From contig JABDIV010000052.1 in NCBI GenBank assembly GCA_013003555.1, positions 124,001 to 188,000 of the forward strand: a DNA stretch of 64,000 bases, given 5' to 3'. Position numbers and translations under genes: made by a program. The first letter of the stretch is position 1, and each line of letters begins with the position of its first letter. Below, piece after piece: positions 1 through 64,000 of the stretch. The notes beneath the pieces are model-generated. The model ran no database searches. It saw only the letters and a list, made by a program, of their open reading frames with translations, and was not told where the DNA came from. The DNA is from Flavobacteriaceae bacterium. GTDB lineage: Bacteria; Bacteroidota; Bacteroidia; Flavobacteriales; Flavobacteriaceae.

Positions 1-17
1 AAAACCATTGGAATTAG

Positions 18-47
18 GCCCAATCGAAAGATTGGGCTTTTTTTTTT
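18..47 (+). terminator. Intrinsic terminator of a gene left of the window
   Basis: An 8-bp perfect stem (18-25 with 30-37) closes on a GAAA tetraloop and is followed by a run of ten T. It points rightwards, so it ends a plus-strand gene that lies before the window. The T-run abuts the stop codon of the minus-strand gene that ends at 46. Confidence 0.85.
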
Positions 48-666
48 AGAATAGATCTACTGTACCTTTTCCTTCCCTTAATACCTCAGGTGGATCGGTA
101 GTCAGATCGATAATAGTTGACGGTTGATTTCCCCCATAACCGTCGTCGATAACCATATCAACAAGCTTATTCCATTTTTCAAGAATCAATTCCGGATCGG
201 TGGTATATTCAAGGATCTCATCTTCGTCATAAATAGAAGTGGTCATAATGGGATTACCTAATTCACGCACCAACTCTCTGATTATATTGTTATCAGGAAT
301 TCGTATCCCAACCGTTTTTTTATTTTTAAAGGGCTTGGGTAAGGACTTTGAACTCGGCAATACATAGGTATATGGACCCGGTAGGGTCCGTTTCAGCAAT
401 TTAAAAGTGGGGGTATCGATCTGTCTGACATAATCACTTAAATTACTCAGGTCATGGCATATAAATGACAGGTTTGCTTTCGCTAACCGTATGCCCTTGA
501 TCTTCGCAACGCGTTCTAAGGCTCTTGTTTTTGTTATATCACATCCCAGTCCGTACACAGTGTCGGTCGGATAGATTACAAGTCCTCCCTCTCTCAAACA
601 TTTCACCACCTGGCTGATGGCCTTTGGATTGGGATTTTCTTCATATATCCTTATAAACTGTGCCAT
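46..666 (-). CDS. YciO/Sua5/YrdC-family protein (threonylcarbamoyl-AMP synthase-like)
   Basis: This 206-residue protein belongs to the YrdC/Sua5/YciO superfamily, whose best known members make threonylcarbamoyl-AMP from Thr, bicarbonate and ATP for the t6A37 modification of tRNA. The diagnostic PTDTVYGLG motif lies near residues 33-41. The region after it (a long basic linker, then a hydrophobic strand and a DLS-type turn) and the C-terminal IDLT...VLREG block look closer to the single-domain YciO branch than to TsaC. YciO has weaker, debated activity, so t6A synthesis is possible but not certain. It starts one base after the stop codon of the upstream uvrD-like gene, so the two are co-transcribed. 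There is no C-terminal Sua5 domain. Confidence 0.85.
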   Translation of the reverse strand: MAQFIRIYEENPNPKAISQVVKCLREGGLVIYPTDTVYGLGCDITKTRALERVAKIKGIRLAKANLSFICHDLSNLSDYVRQIDTPTFKLLKRTLPGPYTYVLPSSKSLPKPFKNKKTVGIRIPDNNIIRELVRELGNPIMTTSIYDEDEILEYTTDPELILEKWNKLVDMVIDDGYGGNQPSTIIDLTTDPPEVLREGKGTVDLF

Positions 667-667
667 T

Positions 668-2980
668 TTAATTCAGGATTTCGAGTTTAGCAAAGCGCAA
701 CAACAATCTTTTTATTCCTGCATGGTCGAATTTAATTTCCGCTTTTAAATCGGCTCCTTTGCCTTCTATTTTTGTTACAACACCTTTTCCAAACCGCTGA
801 TGATTGACCTGCTGTCCGATCCTGAGTTCAGTCGTAGAAGTTATTGATTGATCCTTAACCTGTTTTACCGGCTTGAGTTTTTTGGGCACCGATAGTTTAA
901 ATGGCTCCGGTTTCTTGGTTGTTCTTTTAGTGGCTTTTTTTGTCCGTATTTTATTTGGAGGAACATCCCCAAATATACTGGCATCGAGCATCGGATTAAA
1001 TCGTCGCTCATGCACCGGTGTCAGAATATCCAAAAATTGATCGTCTATTTCTTCAATGAATCGGCTTGGCTCGGCATCTGTTAATTTTCCCCAGCGATAC
1101 CGTGATAAGGCGTAGGTTAAATAGACCTGCTTTTCAGCACGGGTTAGGGCCACATAAAAAAGTCGGCGTTCCTCTTCCAATTCACTTCTGGTATTCATAC
1201 TCATGGCGCTTGGAAAAAGATCTTCTTCAAGACCGACAATATAGACATGGGGAAATTCAAGGCCTTTTGCCAAATGAATGGTCATAAGCGCTACCCTATC
1301 AAGATTTTGATCGTCCTGGTCTAAATCAGTCGCCAAAGCCACATCTTCAAGAAATTCGGTCAATGAGCCTGTAACATCAGCCAGTTCGCGCTGTCCTTCC
1401 ACGAAATCCCGCATACCGTTTAACAACTCCTCGATATTCTCCATGCGGGTAATGCCTTCCGGTGTACCGTCTTTATTATACTCCTTGATCAATCCGGTAA
1501 CCTTTACAACGTGTTCGGCCAATTCAAAAGCATTTTTGGATTTGTTCATGACCTGAAAACTTTCGATCATAGTGACAAAATCACGTAATTTAGTTCGCGT
1601 TCCCGCATTGATATTAATATCTAACCCGTCAACTCGGCCCATGATATTGAATATCGTTTCATCATAAGCACTGGCTGCAACAATCAATTTATCGATCGTG
1701 GTTTGACCTATGCCTCTGGTTGGAAAATTGATGACACGCTTGAGTGCTTCCTCATCGGCCGGATTTATAATCAACCTAAGATATGATAAGACATCTTTTA
1801 TCTCTTTCCTTTGATAAAACGAAAGTCCCCCATAAATGCGATATGGAACATCGCGTTTTCTAAGCGCATCCTCAATGGCCCTCGATTGTGCATTCGTTCT
1901 ATACAAAACAGCAAAATCACTATTCTTAAGCTGTTGCTTCATTTTTTCTTCAAAGATGGAACTCGCCACGAATCGACCCTCATCAGCATCGGTCATCAGG
2001 CGATTAACCTTGATCTTATGCCCGATATCATTAGCCGTCCACACCAATTTCTCAAGCTTCATCGTGTTTTTGTCAATTACCGAATTGGCTGCATTCACAA
2101 TGTTTTTGGTCGAGCGATAATTCTGTTCAAGTCTAAAGAACTCTGAATCGGGGTAATCGCGCTGAAAATTTAGAATATTATTGATGTTGGCACCCCGGAA
2201 TGCATAAATGCTTTGTGAATCATCCCCAACAACACATATGTTTTGAAACCGATCTGCCAGGGCTCGAACAATTAGATACTGCGAATGATTTGTATCCTGG
2301 TACTCATCGACTAAAATGTATCGAAACCGATCCTGATAACGTGCAAGAACTTCCGGAAATCGGGTGAGTAATTCATTTGTTTTTAACAAAAGATCATCGA
2401 AGTCCATTGCACCGGCCTTAAAGCATCTGGCTACATACTCCTTGTAAATATCTCCCATTCTCGGCCTTCTGGCCATCGTATCAGCCTCGATAAGTTCAGG
2501 ATTCTGAAAATAGGCTTTTACAGTGATCAGGTTGTTCTTATAGGACGATATTCTCGAAAAGATCTGCTTATATTTATAAACATCCTTATCGAGTTTCAAT
2601 TCCTTGATGATGGAAGAGACCAGGCGCTGAGAATCCTGTGTATCATAGATGGTAAAATTTGAGGGATATCCCAATTTATCAGCTTCATATCGTAGGATCC
2701 TGGCAAAAATCGAGTGGAAGGTCCCCATCCATAAATTTTTGGCCTCGCTCTCACCTACTATTTTGGCGATACGTCCCTTCATTTCGCGAGCTGCTTTATT
2801 GGTGAAGGTCAGAGCCAGAATATTAAAAGGATCTATCCCCTGACTCATTAAATAGGCGATCTTAAATGTAAGAACACGGGTCTTACCAGAACCCGCACCG
2901 GCAATAATAATCATAGGGCCGTCCCGATGGAGGGTAGCCGCTTTTTGGGCATCATTAAGTTGTTCTAAAAATTCGCTCAA
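668..2980 (-). CDS. uvrD: UvrD/PcrA-type ATP-dependent DNA helicase
   Basis: A 770-residue superfamily 1A 3'-5' DNA helicase for nucleotide excision and mismatch repair. Visible motifs in order are Walker A GAGSGKT near residue 28, TFTNKAA (Ia), VDEYQDT (II), GDDSQSIYAFRGA (III), QNYRS (IV), a TIHLAKGLEF block (V) and a VALTRAEK block (VI). The last about 50 residues, after a Lys-rich linker, form the Tudor-like UvrD/PcrA tail (QVNHQRFGKG) known in PcrA to contact RNA polymerase. The only possible start matching family length is TTG at 2980: an in-frame stop lies upstream with no ATG or GTG between. Length is normal for Bacteroidota UvrD. It heads a two-gene minus-strand unit with the YciO-type gene. 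Confidence 0.95.
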   Translation of the reverse strand: MSEFLEQLNDAQKAATLHRDGPMIIIAGAGSGKTRVLTFKIAYLMSQGIDPFNILALTFTNKAAREMKGRIAKIVGESEAKNLWMGTFHSIFARILRYEADKLGYPSNFTIYDTQDSQRLVSSIIKELKLDKDVYKYKQIFSRISSYKNNLITVKAYFQNPELIEADTMARRPRMGDIYKEYVARCFKAGAMDFDDLLLKTNELLTRFPEVLARYQDRFRYILVDEYQDTNHSQYLIVRALADRFQNICVVGDDSQSIYAFRGANINNILNFQRDYPDSEFFRLEQNYRSTKNIVNAANSVIDKNTMKLEKLVWTANDIGHKIKVNRLMTDADEGRFVASSIFEEKMKQQLKNSDFAVLYRTNAQSRAIEDALRKRDVPYRIYGGLSFYQRKEIKDVLSYLRLIINPADEEALKRVINFPTRGIGQTTIDKLIVAASAYDETIFNIMGRVDGLDININAGTRTKLRDFVTMIESFQVMNKSKNAFELAEHVVKVTGLIKEYNKDGTPEGITRMENIEELLNGMRDFVEGQRELADVTGSLTEFLEDVALATDLDQDDQNLDRVALMTIHLAKGLEFPHVYIVGLEEDLFPSAMSMNTRSELEEERRLFYVALTRAEKQVYLTYALSRYRWGKLTDAEPSRFIEEIDDQFLDILTPVHERRFNPMLDASIFGDVPPNKIRTKKATKRTTKKPEPFKLSVPKKLKPVKQVKDQSITSTTELRIGQQVNHQRFGKGVVTKIEGKGADLKAEIKFDHAGIKRLLLRFAKLEILN

Positions 2981-3116
2981 AAGTACTCGCTTAAAAACGT
3001 GAATTTAGCTATTGTTAATTGTTTATTTTAAATGGAAAAGCTTTAGTTATAAACAATTCGTAAATTCCTTTTCTTTCTGCAAATTTAAATATATTTAAGG
3101 CTATAATTATTCTGTT

Positions 3117-3659
3117 ATGTTACGAGATTTATTGCTTTTTTCTGTAGGTTTTATTTTTGCTGCTAATGCTTATGGCCAGGTGCAACGAACCGAAGGACAG
3201 ATCATAAAAGATTTCGGAGAAACCTTCAAGGTTGAAAATCCTGATATTCAAACCGATCTGTCGGCTAATCACAAAATAATTTTTGACGTATCGAGCTCGG
3301 CCGAAAATAAGCAAGCCATGAATAAATATATTGAAACCGCCGCCCGGTTTTTGAATATGCATGCCGATGCCGGCCTTGATAAAAATCAGCTAAAGGTTGC
3401 CATGACCATACATGGCGGAGCATGGCAGGATATTTTAACTGACGAGGCTTATAAGAAACAATTTGGATATGAAAATCCGAATGCCGGGTTGATCGAGGCC
3501 CTGACCAAAGCTGGTGTTGATGTTATTCTTTGCGGTCAAACAGCAGCATTTAGGGAGGTGAACCGCAACGATATCCTACCAGGAGTTAAATTAGCTTTAT
3601 CGGCCATGACGGCCTTGTTACAATACCAGGAGATGGGTTATCGATTTATAAAATTTTAA
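3117..3659 (+). CDS. Exported DsrE/DsrF-like family protein
   Basis: A 180-residue protein with a clear N-terminal signal peptide (LLLFSVGFIFAANAYGQ, cleavage expected after about residue 20). The mature part has the DsrE/F-like alpha/beta fold pattern: a strand with IIFDVSS, a helix carrying the ETAARFLN segment, the strand VAMTIHGGAW, and a late strand VDVILCGQTAA with one cysteine. Cytoplasmic DsrE proteins relay sulfur, but this exported version keeps only that cysteine and its role is not known. It stands alone, with a 122-bp gap to the next gene. Family assignment is from the HGG and CGQ signatures. Confidence 0.75.
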   Translation: MLRDLLLFSVGFIFAANAYGQVQRTEGQIIKDFGETFKVENPDIQTDLSANHKIIFDVSSSAENKQAMNKYIETAARFLNMHADAGLDKNQLKVAMTIHGGAWQDILTDEAYKKQFGYENPNAGLIEALTKAGVDVILCGQTAAFREVNRNDILPGVKLALSAMTALLQYQEMGYRFIKF

Positions 3660-3781
3660 AAGCAAATTATGAAAAAACTGATTTTTTACGGGTTTCCGGA
3701 TCTTTACATAGATGAAAGTGGTATGCTACTCATGGTGAAAATCTTTGTTCAACGCAGTCTCGATTAATTGAATATTTAAAC

Positions 3782-5341
3782 ATGGATAACATTTTGAATT
3801 TTCTTGGTGGATTGAGTTGGTGGGTTTGGGTCTTAATTTTTCTTGTTTTGGTCGCCATCCGCGATATTTTTATTCAGCGCAAGCATACGATAAGTCATAA
3901 TTATCCAATAGTTGGACATTTGAGATATTTCCTGGAGAGTATTGGTCCGGAAATGCGTCAGTATTTTGTAGCCAACAATCGTGAGGAATTACCGTTTAAC
4001 CGCATCGAGCGTGGCTGGATATATGCCTCTGCAAAAAAAGAGAACAATTATGAAGGTTTCGGGACCGATCGGGATATTTATGCGCATCATCACATCTTTA
4101 TAAATAATGCCATGATGCCCTATAAAATGACTAAAAACCACCCAAACGCTAACGATAAGAGCTTTACACCCTGTGCCAAGGTCATTGGATCTTATAACAA
4201 GCGCCGCAGGCCATTTCGTCCTGGCTCAGTTATCAATGTATCGGCGATGAGTTTTGGTTCATTATCGGCAAAGGCTGTAGAATCCCTGAACAAGGGGGTT
4301 CAACTGGCCGGAGCCTATCACAACACAGGTGAAGGTGGCCTTTCCCCCTATCATCGCAATGGTGGGGATGTTGTTTTTCATTTCGGAACAGGATACTTCG
4401 GTGTACGTGATAAAAATGGAAAATTTTCAATGCAAAAGCTGATCGAGATGGTTGATGAAAATCCATTTATCAAAGCTATTGAGATCAAATTATCCCAGGG
4501 AGCTAAGCCCGGCAAAGGCGGTGTTCTTCCAGGAAAAAAGATATCCAGAGAGATCGCTTCAATTCGCGGTGTCGTCCCCGGAAAGGACGTGCTTTCACCG
4601 CCGACACATAGCGCTTTCTCAAACGTTCAGGAATTATACGATCTAATTGAGGAAATCGCCCACAAGACCGGTTTACCAGTTGGGATTAAGGCAGCAATTG
4701 GGAAATTAGATCAATGGGAAGAACTGGCCGATATCATGCTGAAAACCGGAAAAGGCCCTGATTTTATTACTGTCGATGGTGGCGAGGGCGGCACAGGTGC
4801 GGCTCCTCCGAGCTTTGCTGATCATGTTTCCCTTCCCTGGGTGTATGGTTTTAGTGATCTGTATAAACTATTTCAGAATAAGGGACTTACCGATCGCATT
4901 GTTTTTATTGGAAGTGGAAAATTGGGCTTTCCGGCAAAGGCCGCCATGGCATTCGCTATGGGAGTTGACGTGATCAATGTTGCGCGGGAGGCCATGATGA
5001 GTATCGGTTGTATCCAGGCCCAGGTTTGTCATACAAACCGATGCCCCAGTGGTGTGGCTACACAGAGTAAGTGGCTTCAGAATGGTATTGATGTTCCCCT
5101 TAAATCTGAACGTTTAGCGCAATATTTTAAAACTTTCAGAAAAGAACTAATCGAAATTACCCACGCTGCTGGCTATGAACATCCCTGTCAGTTCAACATG
5201 GCTGACATAGATGTAAATGTGGATGATCATAATCTTTCTGCGGAATTGGATAAAACCTATAATTATAAAAAAGATGCTGTTCCTTTTAATTCGATGCAGG
5301 AATTAAAAGATTGCATATATTTAGGCGGAAAACCAAGCTGA
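3782..5341 (+). CDS. FMN-binding glutamate synthase-like protein (GltB central/FMN domain only)
   Basis: A 519-residue protein equivalent to the FMN/iron-sulfur core of the glutamate synthase large subunit. It lacks the N-terminal glutaminase and the C-terminal beta-helix domain. Residues 9-27 form a transmembrane segment (WWVWVLIFLVLVAI), so it is anchored in the inner membrane. The FMN barrel shows MSFGSLS, GEGG, KAAIGK and VDGGEGGTGAAP motifs. A C-x5-C-x4-C set at Cys410, 416 and 421 matches the [3Fe-4S] ligands of glutamate synthase. The substrate is uncertain, since without a glutaminase it would need free ammonia or act on something else. The next gene, 14 bases on, encodes another small membrane-anchored protein and is likely co-transcribed. 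Confidence 0.88.
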   Translation: MDNILNFLGGLSWWVWVLIFLVLVAIRDIFIQRKHTISHNYPIVGHLRYFLESIGPEMRQYFVANNREELPFNRIERGWIYASAKKENNYEGFGTDRDIYAHHHIFINNAMMPYKMTKNHPNANDKSFTPCAKVIGSYNKRRRPFRPGSVINVSAMSFGSLSAKAVESLNKGVQLAGAYHNTGEGGLSPYHRNGGDVVFHFGTGYFGVRDKNGKFSMQKLIEMVDENPFIKAIEIKLSQGAKPGKGGVLPGKKISREIASIRGVVPGKDVLSPPTHSAFSNVQELYDLIEEIAHKTGLPVGIKAAIGKLDQWEELADIMLKTGKGPDFITVDGGEGGTGAAPPSFADHVSLPWVYGFSDLYKLFQNKGLTDRIVFIGSGKLGFPAKAAMAFAMGVDVINVAREAMMSIGCIQAQVCHTNRCPSGVATQSKWLQNGIDVPLKSERLAQYFKTFRKELIEITHAAGYEHPCQFNMADIDVNVDDHNLSAELDKTYNYKKDAVPFNSMQELKDCIYLGGKPS

Positions 5342-5355
5342 TAAATCTGAATCTT

Positions 5356-5877
5356 ATGGAACTAACCAAAATATTTGAACTACTACTTTATACAGTGCCC
5401 GCTTTAGTCACCGGAATTATCGCCTATTATTTCTTTAGAGAGCATACCCGGAATGAAGACGGCCGAAGACGCTTTTTATTGCATAGAGATCTTCAGGTTA
5501 ACGCGCTTCCGTTGCGACTTCAAGCGTATGAACGGATGGTGCTTTTCCTCGAGCGAATTTCGCCGAATAATTTAATAACTAGAATTCGTCCAACATCTTC
5601 TGATAAAGATAGTTATGAAATCTTACTTATAGCAACAATTGAACAAGAGTATGAGCATAATTTATCCCAGCAAGTTTATATGAGCGATGAGTGTTGGAAC
5701 ATTATTACAGCTGCAAAATCAGCCACAATTCAGTTAATTCGAAAAGCAGGTCTTTCTGACAAAATCGACTCGGCCGACAAGCTGAGAGAGGTAGTGCTAA
5801 CTGAAATGATGGAAAAGTTTCCGCCAAGCAATGCCGCTCTTTCCTATGTTAAGCAGGAAGTGAGTGATCTATGGTAG
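5356..5877 (+). CDS. Membrane-anchored protein of unknown function
   Basis: A 173-residue protein with one N-terminal membrane helix (about residues 7-25, LLLYTVPALVTGIIAYYFF) and a mostly helical, charged cytoplasmic part containing an LQAYERM...FLERI segment. ATG at 5356 is preferred over an upstream in-frame start at 5311, because the longer form would overlap the previous gene and push the membrane helix inward. It follows the glutamate-synthase-like gene by 14 bases. I know this as a conserved unnamed Flavobacteria protein but cannot assign a function. Its last 29 bases overlap the end of the convergent patatin gene. Confidence 0.75.
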   Translation: MELTKIFELLLYTVPALVTGIIAYYFFREHTRNEDGRRRFLLHRDLQVNALPLRLQAYERMVLFLERISPNNLITRIRPTSSDKDSYEILLIATIEQEYEHNLSQQVYMSDECWNIITAAKSATIQLIRKAGLSDKIDSADKLREVVLTEMMEKFPPSNAALSYVKQEVSDLW

Positions 5878-6796
5878 GGTCAAAATCTGACTTTCGGAGC
5901 TCGTTGTATAATAAATCTTTGTGTTTCTTTTGGGCATACTCGAATCCCTCCTTCCACCATTTTACCATTAATCGTTTACTGAAAATAAGCGAGTTTTCAG
6001 TGAGGCGCGTAGGCGTGTAATATAAATTGAGATTAACATTATTATTTTTCGCTGCTAATTTCCCAATCGTAATATCGTTTCGTTCAACCTGGTTAAGCAA
6101 ATGCCCGTAAAGATTAAGCATCAATGAAAACGGATTCTTGCCTAGAACCTTCAGATGATCCATACTCTCCGATTCCAAAATAACCGCATCAATCTCGGTT
6201 GCGCCTCGTATTATCGCTTCACGTATAGGCACAACACATCCCAATCCGCCATCGGCATATTCATATCCATCAACAGTAGCAAGAGACATAAACGGCACGT
6301 AATTGCAGGAAATCCATATCCATTCACAGAATTCGTCGTAACTACATTCCTTGATTGACTTATATTCCACACGGTTTTTGGAAAGATTAGTGACTGTCAC
6401 GACTACGTCTTCTTTTGATGCTCTAATTTCATTAAATTCATCAATGGTGAATTGACGTTTTATATTACGTCTCAATGTCTTACTCTCTCCAAAAGTGCGC
6501 TTCAACTTGATGAATTGCCACAATGAGTTTACAAAATCTATCGATACAAATTCGCGGTTTCCCCGTTTTCGCTGAACAAACGGACTCACACTAAAAATAT
6601 CATTCTGCCTGACATTCGTAAATATGCTGTAAATTTTGGAAATCTTACCCAGTGCCAGATGAGGCACCAGCAAACTTCCCGTGGAGGTCCCCAGCAACAT
6701 ATCATATTGACGGCCTTCATTTTCAATAAGATATTGGGCCACCCCTCCGGCAAAGGCACCTTTACTTCCACCACCAGAAATTACAAGAGCTTTCAT
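5849..6796 (-). CDS. Patatin-like phospholipase (RssA/NTE family)
   Basis: A 315-residue cytoplasmic or membrane-associated serine lipid hydrolase. It has all patatin landmarks: the oxyanion loop GGGSKG at residues 8-13, the nucleophile elbow G-T-S-T-G with Ser38, and the catalytic D-G-G with Asp182. There is no signal peptide or beta-barrel, so it is the compact RssA-type rather than the T5-secreted form. Its start codon overlaps the stop of the upstream M1 aminopeptidase gene by four bases (ATGA), showing translational coupling. Its 3' end overlaps the convergent membrane-protein gene by 29 bp with no terminator visible between them. The lipid substrate is unknown. Confidence 0.9.
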   Translation of the reverse strand: MKALVISGGGSKGAFAGGVAQYLIENEGRQYDMLLGTSTGSLLVPHLALGKISKIYSIFTNVRQNDIFSVSPFVQRKRGNREFVSIDFVNSLWQFIKLKRTFGESKTLRRNIKRQFTIDEFNEIRASKEDVVVTVTNLSKNRVEYKSIKECSYDEFCEWIWISCNYVPFMSLATVDGYEYADGGLGCVVPIREAIIRGATEIDAVILESESMDHLKVLGKNPFSLMLNLYGHLLNQVERNDITIGKLAAKNNNVNLNLYYTPTRLTENSLIFSKRLMVKWWKEGFEYAQKKHKDLLYNELRKSDFDPTIDHSLPA

Positions 6797-8757
6797 TCTT
6801 TCTCTAATTTGGCTAGTTCATCTTTAGCAAATTTAACCAATTGCCAATTATGATGATCTTTGGCTTGATTCAAATTTGACATACATTGTTCGTCGCAGGC
6901 ATTCAGCATAATCAAGTAACTGAAAGCCCGAATACGTACAGAAACATTACTCGCAACCGATGTGTAATCGATCAACTCATTGAAAACCTCTTCCTTCTTA
7001 TCAACCTGATAGTCGACGGTATTTAAATGCAAGACAAGCCATAACATTCTTACATTCAAGTCGTTAAGTCCAAATACGTTTGACATTTTGTTTAAATAGT
7101 GCGGGCGATCGTCGGGAAAATTAATCCATAAGTTATATAGGGCGGCCTCCTTGGTGATATATGAAGGATCATCCAAAAGTGATTCATAATAGGGCTTTAA
7201 TTCAGGTGAAATTTTATTCAGGTTTAAGGCAATTGCCTGTCGAACTTTCCAATTATTATTGAAATCAACTTCTTCTATCAGATCAGGAACCTGACTGATG
7301 ATTTTTATTTTAGCCTGATCGGATATCGGGAACCGAAGCTGTTCAGCACATTTCGAATTTATCGGATCACAATCAATCATTAAATACTCGTTTATGAAAA
7401 CCGATTTTTGGGTTAAGACATCCAATGCCCGATCGATGGGAAAATCGTCGGATCTTAGCCAAACATCAGCGAAGGCATCTAAATCAAACTCTCCTGATTT
7501 TTCAATTTGACCTAAAAAATCAGTGGTTGAAACATTTTTGAACCTGTTCTCGACCAGATATGCCTTTACCGCAGTTTTAAACAGCTGTTCACCAACCAAT
7601 TCCTTTAACATAAACAGAGTCCAGGCACCCTTTTCATAGAAAGTAAGACTTGTGGACTCCGGGTTTAATAAGGCGGTGTTATTTCCTCCTAAATCCTGTT
7701 GCTCGAGGCTCAGGGCTGATTCATACAATTTCCAGTAGAAATGATCATCTCCAAAAAGAAAACGCTCTGAAAGCAACGCATAATACGTTGCAAACCCCTC
7801 ATGAAGCCAATGATGAACACCAGAAGTTTCGGTAACCATATTACCGAACCATTGATGTGCCAATTCATGAGCGTTCACATTCACATAGTTTCGGTCGTTA
7901 AATCCGATTGAATCAACCACGTACTCGTTGGAAAAAAAAGTGGCTCCCGTATTCTCCATACCTGCATAAAGAAAATCATGAAGAGGAACCTGCTTATAAT
8001 TCTGCCAGGGATAAGCCACCCCAATTTCATATTCGAGAAAGTCGAATATTTCCTTAGAATACCGATATGTCGGTTCATAACGAGCTGAATCGTCAGGATG
8101 ATAATAAAGCTCCATCGGGATACCGGAGCGCGAATAGTCGAGCTTTTTATCAAATTCACCCAGCGCCAGGGCAACGAGATAACTGCTCATCGGAAGATCC
8201 ATATTGTAGGACCAGGTCAAGTTTTCGGCAGAAGTTGAACTTGTGTCCATTAATTTACCGTTTGCTATAACCTCATAATCTAAGGGCGCCGTGATGGTGA
8301 GATCAAATTCGATTTTTTCATTCATATCATCAAGGCTTGGCATCCAATGACTGGTATACTTCCCCTGACCTTGGGTCCAAACCTCTTTAAGTCCCTCATG
8401 GTGTCGCGTTATAAAATACATGGCTTTTTTCGGATGGGCGCGGTACTGCACCTCAACCCTATTTTCTGTCGACACAGAATATGGCTGCTTTATGATTATT
8501 TTATCGTCTTTGTATAAAAAATCGGTATTGATTCCATTTAATCGAACCCCTTCAATTTGCATATTCCGGGCATCAATGAAGACCGAGTCAACCGATTGAA
8601 TAACCTCAAAATCATAGGCAACTGAACCAATAACCTCGCCTCTTTCCGGATCGATAGAAATATCGACCTGAGCGCGCTTAAAGTCAATAAAGTCGGTCTG
8701 TTGGGCAAGAACCAACCAGCCGATTAAAGTAAAGACATACGTTAATTTCGTTCGCAT
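6793..8757 (-). CDS. M1 family zinc metallopeptidase (aminopeptidase N-like)
   Basis: A 654-residue exported aminopeptidase. A signal peptide (LTYVFTLIGWLVLAQQ) covers about residues 4-18. The substrate-binding G-x-M-E-N motif appears as AGMENTGA, and the zinc site HELAH at 297-301 is completed by Glu320 (HExxH-x18-E, in WLHEGFATYY). A HEAT-like helical C-terminal region follows. ATG at 8757 is chosen over a GTG two codons upstream. It likely degrades peptides in the periplasm. It is translationally coupled to the patatin gene, and diverges from recG across an approximately 75-bp gap. The length is short of full APN, matching the Bacteroidota-type exported M1 enzymes. Confidence 0.93.
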   Translation of the reverse strand: MRTKLTYVFTLIGWLVLAQQTDFIDFKRAQVDISIDPERGEVIGSVAYDFEVIQSVDSVFIDARNMQIEGVRLNGINTDFLYKDDKIIIKQPYSVSTENRVEVQYRAHPKKAMYFITRHHEGLKEVWTQGQGKYTSHWMPSLDDMNEKIEFDLTITAPLDYEVIANGKLMDTSSTSAENLTWSYNMDLPMSSYLVALALGEFDKKLDYSRSGIPMELYYHPDDSARYEPTYRYSKEIFDFLEYEIGVAYPWQNYKQVPLHDFLYAGMENTGATFFSNEYVVDSIGFNDRNYVNVNAHELAHQWFGNMVTETSGVHHWLHEGFATYYALLSERFLFGDDHFYWKLYESALSLEQQDLGGNNTALLNPESTSLTFYEKGAWTLFMLKELVGEQLFKTAVKAYLVENRFKNVSTTDFLGQIEKSGEFDLDAFADVWLRSDDFPIDRALDVLTQKSVFINEYLMIDCDPINSKCAEQLRFPISDQAKIKIISQVPDLIEEVDFNNNWKVRQAIALNLNKISPELKPYYESLLDDPSYITKEAALYNLWINFPDDRPHYLNKMSNVFGLNDLNVRMLWLVLHLNTVDYQVDKKEEVFNELIDYTSVASNVSVRIRAFSYLIMLNACDEQCMSNLNQAKDHHNWQLVKFAKDELAKLEKE

Positions 8758-8833
8758 TATCACCTTATAACAAACGTCAGGCCAAAGTAATAATTATACT
8801 TGTCATTCCCTTTAAAAGGATTAATTTAGTTTG

Positions 8834-10939
8834 ATGCTTGCCGAGTATTTACAAACACCGATCGAATACTTAAAAGGAGTTGGCCCTAACAGGGCCGAAC
8901 TTCTAAGGAAGGAGCTGAGCATAAACACCTTTCAGGATTTGCTTAACCTATTCCCTAATCGCTATATCGACCGGACCAAATATTATAAAATCAATCAGCT
9001 TGAACAAAGTTCGGCTGATGTCCAGATTATAGGAACCATTGTCAGTTTTGATCTGATCGATCAGCGAGGCGGAAAACGCCTGGTTGCCAAATTCAAGGAC
9101 GATTCCGGAACAATGGAAATGGTTTGGTTCAGAGGCCATAAATGGATTCGACAAAGTTTAAAACTCAACATACCTTATGTGGCATTTGGAAAAGCAAAAT
9201 GGTTTAATGGCAAGTACAGTATAGTTCATCCCGAAATGGAATTACTGGATGAGCATGAGAAAAGCCTGCGTTCGGCAATGCAACCTATTTATCCTTCAAC
9301 AGAACGACTGACGAATCGAGGCGTTTCGAATAGGGTGATTTCAACAATCATGCAAAATCTTTTTATCGAGTCTAAAGGCGATTTTCGAGAAACATTTTCT
9401 GATAAAATTTTAAACGACTTGAAATTGCTGTCAAAAAAAGACGCCCTTTTCAATATTCATTTTCCAAAAAATCAAACCCTTCTTGCAGCCGCTGAATATC
9501 GATTAAAATTTGAAGAATTATTTTACATCCAACTGCAGCTGATAATGAAAAATTTGATCCATAAAACCAAGATCAAAGGTTTCACCTTCATCAAAGTTGG
9601 TGACATCTTCAATACCTTTTACAGGGAGCATTTACCCTTCGATTTAACCAGTGCTCAAAAACGGGTTTTAAAAGAAATTCGATACGATCTTGGGAGCAAT
9701 GCCCAGATGAATCGTCTTTTGCAAGGTGATGTCGGATCAGGTAAGACCATTGTAGCATTAATGTCAATGTTCATCGCACTTGACAACGGTTTTCAGGCCT
9801 GTATAATGGCTCCGACTGAAATTTTGTCAGTACAACACTATAACAACATTATTGAATATTGTAAACATCTGAATATCAGTATTAAATTATTAACTGGCTC
9901 AACTAATACTTCAGAAAGAACAAAAATTCATAAATCACTCGAAAATGGCGAATTAAATATTCTTGTTGGCACCCATGCACTTTTAGAGGACAAGGTGAAA
10001 TTTAAAAATCTGGGGCTTGCGATTATCGATGAGCAGCATCGTTTTGGTGTAGCCCAACGAAGCAAATTATGGCATAAGAATACCTCCCCTCCTCATGTTT
10101 TGATCATGACCGCTACTCCTATTCCGAGAACCCTGGCTATGTCGGTTTATGGCGATCTTGATGTCTCGGTCATCGATGAATTACCGGCAGGAAGGAAACC
10201 GGTTAAAACCGTACATCGCTATGATAAAAACCGGCTTAAGGTTTTCAGGTTTATCAAAGATGAAATTTTAAAAGGTCGGCAGGTATATATCGTTTACCCC
10301 CTCATTAAAGAAAGTGAAACCATGGATTATAAAGATCTCATGGATGGCTATGCAAGTATAGAGCGTGAATTTCCGAAACCCGAATATCAAATTTCGATTG
10401 TACATGGTCAGATGAAATCCGCCGATAAGGATTTTGAAATGCAACGATTTATTAAAGGAGAGACCCAAATCATGGTTGCAACCACTGTAATTGAAGTTGG
10501 TGTTGATGTTCCTAATGCATCTGTAATGATTATTGAAAGCGCCGAACGATTCGGACTTTCTCAATTGCATCAACTCAGAGGACGCGTTGGGCGAGGTGCC
10601 GAACAAAGTTATTGCATTCTAATGACCGGGCATAAATTGAGCAACGACGCTAAAACGCGCATAGAAACTATGGTTAGGACGAATGACGGGTTCGAAATTG
10701 CCGAAGTCGATCTGAAACTAAGAGGTCCCGGAGATCTTATGGGAACACAACAAAGCGGTGTATTAAATTTAAAGATCGCTAATCTGATAAAAGATAAGGA
10801 CATATTATCCCAGGCCAGGTTTTATGCCAAACAGCTTCTGAAGGCCGATCCTAAGCTTAGTCAACCGAACAATAAAGCCATTCTAACAACTTACATTCAG
10901 CTCGGTAAATACAAGAACATTTGGAATTATATTGGTTAG
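8834..10939 (+). CDS. recG: ATP-dependent DNA helicase RecG
   Basis: A 701-residue superfamily 2 branch-migration helicase that remodels stalled replication forks and Holliday junctions. The N-terminal wedge/OB domain is seen around residues 60-110 (IIGTIVSFDLIDQRGGKR). Walker A GDVGSGKT is at 298-305, the DEQH box at 399-402, and TATPIPRTLAM, EVGVDVPNA and QLRGRVGRG follow in the second RecA-like domain. ATG at 8834 is used, as it gives the normal N-terminus (LAEYLQTPIEYLKGVGP). No Shine-Dalgarno is present, as is usual here. It appears monocistronic: 180 bp of AT-rich sequence separate it from the next gene. Confidence 0.97.
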   Translation: MLAEYLQTPIEYLKGVGPNRAELLRKELSINTFQDLLNLFPNRYIDRTKYYKINQLEQSSADVQIIGTIVSFDLIDQRGGKRLVAKFKDDSGTMEMVWFRGHKWIRQSLKLNIPYVAFGKAKWFNGKYSIVHPEMELLDEHEKSLRSAMQPIYPSTERLTNRGVSNRVISTIMQNLFIESKGDFRETFSDKILNDLKLLSKKDALFNIHFPKNQTLLAAAEYRLKFEELFYIQLQLIMKNLIHKTKIKGFTFIKVGDIFNTFYREHLPFDLTSAQKRVLKEIRYDLGSNAQMNRLLQGDVGSGKTIVALMSMFIALDNGFQACIMAPTEILSVQHYNNIIEYCKHLNISIKLLTGSTNTSERTKIHKSLENGELNILVGTHALLEDKVKFKNLGLAIIDEQHRFGVAQRSKLWHKNTSPPHVLIMTATPIPRTLAMSVYGDLDVSVIDELPAGRKPVKTVHRYDKNRLKVFRFIKDEILKGRQVYIVYPLIKESETMDYKDLMDGYASIEREFPKPEYQISIVHGQMKSADKDFEMQRFIKGETQIMVATTVIEVGVDVPNASVMIIESAERFGLSQLHQLRGRVGRGAEQSYCILMTGHKLSNDAKTRIETMVRTNDGFEIAEVDLKLRGPGDLMGTQQSGVLNLKIANLIKDKDILSQARFYAKQLLKADPKLSQPNNKAILTTYIQLGKYKNIWNYIG

Positions 10940-11120
10940 GACAGCAATTAAATTAATGTAATTAGCTGATGTTCAAATATATCTGATTATTCATCGATAT
11001 TTTTTGTCTTTAATCCTGATCACCTTCAAATAAACGGTTTTTTATTACCCTAATCGAAAATCTTAGGCCCATGTGTACCTTGAACCTACTTTTACACCCA
11101 GAACCCCAATTCTATCAATA

Positions 11121-12185
11121 ATGAAAAATCTTGCTTATATATTTGGCATTCTTATTATTAGCCTGTACAGCTGCTCAGTTGAAGAGGTTGACACCGACAC
11201 CAATATTCCATTAAATGTATTAGATCTCAATGCTGCGGATGCTCAGTCACAGTCTCGATCTGTAAATACAACTAGTTGTTTTAGAACACCTTTAGTCGAT
11301 AAGAATGAAGAACGATTTGGATGGTTGATTTTTACAGTTCTTGAATCTGAACTTAAAGTTGACTACCAGTTACGAACTGAATTATCTATAGTTAAAACGA
11401 ACTTATCAATTGAAAGCTGGACAATGGAGGAAGCTGATGATATTGATACAGAGGTGCCTGTTGTTGAAAACTTCGTTCATCAAACTGAGCATAGTGAAAC
11501 TGGTAACAGGTTCACCTACATGATTGATAAAAATGATATCTGGGCATATTCGCGATATGCGGCTCATATAACTGTAGAAGATGTTAAGGGTCAAGTCATC
11601 CCCATGTGGGCGGGAAAATGGTCAAGATTTATGTTCGCCGATTTTAGTTATTGTGGTGATTGGCCGGATAAAAGTGAGATATGCAACAGTACTGATAATA
11701 TTGATTTCTTTGCTCCATTAATGCCAGAAACATCTGGACCTCATCCTGAATTTGGTACGTCTTCAGATACAGTGACTTTAAATCAAAACAATCCATATAG
11801 TGAGGGTTCAGTTGAAATAGCACTAAATTTTACTGATCTTCCTGAAGGTTTTAAAGATGCCACGATAAGCATTGACTTTGAAGATTTAGACCTTCATACA
11901 GACACTTTACATTCTGGTGGCAATACAGTAAATTTCGCAGAAACCTTTACTTTAAAAGATGAATACGGCAAGATTATTATTGCGTTGGATGAAAATCATT
12001 ATCAGGACGGTAATTTTACTTTTACCCATGAGCTTTCTAATTACCTTTTCAATGATAAAGATATTACACTATATGCTACAATCACCGCCAGCCTTGATTT
12101 GATAGAAGGCAACGGAATTACCGCAAAAAATACAATTGAAAAAATGACGAACATTTCAATTTGCGGAATAAAAACAATAAAATAA
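11121..12185 (+). CDS. Unrecognised lipoprotein with acidic N-terminus
   Basis: A 354-residue protein starting MKNLAYIFGILIISLYSC, a lipoprotein signal peptide with lipidated Cys at residue 18. The residues just after it (SVEEVDTDT) are strongly acidic, resembling the lipoprotein export signals that place lipoproteins on the cell surface in some Bacteroidota, which is an inference. The rest looks like a beta-rich exported protein with alternating acidic and aromatic segments and a few Cys. I recognise no domain. ATG at 11121 is chosen because it begins the signal peptide, rather than GTG at 11073. It ends just before a strong terminator and is probably a single-gene unit. It is the least family-assignable gene in the left third. 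Confidence 0.75.
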   Translation: MKNLAYIFGILIISLYSCSVEEVDTDTNIPLNVLDLNAADAQSQSRSVNTTSCFRTPLVDKNEERFGWLIFTVLESELKVDYQLRTELSIVKTNLSIESWTMEEADDIDTEVPVVENFVHQTEHSETGNRFTYMIDKNDIWAYSRYAAHITVEDVKGQVIPMWAGKWSRFMFADFSYCGDWPDKSEICNSTDNIDFFAPLMPETSGPHPEFGTSSDTVTLNQNNPYSEGSVEIALNFTDLPEGFKDATISIDFEDLDLHTDTLHSGGNTVNFAETFTLKDEYGKIIIALDENHYQDGNFTFTHELSNYLFNDKDITLYATITASLDLIEGNGITAKNTIEKMTNISICGIKTIK

Positions 12186-12213
12186 ATACCTGTTAGCTCA
12201 AATATTCCCTGCA

Positions 12214-12247
12214 AATAAGGCCAACACTCGTTGGTCTTATTTTTTTT
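12214..12247 (+). terminator. Intrinsic terminator after the unknown lipoprotein gene
   Basis: A 12-bp stem (12214-12225 with 12230-12241, one G-T wobble) with an ACTC loop is followed by six more T. It sits 29 bases after the stop codon of the lipoprotein gene. Confidence 0.88.
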
Positions 12248-12286
12248 GAAAAAACATAACCATTGGTCAGATTCCAAACAGAATTT

Positions 12287-12317
12287 AATCAAGCCATGTT
12301 TTAATTGTGGCTTGATT
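12287..12317. terminator. Hairpin, possible terminator for the minus-strand TlpA-like gene
   Basis: A 10-bp perfect stem (12287-12296 with 12308-12317) around an 11-base loop lies between two convergent genes, about 55 bases past the stop of the minus-strand gene. There is no good T-run on either side, so termination is only a guess. Confidence 0.4.
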
Positions 12318-12370
12318 TAACTCATATTATATCCTAACAATTCCTTGCTTGTCGCATATCTGTAAATTAA

Positions 12371-13579
12371 CTATTCGTTGAGAAGTAAATTAACGAATGA
12401 ATCGAATTCTGAAACAAATTCGTTGTATTTATCACCGGTAGCCGGCCCATTAAACCCAGTATGAATTTTTCTAACGCGACCCGATCGATCGATAAAAATA
12501 GAAGTCGGATATGACAAGACATGATTAAGCATAGGAAGTTTTTCCTGAGCCTTCTCCTTGCTCGAACTTCCATATTGAGCTAAGAGAATGGGGTATTCAA
12601 TATCAACGCGATCCTGAAGTCGATTGATCGCTTCAAAGGCTTTTTCCTCCGTTTTGGCATACTCAAAAGCAAGTGCGATGAATTCGATATCCTTATCCTT
12701 ATTATCACGATAGTATTTCGAATAAAACTTGCTCTCATCGAGACAATTCGGACACCAGGTTCCCATGATTTGAACAACAACTACCTTATTGTTATAGCGC
12801 TTATCATTTAATGAGACAGATTCTCCTCTTTCATTTGGAAATGTAAATTCTAAACGATCATATCCCTCCTTCAAAAACGTGAGACTGTTCTCATCAGGTA
12901 ATTCGTAACCCGCGTTAGGTTTAGCCGTGAATGCTGCCCGATAATGATTTCCTGAATAGAAATAACCGCTTAACTGATCGTTGTCAAAACTAGCCGTAAA
13001 CAAAAAAGCGTGTGCCCCATCAAAGGTTGAAAGTTTCAACTCCTCACCATCCATAACACCTTCAAGATATCTGTAGTCCCCGGTTGTTGTTCGAATAGTA
13101 CCGGTTACCCGGGCATCCTTTTGATTGAATATTCCCTTAGCAATGAAGGTAGAACTATCGTTTTCGGTAAAGAGCATTTCCCAGATACCACTAATATCAG
13201 CTCGCGGCTCTTTTACATCTTCAAAACGCAAATTATTATCGTACTCTACTGAAAACGGAACCCGTCTGTCCAGGCTCTCTTTTATATACTGACCCCCTGA
13301 TATTATGCCGTTTTCAAACCGGCCGGCTATGTACCCCTCATAAACCGGAAAATTAATGCGAATAGAATCACTGGAGTATTCGATTTCATCAACCAGAATA
13401 ACTTCATCGGCATTATATATCTCGATTTGATCAGCATCGGTCACCTTGAAATTGAACGGAAGGGTTTTTCCTTCCTGCACTTCCAACAGAGCCCTATAAT
13501 CACCCTGCTTTAATTTATACTGTTCAGCCGATTCACAGCTAAATAAAATCAAAAAACATAAAGAAAAAATAAGACGCAT
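12371..13579 (-). CDS. TlpA-family thioredoxin-like lipoprotein
   Basis: A 402-residue envelope lipoprotein (signal peptide LIFSLCFLILFSC, lipidated Cys near residue 15). The N-terminal 220 residues are a beta-rich domain of the DUF4369 type common in Bacteroidota TlpA-like proteins. The C-terminal domain is a thioredoxin fold with an intact redox pair W-C-P-N-C (Cys276 and Cys279) and a cis-Pro region before the Thr-Ser strand (SYPTSIFID). Such proteins reduce or oxidise envelope thiols, but the partner is unknown. ATG at 13579 is chosen because it starts the signal peptide directly; upstream in-frame codons only add a non-signal extension. It is divergent from pheT. Confidence 0.88.
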   Translation of the reverse strand: MRLIFSLCFLILFSCESAEQYKLKQGDYRALLEVQEGKTLPFNFKVTDADQIEIYNADEVILVDEIEYSSDSIRINFPVYEGYIAGRFENGIISGGQYIKESLDRRVPFSVEYDNNLRFEDVKEPRADISGIWEMLFTENDSSTFIAKGIFNQKDARVTGTIRTTTGDYRYLEGVMDGEELKLSTFDGAHAFLFTASFDNDQLSGYFYSGNHYRAAFTAKPNAGYELPDENSLTFLKEGYDRLEFTFPNERGESVSLNDKRYNNKVVVVQIMGTWCPNCLDESKFYSKYYRDNKDKDIEFIALAFEYAKTEEKAFEAINRLQDRVDIEYPILLAQYGSSSKEKAQEKLPMLNHVLSYPTSIFIDRSGRVRKIHTGFNGPATGDKYNEFVSEFDSFVNLLLNE

Positions 13580-13642
13580 AATCATAGCTTTGATAAGTGA
13601 TCGAATTAACAACATTTTACTTACATAAAAAAATTGATTCAA

Positions 13643-13673
13643 TTTCGTTAACCCTCAACTTTAATTATATTTG
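13643..13673 (+). promoter_or_regulatory. Predicted promoter of pheT
   Basis: A TATATTTG -7 box (13666-13673) fits the Bacteroidota consensus TAnnTTTG exactly. A TTTC at 13643-13646 lies 19 bases upstream in the place of the -33 TTTG. This gives a leader of roughly 18 bases before the ATG at 13696. Confidence 0.6.
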
Positions 13674-13695
13674 CGGCTATATGTAATCGCGAGTC

Positions 13696-16125
13696 ATGAA
13701 GATTTCCTATAACTGGATCAAACAATTTATCAATCTCGATTGGACAGCTGAAAAAACAGCCGAATTACTGACCGATCTTGGATTAGAGGTTGAAGGTATT
13801 GAAAATTTTCAATCTGTTCCCGGTGGACTTGATGGTGTAGTCATCGGTGAGGTAAAGACATGTGTTCAGCATCCAAATGCCGACAGGCTTAAACTTACAA
13901 CGGTTGATATCGGTAATGGTGAAGATCTTCAAATCGTTTGCGGTGCACCGAACGTTGCAGCCGGTCAAAAGGTTCCTGTAGCGACAATTGGAACAACCCT
14001 TCACACCATAACCGGGGAGGAATTCAAGATTAAGAAAGGAAAAATTCGTGGTGAGGAAAGTCACGGTATGATCTGTGCAGAAGATGAACTCGGACTTGGA
14101 ACATCTCATGAAGGGATTATGATTCTCGATAAGGCTTTTGAAGTTGGTACACCTGCTTCAAGCGTCTTTGAGATTGAAGAAGATGAAATTTTTGAAATCG
14201 GACTTACACCCAATCGGGCTGATGCTATGAGCCATTACGGTGTTGCGCGCGATCTGAAAGCAGGCCTGATGCAAAAAGAATTAAATCTTGAATTGATCAC
14301 ACCTTCAGTTAGTGCTTTTCATGTTGATTCACGAACACTTAAAATAGATGTTGAAGTTATCGATAAGGAGATGGCGCCGCGCTATTGTGGGGTAACGATT
14401 TCCGGCTTAAAAGTTGGAGATTCACCAGCATGGCTCAAAAACAGGTTAAAAGCCATCGGCTTGACACCCATCAATAATATTGTGGATGTCACTAATTATG
14501 TGCTGCATGAACTTGGTCAACCATTACATGCTTTTGATGCCGCCAAGATAAGTGGAAATAAAGTATTGGTTAAAACTCTACCAAAAGGAAGCAAGTTTGT
14601 TACACTTGATGAAGTTGAACGAACACTTGATCATGAAGACCTGATGATATGTGATGGTGAAAAACCGATGTGTATTGCAGGAGTTTTTGGTGGTATCCAT
14701 TCAGGGGTGAGTGAAACAACAACAAGCATCTTCCTGGAGAGTGCCTATTTTGATCCGGTCAGTATCCGCAAGACAGCTAAGCGTCATGGTTTGAATACCG
14801 ATGCATCGTTTCGTTTCGAACGGGGAATTGATCCTAACATCACTGAATATGCGCTTAAGAGAGCGGCTTTGATAATCCTCGAGGTAGCCGGTGGTGAAAT
14901 AAGCGGTGATGTAGTTGACTCCTATCCTAATAAAATTGAAGATTTTCAAGTTGTGATGAGTTTCGATAATGCCAGGAATTTAATCGGAGAAGAAATTCCA
15001 AGGGAAACGATAAAAAGCATTCTAACATCGCTTGACATTAAGGTCAATAATGTAACAGAAACCGGTTTGGGACTTACGGTCCCTGCCTTCAGAAATGACG
15101 TTCAACGCGAGGCTGACATCATTGAAGAAATATTGAGGGTTTATGGTTATAACCGCATTTCAACTTCAAAGAAATTAAATGCTTCGATTGCCCATTCATC
15201 TAGGTTTGAAGACCACAAAATGCAAAATATTATCGGCGATCTGATGGCATCCCTTGGTTTTTATGAAACCATCTCCAATTCGCTTACTACAGCTGAATAT
15301 GCCGACCTAAGTGATGAATTTACAGCCGGTGGGAATGTGACCCTTTTGAATCCACTGAGCCAGGATTTGGGCTCAATGCGGCAAAGCATGTTATTTAGCC
15401 TTCTTGAAGCTGTAGCATACAATCTCAATCGCCAACAAAATGACTTAAAACTTTTTGAATTTGGTAAAACCTACCATCATCAGGAAAGTACAACCCCGGT
15501 TGAACAAAAACATCTTTCTTTGTTGATAACCGGAAAAAATCAAATGGAAAGTTGGACAATTGAACAAAAGCCAACTGATTTCTTTAACTTGAAAGGAATT
15601 ATTTATGCGTTACTTGACCGCCTGGGCTTAGAGGATGTAAAAGAATCCCCCATTCAAAATAAGTCATTCTCAGAGGGCCTTAACCTAAAGGTCAATAATA
15701 AATCACTTTTGGATTTCGGTATAGTGAAGAAGTCAATTCTAAAGAAATTTGGAATTGATCAAATTGTATTCTTTGCTGATATCAATTGGGATTTTGTTCT
15801 TGATCTTGCACCTGAGCATAGTATAAAATTTGAAGAAATTTCAAAATATCCCGAGGTTCGAAGGGATTTTGCCCTGATGCTTGATGAAAATGTCTCCTTC
15901 GAATCAATTCATAAAATTGCGAGAAAAACCGAAAGGAATTTATTAAAATCGGTTAATTTATTCGATGTGTACCAAGGCAAAAATCTTCCGAAAGGGAAGA
16001 AAAGTTATGCCGTTAGTTTTGTTATTCAGGATAATCGTAAAACCCTGACTGATAAGCAGATAGACAAAATTATGTCGAAACTTCAAGCCAATTTTGAGCG
16101 TGAATTAGGAGCGGAATTACGTTGA
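13696..16125 (+). CDS. pheT: Phenylalanine--tRNA ligase beta subunit
   Basis: The 809-residue beta chain of the alpha2-beta2 phenylalanyl-tRNA synthetase. In order it has the N-terminal B1 segment, the tRNA-binding EMAP/OB domain (about 40-155, with CVQHPNADRLKLTTVDIG), B3/B4 editing domain (ISGLKVGDSP...NIVDVTNYV, about 210-370), B5, the catalytic-like core and the C-terminal ferredoxin-fold anticodon-binding domain (YPEVRRDFAL to the end). The length is typical. The alpha subunit gene pheS is not adjacent within this window, which is common in Bacteroidota. A -7 box lies 23 bases upstream of the start. A separate small membrane-protein gene follows at 76 bp. Confidence 0.97.
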   Translation: MKISYNWIKQFINLDWTAEKTAELLTDLGLEVEGIENFQSVPGGLDGVVIGEVKTCVQHPNADRLKLTTVDIGNGEDLQIVCGAPNVAAGQKVPVATIGTTLHTITGEEFKIKKGKIRGEESHGMICAEDELGLGTSHEGIMILDKAFEVGTPASSVFEIEEDEIFEIGLTPNRADAMSHYGVARDLKAGLMQKELNLELITPSVSAFHVDSRTLKIDVEVIDKEMAPRYCGVTISGLKVGDSPAWLKNRLKAIGLTPINNIVDVTNYVLHELGQPLHAFDAAKISGNKVLVKTLPKGSKFVTLDEVERTLDHEDLMICDGEKPMCIAGVFGGIHSGVSETTTSIFLESAYFDPVSIRKTAKRHGLNTDASFRFERGIDPNITEYALKRAALIILEVAGGEISGDVVDSYPNKIEDFQVVMSFDNARNLIGEEIPRETIKSILTSLDIKVNNVTETGLGLTVPAFRNDVQREADIIEEILRVYGYNRISTSKKLNASIAHSSRFEDHKMQNIIGDLMASLGFYETISNSLTTAEYADLSDEFTAGGNVTLLNPLSQDLGSMRQSMLFSLLEAVAYNLNRQQNDLKLFEFGKTYHHQESTTPVEQKHLSLLITGKNQMESWTIEQKPTDFFNLKGIIYALLDRLGLEDVKESPIQNKSFSEGLNLKVNNKSLLDFGIVKKSILKKFGIDQIVFFADINWDFVLDLAPEHSIKFEEISKYPEVRRDFALMLDENVSFESIHKIARKTERNLLKSVNLFDVYQGKNLPKGKKSYAVSFVIQDNRKTLTDKQIDKIMSKLQANFERELGAELR

Positions 16126-16140
16126 TTTCTTGTTGAAAAT

Positions 16141-16148
16141 TACATTTG
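16141..16148 (+). promoter_or_regulatory. Possible -7 box upstream of the small membrane-protein gene
   Basis: TACATTTG matches the consensus -7 element; the nearest TTG upstream is 16 bases away, shorter than the usual 19. It would start a transcript about 50 bases before the ATG at 16202. Confidence 0.4.
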
Positions 16149-16201
16149 TAAGAATGCAATAGATGCCATAACTTCGCTAAAAAATTGCAAGAAAAGAAAT
16201 C

Positions 16202-16918
16202 ATGTTTAAACGTATTGACGCGGTCAAAAAACTTCGACAAAAACAGTCGAGACTTTTCAAAGGCGCTGATATTCTCGGCCAGGTTAGGTCTATTCTTGAT
16301 CAAGACCAACTAAAAGAAGATCGTATACAAAATGCATTACAAGGTGGTGGTGATGAAATTTCAAACACCTTCGATCTTGATCAGTTAGACTCCGATAGGA
16401 TTTATCACATCGATTCCATCAAGGAAATTTGCATCGATTACCGGCTACGTTTTCTTAATTCCAAACTCTTTAAGAACGCGATTCCCAGGGAAGCCATACA
16501 AGAAATAAAAGCTCTGGAAAAGGCACATGATATTGAGATCAAAGGATTTAAGATCATGGCGCCATCTAAACTTTTCAGACTTGAAAATGCCGATGATCCG
16601 GTTCTTTTTGCTCCCATAGGTAATGGGTATTACTATTTAATCCACAAGTGGGGTAATGACATGCATCCGTTGAGAAAATGGATCATGAAGCCGTTTAAAA
16701 ATATTGTAAATATGGTATTTACCCTATTTATAATCAGCATTTTATCTACCAACCTTGTGATAGAAGGCCGTTATGGTGCGACACTAAGCGGTAGTGAAAT
16801 GATGATTATATTTCTATTTGTTTTCAAATCCTTTGTAGCTATCGTATTGTATTATGGATTTGCCCTTGGAAAGAACTTCAGCAACGTTGTTTGGGATAGT
16901 AAGTATTTTAATGCCTAG
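16202..16918 (+). CDS. Small membrane protein of unknown function
   Basis: A 238-residue protein with a long charged N-terminal half (many Lys, Asp, Gln, likely cytoplasmic) and two C-terminal membrane helices, about residues 175-192 and 200-222. The segment before the helices contains VLFAPIGNGYYYLIHKWGNDM. No catalytic motif or known domain is apparent. It follows pheT by 76 bases but has its own possible -7 box. Its stop overlaps the end of the convergent PLP decarboxylase gene by four bases. I have no function to offer. Confidence 0.75.
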   Translation: MFKRIDAVKKLRQKQSRLFKGADILGQVRSILDQDQLKEDRIQNALQGGGDEISNTFDLDQLDSDRIYHIDSIKEICIDYRLRFLNSKLFKNAIPREAIQEIKALEKAHDIEIKGFKIMAPSKLFRLENADDPVLFAPIGNGYYYLIHKWGNDMHPLRKWIMKPFKNIVNMVFTLFIISILSTNLVIEGRYGATLSGSEMMIIFLFVFKSFVAIVLYYGFALGKNFSNVVWDSKYFNA

Positions 16919-18345
16919 CTTATTAGGTCATTCAGGGCGCGTTCAATCATCTTGATGGCCTTGTCGATGGTTTCAATTTTTGTTCGGAAAGAAAGAATTG
17001 CCATTCTAATAACAAACCGGTCTTCTATAATTGTTGAACTCAGAAAAACTTCCCCATCCCGGTGGAGCGCCTCTAGCAAGATCTTATTGAATTTATTGGG
17101 ATCCTTGGCAGGGTACCAAAAGTAACTGACCGAAAGATCGGGATCGGGTCCTAGTTCAAACCCCAAGGCCTGTAAACCATCACGAAAATAATGCGTCAGT
17201 AAAAGCTTCTCATCCAGACATGCCTTAAACGGTTCGATACCATGAAGTTGAAGCGGCAACCATAATCTCAGGCTTCTGAAATGCTTGGTCAATTCGGGTG
17301 AAACATCGGCAGGATGTACCGGTGATTCCTGAGAAACAGCATCCTGCATATAATTTGCGCGATACACATGTGAGTGATAAACAGCCTCTTTGTCCTTAAC
17401 CAATACTGCACCAAGGCCGTATGGCAAGAATAAACCTTTATGTGGATCAACCACGATAGAGTCGGCACGTTCAATGCCTTTGAACTTTGCTTTGATGCGA
17501 TCAACCAGGATAAAAAATCCTCCGTAAGCGCCGTCTATATGAAACCAAAGCCCATATTTTTTAGAAATATCCGCAATGCGGTCAAGTGGATCGATCGCTC
17601 CCGTATCTGTTGTGCCTGCAGAACCTATGACCAGGAAGGGATAGAGTCCCTTTTGCCGGTCTTTTTTAATCCGTTCTTCTAAAATATCAGCATTTATTCT
17701 GGAGCGATCATCAAGATCGATATAGCTGATTTGAACATCCTCAAGTCCGATTATCCGTAGCGCTTTTTGAATGCAGTGATGCACTTGCGGACTCAAATAA
17801 ATAACGCTGTTTTTTATGCGTTCATTCTTAACCTGGTGCTTATCCCTTGCCGCTGTAAGTGCAATTAAATTTGCGATTGATCCGCCCGAGGCGAGGTTTC
17901 CGACGGCAGATGATGGAAAACCAAAAAGATCTTTCATCCAATCGAGAAGCACATGCTCAATTGCAACACCAGACGGACACGAAAAATTAATGCCAACGTA
18001 TTCATTCGTAACATCAACGAGATAATCGGCAAGCGCAGATGTATAGATACCACCTCCAGGGATATATCCCAAATGACCACCGGAAGCTGGCTTTATCCCT
18101 TTTGCTGCCACCTCTTTGTCATAGAGTTCAAGCAAGGACTCCAGGGACTGCTTTTCGCTTTTAAGGTTCATTGCATTTGGCGTAGCCGATTCACCGGAAA
18201 AGGCCTTCATATGTGAAAGATCCTCAATAAATTTATCACTGTACTGTAAAAGTTGCTTTAAATATGTTTTCCGTTCGGAAGCTGATGGCTCCAAGGCGCA
18301 TGAAATAGCATGGAGGTCTTTAATACGTTTTGTTAAATCGTTCAC
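16915..18345 (-). CDS. Pyridoxal-phosphate-dependent group II decarboxylase
   Basis: A 476-residue fold-type I PLP enzyme of the aromatic-amino-acid/glutamate decarboxylase group. The cofactor lysine is in D-P-H-K (Lys303, motif VDPHKGLFLPYG). The Asp binding the pyridine nitrogen is in HIDGAYGGF, and the phosphate-loop segment NLASGGSIANLIAL is present. Substrate specificity cannot be read from the sequence. It could be an L-amino-acid decarboxylase of the AADC type. The start is GTG at 18345, overlapping ATG in the string ATGTGA: that ATG is in another frame and meets an immediate stop. It overlaps the preceding convergent gene by four bases. Confidence 0.88.
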   Translation of the reverse strand: MNDLTKRIKDLHAISCALEPSASERKTYLKQLLQYSDKFIEDLSHMKAFSGESATPNAMNLKSEKQSLESLLELYDKEVAAKGIKPASGGHLGYIPGGGIYTSALADYLVDVTNEYVGINFSCPSGVAIEHVLLDWMKDLFGFPSSAVGNLASGGSIANLIALTAARDKHQVKNERIKNSVIYLSPQVHHCIQKALRIIGLEDVQISYIDLDDRSRINADILEERIKKDRQKGLYPFLVIGSAGTTDTGAIDPLDRIADISKKYGLWFHIDGAYGGFFILVDRIKAKFKGIERADSIVVDPHKGLFLPYGLGAVLVKDKEAVYHSHVYRANYMQDAVSQESPVHPADVSPELTKHFRSLRLWLPLQLHGIEPFKACLDEKLLLTHYFRDGLQALGFELGPDPDLSVSYFWYPAKDPNKFNKILLEALHRDGEVFLSSTIIEDRFVIRMAILSFRTKIETIDKAIKMIERALNDLIS

Positions 18346-18463
18346 ATTTAGAGTATTCTAATCAAGTGATAAAATTAGATTAATTTTATTAGTTGTAAAC
18401 TTGAAATCATGGGAAAATTGGCATTTTTTTTGTACCTTATTAACACTGAAAAACAATTCGATT

Positions 18464-18697
18464 ATGGAAAGTCATTATAAAAAAATATACTCCGGAAATT
18501 TCATCGTAGTCCAACTACTTACCGCTCGCTTAGAAGAAATAGGCATAAGTCCAATCATCAAAGATGAAAGTCATTTAGGCCTTTCAGCAGTAGGAGTTTC
18601 GGATTATCAAGGAGAAATAGATCTCTACGTCCATGAAAATGAAATGGATAAAGCAGGCCCGATTGTTGAGGCGACCTTAGCCCAGATGAAATCTTAA
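18464..18697 (+). CDS. DUF2007 domain protein
   Basis: A 77-residue cytoplasmic protein of the DUF2007 (putative signal-transducing) family. It has the typical pattern: a short strand with YSGNF, a helix (VVQLLTARLEEIGI), then the I-K-D-E core and a final strand with DLYVHE before a helix. ATG at 18464 is chosen: a TTG-started extension adds residues with no counterpart in the family. It is a single gene in the gap between two minus-strand units and has no recognised function beyond its fold. Confidence 0.85.
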   Translation: MESHYKKIYSGNFIVVQLLTARLEEIGISPIIKDESHLGLSAVGVSDYQGEIDLYVHENEMDKAGPIVEATLAQMKS

Positions 18698-18709
18698 ATT
18701 TTACACGAA

Positions 18710-20449
<1,740 letters not shown>

Positions 20450-20450
20450 T

Positions 20451-20458
20451 TATTTTTG
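20451..20458 (+). promoter_or_regulatory. Possible -7 box for the thioredoxin-fold lipoprotein gene
   Basis: TATTTTTG fits the -7 consensus and would give a leader of about 40 bases before the ATG at 20504. No TTTG is seen 19 bases upstream, so this is tentative. Confidence 0.35.
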
Positions 20459-20503
20459 TACAGAATCGTCGATATACCATTGGTCATCGCTGATTTAATA
20501 TAT

Positions 20504-21925
20504 ATGAAGCAAACACTAGCCTTAGCGCTTATAGGATTAACTTTACTAGCTTGTTCGAATAAAAATCTGAGTTGTGGCACCGCCTATTTTGGAGGTGAGA
20601 TCATTAATCCCAACAACGATCATATTATTCTTTACGATTCGAATGAGCCTATCGATACTCTATATCTCGATATGAGTAATCGATTTTCATATACCATCGA
20701 AAATTTAAATCCGGGCTTGTATTCATTTGTTCATGGTGGTGAGTACCAGGTTATGCTGATTGAGCCCAATGACAGTATAATGATTCGATTGAATACTTAT
20801 GATTTTGATGAATCCTTGGTTTTTAACGGACGCGGTTCAAAAAAGAATAATTTTTTACTTGGGATGTTTGTCGAAATCGAGAAACAGAACAGGCCTATGT
20901 ATGAAATGGGTAAAAAAATGGAACCGAAGGCCTTTGTTGGTGTTTTAGATTCGATTCGCACTAAGCGCAAAGACGAACTCGCGGCTTTCCAGGATAAATA
21001 TCAGGCATCACCTCTCTTTTCAAAGGTTTCTAATGCTTGTATCGATTACGATTATTTCGCGCACAAGGAGATCTATCCTTTTCGCTATTTCGGAAATCGA
21101 TATACGAGTTACAGCATGTTACCTGAGGGGTATTTTGAATTCCGTAATGAAATCGATTATAACGATGAGGAGTTAAAAGATTTTTACCCTTATTATAATT
21201 TCTTATTTCCCCATTTCAACAACCTGGCATTGGGACGTTATATCAATCAAACAAAAGATACCGTGTTTAATCGTCATTCGGTTCATTACAATATGAGCAA
21301 GTTGCGATTGATCGACTCCCTAATTGGGAATGAATCTGTGAGAAATAATCTCCTAAAATATTCCACACGGAATTTCCTGGCTTATTCAAGCTCTGACGAA
21401 GAAAGCGATGTGATTTATACCTCGTTTATGCAAAAGTGTTCTAATGTGGAGCATTCAGATTACATAACCGATTTCTATGGAACGCTTAAGAAACTTAAAC
21501 CAGGCTTTGTACTACCCAATGTTGATCTGGTGAATTTAAATAAAGAGGTGATTCCCATTAGTGATCTAATTGACAGACCTTCTGTTTTATTTTTTTGGTC
21601 TAAGTCTAATAAGATGCACGCGACGAATAGTCATGTGAAAGTAAAAGAACTCAAAGCACAGTTTCCTGATTTGAATTTTATTTCTGTGAATGTCAATGCC
21701 CAGCAATTTGGAAGCTGGCAACGTATGTTAGGTCAATATAATTTTGATCGAACCAACGAATTTATGCTAAAAGACCCGGAAATCGCAACCAAACTTTTGG
21801 CCTTATATAATATCTACAAAGTGATCCTGGTCGATGATGATATGACTATCATACATCCAAATACCAATCTCTACAGACGGGAGATGAACAAACTTTTGGT
21901 TAAGATGTCAAGCACATCCCTTTAA
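20504..21925 (+). CDS. Thioredoxin-fold lipoprotein lacking the redox CXXC
   Basis: A 473-residue lipoprotein (signal peptide LALALIGLTLLAC, lipidated Cys). The N-terminal part is a beta-rich DUF4369-like region, the middle is helical, and the C-terminal part (from about 330) is a thioredoxin/TlpA fold beginning GFVLPNVDLV. At the place of W-C-x-x-C it reads W365-S-K-S-N-K, so both redox cysteines are gone. It may bind a partner or ligand rather than exchange disulfides. ATG at 20504 is chosen as the signal peptide start. It diverges from the ABC-F gene and stops 10 bases before the end of the convergent aldolase gene. Compare the intact TlpA-like protein at 12371-13579. Confidence 0.8.
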   Translation: MKQTLALALIGLTLLACSNKNLSCGTAYFGGEIINPNNDHIILYDSNEPIDTLYLDMSNRFSYTIENLNPGLYSFVHGGEYQVMLIEPNDSIMIRLNTYDFDESLVFNGRGSKKNNFLLGMFVEIEKQNRPMYEMGKKMEPKAFVGVLDSIRTKRKDELAAFQDKYQASPLFSKVSNACIDYDYFAHKEIYPFRYFGNRYTSYSMLPEGYFEFRNEIDYNDEELKDFYPYYNFLFPHFNNLALGRYINQTKDTVFNRHSVHYNMSKLRLIDSLIGNESVRNNLLKYSTRNFLAYSSSDEESDVIYTSFMQKCSNVEHSDYITDFYGTLKKLKPGFVLPNVDLVNLNKEVIPISDLIDRPSVLFFWSKSNKMHATNSHVKVKELKAQFPDLNFISVNVNAQQFGSWQRMLGQYNFDRTNEFMLKDPEIATKLLALYNIYKVILVDDDMTIIHPNTNLYRREMNKLLVKMSSTSL

Positions 21926-21935
21926 ACCACTGCGC

Positions 21936-22589
21936 TTAATTTCCTTTTTTATAATCGGCAAGGAATTTTTCCAATCCAATATCCGTTAGCGGATGCTTTA
22001 ATAATCCGAGGATTGAATGTAAGGGTCCGGTCATCACATCGGCTCCGAGTTTTGCACAATCGATAATATGCATGGTATGACGCACAGAAGCCGCCAGGAT
22101 TTGCGTGCTGAAGTTATAATTGTCATAGATCATTCTGATCTCGTTGATAAGATTCAATCCATCGGTTGAGACATCATCGAGTCGTCCGATAAAAGGCGAA
22201 ACATAGGTAGCCCCGGCTTTGGCAGCTAAAATAGCCTGACCCGGAGAAAAAACTAGGGTGACATTGGTCTTAACACCTTTTTTAGAAAAGTAAGTGCACG
22301 CTTTTATCCCATCCTTTATCATCGGAAGTTTAATGACGATTTGATCGTGTAGAGAAGCCAGTTCTTCACCCTCTCGAATCATACCCGCCATATCAGTAGC
22401 AATGACCTCTGCCGAAACATCGCCGTCAACGATTTTACAGATATCCTGGTAATGACGCTTAATATTTTCTTTTCCGGTAATACCCTCTTTAGCCATTAAC
22501 GATGGATTGGTGGTGACACCGTCGAGTATCCCGAGATCCTGGGCTTCTTTGATCTGGTCGAGATTGGCTGTATCGATAAAGAATTTCAT
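21936..22589 (-). CDS. fsa: Fructose-6-phosphate aldolase/transaldolase-like protein
   Basis: A 217-residue class I aldolase of the FSA/TalC (MipB) group, which cleaves fructose 6-phosphate or works as a small transaldolase. The opening [10 protein letters not shown], the TTNPSL motif, the Schiff-base lysine in VIKLP and the late GRLDD motif are all in place. ATG at 22589 starts the family-typical N-terminus. True FSA or transaldolase activity cannot be separated here. Its own unit appears to be flanked by the lipoprotein gene (convergent) and an SDR gene on the same strand 100 bp upstream. Confidence 0.9.
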
Positions 22590-22690
22590 TTGGATAGGTA
22601 TAATTTTATTCGAGGTGAATTTACAATTATTGAATTGTTTCCACAGAAAAAACAATCAAAATATATTAACAACTTATAAGGGAAAAACAA

Positions 22691-23494
22691 TTACATTTTA
22701 TGATGCCGGATCATCATGCTTTCAAATAATTTTTGTGGCAGGATAGCTTTAAGAATCACCGAGAATCGTTGCAGGAAAGTGCCGACCTTATAATGCGCTT
22801 TTGGCTTGTCCTTATTGATTATGGCATAAACCGCCCTGGCCACAGCCTTGGGGTCATCAGCCTGATCGACGTCTTCATCGATCATTTTTAAAATGCGACT
22901 ATATTGTTCGGCATATGGCGATTTGTCGTTTGCAGGAGCATGATAGCGGCCGGCGGCTATATTTGTAGCAAAATCACCGGGTGCAAGATTCGTGATCGAA
23001 ATCCCAAAATCTTTCACTTCCATCCGCATGGCCTCTACAATAATTTCGAGAGAAGCCTTACTCGCACAGTAAACACCCCGATAAGGCAGTCCCATGAATC
23101 CTGCGATTGAAGTAATGTTTATAATCAGACCGTTATTATTTTGACGCATTAGAGGAAGAATGGCCTTCATCATGTTAACAGGTCCCATAAAGTTGGTCTC
23201 AAAATTTTTCCGGATCTCAGATTCGGGAACCTCTTCAACAGCCCCGGTTATACCCGCACCTGCATTATTTATTAAAATATCTATACGTCCTTCCCTGGAA
23301 TACAGCATCTCAACACAATGTCGTATTGAAGTATTGTCGGTCACGTCAAGTGGTAAGAGCTCTATCGGACTATCGGAATAGTTTTCGGGATTTCGGCTGG
23401 TTCCGTAGACTTTAAAATCCTTCTGGGAGAGATAATGGCAAATCGATTTTCCAATACCTGAAGATCCACCGGTAACCAGTACAATTCTTTCCAT
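22691..23494 (-). CDS. Short-chain dehydrogenase/reductase
   Basis: A 267-residue classical SDR oxidoreductase. It has the NAD(P)-binding GGSSGIGK motif at 9-16, NNAGAG near 77-82, and the catalytic Y-C-A-S-K (YxxxK) with a Ser in the preceding ITSIAG strand. The C-terminal region is hydrophobic (LPQKLFESMMIRH). The substrate cannot be inferred from the sequence. It lies just downstream of the SRP RNA gene on the same strand, with a short T-run between them. Confidence 0.9.
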   Translation of the reverse strand: MERIVLVTGGSSGIGKSICHYLSQKDFKVYGTSRNPENYSDSPIELLPLDVTDNTSIRHCVEMLYSREGRIDILINNAGAGITGAVEEVPESEIRKNFETNFMGPVNMMKAILPLMRQNNNGLIINITSIAGFMGLPYRGVYCASKASLEIIVEAMRMEVKDFGISITNLAPGDFATNIAAGRYHAPANDKSPYAEQYSRILKMIDEDVDQADDPKAVARAVYAIINKDKPKAHYKVGTFLQRFSVILKAILPQKLFESMMIRHHKM

Positions 23495-23546
23495 GATTCG
23501 CTGCTATTCGGTAACTGAAATTACGTTTTTTTCGTCAAATTCGGAC

Positions 23547-23555
23547 AAAAAAAAA
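23547..23555 (-). terminator. T-run at the 3' end of the SRP RNA
   Basis: Nine A on the plus strand read as nine U on the minus strand, directly after the closing SRP stem, giving a terminator-like end. The SRP stem itself can act as the hairpin. Confidence 0.6.
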
Positions 23556-23651
23556 CGGCAAGCTACCTACATCACACCGCTACGACCGTATACCTTTGCT
23601 GCGTTCCCGCCCTGGAGGATTCAACAGGAGCTGGTTGTGTAGGACTTGCCG
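23556..23651 (-). ncRNA. ffs: Signal recognition particle RNA (small bacterial type, 4.5S)
   Basis: Read on the minus strand, the 96-base RNA folds back on itself: the ends CGGCAAG and CTTGCCG pair (23645-23651 with 23556-23562). The apical domain IV contains the SRP54/Ffh-binding core CAGGGCGGGAACGCAGCAAAGG, here with the GGAA-type asymmetric loop residues seen in 4.5S RNAs. It lacks an Alu domain, as in most Gram-negative bacteria. It is the RNA partner of Ffh for co-translational membrane targeting. Positions are from the pairing and could be off by a base or two. Confidence 0.92.
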
Positions 23652-23655
23652 CGTG

Positions 23656-23663
23656 CAAAGATA
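23656..23663 (-). promoter_or_regulatory. Possible -7 box of the SRP RNA
   Basis: TATCTTTG on the minus strand lies five bases before the predicted RNA 5' end. No clear -33 TTTG is visible 19 bases further up. Confidence 0.5.
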
Positions 23664-23738
23664 AGTCAAATTAAAATTTTCTTCATCATTTTTTTAATTG
23701 ATTTTATATGGATATTTTGGTCAGAGAATTATAAAACC

Positions 23739-24773
23739 ATGAATTTAAAACTAGTTTTTATTCCAATTCTTGGATTATTATTGCTTAACGGTTGTCAATC
23801 AGATCCCGAGCAAAAAAAATCGGATTTCAAAATTATGACCGATGCAAAAAAAAATGTTTTTAAGTCAGGTGATCCTCTAAATTTAACTCTGGTTAATAAA
23901 AAAAATCGAAAGATCGATTCGGTACTGTACACGATTAACGATGAACCCATAGAAAACGGGAAAACCCTCACCGATCAAAAATTGGGTAAACAAGGCATTG
24001 AGGCAACCATATATTCAGAAGGAGAAATCCAAAAAACAACTGAGACAATTACCATTTTAAATAATTTTAGCCCGAACGTATTACAATTCGAAATTCTAAA
24101 TACCTATCCTCACGACATCAATTCGTATACCCAGGGCCTTGAATTTTACGATGGTATGCTTTATGAAAGCACCGGTCAAACCGGGAAATCAAAACTGCGA
24201 AAAATCGATTATGTCAGTGGTAAGGTTATCGAAAATATTGACCTGGCAAACGACTATTTTGGAGAAGGCCTAACCGTTATGAACGGTAAAATCTATCAAT
24301 TGACCTGGCAAAGCAGAATGGGTTTTATTTATGACATTGACACCTTCAAACGAACAGGATCTTTCAAGTATGGTGCAAGTAAGGAAGGCTGGGGATTATG
24401 CCATGATAACGACATGATCTATAAATCGGATGGAACCGAGAAAATCTGGTTATTAGATCCTCAATCCATGAAAGAAACAGGATATATTCAAGCCTATACG
24501 AACAAGGGAAAAATCGTCGGACTGAACGAACTGGAATGGGTAAACGGCCGGATTTATGCAAATCGATACCAGAAAAATGGTGTCGCTATAATAAATCCAA
24601 AAAATGGGGCAATCGAAGCTGTGATAGACTTCTCACCATTACGTGATCTGGTTAAAAAACACCCAAAACTGGATGTGCTAAACGGTATTGCCTATAATCC
24701 TCAAACACAAAGTTTATTTGTGACCGGTAAAAATTGGAATAAGCTTTTTGAAGTGAAAATCTTAGAGAATTAA
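23739..24773 (+). CDS. Glutaminyl-peptide cyclotransferase (plant/bacterial beta-propeller type), lipoprotein
   Basis: A 344-residue lipoprotein (signal peptide ending LLLLNGC). After a short Lys-rich linker and an Ig-like segment (about 30-110) comes the five-bladed beta-propeller QC domain, which turns N-terminal Gln into pyroglutamate. Signature stretches are HDINSYTQGLEF, STGQTGKSKL, GEGLT and the WGLCHD and LNGIAYNP blocks. ATG at 23739 is used because it starts the signal peptide. The stop codon abuts the start of the thioesterase gene (TAAATG), so they form an operon. Likely envelope or secreted protein maturation in this organism. Confidence 0.88.
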   Translation: MNLKLVFIPILGLLLLNGCQSDPEQKKSDFKIMTDAKKNVFKSGDPLNLTLVNKKNRKIDSVLYTINDEPIENGKTLTDQKLGKQGIEATIYSEGEIQKTTETITILNNFSPNVLQFEILNTYPHDINSYTQGLEFYDGMLYESTGQTGKSKLRKIDYVSGKVIENIDLANDYFGEGLTVMNGKIYQLTWQSRMGFIYDIDTFKRTGSFKYGASKEGWGLCHDNDMIYKSDGTEKIWLLDPQSMKETGYIQAYTNKGKIVGLNELEWVNGRIYANRYQKNGVAIINPKNGAIEAVIDFSPLRDLVKKHPKLDVLNGIAYNPQTQSLFVTGKNWNKLFEVKILEN

Positions 24774-25163
24774 ATGCCTTTCTATACACATACCGTGCAA
24801 GTTGAGCGTTCTGATCTCGATGATCTCAATCATGTTAACAATGTAAGATATGTGCAATGGATTCAGGATATCGCCAAAGCACATTGGGAAAGTGAAGCAA
24901 CCGACAAAATGAGATCTGACTATTTCTGGGTGGTCATTCGGCATACTATTGACTATAAGTCATCTGCGGTGTTATACGATTATATCAACATCCGCACCTT
25001 TGTTCAGGAATCATCCGGGGTGACTTCCACACGAATCGTTGAAATGTTTCATGCTGAAACCGATTCTTTAATTGTCAGATCGGAAACGGTTTGGTGCCTT
25101 ATAGACGCCAAATCAAAAAGACCTACACGAATTACCGATGAGATAGTCGAACTCTTCAAATAA
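24774..25163 (+). CDS. Acyl-CoA thioesterase, YbgC/4-HBT hotdog family
   Basis: A 129-residue hotdog-fold thioesterase. The 4HBT signature sits near residues 14-27 with the Asp followed by HVNNVRYVQW (DDLNHVNN), as in YbgC-like enzymes. It hydrolyses acyl-CoA thioesters in the cytoplasm. Its ATG starts directly after the stop codon of the cyclotransferase gene, so translation is likely coupled. The substrate chain length is not evident. Confidence 0.85.
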   Translation: MPFYTHTVQVERSDLDDLNHVNNVRYVQWIQDIAKAHWESEATDKMRSDYFWVVIRHTIDYKSSAVLYDYINIRTFVQESSGVTSTRIVEMFHAETDSLIVRSETVWCLIDAKSKRPTRITDEIVELFK

Positions 25164-25228
25164 ATGGTTGGCCATATACGATTTCATCCATCTAAAAGTT
25201 ATATTTTTACCTCTGTAAACAAGCATTG

Positions 25229-26812
25229 ATGAAACGATTGCCCATCTTTTTTTTCGGACTTATTTTTTTAGTTTTCTGGAGTTCATGCCGTAAGGATTTT
25301 AATTTCGTTCCGGGAAATGGGACTCTGGAATTCTCAAAGGATACTGTTTTTCTCGATACGGTATTTACCAATATCGGGTCAAGCACGTATAACCTGAAGG
25401 TTTATAACCGCAGCAATGATGATATCTTAATCCCAACCCTTCGTTTGGGACAGGGGCAAAATTCGATGTATCGCCTGAATGTCGATGGACTCACAGGTTC
25501 AGGTCCCATCGCAGGAAAGGAGTTTGAGAACATCGAGTTGCTCGCAAAAGACAGCATGTATATTTTTATTGAAACCACTATAGATATTCAAAACCTGGTT
25601 AGTTCGGAAACGCAGTTTCTTTATACCGATGTTATCGAATTTGATTCGGGTTCTAACCAGCAAACCGTTGATCTCGTTACCCTTGTAAAAGATGCCGTGT
25701 TTATTTATCCGCAGCGATTTCTTGACAATGCGACCGGTAATTACGTGATAGAAACCCTGGTGTTTGATGTTGATGGTGATGGTATCGATGATGAAACCAA
25801 CATACAAGGTCGTTTTCTTGAAGCATCAGAATTGATTTTTACCGATGAAAAGCCTTATGTTATTTATGGCTATGCCGCAGTAGATGCCGGCGACGAATTA
25901 ATTGCAGATGCAGGGGCACGTGTGCATTTTCACGCCAATTCAGGGCTTCTTATTACCGATGGTGCCTCACTTAAAGTCAACGGTATTCCAAGTCTCGATC
26001 AGGAAACTCTCGAAGGTGAAGTTATTTTTGAAGGTGATCGACTCGAACCGGGTTTTTCAGAGGTTCCGGGACAGTGGCAAACCATTTGGTTATTTAATGG
26101 CAGTACCGATAATATAATCAACCACGCTACAATTAAAAACAGTACCGTTGGAATTCTTAGTGATGGCAATTCCGAAGATCCAACTAAATTGACGATTACC
26201 AATTCACAGATCTATAATTCAAGTAATTTCGGGATTCTTGGACGAGGCACATCAATCTATGGTGAAAATCTGGCCATTAATTCAGCCGGACAATCTGCTT
26301 TTGCCGGAACATACGGCGGCCGTTATAATATAGTGCACAGCACGATCGCTAATTATTGGACGAACAGCTTCAGACAATTTCCCGCACTTTTGCTGAATAA
26401 TTTTGTAATCGATCAAGACAACGCGGTTTTCACCAATCCCTTAAGTGAGGCGAATTTTACCAATTGCATCATTTTTGGAAATGATAACCCGGAAATGTTA
26501 CTTGACAGGGATAATGCCGATGATTTTAATTTTAAATTTACTAATTGCCTGATTCGGTTTAGTGACCCTAATAATAACTTCAACGGTCCGCAATACGACT
26601 TTAATGATATCAACCTATACGAAAATGTATTGTTTAATGCTGATCCGGAATTTCTCGATCCTCAAATGAACCAGTTACAAATTCCAAATGGTTCGATTTC
26701 AGATGGTGCAGGCATAAATTTCGGCCTGTTAATTACTGATTTGAATAACATCGTGCGTGGGTCTCCACCCGATCTGGGAGCTTATGAAAGTACCGAGTTT
26801 GAAGAAGACTGA
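25229..26812 (+). CDS. Lipoprotein with predicted parallel beta-helix domain
   Basis: A 527-residue lipoprotein: signal peptide of about 20 residues, lipidated Cys in WSSC, then RKD. The N-terminal 160 residues look like an Ig/beta-sandwich domain. [10 protein letters not shown] element around residue 180 could bind calcium. From about residue 230 onwards the pattern of short strands, N and G turns and repeated F-T-N-C and I-T-N-S pieces fits a right-handed parallel beta-helix. No catalytic residues are obvious. ATG at 25229 is used. Its last 31 bases overlap the end of the convergent glyA. Confidence 0.75.
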
Positions 26813-28080
26813 TTAAAAAGTGGTTTTCCGGCCATCATAGCATTCACTTTTTCAGCAATTCCATTAAGCACAACCTCATTTTCATGATTGCGAAGGACTT
26901 CATCGACAAAATCAACTATAATCGGCATATCAGTTTCTACTAAACCACGAGTAGTAATCGCGGGTACTCCAATACGGATTCCTGAGGTTACAAACGGACT
27001 TTGGTCATCAAAAGGTACCATGTTCTTGTTCACCGTAATATCCGCTTTCTCCAAGGCTTTCTCGGCATCTTTACCGGTTATGTCTTTATTCCGAAGGTCG
27101 ATAAGCATCATATGATTATCAGTACCACCCGAGATAATATTATAATCCTTTGCAACAAATGCTTCGGCCATAGCATTTGCATTTTTCTTGACTTGCAGAA
27201 CATAATAAAGAAATTCATCTGTGAGTGCTTCACCGAAGGCAATAGCTTTGGCAGCGATAATATGCTCTAATGGTCCACCTTGATTTCCCGGAAATACCGC
27301 AGAGTCAAGAAGTCCTGACATCTTACGCAAGTTTCCATTCTTCAAGCGAATACCAAATGGATTTTCAAAATTCTCACCCATTAAGATCAGGCCGCCTCTC
27401 GGTCCTCTTAAGGTTTTATGCGTAGTGGTTGTTACAATATGACAATGTGGGAGCGGATCATTGAGTACCCCTTTGGCTATCAGCCCTGCAGGATGCGCAA
27501 TATCAGCTAATAAAATGGCTCCAACATTATCGGCGATCTCCCGAAAGCGTTTAAAATCCATGTCCCGTGAATAGGCCGATGCCCCTGCAATAATTAAATT
27601 AGGCTTTTCCTTTTCAGCTAAATCGGCCATACGATCATAATCGATTCGACCTGTATCCTTATGAACCCCATAGAAGACCGGATGATACAATTTCCCTGAA
27701 AAGTTTACCGGGGACCCATGTGTTAAATGGCCGCCATGTGATAAATCAAAACCCAATATGGTATCACCTGGTTTAAGGCATGCTGCAAAAACAGCGGTAT
27801 TTGCCTGGCTGCCAGAATGCGGTTGGACATTGGCAAAACTAGCACCAAATAAGGTTTTTGCCCTTTCAATGGCAATTTGCTCAACCTCATCTACTATTTC
27901 GCAACCACCATAATAGCGTTTACCCGGATATCCTTCGGCATATTTATTTGTTAATACAGATCCAGCTGCTTCGCGCACCTGGTCACTTACAAAATTTTCC
28001 GATGCTATTAATTCTAAACCGTTAAGTTGTCGGTCGTTTTCAGCTTGTATCAATTCAAAAATCTGGTCGTCGCGATGCAT
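26782..28080 (-). CDS. glyA: Serine hydroxymethyltransferase
   Basis: The 432-residue PLP enzyme that interconverts serine and glycine with tetrahydrofolate, the main one-carbon source. The cofactor lysine is in [11 protein letters not shown] (Lys222), with the usual N-terminal helix and ELIASENF motif at about 22-30 and a G-R-T/R-L-G-T type loop later. The length is normal. Its stop codon lies inside the end of the convergent beta-helix lipoprotein gene: 31 bp are shared in antisense. A possible TATTTTTG -7 box lies 27 bases upstream. The divergent neighbour is the fumarylacetoacetase gene. Confidence 0.96.
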
Positions 28081-28106
28081 ATATTCTGATGGGATTAAAT
28101 TCAGGT

Positions 28107-28114
28107 CAAAAATA
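28107..28114 (-). promoter_or_regulatory. Possible -7 box of glyA
   Basis: TATTTTTG on the minus strand, 27 bases before the glyA ATG, with a TTTG-like element only at 23 bases spacing. Tentative. Confidence 0.35.
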
Positions 28115-28190
28115 ATAAATACATTAGTTTAATGATTCAAAAAACATATATTTACATAGAATTTAATAACATTTAATCAACAATTGAACA

Positions 28191-29483
28191 ATGCCAATCT
28201 CAGCCAATAATCCCGACCGTATTTCATGGTTGCATGTAAGCAAAAATTCTGATTTTCCCATTCAGAATATTCCATATGGAGTATTCCTGACACGTGATGA
28301 TATCATTACCATCGGGACTCGAATAGGAGATACGGCTATTGATCTTGGTGCCTTGCATCAACTCGGATATTTCGATGGTATCCCGCTTACTGATGATATC
28401 TTTCTTCAGGACAGTTTGAATGATTTTATTGCAGATGGTCGCAAAACGTGGCGACTGGTTCGTAATCGTATCGCTGATATTTTCGATAGTTCAAATACAA
28501 CCCTTCAGAATAACAAAAAACATAAGGAAATCGTCCTTTTTCGTTTAGATGAAATTGAAATGCAACTTCCTGTTCAAATAGGGGATTATACCGACTTTTA
28601 TGCCAGTAAGGAACACGCGACAAACGTTGGCACCATGTTTAGGGGAAAAGACAATGCATTAATGCCCAATTGGTTGCACTTGCCGGTTGGTTATCATGGC
28701 AGAAGTTCCTCGATAATTCCTTCGAAAATACCGATTCATCGTCCACAGGGTCAAACCCTTCCGGCAGATTCTAAAAAACCTGTATTCGGACCCAGTCAGA
28801 TGGTGGATTTTGAATTGGAAATGGCTTTTATCACCACCGATGCCAATGATCTTGGTGAATCAATTCCCATTGAAGAGGCCGAGGACTATATTTTTGGATT
28901 GGTACTGTTTAACGACTGGAGTGCTCGTGATATTCAAAAATGGGAATATGTCCCGCTTGGTCCGTTTTTAGGAAAGAATTTCGCTTCTTCGATATCGCCG
29001 TGGATTGTTACATTAGACGCTCTTGAACCATTCCGTGTTGATGGTCCAAAACAAAAACCTCAACCACTTCCCTACTTGCAATATTCCGGGAAAAAAAGCT
29101 TTGATATCAACCTGGAAGCCGCCATTCAACCAAAAGGTGCTAAAGAAAAGGTGGTAACCCGTTCCAATTTCAAACACATGTATTGGAATATGGCCCAGCA
29201 ATTGGCACATCACACCGTTAATGGATGTCCGGTGAATTCAGGAGATTTGATGGGTAGCGGAACCATCTCCGGACCAACACCCGATTCATATGGTTCTATG
29301 TTGGAACTTACCTGGCGTGGAGAAAAACCGTTGATCATGATGGATCAGACTGAGCGAAAATTCATTCAAGATTATGATACAGTAATCTTACGTGGATATT
29401 GCGAAAGCGACGGCAATCATATCGGATTTGGAGAAGTCAAAACCCAGTTACTCCCTGTGTTTAGCCCTAAAAAAAAGAAATAG
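28191..29483 (+). CDS. fahA: Fumarylacetoacetase
   Basis: A 430-residue enzyme that hydrolyses fumarylacetoacetate to fumarate and acetoacetate, the last step of tyrosine and phenylalanine breakdown. The family blocks are clear: the N-terminal domain (about 1-120), then YTDFYASKEHATNVGTMF, the metal-binding glutamates in the VDFELEMAF strand, and DWSARDIQKWEYVPLGPF. The C-terminal piece PDSYGSMLELTW is the family's closing block. It sits divergent to glyA. Other tyrosine degradation genes are not in this window. Confidence 0.95.
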   Translation: MPISANNPDRISWLHVSKNSDFPIQNIPYGVFLTRDDIITIGTRIGDTAIDLGALHQLGYFDGIPLTDDIFLQDSLNDFIADGRKTWRLVRNRIADIFDSSNTTLQNNKKHKEIVLFRLDEIEMQLPVQIGDYTDFYASKEHATNVGTMFRGKDNALMPNWLHLPVGYHGRSSSIIPSKIPIHRPQGQTLPADSKKPVFGPSQMVDFELEMAFITTDANDLGESIPIEEAEDYIFGLVLFNDWSARDIQKWEYVPLGPFLGKNFASSISPWIVTLDALEPFRVDGPKQKPQPLPYLQYSGKKSFDINLEAAIQPKGAKEKVVTRSNFKHMYWNMAQQLAHHTVNGCPVNSGDLMGSGTISGPTPDSYGSMLELTWRGEKPLIMMDQTERKFIQDYDTVILRGYCESDGNHIGFGEVKTQLLPVFSPKKKK

Positions 29484-29596
29484 GCAACTGTCTGTTTAAC
29501 AGCTTATTACAACTTATTTTTTAAATTTCAAGCTATATTTACTATATTTTGGCATTAAAATTGAAATTACTGTCCCAAACCAGTAAACCTACTTTT

Positions 29597-30778
29597 ATGA
29601 AACGATTACTACTCTTAACCGTATGCTTGTCATTACTCGCATCATGCAGCAGTAAAAGACATATTGAAAAAATAATGTATGGCGGAAACTACGACCACGC
29701 CATTTCAGATGCACTCAAAAAGATAAGGCCTAATAAAGACGGTAATCGCCAAAAGCGATTCATCCTTCTGTTAGAAGAGGCTTATCTGAAAGCCGTTGAC
29801 CGGGATCATAGTACCATTGAAAAATTGAAAAAAAGCAATAATCCGGAACATTATCGAATGGTATATGACATTTATGTCAATCTCGATGCCAGGCAAGAGG
29901 CCATTAAACCGTTAATGCCACTAAAAGTAGGGAGGCGTGTGATCGATTTGCCGATGTATGATTATTCCGATGAAATATTTCAAACCGGTGATATTCTTGC
30001 AAAATACACCTACAACCTGGCGTTAGAGCTATTAGAACAACCCGGTAAACTGAATAGTCGCGAAGCATACAGCCTTTTGGCATATATCGAACAGATATCC
30101 CCAAATTACAAGGATGTGCGACAGTTGATGCAACAAGCCCATAGTAATGGTATCGATTACGTCTTGGTTGATATTGATAACCAAACGCAGCAAATCTTAC
30201 CTGAGCAACTTGAAAACGATCTGCTTAGTTTTGAAACATATGGTTTGGATCAGTTTTGGACCGCCTATCACAGTGTGCCCCAGGAATCGGTAAATTATGA
30301 CTACGGTATGCAACTCAAGTTACGTCAGATCAATATATCACCCGATCGTATAAACGAACGCATGCATTTAAGACAAAAAGAAATTGTTGATGGATGGGAA
30401 TATGTCTTGGATCAGAACGGTAATGTAGCACAAGATAGCCTTGGAAACGACATAAAGGTTGATCGCATAGTTACGGTGAGAGCGAGGGTTTTTGAAATCG
30501 AGCAACTGAAATCGGTCCAACTGATCGCACAGGTCGCGTTTTCCGATTTTAGAACCAATGAACTGATAGAGACTTTCCCTCTTGACAGCGAATTTATTTT
30601 CCAAAACAGATTTGGAAGAATGCGGGGGGACGAACGTGCTCTGACCCAATACGACAAAGATTTAATTCGTCAAAGGCGAATACCGTTCCCAACCAATGCA
30701 CAAATGGTTTATGATACGGGAGAAGATTTAAAACTAAAACTGAAACAGATATTAAACAGTTATCACTTAAGAGGATAG
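29597..30778 (+). CDS. Unrecognised lipoprotein with TPR-like helices
   Basis: A 393-residue lipoprotein (signal peptide LLLLTVCLSLLASC, then SSKRHIE). The N-terminal half is made of amphipathic helices in a tetratricopeptide-like rhythm; the C-terminal half mixes strands and helices (VDRIVTVRARVFEIEQLK, then a conserved-looking aromatic and charged region). ATG at 29597 is chosen for the signal peptide. I recognise it only as a conserved Bacteroidota lipoprotein and assign no function. A terminator follows directly. Confidence 0.75.
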   Translation: MKRLLLLTVCLSLLASCSSKRHIEKIMYGGNYDHAISDALKKIRPNKDGNRQKRFILLLEEAYLKAVDRDHSTIEKLKKSNNPEHYRMVYDIYVNLDARQEAIKPLMPLKVGRRVIDLPMYDYSDEIFQTGDILAKYTYNLALELLEQPGKLNSREAYSLLAYIEQISPNYKDVRQLMQQAHSNGIDYVLVDIDNQTQQILPEQLENDLLSFETYGLDQFWTAYHSVPQESVNYDYGMQLKLRQINISPDRINERMHLRQKEIVDGWEYVLDQNGNVAQDSLGNDIKVDRIVTVRARVFEIEQLKSVQLIAQVAFSDFRTNELIETFPLDSEFIFQNRFGRMRGDERALTQYDKDLIRQRRIPFPTNAQMVYDTGEDLKLKLKQILNSYHLRG

Positions 30779-30780
30779 AT

Positions 30781-30806
30781 AAAAGGGCCCTAGCGGGCCT
30801 TTTTTT
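30781..30806 (+). terminator. Intrinsic terminator
   Basis: A GC-rich hairpin (AAAAGG and CCC pair with GGG and CCTTTT around TAGC, one bulged G) followed by seven T, two bases after the stop codon of the TPR-like lipoprotein gene. Confidence 0.85.
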
Positions 30807-30830
30807 ATATTGTGAAACTCGGGAATACCT

Positions 30831-31220
30831 TCAAAACTTAAACCGATTCAAGTCAATGGTATTTATAGCACCATGCGAATCGTGAGCGATTACCTCTCCT
30901 TTTTTAATAACAAGTAATTGAGGCGATTGATGCATAACCTGAAATCGATAACCGACCTCATCCGAAAGTTGGCGACAGGCTAAAAGGTCTAAGTAATACA
31001 AATCAACCCTTTCTTCATCGAGATCGAAACGATAGACAAATTGATTTAAAACCATCCCACTGATCCCGCAACGTGTGGAGTGTTTAAAAATGATTTGAAG
31101 TTTATCATGTGATCGATTTTGTATGGCTTCTAGCTGCTCAAGGTGCGTTAAAGAAATCCACGGTAAAACCTTTTTTTCCGAAGGACTTGATGTTTTAAAA
31201 ATATTTTTGAATAATCCCAT
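30831..31220 (-). CDS. ytxJ: Bacillithiol system redox protein YtxJ
   Basis: A 129-residue thioredoxin-fold protein of the YtxJ family, which is linked to bacillithiol-dependent redox in Firmicutes and Bacteroidota. The active Cys51 sits in a H-S-T-R-C-G-I-S motif (a single-Cys, monothiol arrangement). The region SPQLLVIKKGEVIAHDSHG is the cis-Pro and final-strand block of this family. It works in the cytoplasm. It ends just past a plus-strand terminator and diverges from clpB. It implies a bacillithiol pool in this organism, although no synthesis gene is here. Confidence 0.88.
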   Translation of the reverse strand: MGLFKNIFKTSSPSEKKVLPWISLTHLEQLEAIQNRSHDKLQIIFKHSTRCGISGMVLNQFVYRFDLDEERVDLYYLDLLACRQLSDEVGYRFQVMHQSPQLLVIKKGEVIAHDSHGAINTIDLNRFKF

Positions 31221-31372
31221 AATTGTTCGTTCTACCGCAATCAGTCGCTTCAGCTATAAAACCTTACAAACTGACGTATCGTCATAAAAACTTGAATTAA
31301 TAGTGTCATTTTGTCCTGATTATCAGGCTGGTAAGATAATTGACTCTTATCGGTTAAAAAAGAAAAATCACG

Positions 31373-33979
31373 ATGAATTTTAATAACTATACCATAAAAT
31401 CACAGGAAGCTGTGCAGCAAGCGCAGCAACTGGCTCAGGAGATGGGGCATCAACAAATCGAAAATGAGCACCTTTTCAAGGCCATTAGCATTGTTGATGA
31501 AAACGTACTCCCCTTCCTTCTCAAGAAACTTAACGTAAATGTAAATCTGATCCATCAGATGTTAGACAAGGAATTAGAACGTCTACCAAAGGTTTCCGGC
31601 GGCGAATTTATGTTGTCAAGAACAGCCGGGAAAGCCCTCAATGAAGCTTCCATCCTTGCGAAGAAAATGAAAGACGATTTTGTGAGCATCGAACATCTGA
31701 TCTTTGGTCTTTTCAAGGCCGATAGCAAAATCAGTCAAATGCTAAAGGACCAGGGTGTAACTGAAAAGGGGCTGAAGGCGGCAATGGAGGAACTTCGAAA
31801 AGGCGATCGGGTTACGTCCCAAAGTCAGGAAGAAACCTATAATGCGCTTAATAAATATGCGAGAAATCTCAATCAGTTGGCAAAAGACGGTAAATTAGAT
31901 CCGGTTATCGGTCGGGATGAGGAAATTCGCCGAATCCTTCAGATACTTTCACGTCGAACCAAGAACAATCCAATCCTGGTTGGTGAACCCGGAACCGGTA
32001 AAACAGCTATTGCTGAAGGTTTGGCCCATCGGATAATCGATGGCGATATTCCGGAGAACCTGAAAGACAAGCAGATATTCGCTCTCGATATGGGTTCTTT
32101 GATCGCAGGTGCTAAATATAAAGGTGAGTTTGAAGAACGCCTTAAAGCAGTGATCAAAGAAGTCACAACCAGTGATGGGGATATCGTATTATTTATTGAC
32201 GAAATTCATACCCTGGTGGGCGCTGGTGGCGGACAAGGCGCTATGGATGCAGCTAACATACTGAAACCTGCCTTAGCTCGCGGTGAACTGCGCGCTGTTG
32301 GAGCAACAACTCTCGATGAATACCAGAAATATTTTGAAAAAGACAAAGCTCTAGAAAGACGATTCCAGAAAGTGGTTGTTGATGAACCGGACACCGAAAG
32401 TGCCATCTCAATTCTTCGAGGTATTAAAGAAAAATATGAAGCGCATCATAAGGTAAGGATTAAAGATGAGGCGATCATTGGCGCTGTCGAGCTGTCCAAT
32501 CGCTATATCACAAACAGATTTTTGCCTGATAAGGCTATTGACCTTATGGACGAAGCTGCTTCGAAACTTCGTATGGAAATCAATTCAAAACCTGAAGAAC
32601 TCGATGTTCTCGACAGAAAGATCATGCAACTTGAGATCGAAATTGAAGCGATTAAACGTGAAAAAGATGAGGCGAAATTGAAAACCTTGCGATCTGATCT
32701 CGCTAATTTAAAGGAGGACCGCAAGGAGATAAATGCCAAATGGAAAAGTGAAAAAGAACTGGTTGAGAACATTCAAAACACCAAACAGGAAATAGAGTCA
32801 TATAAACTCGAATCGGAACGTGCCGAACGAGAGGGCGATTATGGACGGGTGGCCGAATTGCGGTATGGCAAAATAAAAGAGGCTCAGGAAAATCTTGAAA
32901 CTTTACAGGTCCGACTCAAGGAACGGCAAGATACGGCTTTGATCAAAGAAGAGGTTACCTATGAAGATATTGCAGATGTAGTGGCCAAATGGACAGGAAT
33001 TCCTGTGACTAAAATGATACAAAGCGAGCGCGAGAAACTACTGCATTTAGAAGACGAATTGCATAAACGCGTGGTTGGTCAGGAGGAGGCCATCATTGCG
33101 GTCAGCGATGCTGTAAGACGAAGCCGGGCCGGGCTTCAGAATCCCCAAAAGCCAATAGGTACTTTTCTGTTTCTAGGCACCACAGGCGTCGGGAAAACAG
33201 AACTAGCTAAAGCCCTGGCCGAATACCTCTTCGATGACGAAAATGCAATGACACGTATCGATATGAGCGAATACCAGGAACGACATGCTGTTAGCCGTTT
33301 AGTAGGTGCTCCTCCGGGTTATGTTGGTTATGATGAAGGCGGACAACTTACTGAAGCGGTAAGACGTAAACCGTATTCGGTAGTGCTGCTCGACGAGATT
33401 GAAAAAGCCCATCCCGATACTTTTAATATTTTACTCCAGGTACTCGATGAAGGACGGTTAACAGATAACAAAGGTCGAATAGCAGATTTTAAGAATACGA
33501 TCATCATTATGACCTCGAATATGGGAAGCCATATCATCCGGGAGCGTTTTGAGGATTCAAAAGATATATATGCTGCTATAGAAGCCGCTAAACTGGATGT
33601 GATTGCTCTGCTGAAACAGAATATTCGTCCAGAATTCTTAAACAGGATTGATGATACTATAATGTTTACACCTTTATCAAAAGAAAACATTGTGGATATC
33701 GTAGGTCTTCAGCTAAAAGGGCTTACAAAAATGCTGGGAAAACAAGGTATTACATTCGATGCCACGCAAGAAGCAATTGCATATCTCGCTATAAAAGGAT
33801 ATAATCCCGAATATGGGGCGAGACCTGTTAAAAGGGTCATCCAGAAAGAGGTTTTAAACACTCTAAGTAAGGAAATCCTATCAGGAAAAATAAAAACAGA
33901 CAGCATCATTTTACTGGATGCATTTGATGATGAACTCGTATTCAGAAATCAAAAGGATCTGGTTGATAAATCGCTGTAA
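31373..33979 (+). CDS. clpB: ATP-dependent chaperone ClpB
   Basis: The 868-residue AAA+ disaggregase. It has the N-terminal Clp repeat domain (1-145), NBD1 with Walker A GEPGTGKT at 204-211, a long coiled-coil middle domain (about 400-525, with the [18 protein letters not shown] helix) that marks ClpB and not ClpA, and NBD2 with GTTGVGKT at 602-609 and [11 protein letters not shown] Walker B. The C-terminal domain follows. With DnaK it resolves heat-shock aggregates. The start follows a 150-bp AT-rich spacer; no clear sigma-32-like or -7 box is seen. A structured terminator is downstream. Confidence 0.96.
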
Positions 33980-34021
33980 CATTATGGTTTAAAAACAGTC
34001 TTATAATTGGTTGGTTAGTTG

Positions 34022-34080
34022 GAAAGCAACGCGAAATTCCACCGGTTTTACCGGTTCCCGAATAAGCGTTGCTTTTTTTT
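34022..34080 (+). terminator. Terminator of clpB with a nested hairpin
   Basis: A 10-bp outer stem (34023-34032 with 34066-34075) encloses a second 6-bp hairpin (34041-34046 with 34050-34055) and ends in eight T. It lies some 45 bases after the clpB stop. The inner hairpin makes it more structured than an ordinary terminator. Confidence 0.8.
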
Positions 34081-34112
34081 ATTTAAACCAGCATGTTAAG
34101 ATGATAAAAATC

Positions 34113-34144
34113 ATTGTCTTAACTTAGCAGGCCCAATAGCTTTG
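34113..34144 (+). promoter_or_regulatory. Promoter of deoC-deoD, predicted leaderless start
   Basis: ATTG (34113-34116), 20 bases, then TAGCTTTG (34137-34144): close to the Bacteroidota consensus. The G of the -7 box is five bases before the ATG at 34149, the same spacing as to the SRP RNA 5' end. The message is therefore probably leaderless or nearly so. Confidence 0.65.
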
Positions 34145-34148
34145 TAAG

Positions 34149-34811
34149 ATGATGCTAAACAAACTTATCGATCATACCCTTCTGAAACCAGCAGCCAGTT
34201 CCCAAGATATTATCGGTCTTTGTAAGGAAGCAATTGATTACGATTTTTATTCTGTTTGTGTTAATGGTTCTTTCGTAAAAACAGCTTATCATGAACTCCA
34301 GGATACCGATATTAAGGTTTGTGCCGTTGTTGGATTTCCGCTTGGTGCAATGAGTGCGGAAGTCAAAGTATTTGAAGCCAAAAATGCCATTCATGACGGA
34401 GCCGATGAGATCGATATGGTTTTGCATATTGGAGCCTTGAAGGCGGGCGATAAGGATTATGTTTTAAATGATATTCAAAAGGTTAAAGCAGCCGTTGGAA
34501 ATAAAGTGCTTAAGGTTATCCTCGAAACCTGCGAACTCACCAACGACCAAATAATCACCGCATGCGAACTCTGCATAGAGGCCGATGCCGATTTTGTTAA
34601 AACATCAACAGGTTTTAGCTCAGGTGGTGCAACCGTCGAAGCTGTGCGTCTGATGAAATCAACGGTGGGTAACCATGCTAAGGTTAAGGCTTCCGGCGGC
34701 ATACGGGATTATGAAACCGCTATGAAATTTGTTCATTTAGGGGTAGAACGGCTCGGGGTTTCGTCGGGAATTGCCATTATGAAAGGGAAACGATCTGAAG
34801 AGAATTATTAA
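34149..34811 (+). CDS. deoC: Deoxyribose-phosphate aldolase
   Basis: A 220-residue class I aldolase, reversibly splitting 2-deoxyribose 5-phosphate to glyceraldehyde 3-phosphate and acetaldehyde in nucleoside breakdown. The Schiff-base lysine is in ADFVKTSTGF (Lys151), with IDHTLL at the N-terminus, CAVVGFPLGA in the first third and VKASGGIRD near the C-terminus. Two in-frame ATG codons (34149 and 34152) open the gene. It is followed after 15 bases by deoD in the same direction, forming a nucleoside salvage operon. Confidence 0.95.
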   Translation: MMLNKLIDHTLLKPAASSQDIIGLCKEAIDYDFYSVCVNGSFVKTAYHELQDTDIKVCAVVGFPLGAMSAEVKVFEAKNAIHDGADEIDMVLHIGALKAGDKDYVLNDIQKVKAAVGNKVLKVILETCELTNDQIITACELCIEADADFVKTSTGFSSGGATVEAVRLMKSTVGNHAKVKASGGIRDYETAMKFVHLGVERLGVSSGIAIMKGKRSEENY

Positions 34812-34826
34812 ATCAACTATATAGAC

Positions 34827-35525
34827 ATGAGTGTACATATTGAAGCCAAAAAAGGAGATATTGCTGAAACCATTTTATTACCGGGTGATCCGCTTCGAGC
34901 CAAATGGATAGCAGAAACTTTTTTAGATGATCCTGTCTGCTTCAATACCGTGCGAAACATGCTGGGTTATACGGGAACGTACAACGGCAAGCGCGTTTCT
35001 GCTATGGGAACCGGAATGGGAGTGCCGAGTATTTCAATTTACAGTCATGAACTAATTACCGAATTCGGGGTAAAAAATTTGATACGAGTAGGCAGCGCGG
35101 GTTCTTACCAACCTCACATAAAAGTTTACGATGTCGTTTTAGCGATGGCCGCTTCATCTACCTCCGGGGTGAATGAACTGCGTTTCGGCGGTGCCGATTA
35201 TGCACCAACAGCCGATTTCGATCTTTTTATGAAAGCGTATGAAATCGCACGATCTAAAAACATCGATGTGAAGGCTGGTAATGTACTGACAAGTGACATT
35301 TTTTATGCCGATGATTTCGAATCCTATAAAAAATGGTCCAAATTTGGAGTATTATGTGTTGAAATGGAGGCAGCAGGATTATACACCCTGGCGGCACAGC
35401 ATAATGTTAATGCCCTGGCCATTCTTACTATTTCCGACTCCCTGGTAACAGGTGAACGCACAACTAGTAAAGAACGACAGACCAAGTTTAAAAGTATGGT
35501 TGAGATCGCTCTTGAATTAGCCTGA
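34827..35525 (+). CDS. deoD: Purine-nucleoside phosphorylase, DeoD type
   Basis: A 232-residue hexameric-type phosphorylase of the PNP/UDP family, releasing purine bases from nucleosides with phosphate. It has the phosphate-binding [10 protein letters not shown] motif, [16 protein letters not shown], the ribose-binding [12 protein letters not shown] motif and the catalytic Asp in ISDSLVTGE. It is the second gene of the deoC-deoD unit; deoC's product clears the deoxyribose phosphate that PNP makes (after phosphopentomutase, not seen here). About 236 bases of sequence with no apparent gene separate it from the next one. Confidence 0.95.
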
Positions 35526-35761
35526 TTTAGATCACTGTTTTCTTATTCAGAGACATCTTCCGGAACAGTTCATTCATCTATTTTTATTTGGGTGCTTGTT
35601 TATAAGTCTGTGGCGTGCCAAAGGACTCATTTTGAATTCAATACTAGGTGGTATGCGATCTGTTGTCAGGGAGGTGCATTATTATATTGCTATATCCCGA
35701 CGGCAATAGAGTTCAGATTTTCGAAAAATAGTCATACATTTATTCAATCATACCTAAAGCC

Positions 35762-36304
35762 ATGAAAAAGATCCTTCTATTAGCTGCATTGTTATTGTTT
35801 AGTCCTACTGTCTTTTCTCAGGACACAGAGCCTGAAGAAGTTGCTGAACCGGAGACTGAGCTGCCGTCTACAGCCTATTACCTGATACGTCATTCCGAAA
35901 AAGAACTCTCAGACCCCACCGATGACGACCCGCATTTGACTCAACAGGGTTTACTGAGATCAGCCAAATTAAGTTATGTGCTTGAAAATGTAAAATTCGA
36001 TGCGGTTTACTCGACAAATTACAATCGAACCACGGAAACAGCCCAACCTATAGCTGAAAAGAACGGTATCGATGCCCTTACATTTTATGACCCTCGATCG
36101 ATGGATATGAAAGGATTCGTTGAGGAAACAAATGGAAAAACAGTATTAATCGTCGGTCATAGCAATACAACACCATTTCTTGTCAACACCCTCATCGGTG
36201 AAGAAAAATATGAAGAAATCGATGAGAGCGTTTATTCTCATCTCTATATCGTTAATGTACTTCCGTCAGGTGAGAAAACCGATCTCTTGTTAATCATCGA
36301 TTAG
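35762..36304 (+). CDS. Exported histidine phosphatase family protein
   Basis: A 180-residue protein with a signal peptide (LLLAALLLFSPTVFSQ) and a compact histidine phosphatase domain. The phosphoacceptor His is in YLIRHSEKE (R-H in place of R-H-G), and the second catalytic His is in VIVGHSNTTP. An acidic linker with alternating EP residues follows the leader. The substrate is unknown; a periplasmic or secreted phosphoesterase is likely. It overlaps the 3' end of the convergent DUF6503-type gene by four bases. Confidence 0.85.
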   Translation: MKKILLLAALLLFSPTVFSQDTEPEEVAEPETELPSTAYYLIRHSEKELSDPTDDDPHLTQQGLLRSAKLSYVLENVKFDAVYSTNYNRTTETAQPIAEKNGIDALTFYDPRSMDMKGFVEETNGKTVLIVGHSNTTPFLVNTLIGEEKYEEIDESVYSHLYIVNVLPSGEKTDLLLIID

Positions 36305-37029
36305 CGTACTACAATATTTTCTGTCTCGATTAACGAAAGTAACTCCAATTCACCGGCTTTGAATTGCGCATCTAACTGTTCCAATGCAACCGATTTATCT
36401 TTAGGCTTATAATTGCGATAGTCGGAAAATCGAATCCCATTAATTTCCCGAATATTAAACGCTTCGCGAAATCGGAGACCGCCACCATTCGTAAAATATT
36501 TGTATGCCAAATAATCCATGGCGTAGTTATCGGAGTTAATCCAATAAATGAACACGTCTTCAAAATCCTTCCCTCCACCCTGCTCATCAAAGGTAACCTG
36601 GATCTTGTGGTAATTTTTGTCTTTAATAGACACCTCTCCGAGGTAAGACTTATTAACAGCCTCATCGTTCAACCCATTAGGAAGCAAAACGAAATAATTC
36701 ACAGAATTTATTGAATTTTCAATTCGGGAACTCAATGAATCGGGCAATTTGACGACTTCTCCATTTTTTATCCTGCGGAATGGCTTCATATTTGAATAGG
36801 TGTCGATAATTTCAGACAAGCTGTCCCTGGTAATTCTCGTATATTCAAAATTACCTGACTTCCTCATGGAAACATAATGTCTCCCTCTGAAATCAAATTC
36901 CATTTCAAAATTGTCATAAGCACTGCCTCCGGCCAGCTCGATTGAACGATCGATGATTTCTTGAGGATCGGGAGTGCTGTTGCAAGAAAATACGATTAGA
37001 ATGAGGATAATAGAGAATGATTTTAGCAT
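36301..37029 (-). CDS. DUF6503-type lipoprotein
   Basis: A 242-residue lipoprotein (signal peptide LIVFSC, then NSTPDPQEII). The mature protein is beta-rich with repeats of Tyr- and Arg-containing strands (FRGRHYVSMRKSGNFEYTR) and looks like the outer-membrane-lipoprotein-like sorting fold (a LolA/LppX-type half barrel) seen in DUF6503 proteins. The family name is from general resemblance and is the least certain part. Function unknown. It overlaps the end of the histidine phosphatase gene by four bases and diverges from smpB. Confidence 0.65.
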   Translation of the reverse strand: MLKSFSIILILIVFSCNSTPDPQEIIDRSIELAGGSAYDNFEMEFDFRGRHYVSMRKSGNFEYTRITRDSLSEIIDTYSNMKPFRRIKNGEVVKLPDSLSSRIENSINSVNYFVLLPNGLNDEAVNKSYLGEVSIKDKNYHKIQVTFDEQGGGKDFEDVFIYWINSDNYAMDYLAYKYFTNGGGLRFREAFNIREINGIRFSDYRNYKPKDKSVALEQLDAQFKAGELELLSLIETENIVVR

Positions 37030-37089
37030 TGAGATAAGGTTTGATATATTGTCGTAAAACTATAACATTAATAACAGTCTTAGAATTAT

Positions 37090-37097
37090 TAATTTTG
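37090..37097 (+). promoter_or_regulatory. Possible -7 box of smpB
   Basis: TAATTTTG, a full match to TAnnTTTG, lies 16 bases before the smpB ATG at 37113. It falls inside a longer in-frame extension and so supports the shorter start. Confidence 0.5.
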
Positions 37098-37112
37098 TTT
37101 AGTTTTAGTCAC

Positions 37113-37571
37113 ATGCAGAATCCGGTTAACATCAAAAATAAAAAAGCACGGTTTGAATATGAACTACTCGAAACCTATACCGCGGGAATTGTTCTTTCCG
37201 GAACCGAGATTAAATCAATACGTCAAAGCAAAGCTTCAATAGCTGAAAGTTTCTGTGAATTTAATGATGAAGGTGAGTTGTTTATAATCAATATGAACAT
37301 TGAACCGTATTCTCATGGTTCACATTTTAATCACCGGCCAAAAGCCGAGCGAAAACTTTTACTCAATAAAAAGGAGCTGAAATCCTTAAATAGTAAAGTG
37401 CAAACGAAAGGTCTAACCATTGTTCCTCTTTTGTTATTTATCAATGAAAATGGTCTTGCAAAGGTGAAAATCGCTTTGGCCAAAGGGAAAAAACTCTTTG
37501 ACAAGCGCGAAAGTATAAAAGAACGTGATAGCAAACGTGATCTGGAACGTATTAAGAAAAATTTCAAGTAA
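37113..37571 (+). CDS. smpB: SsrA-binding protein SmpB
   Basis: A 152-residue RNA-binding protein that carries tmRNA to stalled ribosomes. The family OB-fold is clear ([34 protein letters not shown], the PYSHGSH and [12 protein letters not shown] strands) and the C-terminus is a basic, disordered tail ([11 protein letters not shown]). ATG at 37113 is chosen over the longer in-frame start at 37041, because it gives the conserved beginning and a -7 box lies between. The tmRNA itself (ssrA) is not in the window. Confidence 0.95.
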
Positions 37572-37585
37572 TTTTAGTACAGGTT

Positions 37586-37613
37586 CACCAACTTTGATAA
37601 AAGTGGTGCTTTT
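37586..37613 (+). terminator. Likely terminator of smpB
   Basis: An imperfect stem (CACCA and CTTT with AAAG and TGGTG, one bulged A, GATA loop) ends in CTTTTG; the T-run is only four long. Confidence 0.5.
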
Positions 37614-37647
37614 GAATTAAATTTGAATAACACATAAAAAGCAAAAT

Positions 37648-40140
37648 GTGAGTGCCCCCAGGCGAATATTTCTAATCAATATTTTATTACTTTTAATTTC
37701 GGCATCGTCACTTGCTCAAATTCGAGGCCAGATTACAGACGAAAAAGGCGCACCTTTAAGTACTGTAAATATTTATATCGAAGGGACTTTCCTTGGAACA
37801 ACCACTAACGATGAGGGCTATTACGAACTCAATGCTGAAACCAATAAAGAACTAACGGTTGTTTATAAGTATTTAGGCTTTAAGACCCAAAAACATAGAG
37901 TAACCCTGGGAACCACACCATACGACCTAAATATCCAATTAATAGAAGAGCGCTATTCTTTAGATGAAGTCGTGATAACTTCGACCGAGGATCCGGCGAA
38001 CAGGATCATAAGACAGGCCATAGCCAATCGAAAAGAAATGCTCAGGAAAATCAGATCGTATAAGGCTAAGTTTTACTCTCGCGGACTCATACGCATTGAA
38101 AATGCACCTGAAAAAATCCTCGGTCAGGATATAGGTGATTTAGGTGGCGGGCTCGATTCAACACGTAGCGGGATTATTTACCTTTCGGAAACCATTTCAG
38201 ATATATCCTTTGAACAGCCCGATAATCTGTATGAAAATATACTGGCATCAAAAGTTAGCGGAGACGACAGCGGATTTAGTTTTAATACTGCTATAGACGT
38301 AAATTTCAATTTTTACAATAATACAATTGAGCTGGGTAACCAGATCGTATCACCTATCGCCGATTATGCGTTTAATTATTATCGATATAAATTGGAAGGT
38401 GTTAGTTATGATGAAAATGGGAATCTAATCAATAAGATTAAGGTTATTCCCAGACGAGCCAATGACAGGATTTTTGAAGGCACCATCTATATCATTGAAG
38501 ATCAATGGTCAATTTACGCCCTTGAACTCAATATTACAGGGACTCAGGCTCAGATACCACCTGCGGAAGTGATCACCCTGAATCAACGCTTTTCCTATTC
38601 CGAGTCGAATGCCATTTGGGTTCTTATCTCACAAACAATCGATTTTGATTACGGCATATTCGGCATAGAAGGTGATGGACGGTTTACGGCGGTTTATAGT
38701 GATTACAATTTTTCACCTTTGTTCGATTCCGGAACGTTTTCGAGAGAGATTTTGTCTTTCAGGGAAGAAGCGAATAAAAAAGATTCAACATTCTGGAAAA
38801 CGAAGCGACCGGTACCTCTTACCGTTGAAGAAAAAACTGATTATACAAAAAAAGACAGCATCCAGGAAATACGTGAATCGAAACAATATCTCGATTCACT
38901 TGACGCAATTGGCAATGCCTTTAGCATTGGAGACCTTATAACAGGCTATAATCATCAAAACTCATATAAAGATCGTTACTGGGATATCGGTGGCCCGTTT
39001 TCCAAATTAAGTTTCAACACGGTACAAGGTTGGAAACCCGGATTGGTGATAAGCTACAGAAAAAATTATGATGAATTTAGAAGGTATATACAGTTCAACT
39101 CCCAGGTCGATTATGGCATAGACGACAAGCGGATTCGGGCTCGTGGCCGAATAACCTATAAATTTAATAATATCAGCAGACCTTTTATCAGTATATCAGG
39201 AGGTTTAACAGCCCAGCAATTTAACGCGACCGAGCCAATCACACCTCTGATCAATTCCGTAAGCACTTTATTTTTTGAGGATAATCACATGAAACTCTAT
39301 GAACGGGCTTTTGCCGAACTCTCGTATTCTGAAGAGTGGTTTAATGGATTGCGTTTCCGTACCAGCGCCAGTTACGAGCGGCGTAAAGCCTTGTTTAATA
39401 ATACCAATTATGTATTGATCAATGATGAGGATGACAGCTACAGCAGTAATAATCCAACAGAGCGCAATGGTTTCGGAATTAGGCCTTTTGATGATCATCA
39501 TATCGTTATGTTTAGAGCAGATGCCACAATCTCATTCGGACAGCGTTATTTCAGTTATCCCCGTTCGAAATTCAATATTAGAAATCCTGACTATCCTACC
39601 ATTCAATTAACTTATAAAGGCGGATTTGGGTCGACGGTTTCCAACTATAACCATAGCATGGTTATGGGTCGGCTTTGGCAGGGCTTTGATATCGGTAACA
39701 AGGGATATTTTAACTATAATTTTAAAGCAGGAACTTTTTTTAATGCTGATGAGATCGCCTTTATTGATTATAAGCACTTCAATGGAAATCAAACAGCTGT
39801 GGGCACAACAGATTCCTATTTAAACGTGTTCAACAATTTGCCTTACTATGCCTATAGTACAAACTCCAGCTTTATGGAGTTTCATGCCGAACATGATTTC
39901 AGGGGTTATATTTTAGGAAAGATTCCCGGTATAAACGCCTTGAATTTCAATTTGATCCTCGGCGCTCATGTGCTGTCAACAGAAGGAATTAATCCGTATT
40001 ATGAATTCAGCCTGGGACTCGATAATATCGGAATAAATAAATTCAGGTTTCTGCGGCTGGATTATGTGAGATCGTACCAAAGCGGCTTTTTGGATGACGC
40101 CTGGATTTTCGGATTAAAGTTTCTGGATTTTATTGACTAA
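37648..40140 (+). CDS. DUF5686 and carboxypeptidase-regulatory-like outer-membrane protein
   Basis: An 830-residue exported protein. The signal peptide (LINILLLLISASSLAQ) is followed by a carboxypeptidase D regulatory-like beta-sandwich (RGQITDEKGAPLSTVNIYIEG, about 22-105), the plug-like fold also seen in TonB receptors. The rest is the DUF5686 region: a long stretch of alternating hydrophobic and aromatic strands with Tyr and Phe, ending in a strand that closes with Phe-Ile-Asp, suggesting a beta-barrel. The start is GTG at 37648, nested in ATGTGAG: the ATG is in a different frame and hits TGA at once. Function unknown; likely the outer membrane. It starts about 75 bases after smpB. Confidence 0.88.
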   Translation: MSAPRRIFLINILLLLISASSLAQIRGQITDEKGAPLSTVNIYIEGTFLGTTTNDEGYYELNAETNKELTVVYKYLGFKTQKHRVTLGTTPYDLNIQLIEERYSLDEVVITSTEDPANRIIRQAIANRKEMLRKIRSYKAKFYSRGLIRIENAPEKILGQDIGDLGGGLDSTRSGIIYLSETISDISFEQPDNLYENILASKVSGDDSGFSFNTAIDVNFNFYNNTIELGNQIVSPIADYAFNYYRYKLEGVSYDENGNLINKIKVIPRRANDRIFEGTIYIIEDQWSIYALELNITGTQAQIPPAEVITLNQRFSYSESNAIWVLISQTIDFDYGIFGIEGDGRFTAVYSDYNFSPLFDSGTFSREILSFREEANKKDSTFWKTKRPVPLTVEEKTDYTKKDSIQEIRESKQYLDSLDAIGNAFSIGDLITGYNHQNSYKDRYWDIGGPFSKLSFNTVQGWKPGLVISYRKNYDEFRRYIQFNSQVDYGIDDKRIRARGRITYKFNNISRPFISISGGLTAQQFNATEPITPLINSVSTLFFEDNHMKLYERAFAELSYSEEWFNGLRFRTSASYERRKALFNNTNYVLINDEDDSYSSNNPTERNGFGIRPFDDHHIVMFRADATISFGQRYFSYPRSKFNIRNPDYPTIQLTYKGGFGSTVSNYNHSMVMGRLWQGFDIGNKGYFNYNFKAGTFFNADEIAFIDYKHFNGNQTAVGTTDSYLNVFNNLPYYAYSTNSSFMEFHAEHDFRGYILGKIPGINALNFNLILGAHVLSTEGINPYYEFSLGLDNIGINKFRFLRLDYVRSYQSGFLDDAWIFGLKFLDFID

Positions 40141-40161
40141 TTTTAAGTGAAAATCACCATA

Positions 40162-40686
40162 ATGAAAAAATTATTTCTCAGTTTGGTCATAGCAGGAATG
40201 ACACCGTTGGTAATTGCTCAAAATCAATCACCTGGCTACAGCGATCATGTGAGCACAATCGATAAGACTGTTGAAACTTTATATGCCGTAATTTCAGGTG
40301 ATAAAGGCGAATCACGCGATTGGGACCTATTCCGGTATTTGTTTCATCCTGATGCCAAGTTAATCCCCTCGGGGAAAAACAAAGAAGGGATGACACAAGC
40401 ACGTTATATGACCGCCGAAGACTATATAAGCGGTTCCGGCCAATGGTTGGTCGAAAATGGATTTTTTGAAAAAGAGATTCATCGAAGTACCCAGACATTT
40501 GGAAATTTAGCGCATCTTTTCAGTACTTATGAATCCTTTCGGAGCAGCACCGATACAGCACCTTTCATGCGTGGAATAAATAGCATTCAATTGATGTATG
40601 ATGGAAAAAGATGGTGGATCTTAAATATCTACTGGACACAGGAGAGTGAAGACAATCCAATACCTAACGCCTATTTACCAGACTAA
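40162..40686 (+). CDS. Exported NTF2-like protein
   Basis: A 174-residue protein with a signal peptide (LFLSLVIAGMTPLVIAQ) and a SnoaL/NTF2-like domain: IDKTVETLYAVISG helix, then a strand of the DLFRYLFHPDAKLIP type, then beta-strands with HLFSTYESF, and IQLMYDGKRWWILNIYW at the end. Such folds act as small ligand-binding or isomerase-like modules; no catalytic residue is clear. It is the first of a tight run of four plus-strand genes. ATG at 40162 is used instead of GTG at 40147 because it starts the signal peptide. Confidence 0.8.
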   Translation: MKKLFLSLVIAGMTPLVIAQNQSPGYSDHVSTIDKTVETLYAVISGDKGESRDWDLFRYLFHPDAKLIPSGKNKEGMTQARYMTAEDYISGSGQWLVENGFFEKEIHRSTQTFGNLAHLFSTYESFRSSTDTAPFMRGINSIQLMYDGKRWWILNIYWTQESEDNPIPNAYLPD

Positions 40687-40697
40687 TTTTATTTATA

Positions 40698-41246
40698 ATG
40701 GGAAAACGAAACACCGCGATTGACAACAAGCAACGTGATTTTATTGAACAACAGAAAATGTTCTTTGTAGGAACCGCCGCCGAGACTGGCCGCGTAAACC
40801 TTTCACCGAAAGGCATGGATACTTTGAGGGTTCTTGGTTCAAACCGTGTTGTCTGGTTGAACCTGACCGGAAGCGGCAATGAAACGGCTGCCCATGTCCT
40901 TCAAAACCAGCGCATGACCCTTATGTTCTGTGCCTTCGAAGGCAATCCACTTATCCTGCGCCTATATGGTCGGGCCAAAGTCTATCATCGCCGTGATAAG
41001 GAATACGAAGAACTCAATCATTTATTCCCAAATATCCCGGGTTCCAGGCAGATATTCGATCTCGAGGTGGAAATGGTGCAGAACTCATGTGGGTTTGGTG
41101 TGCCGCTTTATGATTTTGCCGGTCAAAGGACCTTGCTTGAAGATTGGGCAAAAAACAAAGGTGCGGAAGGATTAAAAGACTATTGGAAACAAAAGAATAC
41201 AACCAGCCTGGATAATTTTGAAACCAAAATCATAGATGAATTATAA
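40698..41246 (+). CDS. Pyridoxamine 5'-phosphate oxidase-family flavoprotein
   Basis: A 182-residue cytoplasmic protein with the FMN-binding split barrel of the PNPOx-like superfamily: FIEQQKMFFVGTAAETGRVNLSPKG, WLNLTGSGNETAAHVLQNQRMTLMFCAF and the IPGSRQIFDLEVEMVQ region. It has the split-barrel character of the DUF-type flavin-binding proteins rather than true vitamin B6 oxidase, so the reaction is unknown. It overlaps the start of the next gene by 11 bases, so the two are coupled. Confidence 0.82.
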   Translation: MGKRNTAIDNKQRDFIEQQKMFFVGTAAETGRVNLSPKGMDTLRVLGSNRVVWLNLTGSGNETAAHVLQNQRMTLMFCAFEGNPLILRLYGRAKVYHRRDKEYEELNHLFPNIPGSRQIFDLEVEMVQNSCGFGVPLYDFAGQRTLLEDWAKNKGAEGLKDYWKQKNTTSLDNFETKIIDEL

Positions 41247-41664
41247 AATCGTAACATGTCTATTTCTTTTCATTATGACTTTTCACAATGGTCTAGGGCA
41301 AAATTTACAATCTCATAAATGGAATAGCAGGGTAATTTTGCTTTTTTCCGATGAGTTTGATTCAGAAAAACTGCAATTACAACGAACGGAAATTTTCTCT
41401 GATCCTGATGGACTTAAGGACCGTAAGCTAATCGTTTATACGGTTTTGAGATCCGGGTATTCAAAAGAACCGTTTAAAGGAGAATGGATCAAGTCAAATC
41501 AATTCGCTTCTCTGAAAAAATCAAAAGAAGATTTTGAAGTGGTCCTGATCGGACTCGATGGTATGGTCAAGTTTCGGAATGACAGCCTTGTTCCAATTCA
41601 AAGGATATTCGACATTATTGATGGCATGCCCATGCGCAGATTAGAATTAAAACAAAAAAATTGA
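41236..41664 (+). CDS. DUF4174 domain protein, exported
   Basis: A 142-residue protein beginning with a hydrophobic leader (TCLFLFIMTFHNGLGQ), then a DUF4174 domain: a RVILLFSDEFDSEKL opening, then a strand with VVLIGLDGMVKFR and the closing IDGMPMRR helix, the most conserved part of the family. DUF4174 resembles a thioredoxin-like fold without catalytic cysteines. Its first 11 bases overlap the 3' end of the PNPOx-like gene. Function unknown. Confidence 0.82.
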   Translation: MNYKIVTCLFLFIMTFHNGLGQNLQSHKWNSRVILLFSDEFDSEKLQLQRTEIFSDPDGLKDRKLIVYTVLRSGYSKEPFKGEWIKSNQFASLKKSKEDFEVVLIGLDGMVKFRNDSLVPIQRIFDIIDGMPMRRLELKQKN

Positions 41665-41711
41665 AATCAATTAAAACCGGTATTCTTTTTAAAAATGTCT
41701 AAACCAATTTC

Positions 41712-42587
41712 ATGATGAACTATAAAATACTTCTGATCGTATTCGTTATTCTCCCTTTTGGAATGATTGGTCAGGAGTTAGATGTTTATGTGTCAGCACA
41801 TCCCGATGACTGGCAACTGTTCATGAATCCGAATGCCCATAAGAGCCTGCAATCTGGAGGAAAAGTCATTTTTTTACATACCACCGCAGGTGATGCCGGT
41901 CAGGGCTTAGGTTTTAACTCGTATTTCAAGGCACGTGAAGAAGGGAGTTTACGAGCTATCCGATTTTTGGTAAACATCCTAAAACAAAAAGGTCAGGATG
42001 CTTTTGAATTGCAGGAAGTCACACATCAAATAAATGGCCATTATTTAAACCGAATGACTTTTGGCACCGCTGTTATTTATTTTCTGAGGCTACCGGATGG
42101 CAATTATCAGGGGCCCGGTTACGAGATCCATGCGAATAAAAGCCTGGAGAAATTTTACAAAAATGAAGTCAGAAACCTTCATGCTATCGATAGTTCAACG
42201 ATCTATAAGAATGGTGATGACTTCTTACGGACTCTTGAATCTTTAATCGAGATGGAGCAAAAAATGAAAGGCCCGTTAAGACTGCATATTGCCGAAACCG
42301 ACAGCATCCGAAATCCGGAAGACCATTCCGACCATCGCTATTCCTCGCATTTCATGCAAAAACTTTCAAAACGGTTTAAAAATGTTGAACTCTATCTTTA
42401 CGAAGAATATGCTTCGTCGAAAAAACCATTGAATATTTTTAATGATGATTTTCTTATCTCGGCTGGCACATGGGGTGCGACGGCATCAGGTCTCTCCGAT
42501 ATGAATCACAACAGCACCTGGGATGAGGGGCATAATGTATGGATTGGTCGGCAGTATTTCAGAGTTATCAGACCGTTAGACGATTAA
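41712..42587 (+). CDS. PIG-L family deacetylase-like protein, exported
   Basis: A 291-residue protein with a hydrophobic leader (ILLIVFVILPFGMIGQ) and a LmbE/PIG-L zinc domain. The metal-binding A-H-P-D-D motif follows at residues about 29-33, and the second histidine block is in DHSDHRYSSHF near residue 210. Family members remove N-acetyl groups from amino sugars such as GlcNAc. This exported form may act on envelope or extracellular sugars. ATG-ATG opens the gene; either can be used. It is the last plus-strand gene before a minus-strand peptidase. Confidence 0.8.
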   Translation: MMNYKILLIVFVILPFGMIGQELDVYVSAHPDDWQLFMNPNAHKSLQSGGKVIFLHTTAGDAGQGLGFNSYFKAREEGSLRAIRFLVNILKQKGQDAFELQEVTHQINGHYLNRMTFGTAVIYFLRLPDGNYQGPGYEIHANKSLEKFYKNEVRNLHAIDSSTIYKNGDDFLRTLESLIEMEQKMKGPLRLHIAETDSIRNPEDHSDHRYSSHFMQKLSKRFKNVELYLYEEYASSKKPLNIFNDDFLISAGTWGATASGLSDMNHNSTWDEGHNVWIGRQYFRVIRPLDD

Positions 42588-42603
42588 TCACTTGATAATT
42601 TAA

Positions 42604-44124
42604 TTACAGTGATTGCATAAAAATAGATGCAATCGTTTTTATACCATCGATATAATTGCCCAGCCTTATATTTTCGTTCGGACTGTGTTGGTTGTTATCA
42701 GGATTCACGGTAGGCACAGCTACAGCAGGAATATTCAGGGTAATCACAAATGGAGAAATGGGAATCGATCCACCTGCGGTTCTAATTTGAATTGGTTCCT
42801 TGCCAAATGCGTAGCGCATCCCCTTTCTAAGCCATTCACCGATCTCAGAATCAAAATCTGTTCGAAACGCACCATAGGATATTTCAGCATTAAACCGTGC
42901 TATTTTATTATGGGTCATACGTTCTTCCTCTGAAGGTTGGCCCTTGATGAGATAATAGCCCTGATCAAGGATATGCTGCCTGAGCAATTGAACCATCCGC
43001 TCGCCTTCGGTTTCTTTTACCAATCTAATGTTCAACTCGGCAATCGCCGAGGCCGGTATTATGGTTCGTCTTTCCTTGCCGACCCATGCGGCTTCCAAAC
43101 CTAAAATTCCAAGAGCGGGATATTGAATAGCTTCTTGAAAATTAGAGCCGATATTATCCTTGGATGCGATTCCAAAGTCCTTCATAATTTGATCCTCATC
43201 ATCGGGAACCTGTTTTAATATCGACTTGACAGTATCACTTAAGTCAATGCCATCGTACCACCCCGGGATTGTTACCCGTCCATCTTCATACCACATACTG
43301 CCCAATAACTGTGATAATTTTACCGCCGGATTGGGCGCATAATTACCATAATTCCCACTGTGTAAGGGAGTCCTTGGTCCGAATACCTCTAATGAAACAG
43401 TCGCAATACCACGTGCTCCATATGACAATGTGGGTTCATTCGATAGGTGCCTCGGACCGTCAAAAATGACCAGCATATCCGAAGCTAACTCCTCTTTAAA
43501 TCGTTTTACTGCCGCCGGTAAACGGGGCGAACCCAATTCTTCTTCAAAATCCATTATGACCTTGATATTCATGCCGGGAACGATGTTTTCATTTTCAAGA
43601 ATATCCATGGCTTTCAGGAACATCATTACCGGTCCTCGCGCATCGGACGCAGACCTAGAGAAAATGCGCCAATCCCGATCGATAGGTCCTTTCAATTTAT
43701 CCCAGTCAATTTCATCCCAGTCACCATCAGAACGCATAGATTTTAGTGCCGGCACGTATGGATCCTTTTGAAACCATTTACTAGTATCAACAGGCTGGCC
43801 GTCAATTTGAAGGTACACCAGAACCGTTCTCGTGGCGTTGGGATTTTTGCGCTCGGCCAGTAAAAGCGGAACGGTTTCAGTTTCGAGGCGATGCGTGCTA
43901 AATCCACGTTTAGCAAATGCCTGTTCACACCATTTTACATTGGGTTCGATCTGCTCCGGATAATTGGCATCATTAGGAATACTGAAGAAAGCATGTAGCT
44001 CGTCAAAAGATGCCCGGGCGTGTTCAAGGGCTTTGGCGTTAAGTTGATCCTGATTGATCCGTTGTCCACTTCCTAGAATAGGGATAAGAACAAGTGATAT
44101 CATTAAAATAAATGATCTGATCAT
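42604..44124 (-). CDS. M20 family metallopeptidase with a changed metal site
   Basis: A 506-residue exported peptidase (leader LMISLVLIPILGSG). The M20 fold is clear: the catalytic-domain motifs, then dimerisation region, then the last metal histidine (His480, in NNQHSPNENIRLG). The D-x-R-G aspartate (ASDARGP) and D-F-E-E (191-196) metal and base residues are kept. However the first motif, normally G-H-x-D-x-x-P, reads L-Q-I-D-G-Q-P: the histidine ligand is Gln106, with Asp108 retained. This suggests a subfamily with a modified zinc site. Peptide substrate unknown. It follows the convergent PIG-L gene by 16 bases. Confidence 0.85.
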   Translation of the reverse strand: MIRSFILMISLVLIPILGSGQRINQDQLNAKALEHARASFDELHAFFSIPNDANYPEQIEPNVKWCEQAFAKRGFSTHRLETETVPLLLAERKNPNATRTVLVYLQIDGQPVDTSKWFQKDPYVPALKSMRSDGDWDEIDWDKLKGPIDRDWRIFSRSASDARGPVMMFLKAMDILENENIVPGMNIKVIMDFEEELGSPRLPAAVKRFKEELASDMLVIFDGPRHLSNEPTLSYGARGIATVSLEVFGPRTPLHSGNYGNYAPNPAVKLSQLLGSMWYEDGRVTIPGWYDGIDLSDTVKSILKQVPDDEDQIMKDFGIASKDNIGSNFQEAIQYPALGILGLEAAWVGKERRTIIPASAIAELNIRLVKETEGERMVQLLRQHILDQGYYLIKGQPSEEERMTHNKIARFNAEISYGAFRTDFDSEIGEWLRKGMRYAFGKEPIQIRTAGGSIPISPFVITLNIPAVAVPTVNPDNNQHSPNENIRLGNYIDGIKTIASIFMQSL

Positions 44125-44171
44125 ATTAATGTTTTTTTAAAAATTTCCGAGCGGTTTCACCATCGCTCCTA

Positions 44172-44813
44172 TTAATTTTTGTCTTCCAGCAAGGGTACAA
44201 ACCTGAAATAATCGTATTCCTTTTTGTCAAACTCATTCTCATCCTTGCGAATAAACAAGGTCATGCGCTGAGAAGCCTCTCCAACTGGTATCACGAGTCG
44301 ACCTCCTATTTTTAACTGGTCCAACAAAGGCTTAGGCACAAACGGAGCTCCGGCGGTTACTACAATACCATCGAAAGGTGCTTCGTCGGGCATGCCTTTA
44401 TAACCATCTCCAAAAACCAGTTTCTTAGGTTGGTAACCGATCTTAGGAAGAAACTTACTGGTCTTCTTAAATAATTCCTTTTGTCGTTCAATACTATACA
44501 CCTTTGCTCCCATTTCAAGCAGTACTGCCGCCTGGTAGCCGCTACCTGTTCCGATCTCCAGGATCTTATCTCCTTTTTTCACCTTGAGCAATTCGGTTTG
44601 ATAGGCTACAGTAAAGGGTTGAGAAATGGTTTGTCCGGCGCCAATAGGAAATGGTTTATCCTGATAGGCATGATCTAGAAAGCCACTATCCATGAAAAGG
44701 TGTCGAGGCACTTTTCCAATGGCCTCCAATACATTTTTATCCTTGATGCCTTTCCTTTTAATGGTTTTCACCAACTGCTGGCGCATCCCCTTATGCTTAA
44801 ATGAATCTTTCAA
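44172..44813 (-). CDS. pcm: Protein-L-isoaspartate O-methyltransferase
   Basis: A 213-residue SAM-dependent methyltransferase that marks damaged L-isoaspartyl residues for repair. The family motifs are plain: VPRHLFMDSGFLDHAYQDKP, GAGQTISQPFTVAYQTELL, then the SAM-binding ILEIGTGSGYQAAVL, and GRLVIPVG near the C-terminus. The most family-like start is TTG at 44813 (opening LKDSFKHKGMR). A later in-frame ATG at 44786 would trim nine residues. It is alone on its strand and diverges from the next gene with about 126 bases between. Confidence 0.88.
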   Translation of the reverse strand: MKDSFKHKGMRQQLVKTIKRKGIKDKNVLEAIGKVPRHLFMDSGFLDHAYQDKPFPIGAGQTISQPFTVAYQTELLKVKKGDKILEIGTGSGYQAAVLLEMGAKVYSIERQKELFKKTSKFLPKIGYQPKKLVFGDGYKGMPDEAPFDGIVVTAGAPFVPKPLLDQLKIGGRLVIPVGEASQRMTLFIRKDENEFDKKEYDYFRFVPLLEDKN

Positions 44814-44915
44814 TCGAAATCGACTTTTGAGATATAAAATTAACCAAACATTTCGAACCAAAAAATAAATAACATACTGTTTAATTTAGCCCGAAGAACT
44901 CTGTTAAAAATTGAG

Positions 44916-44923
44916 TATTTTTG
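44916..44923 (+). promoter_or_regulatory. Possible -7 box of the Gfo/Idh/MocA gene
   Basis: TATTTTTG matches the -7 consensus, 17 bases before the ATG at 44940. No good -33 element is seen. It could drive the plus-strand run up to miaA. Confidence 0.4.
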
Positions 44924-44939
44924 TCCAAAATAAACTTCA

Positions 44940-45902
44940 ATGCTAAAAGCTGGTGTGCTTGGTGCGGGGCACCTTGGTAAAATCCATTTAAAGCTACTAA
45001 ATCAATCGGAAAAGTATGAATTGGTTGGTTTTTATGATGCCGATCCCATTAATGCAAAAAAAGTTGCCGATGAATTCGGATATACTTATTTCAATTCCAT
45101 TGAAACATTGATCGAAGCAGTGGATATGGTTGATATTGTAACGCCAACCTTGTCGCATTATGATTGTGCTTTAAAAGCCATTGCACGCGGAAAGCATATT
45201 TTCATCGAAAAACCAATTACTAAAACCGTCGACGAGGCTGAGCATATCCGGCAATTATTGGCCGAAAACAACCTACGCGGACAAGTAGGGCATGTTGAGC
45301 GATTTAACCCGGCCTTCACAGCTGTTCGTTCAATCCTGGAAAACCCGATGTTTATTGAAACGCATCGGCTGGCCGAATTCAATCCAAGAGGTACTGATGT
45401 GCCCGTGGTCCTTGATCTCATGATTCATGATATCGATATCATTTTGAGTGTAGTGCAATCGAAAGTCAAGGACATCTCGGCAAGCGGTGTATCGGTAATC
45501 AGTAATTCGCCTGATATTGCAAACGCCCGGCTGGAATTTGAAAACGGATGTGTTGCCAATTTAACAGCAAGTCGGATCTCCCTGAAAAACATGCGAAAAA
45601 CACGCTTCTTCCAGAAAGATGCTTATATCGCAGTCGATTTCCTTGAAAAGAAAGTTGAAGTAGTAAAAATGAAAAATGCTCCCGAAAATCCGGGAGACTT
45701 CGATATGATCTTGCAAAATGCCGAAGGGGAGAAAAAACAGATTTATTTTGATAATCCCAAGATCAGAGAAAACAATGCCATTCTTGACGAATTAGAGACC
45801 TTTGCGCATGCCATAGAAACGAATACTACACCAATCGTAACTCTTGAAGATGGCACTAATGCCTTGAAGGTTGCTACCCAGATAATCGAATGTTTTAAAT
45901 AG
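44940..45902 (+). CDS. Gfo/Idh/MocA family oxidoreductase
   Basis: A 320-residue NAD(P)-dependent dehydrogenase. The N-terminal Rossmann motif GAGHLGKIH is at 8-16, the EKPITKTVDEAE block is at about 93-104, and the C-terminal alpha/beta domain with DLMIHDIDIILSVV follows. Such enzymes oxidise or reduce sugars or related alcohols; the substrate is not clear. It is first in an operon-like run: the 3-hydroxyacyl-CoA dehydrogenase gene starts six bases after its stop. Confidence 0.85.
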   Translation: MLKAGVLGAGHLGKIHLKLLNQSEKYELVGFYDADPINAKKVADEFGYTYFNSIETLIEAVDMVDIVTPTLSHYDCALKAIARGKHIFIEKPITKTVDEAEHIRQLLAENNLRGQVGHVERFNPAFTAVRSILENPMFIETHRLAEFNPRGTDVPVVLDLMIHDIDIILSVVQSKVKDISASGVSVISNSPDIANARLEFENGCVANLTASRISLKNMRKTRFFQKDAYIAVDFLEKKVEVVKMKNAPENPGDFDMILQNAEGEKKQIYFDNPKIRENNAILDELETFAHAIETNTTPIVTLEDGTNALKVATQIIECFK

Positions 45903-45908
45903 TTATAA

Positions 45909-46796
45909 ATGAAAAATGTTGCAGTCATAGGTGCAGGAACAATGGGCAATGGAATTGCTCATACGTTTGCACAATGCGGTTTTAAAGTTCAAATGATCGA
46001 TGTTAATGAAAGTGCCTTAAAAAAAGGCATCGACACGATTACCAAGAACCTTGACAGAATGGTTTCGAGGGAGAAGATTTCTGAAGATGATAAATCAGCG
46101 ACGCTTAATAACATCACAACATACACAGATCTTGTGGAGGGAGTTGAATATGCGAGCCTTGTAGTGGAGGCTGCAACCGAAAATGTAAATTTAAAATTGA
46201 AGATCTTCAGGGAATTGGATGACGCCTGTCCCGAGGACACCATCCTGGCTACCAATACATCCTCTATTTCAATAACACAGATTGGAGCGGTTACTTCCCG
46301 CCCTGAAATGGTCATTGGCATGCATTTCATGAACCCGGTACCGATAATGAAATTGGTGGAGATCATAAGAGGATACAACACCAGTGATGAAGTCACAAAA
46401 ATTATCATGGATTTGTCGAGGCAATTGGGAAAAGTTCCTGTTGAGGTCAATGATTATCCCGGATTTGTAGCCAATCGTATTTTAATGCCGATGTTAAATG
46501 AATCTATCGAGACGTTATATAACGGTGTTGCGGGTGTTGTGGAGATCGACACCGTAATGAAACTGGGAATGGCCCATCCCATGGGACCACTTCAATTGGC
46601 TGATTTTATAGGTCTCGATGTCTGCCTGTCGATATTAGAGGTTATGAATGATGGATTCAAAAATCCGAAATACGCACCCTGTCCCCTTTTGGTAAATATG
46701 GTACGTGCCGGTAAATTAGGAGTGAAAACCGGAGAAGGCTTTTACGATTATTCCGAAAGCAGAAAAGCAGAAACCGTATCGACTCAATTCATATAA
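45909..46796 (+). CDS. 3-hydroxyacyl-CoA dehydrogenase (3-hydroxybutyryl-CoA type)
   Basis: A 295-residue NAD-dependent enzyme. The Rossmann motif GAGTMGNGIAHTFAQCGF is at 7-24, the catalytic His sits in MHFMNPVPIMKLVEII, and the C-terminal 3HCDH domain holds NDYPGFVANRILMPMLNE, GVVEIDTVMKLGM and the closing AGKLGVKTGEGFYDY. It oxidises short-chain 3-hydroxyacyl-CoA, for example hydroxybutyryl-CoA, in beta-oxidation or in the reverse direction. It sits between the Gfo/Idh/MocA gene and the DUF1015 gene, each a few bases apart. Confidence 0.93.
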   Translation: MKNVAVIGAGTMGNGIAHTFAQCGFKVQMIDVNESALKKGIDTITKNLDRMVSREKISEDDKSATLNNITTYTDLVEGVEYASLVVEAATENVNLKLKIFRELDDACPEDTILATNTSSISITQIGAVTSRPEMVIGMHFMNPVPIMKLVEIIRGYNTSDEVTKIIMDLSRQLGKVPVEVNDYPGFVANRILMPMLNESIETLYNGVAGVVEIDTVMKLGMAHPMGPLQLADFIGLDVCLSILEVMNDGFKNPKYAPCPLLVNMVRAGKLGVKTGEGFYDYSESRKAETVSTQFI

Positions 46797-46804
46797 TTTA
46801 AATT

Positions 46805-48043
46805 ATGGCTCAGATCATACCCTTTAAAGCGGTTCGGCCTACTCGGGATAAAGTGAGCCTTGTAGCTTCACGCTCGTATCAAACCTACACACAGGAGGAA
46901 AGAGATTCGAGGCTTGAGTATAATCCTTTTTCATTTCTTCATATCATCAATCCCGGCTACAAATATCATAAGGTACTTAAGGGTAAAGAACGTTATCAAA
47001 TGGTTCGTAATCGATACCTTGAATTTAAGGAGGATCATATTTTCGTTCAGGATGAAAAACCGGCCTATTATGTGTATAAGATCGTAAACCGTGAAAAAAT
47101 GGTTTTTAATGGAATTGTTGCAGCTGTAAGTGTTGATGACTATAAAAGCAATATCATTAAAAAGCATGAAGATACGATCGAATATCGGGAGCATACCTTC
47201 AAGGATTATCTCAATACGGTTGGATTTAATGCAGAACCGGTCTTATTGACCTATCCGGATAATGACGAATTAAAACACATAATCAGTGAAGTACAGAAAG
47301 TACGAGCAGAATTTGAATTCACGACGACCTTCAGGGACACACATTATTTATGGATTGTTGATGAACCAGAGGATGTCAATAAAATAAAAGGTGTTTTTGA
47401 ATCAATCGACACCATATATATTGCTGACGGGCACCACAGGTCATCCTCTTCCGTGCTATTGGCAGATGATTTAAGAAAGTCAAATCCCGATTTCACCGGT
47501 GATGAAGGATTTAATTTCTTTATGAGCTATCTGCTTCCGGAATCGGACCTGAGAATATTTGAATTCAACCGTTTGATAAAGGATCTAAACGGCCTTAGTA
47601 AAGACGATTTTTTAATGGCTATAGATCCGTTTTTCCGCATTGAAAACAGGGGAATAACCGTTTATCATCCATCAAAAAAACATCATTTCGGCATGTATTT
47701 AGATGGTGAATATTATTCTCTATACCTTCGGAAAAATCAATATAAAATCGAGTCATCTCTCGATGCGCTCGACACCCAAATTCTTCATAAAACCATTCTC
47801 GAACCAATCCTTGGGATAACCGACCCTCGGAATGATACCCGAATCGAATATACACATAGTAAAATGGGCATGGACCACGTTAAATCTCAAGTTGACTCCG
47901 GTACATTTAAAGTAGGTTTCGGTTTGCTGCCAACCTCAATTGAAGACATGAAAGCAATTGCTGACGAAGGTTACATCATGCCACCTAAAAGCACATTCAT
48001 TCTCCCTAAATTACGCAGTGGGGTAACCATATATGAATTCTAA
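46805..48043 (+). CDS. DUF1015 family protein
   Basis: A 412-residue protein of the DUF1015 (HAD-like, often serine kinase-related) family. Its ADGHHRSSSSVLLADDLR signature near residue 208 is the best conserved element, and the N-terminus has FKAVRPTRDKV, with SYQTYTQEER after it. Function not established, though the family has been linked to free-serine kinases in some bacteria. The stop codon abuts the ATG of the YggS gene (TAAATG). Confidence 0.8.
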   Translation: MAQIIPFKAVRPTRDKVSLVASRSYQTYTQEERDSRLEYNPFSFLHIINPGYKYHKVLKGKERYQMVRNRYLEFKEDHIFVQDEKPAYYVYKIVNREKMVFNGIVAAVSVDDYKSNIIKKHEDTIEYREHTFKDYLNTVGFNAEPVLLTYPDNDELKHIISEVQKVRAEFEFTTTFRDTHYLWIVDEPEDVNKIKGVFESIDTIYIADGHHRSSSSVLLADDLRKSNPDFTGDEGFNFFMSYLLPESDLRIFEFNRLIKDLNGLSKDDFLMAIDPFFRIENRGITVYHPSKKHHFGMYLDGEYYSLYLRKNQYKIESSLDALDTQILHKTILEPILGITDPRNDTRIEYTHSKMGMDHVKSQVDSGTFKVGFGLLPTSIEDMKAIADEGYIMPPKSTFILPKLRSGVTIYEF

Positions 48044-48706
48044 ATGGAGATTCGATCAAATCTAAATGTCATAGCGTCCACCCTGCCGGCACATGTGACC
48101 CTTGTTGCGGTTTCTAAAACGAAATCAATCGCTATGATCAATGAAGCATATGCGGCAGGGCACCGGGATTTCGGAGAAAATAAGGTGCAGGAAATGGTCG
48201 ATAAACACGATAAACTGCCCCAAGACATTCGATGGCATATGATCGGTCATGTGCAGCGAAATAAAGTTAAATATATGGCTCCTTTTGTGCATATGATACA
48301 TGGCGTTGACAGTTTTAAACTGCTGAAGGAAATCGACAAGCAAGCGTGTAAGCAAGACAGGATTATTTCGTGTTTGCTTCAGATAAAGATCGCTAAAGAG
48401 GATACAAAGTTTGGCATGTCGAAGGATGAAGCTCTTAAATTGTTGAAATCTGAGGAACTGGCCGATCTCAGGCATGTTCATATTAAAGGACTTATGGGTA
48501 TGGGCACATTTACTTCCGATCAGGCCGTTATTCGCGATGAATTCAGGTTTTTGAAGAATTGTGTCAGTACCTTTAAGCCATTGGAAAGGTCTAATTTGCA
48601 TTTTGATGTAATTTCAATGGGTATGAGCGCAGATTACCAACTGGCCATCGAAGAAGGCAGTACGATGATTAGGGTTGGAAGTAGTATATTTGGATCACGA
48701 CAATAA
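48044..48706 (+). CDS. YggS-family PLP homeostasis protein
   Basis: A 220-residue PLP-binding protein of the YggS/PROSC family, which controls vitamin B6 pools and has no known catalytic reaction. The cofactor lysine is in LVAVSKTKS, with EAYAAGHRDFGENKVQE, HMIGHVQRNK and the ISMGMSADYQLAIEEGSTMIRVGSSIFG closing block. It starts right after the DUF1015 stop and ends inside the region where the next gene must start. Its last codons therefore overlap the candidate start of the exonuclease/GIY-YIG gene. Confidence 0.94.
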   Translation: MEIRSNLNVIASTLPAHVTLVAVSKTKSIAMINEAYAAGHRDFGENKVQEMVDKHDKLPQDIRWHMIGHVQRNKVKYMAPFVHMIHGVDSFKLLKEIDKQACKQDRIISCLLQIKIAKEDTKFGMSKDEALKLLKSEELADLRHVHIKGLMGMGTFTSDQAVIRDEFRFLKNCVSTFKPLERSNLHFDVISMGMSADYQLAIEEGSTMIRVGSSIFGSRQ

Positions 48707-48717
48707 AAATAATAGCC

Positions 48718-50100
48718 ATTTACGCGATTTTAGACATAGAAACAACCGGTGGAAAGTATAATGAGGAAGGCATTACCGAGATCGCTATTTACAGATATGA
48801 TGGCCATAAAATTGTCGACCAATTCATTTCTCTGGTAAATCCCGAGCGCGATATTCAACCATTTGTTGTAAACCTCACCGGAATCAATAGTAACATGTTG
48901 AGAAACGCACCCAAATTCTATGAGGTTGCCAAGCGTATCGTAGAGATAACTCAGGGTTGTATTCTGGTAGCGCATAATGCCAAATTCGACTATCGTGTTC
49001 TGAGAACGGAATTTAAACGCCTTGGATTCGATTTTGAAACACAGACGCTTTGTACCGTCGAATTAGCGAAACGTTTAATTCCCGGCCACACCTCCTATAG
49101 TTTAGGTAAGATTACAAGAGCTTTAGGCATTCCGGTAAGTGACAGACATCGTGCTGCAGGTGATGCAACAGCTACGGTTAAGTTATTTTCAATGCTATTG
49201 GCAAAGGATACCGAAAAATCTATCATTCAGGAATCCATTCGAATGGAACCCAAATATCAATTGGAACCAAGGCTTATCGATATCATTGAAGACTTGCCTT
49301 CTGTGACAGGGGTGTATTATATGCATAAAGAAGATGGTGAGATCATCTATATCGGAAAAAGCAAGAATATAAAGAAACGCGTCAATCAACATTTTACTTC
49401 TGAATCTCCCAAGTCTAAAAAAATCCAACTCCAGGTCGCGGCCGTAACCTTTGAAAAAACCGGAAGCGAGCTTGTCGCCCTCCTTAAGGAAAGCGAAGAG
49501 ATAAAACGAAACAAGCCGATTTTTAACCGCGCACAGCGACGGACCATCTTTACACATGGCTTGTTTGAATTCACCGACAATAACGGATACCTGAATTTAA
49601 AGATCGCGAAGGTTGCTAAGAAGGAAAAACCGATAACCACATTTGCTAATCTGCAGAGTGCAAGGAGTTTTATGAATCGTTTAACCGAAGAAGAACAACT
49701 TTGTCAAAAATTAACTGGCTTATATAAAACCAGCAGCAATTGCTTTAATTATACGATCAAACAATGCCAGGGTGCTTGTATTGAAGAAGAACATTTTGAA
49801 ACCTACAATAAGCGCGTTAGAAAGATCATTAATCATTACAGCTTCACACAGGCGGATATGGTTATCATCGATCGTGGTCGGGAAATTGATGAACGCAGTG
49901 CCATCTTGATAGAAAACGGAATCTATCGCGGCTTCGGATTTTATAATTTGAATTATCAGATTAATAATTTCGAAGTATTACAGTCGATAATCACCCCTAT
50001 GCAACATAACCGTGATACTCAACATATTATTCAAAGCTATATGCGCAGGAATACGAGATTGAAAGTGATGAAGTTGAACAATGTAGGTGAGGATAAATAA
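48718..50100 (+). CDS. DEDDh exonuclease / GIY-YIG endonuclease fusion, AUU-like start
   Basis: A 460-residue two-domain nuclease, counted from ATT at 48718. Residues 1-160 are a DnaQ-like exonuclease: Asp6 and Glu8 (DIETTG), Asp91 (AHNAKFD), His144 and Asp149 (HRAAGD) make a complete DEDDh set. A linker leads to a UvrC-type GIY-YIG domain: G-V-Y at 198-200, Y-I-G at 211-213, an Arg in the KKRVNQHF helix and a later Glu. No ATG, GTG or TTG exists between the in-frame stop at 48682-48684 and ATG 48895, which would drop Asp6 and Glu8. ATT at 48718 gives the usual M-Y-A-I-L-D opening if initiated with Met; ATA at 48703 is an alternative. It starts about 11 bases after the yggS stop, so coupled reinitiation is plausible. 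Role unknown; likely DNA repair. Confidence 0.82.
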   Translation: MYAILDIETTGGKYNEEGITEIAIYRYDGHKIVDQFISLVNPERDIQPFVVNLTGINSNMLRNAPKFYEVAKRIVEITQGCILVAHNAKFDYRVLRTEFKRLGFDFETQTLCTVELAKRLIPGHTSYSLGKITRALGIPVSDRHRAAGDATATVKLFSMLLAKDTEKSIIQESIRMEPKYQLEPRLIDIIEDLPSVTGVYYMHKEDGEIIYIGKSKNIKKRVNQHFTSESPKSKKIQLQVAAVTFEKTGSELVALLKESEEIKRNKPIFNRAQRRTIFTHGLFEFTDNNGYLNLKIAKVAKKEKPITTFANLQSARSFMNRLTEEEQLCQKLTGLYKTSSNCFNYTIKQCQGACIEEEHFETYNKRVRKIINHYSFTQADMVIIDRGREIDERSAILIENGIYRGFGFYNLNYQINNFEVLQSIITPMQHNRDTQHIIQSYMRRNTRLKVMKLNNVGEDK

Positions 50101-50108
50101 TCTTTTAT

Positions 50109-50116
50109 TACATTTG
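50109..50116 (+). promoter_or_regulatory. Possible -7 box of the K+ channel gene
   Basis: TACATTTG is a full -7 match, with its G three bases before the first ATG (50119) and six before the second (50122). No -33 TTTG is visible. It may give a leaderless message for the channel and miaA. Confidence 0.4.
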
Positions 50117-50118
50117 GA

Positions 50119-50955
50119 ATGATGAGTTCCCCGAAACCTCGAAAGAATTGGCGTGTTAAACTTCATGAGATCATTTATGAAGCCGACACTCCCATTGGAC
50201 ATTGGTTTGATATCATTTTATTGATCGCTATTTTGGCCAGTATCATCTTAGTGATGTTGGAAAGCATTCCGGCAATCGATGAGAAATACCATGCTGTTCT
50301 TAATATTGGCGAGTGGATAATTACCATTCTCTTCAGCTTAGAATACATTGCCAGGATAATATCGGTCAAGCAGCCCAGAAAGTACATATTCAGTTTTTTC
50401 GGGATCATCGATTTGCTTTCGACTATACCGAAATACCTGTCCCTTATCCTGGTTGGATCACAATCCCTGGTTGCTTTGAGAGCGCTTCGGCTATTAAGGA
50501 TTTTCAGGATTCTGAAACTTGCCAGGTATATCGGTGCCACTACCAACCTGATGAGAGCTATTGCCATAAGTCGGGCTAAGATCCTGGTATTCCTTTTCTT
50601 CGTCCTTATTATTTGTGTGATTTTAGGCACGGTAATGTACCTTGTTGAAAGTGATGAAAACAGCGGGTTTACCAGTATTCCGAGAAGTGTTTACTGGGCC
50701 ATTGTAACACTTACTACAGTAGGATATGGCGATATTGCACCGGCAACGGCTTTGGGACAATTCCTGGCTTCTATGATCATGATTCTGGGTTATTCTATAA
50801 TTGCCATCCCTACGGGTATCGTCTCGGCCGAAATGACGAAATCACAACGAGATAAAATTCCAACCAATACGCAATCCTGCGTCCACTGCCTCAAATCGAA
50901 TCATAAAGATAACGCAGAGTATTGTTATAATTGCGGTAATCGACTTCATGATTAA
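50119..50955 (+). CDS. Voltage-gated-type potassium channel with a C-terminal zinc ribbon
   Basis: A 278-residue inner-membrane ion channel. Six hydrophobic helices are visible; the S4-like helix is rich in Arg (LRALRLLRIFRILKLARY) and the selectivity filter is T-T-V-G-Y-G-D (residues 199-205), the K+ signature. The last 25 residues contain two C-x2-C pairs (CVHC and CYNC), a short zinc-ribbon tail in the cytoplasm. Two adjacent ATG codons can start it. Its 3' end overlaps miaA by eight bases. What the zinc ribbon binds is unknown. Confidence 0.9.
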   Translation: MMSSPKPRKNWRVKLHEIIYEADTPIGHWFDIILLIAILASIILVMLESIPAIDEKYHAVLNIGEWIITILFSLEYIARIISVKQPRKYIFSFFGIIDLLSTIPKYLSLILVGSQSLVALRALRLLRIFRILKLARYIGATTNLMRAIAISRAKILVFLFFVLIICVILGTVMYLVESDENSGFTSIPRSVYWAIVTLTTVGYGDIAPATALGQFLASMIMILGYSIIAIPTGIVSAEMTKSQRDKIPTNTQSCVHCLKSNHKDNAEYCYNCGNRLHD

Positions 50956-51862
50956 TCACCTGATTTCAATTATTGGTCCGACAGCCATAGGTAAGACATC
51001 TCTTAGCATTTCTGTCGCGAAATATTTTGATGCTGAAATCATTTCGGCCGACTCCAGGCAATTCTACAAAGAGATGCGCATCGGTACTGCTGTGCCGAGT
51101 AAGGCTGAGTTGGATGCTGTAAAACATCATTTTATTCAACATAAATCCGTTTTAGAACCTTATAGTGTGGGGCAATTTGAACGTGATGCCCTGGTCAAAC
51201 TGGAAGAGCTATTTTCTAAGCATCCAATAGCAGTTATGGTTGGCGGATCAGGCCTTTATCTTAAAGCTGTGACAGCGGGATTGAATGAATTCCCCGATGT
51301 CGACCCTACAGTCAGATCGAAGTTGAATGAAAAATGGCAATCTGAAGGATTAGACAGCCTTCAAAAACAGCTCAAAACGTTAGATCCTAAAACGTACGAG
51401 CAAATTGCTGTCGACAATCCTCATCGTGTTATCAGGGCGTTAGAAATCTGCATCGGAACCGGAAAACCTTATTCAAGTTTTTTAAAAACAGAAATTAAGT
51501 CGCGGCCCTTCAGGACTTTAACCATCGGTTTAACGGCTGAACGTCAACTTATTTATGATCGCATCAATGAACGCGTTGATATGATGATGAACCAGGGTTT
51601 ATTGCAGGAAGCCAAGGCTTTACACCCATTTAAAGCGTACAATGCTCTTAACACTGTTGGCTATAAAGAACTATTTGCTTTCCTTGAAAACAGCTGCGAT
51701 TTAAGTGAGGCTGTATCTGAGATCAAAAAAAATACGCGACGCTTCGCCAAGCGACAATTGACCTGGTTTAATAAAGATGATTCCATCAAATGGTTTGATT
51801 TTGATGAACCTTTTGAAAACATTGTTGATTATTTAGAAAATGAAATAAAAAAGCCGGCATGA
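50948..51862 (+). CDS. miaA: tRNA dimethylallyltransferase
   Basis: A 304-residue enzyme adding a dimethylallyl group to A37 of tRNAs reading UNN codons. The P-loop GPTAIGKTS is at residues 10-18, ISADSRQFY follows at about 34-42, then VMVGGSGLYLKAVTAG and the QLTWFNKD C-terminal motif. The start overlaps the channel gene by eight bases. The last residues (KKPA) and the stop lie inside the left arm of the palindromic terminator at 51847-51878. Confidence 0.95.
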   Translation: MINHLISIIGPTAIGKTSLSISVAKYFDAEIISADSRQFYKEMRIGTAVPSKAELDAVKHHFIQHKSVLEPYSVGQFERDALVKLEELFSKHPIAVMVGGSGLYLKAVTAGLNEFPDVDPTVRSKLNEKWQSEGLDSLQKQLKTLDPKTYEQIAVDNPHRVIRALEICIGTGKPYSSFLKTEIKSRPFRTLTIGLTAERQLIYDRINERVDMMMNQGLLQEAKALHPFKAYNALNTVGYKELFAFLENSCDLSEAVSEIKKNTRRFAKRQLTWFNKDDSIKWFDFDEPFENIVDYLENEIKKPA

Positions 51863-51878
51863 TCATGCCGGCTTTTTT
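51847..51878. terminator. Bidirectional terminator overlapping the end of miaA
   Basis: A perfect 32-base palindrome with a GC-rich centre: six A at the left and six T at the right flank a GCCGGCATGATCATGCCGGC core. It can end miaA (plus) and the response regulator operon (minus). The left arm encodes the last MiaA residues and the stop codon. Confidence 0.88.
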
Positions 51879-51899
51879 ATAATTAACACTTAACACGAA

Positions 51900-52610
51900 T
51901 TAAGCTTTCTGATTAACAACTAATCTAAAGCCCTCACCATGGATGTTGAGGATCTCAACATTTTCATCGACTTTAAGGTACTTCCGTAATTTTGCTATAT
52001 AAACGTCCATACTGCGTGAGGTGAAATAATTATCATCTCTCCAGATTTTGGTCAATGCCAATTCCCTGGGCATCAGGTCGTTTTCATGCAAAGCCAGAAG
52101 GCGCAGTAGGTCGTTCTCCTTTGGTGATAGTTTGATAGGATCACCACCTTTATATTTTAAGAATCGTAATTTTGAATTAAGATGGAAATTACCGATTTCG
52201 AATTCAAATTGTTTGCTGTCTGCTACACTATCAGTAGCCTTGCGTTGCAAGATGGCTTTGATCTTCATGAGCAGCACTTCACTATCGAATGGCTTATTTA
52301 AATAATCGTCGGCCCCTACCTTGTAGCCCTTCAAAACATCCTCTTTCATAGCCTTGGCGGTTAAGAAAACAATCGGGACATCAGTATTCTTCTCCCGAAT
52401 TTCCTTCGCCAGGGTAAACCCATCTTTGTATGGCATCATAACATCAAGAATGCATAGGTCATAGTCGTCCTTTTTGAACTTTTCGAATCCTTCCATTCCA
52501 TTTTTTGCATGAACAACTTCATAGTTATTCATTGTTAAATAATCTCTCAGGACGGTCCCAAAATTGGGATCATCCTCAACTAATAGTATTTTTTTCTTTT
52601 GTTCTTCCAT
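51900..52610 (-). CDS. OmpR-type response regulator (RprY-like)
   Basis: A 236-residue regulator: receiver domain (1-120) with the acidic pair at 13-14, phosphoacceptor Asp56 (CILDVMMP), and a Thr and Lys in the FLTAK and NKPF motifs, then a winged-helix DNA-binding domain (about 135-233, with LSPKENDLLRLLALHE and YIAKLRKYLK). It resembles RprY of Bacteroides. It is eight bases after the end of the histidine kinase gene, its likely partner, on the same message. Confidence 0.92.
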   Translation of the reverse strand: MEEQKKKILLVEDDPNFGTVLRDYLTMNNYEVVHAKNGMEGFEKFKKDDYDLCILDVMMPYKDGFTLAKEIREKNTDVPIVFLTAKAMKEDVLKGYKVGADDYLNKPFDSEVLLMKIKAILQRKATDSVADSKQFEFEIGNFHLNSKLRFLKYKGGDPIKLSPKENDLLRLLALHENDLMPRELALTKIWRDDNYFTSRSMDVYIAKLRKYLKVDENVEILNIHGEGFRLVVNQKA

Positions 52611-52617
52611 AATCGTG

Positions 52618-54186
52618 TTAAGATATTAATGGTAGCTTTATAATAAAGGTACTTCCTTTCCCTTTTTCACTTTCAACTGAAACATGACCCTGATGGTCAT
52701 CAACAATTCGTTTAACATAGGCCAGTCCCAATCCGTGGCCTTTTACATTATGTACATCACCAGTATGTTCTCTGTAAAACTTTTCGAACACCTTTTTTTG
52801 AACGGACTTGGTCATTCCGCTTCCCTGATCTTCTATTTTAAGAATGATATTATTTCCAACATTCTCGGTATATATATCAATTTTTGGTTCATCTTGCGAA
52901 TACTTCACAGCATTGTCAAGTATATTGACAATCACATTGGTAAAATGTGACGGGTTAGCCAGAACCGACGATTTTGCTGCATCTAAATGAGACTTTATAT
53001 AGCCGTTTCGGTCTTCAACGATCAATTCAATATGCGCAATTGCATCTTCAATTAAGTCGTGAAGTTTAACCCGATCCTTACTGATGTTCAATTCATTCTT
53101 ATCAAGTTTAGATATACGCAACACGTTTTCTACCTGGGCATGCATGCGCTTATTCTCGTCCTTTATCATCTTAAGGTATCGTTTCACCTTATCTTCGTCA
53201 TTGATTATTTGAGGGTTTTTTATCGCGTCTAATGCAAGGTTAATCGTTGCAATAGGCGTTTTGAATTCATGCGTCATATTATTGATGAAATCGGTCTTTA
53301 TCTGTGAGATCTGACGTTGTTTTATCAATTGATAGATGGCACTTGTATACGCGATAATAATGATCGTTGTAAAAATAATCGACAGCAAGGTCATCCCTAT
53401 AATCGACGATAAAATAAACCGTTTTCGTTCTGGAAAATTTACGTAAAGGGTAAAATCACTCGCATTGTTATTATCCAGAAAAATCGGCACACCAATGGTT
53501 GAATTCCGCGCCAACTCAAAATTATCAGATTGGATCTTGGTCGCCAGATCCTTGGCATATATGGCATATTCAAAATCTATATCGATATTATCTTCCAGGA
53601 GTTTTTTACTCAGCAGATATTCGATCTGCCCTTTCGAAACACGGCGATGAATAGGTATTCGTTTAGCCTGATCACGATAAGCCGATTCGAAAGTTTCCTT
53701 TTCCAAACGGGATAGTTCGGTTATGTATTGAATCGATTTCTCAGGACTCAATTGAAGGCTTCCGTCCAGCGTATTCGTGCTGTAAACCTTAGTCTGACGT
53801 TCATTTAATATCCTACTGATATTAACGCTATCTAAACCTATGTCAATGAACGATGGTATTCTGTAATTCTCTTCAAATATTCCGTTCCGGTAAACGATAA
53901 GCTCATTACTGTCTTCGTCCTGTCTGAGAAAAGTAAGCTGCCTTAAACTTGTGGAATCCGGTTCGCCTCCTTCTGCTATAAAATTCTGAAGATCTTCAAC
54001 ATAATTCCTGAACTCTCTGTCTTCAATAGCGGTTGACGTATAGGATAAGGCGCGTTTAACCTTAAAAGTAAATTGCTCCTTTTCGTTATTGACAGTGTTG
54101 TTGATGTAATAGGCTTGAACAAAAATGATTCCTATCAGGGACAAGCTCATAAGCACCACCAACAAAACGAATAACTTCTTGCTCAT
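52618..54186 (-). CDS. Sensor histidine kinase (RprX-like)
   Basis: A 522-residue membrane kinase. It has a first membrane helix (VLLVVLMSLSLIGIIFVQAYYI, about 5-26), a large periplasmic region (about 30-265), a second membrane helix (about 272-295), then the HisKA box with His306 (MTHEFKTP) and the ATPase domain (NVIVNILDNAVKYS, DQGSGM and GHGLGLAYVKRIV). It senses an unknown envelope signal and phosphorylates the next gene's product. A TAAATTTG -7 box (54191-54198) lies five bases before the ATG, so it may have its own leaderless transcript as well as read-through from coaE. Confidence 0.92.
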   Translation of the reverse strand: MSKKLFVLLVVLMSLSLIGIIFVQAYYINNTVNNEKEQFTFKVKRALSYTSTAIEDREFRNYVEDLQNFIAEGGEPDSTSLRQLTFLRQDEDSNELIVYRNGIFEENYRIPSFIDIGLDSVNISRILNERQTKVYSTNTLDGSLQLSPEKSIQYITELSRLEKETFESAYRDQAKRIPIHRRVSKGQIEYLLSKKLLEDNIDIDFEYAIYAKDLATKIQSDNFELARNSTIGVPIFLDNNNASDFTLYVNFPERKRFILSSIIGMTLLSIIFTTIIIIAYTSAIYQLIKQRQISQIKTDFINNMTHEFKTPIATINLALDAIKNPQIINDEDKVKRYLKMIKDENKRMHAQVENVLRISKLDKNELNISKDRVKLHDLIEDAIAHIELIVEDRNGYIKSHLDAAKSSVLANPSHFTNVIVNILDNAVKYSQDEPKIDIYTENVGNNIILKIEDQGSGMTKSVQKKVFEKFYREHTGDVHNVKGHGLGLAYVKRIVDDHQGHVSVESEKGKGSTFIIKLPLIS

Positions 54187-54190
54187 CGAT

Positions 54191-54198
54191 CAAATTTA
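54191..54198 (-). promoter_or_regulatory. Possible -7 box of the histidine kinase gene
   Basis: TAAATTTG on the minus strand ends five bases before the ATG at 54186, the same spacing seen at deoC. No matching -33 element. Confidence 0.4.
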
Positions 54199-54263
54199 AC
54201 ATTTTAACATTTAGAAGGAATACCCTTTAACCTTACCTTAACAAAAATGTTAAAATTTAGTTT

Positions 54264-54851
54264 TTATTGTGTTTTAGAGAGGATTTCCTGATGTAATAAT
54301 TGGACTTGTTCACGTGTTTTTTCCAAATCGGAATTTTGAATAATAAAATCTGATCGAGCGATTCGCATATCATCTGTCCATTGGTTATCCATGATCGATT
54401 GAACACGTTCCTTCGAGCTATTATCCCGTTCCATTACCCGTTTAATCCTATCGGCCTTGGATGATGTTACGGTTATTATATAATCGCAATCAACATCAGC
54501 TCCCGATTCGAATAGAATAGCAGCTTCTTTAATGACGTAAGCTGAGACCTGTTTTCCCAGCCATCGCTTAAAATGCGAGCGAACTTTTGGGTGAACAATT
54601 GCATTCATTTTATCCAATAAGGTTTTATCTCCGAATATTTTTCCCGCAATAAACGTACGATTAAGTCCATCCCTGCCATAGGCCCTTTTTCCAAATAAAT
54701 CAATTAATTTTCGCCTGATAACCTTCGACCGATTCATCAAAGCTTTAGCCTCTTTATCAGATTCATAGGTTGGGATACCGAATTCATTAAAGAATTTTGC
54801 TACGGTCGATTTTCCGCTTCCTATACCACCTGTTAAACCAACTACAATCAT
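54264..54851 (-). CDS. coaE: Dephospho-CoA kinase
   Basis: A 195-residue P-loop kinase for the last step of coenzyme A synthesis. The Walker A GGIGSGKST is at residues 8-16, followed by the FNEFGIPTYESDKEAK block, the AAILFESGAD block, the IVTVTSSKADRIKRVMERD LID-like region, and a QWTDDMRI segment. It starts four bases inside the 3' end of the YbbR gene, so the two are translationally coupled. A 77-bp gap with a -7 box follows before the kinase gene. Confidence 0.95.
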   Translation of the reverse strand: MIVVGLTGGIGSGKSTVAKFFNEFGIPTYESDKEAKALMNRSKVIRRKLIDLFGKRAYGRDGLNRTFIAGKIFGDKTLLDKMNAIVHPKVRSHFKRWLGKQVSAYVIKEAAILFESGADVDCDYIITVTSSKADRIKRVMERDNSSKERVQSIMDNQWTDDMRIARSDFIIQNSDLEKTREQVQLLHQEILSKTQ

Positions 54852-55804
54852 TGTAAAATAAATTCAATCCTTTTCGTACTGAGCCGGGCATCTTTTACTT
54901 CGTCCGGTTTGGTAACCAGTCTTGGAATTAGATAATTAATCCCGGCATTAGCGCTCTCCAAATAGTCGCATTCTACAATAAAATTATTTGGCACAACAGA
55001 TTTAAAGGTCTCTAAACTGGCATAATATATCACTTCAATCTGCTTGGGATAAATATTCAATTCAACATCCTCTGGCACATTTTTCACTAAGATAGGCACC
55101 TTAACTGACCCTTCGGTAAATTTCATTACCGAGATATTAACTTCAACTTGAGAATCGGACAGGGATAGTTGTTCATTTTCCGGGGGAACCAATTCAATTT
55201 CAGCGCTGATATCGGTCTTAACGTCCGTGAGAACAAGCGGCCGCGTTTGAATTGTTGTGAATGAATCAATTAAGATTTTCGGTCCGATAACACGTACAGA
55301 ATCCGGTTTAAGCTTAAAAGAACCCATAATATCATAACCAGATGCATATTCAATTTCGGTATTTAAACTAACCGGTACAGACTTAACAGCATTCGTGTCA
55401 AAGCGAAATTTCAACGAATCGGGGTTTACAGTAACTATTTTTACATTGGGATCAAACTGACTAACCACGTTGGAAAACTCCCGTTGCTGCGTCCAAAGAA
55501 AAAATTCATCATTTCGTTCCAGGTTACTGAAATCAACCCTGATCGTCGGTTTTGAAAAATGGTATCGAATAAGTTTAAATCCATAGGTCGTTAAGGTGAC
55601 ATTTAGTTTTTGCGATGAATCTTTAATAATCACTTTATCTTCTGGAATATTCAAGGCTTCTATATCCAGTTGAAGGGTCTGTGTATAATCTTTTGATAGT
55701 TTGGTAAGCAATGAGAAAAGTAAAGCGAGAACGAGAAACAACAAGAAGATATTGATTTTCTTACTTTTGATAAATCCCTTAATTTTTTTCTTTACAAATG
55801 CCAT
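54848..55804 (-). CDS. YbbR/CdaR-like protein
   Basis: A 318-residue protein with one N-terminal membrane helix (IFLLFLVLALLFSLL, about 19-33), then repeats of YbbR-like beta-rich domains (TVNPDSLKFRFD and the PKQIEVIYYA segments). In Firmicutes CdaR regulates the cyclic-di-AMP synthase; in Bacteroidota the role is open. It lies between a glycosyltransferase gene and coaE, overlapping coaE by four bases. Confidence 0.8.
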   Translation of the reverse strand: MAFVKKKIKGFIKSKKINIFLLFLVLALLFSLLTKLSKDYTQTLQLDIEALNIPEDKVIIKDSSQKLNVTLTTYGFKLIRYHFSKPTIRVDFSNLERNDEFFLWTQQREFSNVVSQFDPNVKIVTVNPDSLKFRFDTNAVKSVPVSLNTEIEYASGYDIMGSFKLKPDSVRVIGPKILIDSFTTIQTRPLVLTDVKTDISAEIELVPPENEQLSLSDSQVEVNISVMKFTEGSVKVPILVKNVPEDVELNIYPKQIEVIYYASLETFKSVVPNNFIVECDYLESANAGINYLIPRLVTKPDEVKDARLSTKRIEFILQ

Positions 55805-55809
55805 CTTTC

Positions 55810-56814
55810 TTATTTAAAGAATAAATTAGGAAAAATCTCCTCTTCCGATCCCGTCATAAAAATCAACTTGATCTGGGAGGTTAAAAATCCCAGGCCATAG
55901 CCCGAAAATTGGACAATTACAGCGACTATAGCCAATAGTCCAACCAGTATATTTCGATTAGACGACCAGGCGCCTATAAACACCATTGAGAAGAAAACGC
56001 CGTAAAGTGTGATGAGTATCTTAAAACCCAGAACCCATAATATCAGAGCAAATAGAAGTCCGAAGATAAAAAGGGTCGGAAACCAATAAAATAAGCGCTT
56101 GGTTTTTGGATGCCATCTATTCAGTATGGCCCTTACCATTCCGAATTTATTAACTTGTTGATAGAATTTTGACCATGAAATACGACGTTTATGATACACA
56201 TAGGCTTCCGGAAATAAACGCGTGGAAAATCCTAAATCGAGCAACCGAATTGATAAATCGGGGTCTTCACCCGGATGAATTTTTCCGAAACCACCCGTCG
56301 CCTGAAATGCGGTTTTCGACAATCCCATATTAAAACTCCTGGGTTGGAATTTATCAAGGCGCGATCGTTTCCCCCTAATTCCGCCCGTCGTAATCCATGA
56401 CGTCATTGCAAAATTAATGGCCTTTTGAATGATTGTAAAACCTGCATGCGCTTTATCAGGTCCTCCAAAACAATCAACAAAACCATCATTGAGCTCTGTC
56501 ATTACCGACTCCAAATAATGTTTTGGTAAAAGACAGTCGGAATCCAAAATGATAAAATAGTCCCCTTTCGCCTTATCCATCCCAAAATTCCTGGAATCAC
56601 CAGGTCCGGAATTTGGTTTATAATAATATGAGATATCTAATCTGTCGTTGTAGGAAGCCACCACATCTTCAGCTTTAAGCGTAGATCCATCTTCAACAAT
56701 CACCACCTCAAAGGACAACGCACCATCAAGCTCACAAATACTATTCAGAAGTTCATCGACCTCCTCAGGGCGATTATAAACCGGAACAATAAAGGAAATA
56801 GATTCTGCTTTCAT
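55810..56814 (-). CDS. Family 2 glycosyltransferase, membrane-associated
   Basis: A 334-residue GT-A-fold transferase. The nucleotide-sugar binding start (SFIVPVYNRPEEV) is at 7-19, a DSD metal-binding DxD (YFIILDSDCLLP) is near 90-100, and the GGFGKIHPGEDPDLSIRLLDLG block gives the acceptor region. The C-terminal third has membrane helices (about 250-300). The sugar and acceptor are unknown; probably surface polysaccharide or lipid. A TAACTTTG -7 box ends about nine bases before the ATG. It is first in the minus-strand run with YbbR and coaE. Confidence 0.88.
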   Translation of the reverse strand: MKAESISFIVPVYNRPEEVDELLNSICELDGALSFEVVIVEDGSTLKAEDVVASYNDRLDISYYYKPNSGPGDSRNFGMDKAKGDYFIILDSDCLLPKHYLESVMTELNDGFVDCFGGPDKAHAGFTIIQKAINFAMTSWITTGGIRGKRSRLDKFQPRSFNMGLSKTAFQATGGFGKIHPGEDPDLSIRLLDLGFSTRLFPEAYVYHKRRISWSKFYQQVNKFGMVRAILNRWHPKTKRLFYWFPTLFIFGLLFALILWVLGFKILITLYGVFFSMVFIGAWSSNRNILVGLLAIVAVIVQFSGYGLGFLTSQIKLIFMTGSEEEIFPNLFFK

Positions 56815-56822
56815 CGATTGTG

Positions 56823-56830
56823 CAAAGTTA
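56823..56830 (-). promoter_or_regulatory. Possible -7 box of the glycosyltransferase operon
   Basis: TAACTTTG on the minus strand, nine bases from the ATG at 56814; no -33 element seen. Confidence 0.4.
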
Positions 56831-56869
56831 GGAAATCAGGAGGTGTTAACCGCATAAGTTCCCAAATAC

Positions 56870-56901
56870 AAAAGGTCCCGTTCTCAAGAACGGGACCTTT
56901 T
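56870..56901 (-). terminator. Terminator of the T9SS cargo gene
   Basis: A 15-bp perfect inverted repeat (56870-56884 with 56887-56901), two central bases plus ends forming the loop, with A and T tracts at its ends. It lies some 30 bases beyond the stop codon of the T9SS gene. Confidence 0.8.
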
Positions 56902-56928
56902 AAAGAATAATAAGATATTGTATATATA

Positions 56929-58401
56929 TTAACGCTTAACGATTTGAATCGTTTCAGAAACATTATTGATTGTAACTCGCACAAAATAAGTTCCCTGGCT
57001 AAGGTTAGTCATATCCACCTGGCTTTGAACAGCATCAGGCTTCATCGTCATAACCCGCTGACCGATCATGTTATAAATCTCAACATTGTCGATCTTATCC
57101 TGAGCGTTCATCGTCAGCACATCAGTCACAGGATTCGGGTAATACTCAAATCCGTTTAATTCAAAACTACCTGCTGATAAAGTATTCTCAACAACTTCAA
57201 TTGTAAATGAACCCGGGGCTCCATTCCAAACCTGGACGTAATAAGTATTTCCGGGAGTTAAACCATTAACCGTGGCGGCCTCTCCAGCATTTCCGGCAGA
57301 ACATCCTAATTCAGTCGTTTGTGCGCAATCGTCATAAACCGCGACATTGGCATCAAGCGCCGTACCAATAACAGTATTAATGTCAACAGCACCAGATGCA
57401 GGAGCAACAAATGAATACCATACATCATCTATAACTCCAAACAAATCACAAGATGGGTTATTAATATCTGAGGTTGCATCGGTATTATCGCCGGCTGCAG
57501 GTGCAGCGCCCACAGTTAGTGCTTCTGCTGAACCACAAAGATCGTTTGCCGGAGGTGGATTGGCAGCTGAACAAGTCATACTCATTGTAAATGCACCGGT
57601 ATCCCCAGCCGAAAATCCTTCAACCATGACATAATACGTGGAAGATCCATCGGTGACAAATGACACTTCTGAGGTAAATCCTGCACAACCGGGAGCGTCA
57701 TCATTATTGGCATAACATGTCAAAGCTCCGCATGCACCGGTATAAACAGCTATTGAGGTATCGTAGGCGGCGTTATTACATGTTGAAAGTGTTACATTTT
57801 CAGGAACTCCAGCAACAGAGCTGTCATAATAATACCATAGATTGTTAGCATCGTTATCTACTGAACCACAATCGCCCTGCAAATCATTGGTCACACCAGC
57901 GGCGGATGTATCACCCATAACACTTCCACCACAAGTTAAGAGTTGGGCGTCTGTACAGACATCTCCGGGTGGTGGTGGTGGTGGTGTACATGATGTACAC
58001 AGAATTGTTGTCGTGTGACAGCTGGACGTTTCACTAACGCAAGCTGCATCATCGGTCCAATTTATTCGTATTGAAGTTACACCAACAGGCATAACAACAC
58101 CGGTTAAGGGTGAAGGCCCGAAAGCGATTACCGAAAGGTCGGCATCATTAACCACTGTTGCATACTTAGGTGTACTATCGGAATTTAATTCGATTGTAAA
58201 AGAATAGGTAGAACCCGGTGTTACACCATTAACTACAGAATATTCACCCGTATAATTACAAGTAGAAATTGTTTGCACAAAGCCAGATTCGTTAGACGTT
58301 GTTGGAGTGGTTGGCCAAACACCTCCTGTACCTGCCGGACACTGGGCATAGGTCATTGCCGCCATTAAAAAAGAGGCGAAAAATAGAGTAATTTTTTTCA
58401 T
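56929..58401 (-). CDS. T9SS-exported cell-surface protein with tandem beta domains
   Basis: A 490-residue secreted protein: signal peptide (LFFASFLMAAMTYAQ), a Cys-containing domain of about 115 residues, then a poly-proline linker (six Pro) between CTSCT and GDVC, then two similar jelly-roll-like domains (about 155-285 and 287-405) with paired Cys and the YVMVEGFSAGDTGAFTMSM and YVQVWNGAPGSFTIEV strands, which look like pre-peptidase C-terminal modules. The last 80 residues are a type A sorting domain (YYPNPVTDVLTM...IYNMIGQRVM...IQIVKR), which directs export by T9SS and attachment to the surface. The (GGT)6 repeat encodes the linker. Ligand unknown. Confidence 0.9.
   Translation of the reverse strand: MKKITLFFASFLMAAMTYAQCPAGTGGVWPTTPTTSNESGFVQTISTCNYTGEYSVVNGVTPGSTYSFTIELNSDSTPKYATVVNDADLSVIAFGPSPLTGVVMPVGVTSIRINWTDDAACVSETSSCHTTTILCTSCTPPPPPPGDVCTDAQLLTCGGSVMGDTSAAGVTNDLQGDCGSVDNDANNLWYYYDSSVAGVPENVTLSTCNNAAYDTSIAVYTGACGALTCYANNDDAPGCAGFTSEVSFVTDGSSTYYVMVEGFSAGDTGAFTMSMTCSAANPPPANDLCGSAEALTVGAAPAAGDNTDATSDINNPSCDLFGVIDDVWYSFVAPASGAVDINTVIGTALDANVAVYDDCAQTTELGCSAGNAGEAATVNGLTPGNTYYVQVWNGAPGSFTIEVVENTLSAGSFELNGFEYYPNPVTDVLTMNAQDKIDNVEIYNMIGQRVMTMKPDAVQSQVDMTNLSQGTYFVRVTINNVSETIQIVKR
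57968..57985. repeat. (GGT)6 simple repeat coding for the poly-Pro linker
   Basis: Six GGT triplets on the plus strand (six ACC on the minus) inside the T9SS gene. Slippage here would change linker length in whole codons. Confidence 0.8.
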
Positions 58402-58729
58402 ATGAAATTTAAGTTAGGTTATAAATCGATTTATGAATTTATTCTTAATATGTCTAAAATCATTGTTATTACGTATGAAATCGATAAAAGGCATTCATTA
58501 TTCGATGAAATTCAGTTAGTTACCCATGAAATCCAAATGGCTCATCGTCTATTTTTCTATTTTTGCCCGAATTGAATCTTCTATATCTCAAATGTAACGG
58601 ACAGAATTTAAGTTTTCAAGTCTCAGAGCTATACACATGGAACTTACAAGAAAAAGTAAGAAAAAGTCTGTAATATTATGACCTGCCTATGATTGCCTTT
58701 TCCCTAAAAAATGTTGTTATGATCATCAT
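58402..58729. other. Intergenic region between two T9SS cargo genes
   Basis: An AT-rich 328-base spacer upstream of the T9SS gene ending at 58401. I find no open reading frame of note and no RNA fold; the only signal is the possible promoter at 58589-58620. Confidence 0.6.
58589..58620 (-). promoter_or_regulatory. Possible promoter of the T9SS cargo gene
   Basis: TACATTTG (58589-58596, minus strand) with CTTG (58617-58620) 20 bases upstream. It would give a long leader of about 180 bases before the ATG at 58401. Confidence 0.45.
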
Positions 58730-60457
58730 TTATCGCTTCACAATACGATGGTTAGAAATTCCATTACTTGTCTTTATAATGGCCAAATAAATTCCGGGAT
58801 CCCAAGCCTCGGAAATGACAACGATTTCAGATTTAAAATTATAGGCCTTTTCATAAATCTTTTGACCCAGGATATTGAAAATCTCAAGATTTTTAATGGG
58901 GTTTGGAGATTGAATCCGAAACGAATATCGCGATGGGTTGGGTGCAATTAAAACGCCTCTATAGATTTCATCTTCAGTATGAAGGGTGGCCGTCCCTTCG
59001 GTTAAGACCAGGGATTGATTAGCTGTAATGTTATACCAGGTATCCTGAATACCGCTTAACCAGTTTACCTTGATATAATCAACAGTTGCATAGGTGCCCA
59101 AACCAAATATTTCAGAATCCGAATTTTGAGACAGGTAGCCCTCACCACAACCTGTATAACGATATTGCTTTAGCCCATTAACACCTATCTCAATTCGCGA
59201 ACCAATCCCATTTTTATTACTGCTAACACCATCAAGACGAAGTTTCAACCAATTGAAATTGGATGAACTTTCATTCTTCCAGAAATAAAGATCGGCATTG
59301 TCACTATTGGAAACGATCAAATCATATTTTCCGTCATTGTTATAATCACCAATAGCATTTGAAAAACTTGGACGATCATCCAGTTCGAACCCTGTTGTTG
59401 ACGGTTCAGAAAAGGTTAGATCATTTTCATTTCTATAAAAGGCGAACGGTTTTAGAGAAATGTCAATTGTGTTATATAACCCGCTAACATATAGATCGAG
59501 ATCCATGTCATGATCGGCATCCAGAAAAACAGCACCCCAGCCATAGGCATTGAATGCAGTTCCGGAGCTGGCGGCCATATCGGAAAAGGTCTCATCGCCA
59601 TTGTTCATGAACAGACTGTTTCCTTCCGACGTATTCGTAACATACAGATCGAACCAACCATCATTATTAAAATCGCCAACCGTGGCCGACATGGCATTCA
59701 TATACAGGCCCGTTCCCGAGGAAGCACCAATATCGGTAAATGTTCCATCACCGTTATTCTTGTATAGAAAGTTGGGATATATCATTCGGTCGTTAGCAAC
59801 AAAAATGTCTTGAAATCCATCATTATTAAAATCAAAAAATGCCGCGCAAAAACTGGATTGTGCCTGGGTGCTCAAACCCGCCTGGACCGTTACATCGGTG
59901 AAGGTACTATCACCGTTATTCCTATAAAGAAAATTAGGGATTGCAAAGCTGACCTCATCCCTGTTGCTTACAAAAAGGTCGGGGAACCCATCGTTATTGA
60001 AGTCGCCCCAGGATGAACCAAAGGTGTACATGTTTGCAATTGGCAGGCCGGCTGAAACCGTGATATCGATAAGATTCATATTGCCCGTATTTTCAAAAAG
60101 ACGATTCCCGCTTGTGTCACTGCTTACAAACAAGTCTTTATCACCATCATTATCGATGTCAACCCAGTTCACCTGCCTGGTTTGATAATCGATTGTCGGT
60201 ATTATCAGGATATCTTCAGTAAACGTACCGTTGATGTTCCTGAAAAATAATAGCCGGTCACCGTCCTGCCGATTCACCGTTAAATCATCCCAGCCGTCAT
60301 TGTTATAATCATTGAAGGTTACGCCATTTCCCAAAGGGGTATTCCCAGCGGAATATTCAAGGTTTAGCTCAGCGGTTTTATCTTTAAAGTAAATCTGAGT
60401 CCATCCTAAAAAGGGAAGCGCAAAAGCAAGAAGAAACAGACGCTTGAAGCAAGACAT
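58730..60457 (-). CDS. T9SS-exported FG-GAP/ASPIC-UnbV repeat protein
   Basis: A 575-residue secreted protein with signal peptide (LFLLAFALPFLGW). It carries about seven FG-GAP/VCBS-type calcium motifs (DYNNDGWDDL, DIDNDGDKDL, DFNNDGFPDL, DFNNDGFQDI, DFNNDGWFDL, DADHDMDLDL, DYNNDGKYDL) that make a beta-propeller. An ASPIC/UnbV domain (GIGSRIEI, GCGEGYLSQNSD) follows. The C-terminal T9SS sorting domain ends in HRIVKR. It is a surface or secreted calcium-binding protein of the CRTAC1 type; partner unknown. fabI lies upstream on the same strand. Confidence 0.92.
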   Translation of the reverse strand: MSCFKRLFLLAFALPFLGWTQIYFKDKTAELNLEYSAGNTPLGNGVTFNDYNNDGWDDLTVNRQDGDRLLFFRNINGTFTEDILIIPTIDYQTRQVNWVDIDNDGDKDLFVSSDTSGNRLFENTGNMNLIDITVSAGLPIANMYTFGSSWGDFNNDGFPDLFVSNRDEVSFAIPNFLYRNNGDSTFTDVTVQAGLSTQAQSSFCAAFFDFNNDGFQDIFVANDRMIYPNFLYKNNGDGTFTDIGASSGTGLYMNAMSATVGDFNNDGWFDLYVTNTSEGNSLFMNNGDETFSDMAASSGTAFNAYGWGAVFLDADHDMDLDLYVSGLYNTIDISLKPFAFYRNENDLTFSEPSTTGFELDDRPSFSNAIGDYNNDGKYDLIVSNSDNADLYFWKNESSSNFNWLKLRLDGVSSNKNGIGSRIEIGVNGLKQYRYTGCGEGYLSQNSDSEIFGLGTYATVDYIKVNWLSGIQDTWYNITANQSLVLTEGTATLHTEDEIYRGVLIAPNPSRYSFRIQSPNPIKNLEIFNILGQKIYEKAYNFKSEIVVISEAWDPGIYLAIIKTSNGISNHRIVKR

Positions 60458-60471
60458 GGATTAATTTTCCA

Positions 60472-60510
60472 TTAAAATAAAAAAAAGACCCCGTAAATCA
60501 CAAGGTCCTT
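60472..60510 (-). terminator. Terminator of fabI
   Basis: On the minus strand AAGGACC pairs with GGTCTTT (7 bp, one wobble) around a 13-base loop, followed by a T-rich tail. It lies between fabI and the FG-GAP gene. Confidence 0.65.
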
Positions 60511-60549
60511 CTTATAAGTTGCTTTTATATCAGCTAAAACTTTCGCCGA

Positions 60550-61368
60550 TTATTGATTTTTTAAGAATTCATCCATCACAGCATCGCTTACACCCATATT
60601 GCTAAATCCTCCATCATTATATAGATTTTGAAGGGTAACACGACGGGTTAAATCGCTGAACAATGTTACCGTATAGTCAGCACAATCCTGGGCTGTTGCG
60701 TTTCCGAGGGGTGACATTTTCTCGGCATAGGCGATAAATCCGTCGAAGCCTTTAACACCCTGGCCCGCTGTGGTTGGTGTCGGTGACTGGGATATGGTAT
60801 TTACACGAACCTTCTTATCCCGTCCGAAGAAATAACCAAAACTTCTTGCTATGCTTTCGAGATAGGCTTTATTATCGGCCATATCATTATAATCGGGAAA
60901 TACGCGTTGGGCAGCCATATAAGTCAAGGCCACAATACTTCCCCATTCGTTCATGGCATCCGCCTTATAAAGGGTTTGCATGACCTTATGAAAGGACATC
61001 GCAGACACATCTGTTCCCTTTTTGGTCCATTCATAATTTTGATCGGTATAGGCACGTCCCTTTCTAACATTAACAGACATACCTATGGAATGCAGCACAA
61101 AATCAAACTTTCCACCTAATATCTCCATCGATTTATTTACGAGATTTTCAAGATCATCAATCGAGGTGGCGTCAGCAGGAATAACTTCAGAATTTGTCTT
61201 TTTAGCCAGTTCATCAATTTGCCCCATTCTTAAAGCGATTGGTGCATTGGTCAGCACAAAGGTGCCGCCTTCTTCATGAACTCGTTCGGCTGTTTTCCAG
61301 GCTATTGAATTCGCATCAAGAGCACCAAAAATAATTCCCCGTTTGCCTTTCAATAAGTTGTATGACAT
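60550..61368 (-). CDS. fabI: Enoyl-[acyl-carrier-protein] reductase FabI
   Basis: A 272-residue NADH-dependent SDR-family reductase that finishes each fatty acid elongation cycle. The dinucleotide motif and S-I-A-W (residues about 17-25) are typical. The catalytic pair is visible: T-Y-M-A-A then, about ten residues on, Y-x6-K in FPDYNDMADNKAYLES, matching Tyr146, Tyr156 and Lys163 of E. coli FabI. It is the target of triclosan in many bacteria. It has two possible -7 boxes upstream (CAAAAATA at 61396 and CAAATATA at 61409 on the plus strand). Confidence 0.95.
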   Translation of the reverse strand: MSYNLLKGKRGIIFGALDANSIAWKTAERVHEEGGTFVLTNAPIALRMGQIDELAKKTNSEVIPADATSIDDLENLVNKSMEILGGKFDFVLHSIGMSVNVRKGRAYTDQNYEWTKKGTDVSAMSFHKVMQTLYKADAMNEWGSIVALTYMAAQRVFPDYNDMADNKAYLESIARSFGYFFGRDKKVRVNTISQSPTPTTAGQGVKGFDGFIAYAEKMSPLGNATAQDCADYTVTLFSDLTRRVTLQNLYNDGGFSNMGVSDAVMDEFLKNQ

Positions 61369-61419
61369 AATGTAAAATTTAGCTGGTTAATTAATCAAAA
61401 ATAACGGGCAAATATACCA

Positions 61420-63072
61420 TTAATTAAGCAATTGTTTGGCATGAGCAATGGCCGAAGTCGTCATTTCCTTACCGCTAAGCATTTGTGCTATTTCAACAAT
61501 TCGTTCTTCTTTAGTCAGCCTGTTCAATTGGGTGATGGTACCGTGATTTATGTCTTCTTTAAAAACTTTATAATGTGTATTTCCCTTAGCTGCGATCTGT
61601 GGTAAGTGTGTTATGGTAAAGACCTGCATGGTTTCACTCATATGACGCATGATATCACCCATTTTATCGGAAATCTCTCCGGATACCCCGGAATCGATCT
61701 CATCAAATATTATCGTTGGAAGATGCATATAATTCGCCAAAATTGATTTAATGGCCAACATTATCCGGGAGACTTCACCTCCGGATGCTACTTGTTTCAT
61801 CGGTTTTGGAATGCTCCCTTTATTTGCAGAAAATAAAATAGATAATTCGTCTTTTCCGACCTGGGTGTATTCCGAAATCGGTTTAAGCTCGAACTCAAAT
61901 ATAGAATTTTCCATCCCGAGTCCAGATAAAATGTCGATCAGATGATCCTTTAATAATGGAATGGCTTTTTTCCGGTTATTATGAAGTCCTTTCGCCAGCT
62001 CATTCAATTCGGTTTCTTTTAAATTGAAGACATTCTGCTTTCTGAGGATTTCGTCATCTATATGTTCAAAAGCATTGACCTTTTTGAGCAGATCATCTCG
62101 AATCCCAATTAGCTCATCGATCGAATTCGCCGAATGCTTAAGCATAAGATTATTGATGGTATTAAGCTTACGTGTTATCAAGTGTGCACGATCGGGATCG
62201 GCATCTATTGACTCCTTGCTGCGTTCTATTTCATCATAGATATCCTGAAACTCGATATAGGCGCTGTTAATACGTTCAAAAAGACTATAGAACTCGGGAG
62301 ACATCTCGGTGAGATTTTTTAAGGTATTCCTTATTTGAGATACATTCATTAAAATACCCAATTCATCATTACTCAGTCTTTCAGAAGATTCATTCAAACC
62401 TTCTTTTATTGCCTCGTAATTACTTATAATCTTATATTCTTCTTCGAGGTTTTCAAGTTCGCCTTTTTTTAATTCCGCTTCACTCAGTTCATTATATAAA
62501 AAGGCATTGTAGTCCTGCTCTTTGATAGCTTCCGATTTAAGTCGCTGCAAGCGGTCAAGCTCTTTTTGAAGGGTTTTAAACGACAATAGGGTAGATTGAT
62601 ATTGCGCCAGAAGTTGTTCTGATCCTCCCAATGCATCGATCACCTGGAATTGAAATTCAGTATCGGCTAGTTTTAGGTTTTGGTGTTGCGAATGTACATC
62701 GATAAGCTGTTGTCCAATAGCACTTAGGGCACTTAGATTCACCGGTGAATCATTGATAAACGCCCTGGATTTTCCAGAAGGTAAAATTTCTCGTCTTATG
62801 ATTGTCTCATCATCATAATCGATATCGGCTTCCAGAAAAAGATGTTCAAGATTATAATTTCCAATAAAGAAGGTGCCCTCAATAATACATTTTTTACTGA
62901 TATCACGCATACTCGATAAATCAGCCCGGCTTCCTAGGATCAGGGATAAGCCTTCGATTAAAATAGATTTTCCAGAACCGGTTTCTCCTGTTATGATGGT
63001 AAATCCCTCTCCAAAATTAACTTGGATGTCTTCGATGAGGGCATAGTTTTTTATGGATAAGGATGTGATCAA
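61420..63072 (-). CDS. recN: DNA repair protein RecN
   Basis: A 550-residue SMC-like ATPase acting in double-strand-break repair. Walker A GETGSGKS is near residues 29-36, a long coiled-coil core (about 150-400) comes next, then the signature block ASGGEVSRIMLAIKS and Walker B IIFDEIDSGVSG with the HLPQIA segment. The start is TTG at 63072: an in-frame stop lies immediately upstream, with no other start between. A TACCTTTG -7 box (63096-63103) lies 24 bases ahead. The next minus-strand gene upstream is a DUF4835 protein. Confidence 0.95.
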   Translation of the reverse strand: MITSLSIKNYALIEDIQVNFGEGFTIITGETGSGKSILIEGLSLILGSRADLSSMRDISKKCIIEGTFFIGNYNLEHLFLEADIDYDDETIIRREILPSGKSRAFINDSPVNLSALSAIGQQLIDVHSQHQNLKLADTEFQFQVIDALGGSEQLLAQYQSTLLSFKTLQKELDRLQRLKSEAIKEQDYNAFLYNELSEAELKKGELENLEEEYKIISNYEAIKEGLNESSERLSNDELGILMNVSQIRNTLKNLTEMSPEFYSLFERINSAYIEFQDIYDEIERSKESIDADPDRAHLITRKLNTINNLMLKHSANSIDELIGIRDDLLKKVNAFEHIDDEILRKQNVFNLKETELNELAKGLHNNRKKAIPLLKDHLIDILSGLGMENSIFEFELKPISEYTQVGKDELSILFSANKGSIPKPMKQVASGGEVSRIMLAIKSILANYMHLPTIIFDEIDSGVSGEISDKMGDIMRHMSETMQVFTITHLPQIAAKGNTHYKVFKEDINHGTITQLNRLTKEERIVEIAQMLSGKEMTTSAIAHAKQLLN

Positions 63073-63095
63073 TTTTCAAGAAAACAATGAATACC

Positions 63096-63103
63096 CAAAG
63101 GTA
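63096..63103 (-). promoter_or_regulatory. Possible -7 box of recN
   Basis: TACCTTTG on the minus strand is a full consensus match; no -33 element is evident. Leader of about 20 bases. Confidence 0.4.
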
Positions 63104-63119
63104 TAGATAAATTCGAACT

Positions 63120-64000
63120 TTAAAATGATATTGCTCGCCATTTACTCGCGTGCATCGGGGCTATTCGAGTTAAGGTTGTCACCAGGTCTGTTATATTCAC
63201 GCTCGGACCGTCGGAAAAAATATCCTGGATCTCGTCTGATTTAGCATCAAAGAAAACGCGAAGAATAAACGAGTTGGGCCTACGGCTATTTAAGGCCTTA
63301 AACGTTGAAAGACTTTGTGAGATTGACGTTTTTCCATTCTTTGCATTGGAATGCATCAGGTCTAATCCTGACCTGTGATAACTATACATCACAGATCGGA
63401 ATTCTTTGAAAGTGGGTGACAATATTTGATCGATCAATGCGCTTCGAGTCTGGTCTCCTCCCTTAGGTGGTTCCCAGCCTTTTGAATTATTCTGTTGTGA
63501 GTAACCCACAATCGTCCTGGCCTGCTGGTAATATTCATCTCCTCCATTTGTCGCGAAGGTATCCGCGTCCATGCCCAGAATAATATAAATATGAAATGCA
63601 ATCATGGAAACGAGATTCGAATCAAATTGGGACGGACTGTATATCAGGTTTTGAAATTCCAGGTACCTGAAATTAAAATCCCGGTCATTAAAATTATATA
63701 CTGGTGTTTCATAGGTTGAATTAAATACCGGACGTGATGAACTCACCTGAATGGTTCCCTGGAACACATCACTGTCATAACCATTAATCGTAATCACCAT
63801 GCTGCAATTAATGCGCTCCTGGGCTGAATACGTTCGGCTTGTCCAACGTGAATTGTTAACAAACTCATTAAGCTGTTTCTCAAGCGTTCGGAACACCTGA
63901 ACATTCTCATTCCCTGTTAATTGCGCATTTACAACAACATCGCAATTCAGTTCCTGTGCCTTAACAACGGAAGATCCAAGTATAATTAGTATCAGTAAAA
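63120..64000 (-). CDS. DUF4835 family protein, partial at the right edge
   Basis: At least 293 residues encoded within the window. The open frame runs off the right edge (its start lies beyond 64000), and within the window it begins with a signal-peptide-like stretch (LLILIILGSSVVKAQELNC), so only a few residues are missing. It then reads DVVVNAQLTGNENVQVFRTLEKQLNEFVNNSRWT, the conserved opening of DUF4835, and ends in ASKWRAISF. DUF4835 proteins are conserved in Bacteroidota, commonly next to recN, and are of unknown function. An internal GTG at 63896 could be misread as the start. Confidence 0.88.
   Translation of the reverse strand, partial: LLILIILGSSVVKAQELNCDVVVNAQLTGNENVQVFRTLEKQLNEFVNNSRWTSRTYSAQERINCSMVITINGYDSDVFQGTIQVSSSRPVFNSTYETPVYNFNDRDFNFRYLEFQNLIYSPSQFDSNLVSMIAFHIYIILGMDADTFATNGGDEYYQQARTIVGYSQQNNSKGWEPPKGGDQTRSALIDQILSPTFKEFRSVMYSYHRSGLDLMHSNAKNGKTSISQSLSTFKALNSRRPNSFILRVFFDAKSDEIQDIFSDGPSVNITDLVTTLTRIAPMHASKWRAISF

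Follow-up and report, generated by a model that had tools for sequence, protein, structure and literature searches.

The window, a 64,000-nucleotide stretch of DNA from a Flavobacteriaceae bacterium, contains a gene (48718..50100, forward strand) that joins a DEDDh 3'-5' exonuclease to a Cho-type GIY-YIG endonuclease in a 460-residue protein, begins at an ATT codon and ends at TAA. The fusion architecture itself is already known and belongs to the 'Cho plus exonuclease' type, reported in 2006 (PMC1564403). What is new, as read from aligned sequences, is a start that avoids AUG and a one-sided decay of the nicking site. The gene is best explained as a Flavobacteriales-specific paralogue, here called clade A, of the exonuclease-plus-Cho nucleases, and we put at roughly two in three the probability that it encodes a repair protein centred on its exonuclease, with translation kept weak on purpose.

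In such a protein, the N-terminal DEDDh domain would remove nucleotides in the 3' to 5' direction, and the Cho-like part (GIY-YIG domain, cysteines and C-terminal domain) would position the enzyme on damaged or abnormal DNA. Where the nicking site is intact, as in the window protein, a nick could also be placed beside the abnormal DNA. Expression would be kept low at initiation by AUU (AUC, AUA or UUG in relatives) in place of AUG, either because an unregulated exonuclease would be harmful or because few copies would be enough. The AUU, AUC and AUA members would additionally be sensitive to initiation factor IF3.

Domain architecture and family distribution

The exonuclease domain spans residues 4-157 (48727..49188, forward strand) and is identified by a Pfam RNase_T match (E 4.1e-34), by conservation and by structural similarity. 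The GIY-YIG domain spans residues 198-267 (49309..49518, forward strand; Pfam E 4.3e-9) and matches E. coli Cho by profile and UvrC crystal structures by sequence. The window protein has every one of the residues that we take to be catalytic: D6, E8, D91, H144 and D149 of the DEDDh set and Y200, Y211, R221, E258 and N270 of the GIY-YIG set (N270 lies just past the Pfam domain). The initial annotation, which had read 48718-50100 as a fusion of these two nucleases with both active sites complete, is thereby borne out. Four cysteines further along form the motif C329-x12-C342-x7-C350-x3-C354 (49702..49779, forward strand), which resembles that of UvrC and Cho: all four align with cysteines of Cho, and the x7 and x3 spacings recur in the UvrC of the same genome. 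In UvrC, these cysteines have an iron–sulphur role.

The last 87 residues (374-460; 49837..50097, forward strand) form a C-terminal domain with a predicted beta3-alpha2-beta arrangement, in which G387, R388 and E392 are nearly invariant and for which no Pfam family was matched. The strand order hinted at a degenerate UvrC RNase H domain, a candidate that we rejected because no convincing structural match emerged. The isolated domain model (mean pLDDT 77.8) reached a best E of 0.22 in Foldseek and a best Z of 3.6 in VIA-align; such poor matches of a predicted structure are no proof of a new fold. For the whole protein, an AlphaFold2 model built on an alignment of 63 relatives has a mean pLDDT of 90 and a pTM of 0.64, a modest value that gives little confidence in how the domains are placed relative to each other. 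The best structure match of the exonuclease domain is the exonuclease of S. aureus DinG (Z 24.3, rmsd 2.0, 171 aligned residues), and full-length fold searches returned, among the matches listed, exonucleases throughout.

Two other assignments were considered and set aside. The protein is a poor candidate for a replicative proofreader of the pol III epsilon type, scoring 77.0 bits against the TIGR01406 cut-off of 222.7. The DnaE of the same genome (L005:1378-3444) has a DnaQ-like exonuclease domain at its N terminus, before the PHP domain; with an exonuclease of its own in DnaE, the fusion protein is not needed as a proofreader. A defence system is likewise not indicated. Six PADLOC matches cover only the exonuclease (PDC-S48 twice and a Cas-associated DEDDh) or a short GIY-YIG piece (UzuA, and PDC-S14 twice), and the neighbourhood is one of housekeeping genes.

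Such fusions had been described in the initial annotation as known in other phyla. Relatives turn out to be nearly universal in the gene's own family and to occur through the class. Matches at E 1e-30 are present in 147 of 149 family genomes, and in 124 of the 124 of good quality, a count that merges clade A with a wider paralogous group, here called group B. Several genomes (for example G002, G003 and G025) have only the paralogue as best match, at about 42-45% identity. Across the phylum, 174 of 296 genomes contain a match. A 117-protein tree, obtained by a quick search and containing several long branches, places clade A (79 rows, Flavobacteriales, SH-aLRT 100) apart from 34 other Bacteroidia rows (group B) and four outgroup rows. 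Of group B, 29 rows form one clade, and L062, L118 and L104-L106 join without resolution. The counts for both groups leave aside L002-L006 (other genes), L119 (a 180-residue match) and L120-L123 (other classes).

The window gene lies between a PLP-homeostasis gene and an ion channel gene, and far from uvrB and uvrC, as had been noted at the outset: yggS (48044..48706, TIGR00044, ATG start) is immediately upstream, the ion channel gene (50119..50955, domain search) is downstream, and uvrC and uvrB are on other contigs. A DUF1015 protein gene (46805..48043, domain search) precedes yggS and miaA (50948..51862, profile search) follows the ion channel, all on the forward strand. This arrangement is conserved in clade A: yggS precedes the fusion gene in 72 of 79 loci, and miaA and the ion channel gene follow it in 59/79 and 56/79, some loci being too short to show them. 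DUF1015 is upstream in 36/79, and here many loci are too short. None of the 34 group B loci has yggS, miaA or the ion channel gene as a neighbour. The conserved clade A neighbourhood marks an old gene inherited vertically, as opposed to a stray fusion.

The start codon and its avoidance of AUG

The reading frame is open from 48685, and no ATG, GTG or TTG occurs between the upstream stop and the catalytic Asp6. The first in-frame ATG is at residue 60 (48895..48897, forward strand, from the ORF list), and a rule that admits only ATG, GTG or TTG yields an ORF at 48895-50100 of 401 residues without D6 and E8, an evident risk for annotation. The coordinate 48718 in the initial annotation is that of the ATT codon; this start, the most unusual feature of the gene, went unremarked there.

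The position of the start was located by a coding-signature test on 54 clade A loci (those among L001 and L007-L061 that exceed 400 residues) and on every locus of a set formed by the nearest 80 of 293 named relatives. In the 63 genes with ATT, ATC or ATA at the aligned start (20 from clade A and 43 named, the two sets sharing some genomes), the ten codons before the start differ equally at codon positions 1-3 (0.637, 0.627 and 0.628), and codons 2-13 show a protein-like pattern (0.114, 0.008 and 0.414). At codon 1 (48718..48720, forward strand), the values over all 134 sequences are 0.513, 0.0 and 0.584: the central T is invariant, and the first and third bases vary. Protein-like conservation begins exactly at ATT 48718, which at the level of sequence comparison identifies this codon as the start.

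We regard it as very improbable that translation begins elsewhere, at another near-cognate codon upstream or at ATG 48895. In-frame alternatives are present (ATT at 48688, and ATA codons between 48703 and 48714), and six of the 43 ATT/ATC/ATA genes in the named set offer an ordinary start earlier in the open frame, where the other 37 have none. However, constraint at the protein level covers residues 2-59 and is absent from the bases before 48718, several relatives have a stop codon just 1-4 codons before the start, and initiation at ATG 48895 would sacrifice D6 and E8.

Near relatives of the window gene rarely use AUG. The named set starts with TTG (35), ATT (31), ATC (11), ATA (1), GTG (1) and ATG (1); clade A (n=79) has TTG 31, ATG 26, ATT 17, ATC 3, GTG 1 and ATA 1, the last being L093, which has a TTG one codon earlier and was hand-scored as TTG for the tree. 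The two sets overlap and share some genomes (e.g. L007 and L131), and relatives in these counts are not independent. In 20 of the 79 clade A genes, the start is ATT or ATC and there is no ATG, GTG or TTG in the upstream open frame or in codons 2-12. A non-AUG start is thus kept across species without an alternative start, although 26/79 clade A genes use ATG. The ATT/ATC genes also occur in named strains of Olleya, Hyunsoonleella, Bizionia and Tamlana, with ATT in Olleya aquimaris DSM 24464 and Bizionia paragorgiae DSM 23842, which excludes an artefact of metagenome bins. In group B, each of the 34 loci offers an ordinary start, either at the aligned position or before it. Among titles and abstract openings of mostly freely readable papers, we found none that deals with initiation of this gene at a non-AUG codon.

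Neighbouring genes served as controls. For yggS, the start is ATG in 74/74 scorable loci of the named set (three not scorable) and in 63 clade A loci, with one TTG (eight not scorable). AUG use in the fusion gene is accordingly depressed in both sets by Fisher tests whose counts ignore kinship: 1/80 versus 74/74 in the named set (6e-44) and 26/79 versus 63/64 in clade A (4e-18). For miaA, ATG was found in 31/31 scorable named loci (26 not scorable) and in 17 clade A loci, alongside one GTA and one CTT that are probably alignment end effects (40/59 not scorable). The start of the ion channel gene was mostly not scorable (47/56 clade A loci, 62/73 named loci). For DUF1015, TTG is the start in 28 of the 66 named loci that could be scored (ATG 36, GTG 2, one not scorable) and in one clade A locus beside nine with ATG (26/36 not scorable). 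Since DUF1015 often has TTG too, TTG alone is not special to the fusion gene; ATT, ATC and ATA are.

On a tree of 151 proteins (79 clade A and the 80 named relatives, minus eight identical), the start codon changes at least 37 times. Grouped into ATG, ATT/ATC/ATA and GTG/TTG, the classes change at least 32 times. The shortest reconstructions, as sampled, assign about 18 of these changes to direct steps between ATT/ATC/ATA and GTG/TTG and about 14 to steps involving ATG. Going from ATT to TTG takes two mutations, and the sole start codon that can serve as an intermediate is ATG. The direct changes, together with the single ATG among 80, point to selection against AUG and hence for weak initiation. 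The argument applies to at least that part of clade A to which the window gene belongs, and suggests that the cell keeps the nuclease scarce on purpose. The 26 clade A genes with ATG indicate that the weak start is not obligatory.

It is also conceivable, if doubtful in our view, that the codon drifts without selection and that initiation relies on the upstream context, namely an A-rich leader or coupling to yggS. Members of the phylum are described, in the part of the literature consulted, as lacking Shine-Dalgarno sequences in their mRNA (PMC6847099), and yggS ends close upstream in many loci (distances of -1 to 968 nt over 72 loci). Under drift, however, ATG would be expected often, not once in 80 genes; yggS and miaA retain it, though DUF1015 not always; and ATT or ATC starts also occur where no yggS end lies in the preceding 150 nt (L034 and L038, by eye). 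No unusual RNA structure was detected around the start codon (z +1.6). In several relatives (L011, L034, L045, L047, L140, L156), short tandem units (AACTTTT, ACTGAAT-like), seen by eye and differing between relatives, reach the start codon or stop just short of it.

The gene for IF3, infC, starts with AUU in E. coli, and in the family ATA is its start codon in 30 of 31 loci, the alignment of the 31st beginning at residue 5 (60 genomes searched, 59 with a match; two of the scored loci are from the window's own genome). These ATA codons (L124:837-839, L125, L210-L238) mostly follow GCC, and most of the genes have no ATG, GTG or TTG in their first 25 codons. The two infC genes of the window's genome bin, on contigs C101 and C9 (the window's contig), share 86% protein identity; the listed contamination of the bin is 5.07%, and a foreign origin of either contig is possible. 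According to the consulted part of a study in S. aureus (PMC13009471), infC starts there with AUA, two further genes, ccpN and cvfC1, have conserved non-AUG starts, and output from non-AUG codons, relative to AUG, is about 10% in poor medium and, in rich medium, reaches up to 30% for ccpN. A review (PMC4611024) states, in the portion consulted, that AUG, GUG and UUG escape the discrimination that IF3 exerts against other start codons. As UUG is tolerated on that account, control by IF3 could cover the AUU-type members only; and with TTG the commonest codon, sensing of IF3 would account for only part of the pattern. The factor shared by AUU-type and UUG members would be low output.

A wider proposal, which we advance tentatively and with the odds somewhat against it, is that across much of the family the start codon holds the exonuclease below a harmful level and that synthesis of the AUU, AUC and AUA members is tied to IF3, itself AUA-started. 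Were this true, the dosage of a repair nuclease would track the state of the translation machinery, and gene callers restricted to AUG, GUG and UUG would clip the catalytic N terminus and so hide the class. The series AUU, AUC, AUA, UUG, GUG and AUG in close relatives offers natural alleles for the control of nuclease dosage.

Unequal conservation of the two nuclease sites

All five exonuclease residues are intact in 79/79 clade A proteins. The GIY-YIG set is intact in 59/79, as are the four cysteines (59/79), and G387, R388 and E392 are intact in 76/79. In group B, the corresponding counts are 34/34, 34/34, 33/34 and 32/34. In some of the 20 incomplete GIY-YIG rows the sole departure is at Y211 (replaced by Phe or Asn) or at R221 (by Lys or Ser), and such members might still be active in nicking. 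At the other extreme, three rows from a sister family (L115-L117) have lost all five GIY-YIG residues and keep a remnant of the domain, the exonuclease and the C-terminal domain. An alignment in which catalytic residues were missing had been named at the outset as a counter-argument to the initial annotation: none is missing from the window protein, and across clade A it is the nicking site, never the exonuclease, that is incomplete. The picture of one exonuclease paired with one nicking domain is therefore right for the window genome, but the two are unequal partners across the clade.

The state of the nicking site changes at least seven times on the clade A tree, or five times if loss is taken to need two or more residues, with the lists of incomplete sites for this count entered by hand. 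That tree has an arbitrary root, and it is the comparison with group B that points to loss as the direction of change. The exonuclease has a mean pairwise identity of 77% in clade A and 58% in group B, the GIY-YIG domain one of 56% and 53%; as the two groups differ in age, only the contrast between domains counts in these figures. The best reading of this one-sided decay is that the exonuclease is the constant activity in clade A and that nicking is dispensable. Clade A would then be a natural experiment on which half of a Cho+Exo protein is needed, the nicking site having changed at least five to seven times and the exonuclease never in 79 proteins. Second copies, a conceivable compensation for a broken nicking site, were also counted by hand: at least 11/20 genomes with an incomplete nicking site and at least 20/59 with an intact one have two or more matches (Fisher p 0.12).

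A regulatory link to DNA damage was considered through the SOS response. A study of Bacteroidetes SOS regulons reports, in the part consulted, LexA-type motifs for a GIY-YIG exonuclease (PMC8565304). CTAA-N5-TTAG is absent from the whole 64-kb window and from -200 to +20 nt of the aligned start in all 79 clade A loci, and is present 39-56 nt before the aligned start in 3/34 group B loci (L109, L112 and L113), against a background of 0.4-0.6% of random stretches. The looser GGA-N5-TTC and GGA-N5-TCC are at background frequency or rarer in both groups, and a degenerate LexA-motif search of the window with three mismatches found 302 sites against 312 expected. With no CTAA-N5-TTAG upstream in any clade A locus, an SOS role for clade A finds no support. 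The motif in three group B loci and in none of clade A suggests that the report probably concerns the other paralogue, group B.

These observations bear on a different view of the protein, as a self-contained incision-excision enzyme of nucleotide excision repair, in which UvrB recruits the GIY-YIG domain, which cuts on the 3' side of a lesion, and the exonuclease then digests back through it, the two domains being equals. We consider it unlikely. It is consistent with the complete sites of the window protein, with its match to Cho over residues 184-377 and with the presence of uvrB and uvrC in the genome. It also has a precedent in print: the job of such fusions had been called unclear in the initial annotation, but for a mycobacterial cousin a function has been proposed, cited in the consulted part of the 2006 survey (PMC1564403), in which the GIY-YIG nick is the point from which the exonuclease digests the strand past the lesion. 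Equal domains are, however, difficult to reconcile with a nicking site that is incomplete in 20/79 clade A members, the three sister-family rows included, beside an intact exonuclease. Likewise, no UvrB-binding family (PF02151) was matched at E up to 0.1, an absence that is weak evidence, as the genome's own UvrC scores just E 6e-4, and the SOS motif is lacking throughout clade A.

Comparison with known fusions and known non-AUG genes

As far as its consulted sections go, the 2006 survey distinguishes 'Cho+Exo', 18 proteins of beta-proteobacteria with a Cho C-terminal domain, from 'Cho-like+Exo', 11 proteins of actinobacteria with a UvrB-binding domain (PMC1564403); a term search of its available text returned no Bacteroid-, Flavobacteri- or Cytophaga. 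The window protein resembles Cho+Exo in its N-terminal exonuclease, its UvrC/Cho-type GIY-YIG domain, its four cysteines and a short C-terminal domain of similar size. Proteobacterial Cho+Exo proteins on plasmid records (Acidithiobacillus, Caballeronia, Cupriavidus and Legionella) cover 79-88% of it, at about 27-33% identity, and clade A differs from them by its weak start and decaying nicking site.

E. coli Cho itself (295 residues) shares the GIY-YIG domain and the four cysteines, matching over 191 columns with 99.4% probability (hhalign), and lacks an exonuclease domain. Compared with a profile of nine Cho or Cho+Exo C-termini, the C-terminal domain gives E 0.023 and a probability of 2%, a score reached by 0/100 column shuffles in local mode and by 57/100 in global mode; against E. 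coli Cho alone the probability is 0.4%. The domain is possibly equivalent to that of Cho.

The order of domains is also that of the actinobacterial Cho-like+Exo proteins, to which, by our reading, the NCBIfam PRK07883 models (NF005903-NF005907) correspond. The best profile of this group spans both nuclease domains (residues 2-370, E 2.7e-82) and matches 63/63 alignment members, yet the best of the five models scores 276.9 bits against a cut-off of 495 and its positions 393-563 are unmatched. A literature search by titles and abstract openings found nothing on PRK07883 with GIY-YIG or DEDD exonuclease. The C-terminal RNase H-like endonuclease and HhH of UvrC are, by Pfam, absent from the fusion protein and present in the genome's UvrC.

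The closest parallels for the start codon are found in other kinds of gene. A non-AUG start of E. coli pcnB is named in a title cited by the S. aureus study (PMC13009471). In infC, ccpN and cvfC1 of S. aureus and in infC and pcnB of E. coli, as in the fusion gene, an AUU- or AUA-type start is kept across species. The fusion gene differs from these in encoding a predicted DNA nuclease, and in that AUU, AUC and UUG interchange among its members, with no single fixed codon.
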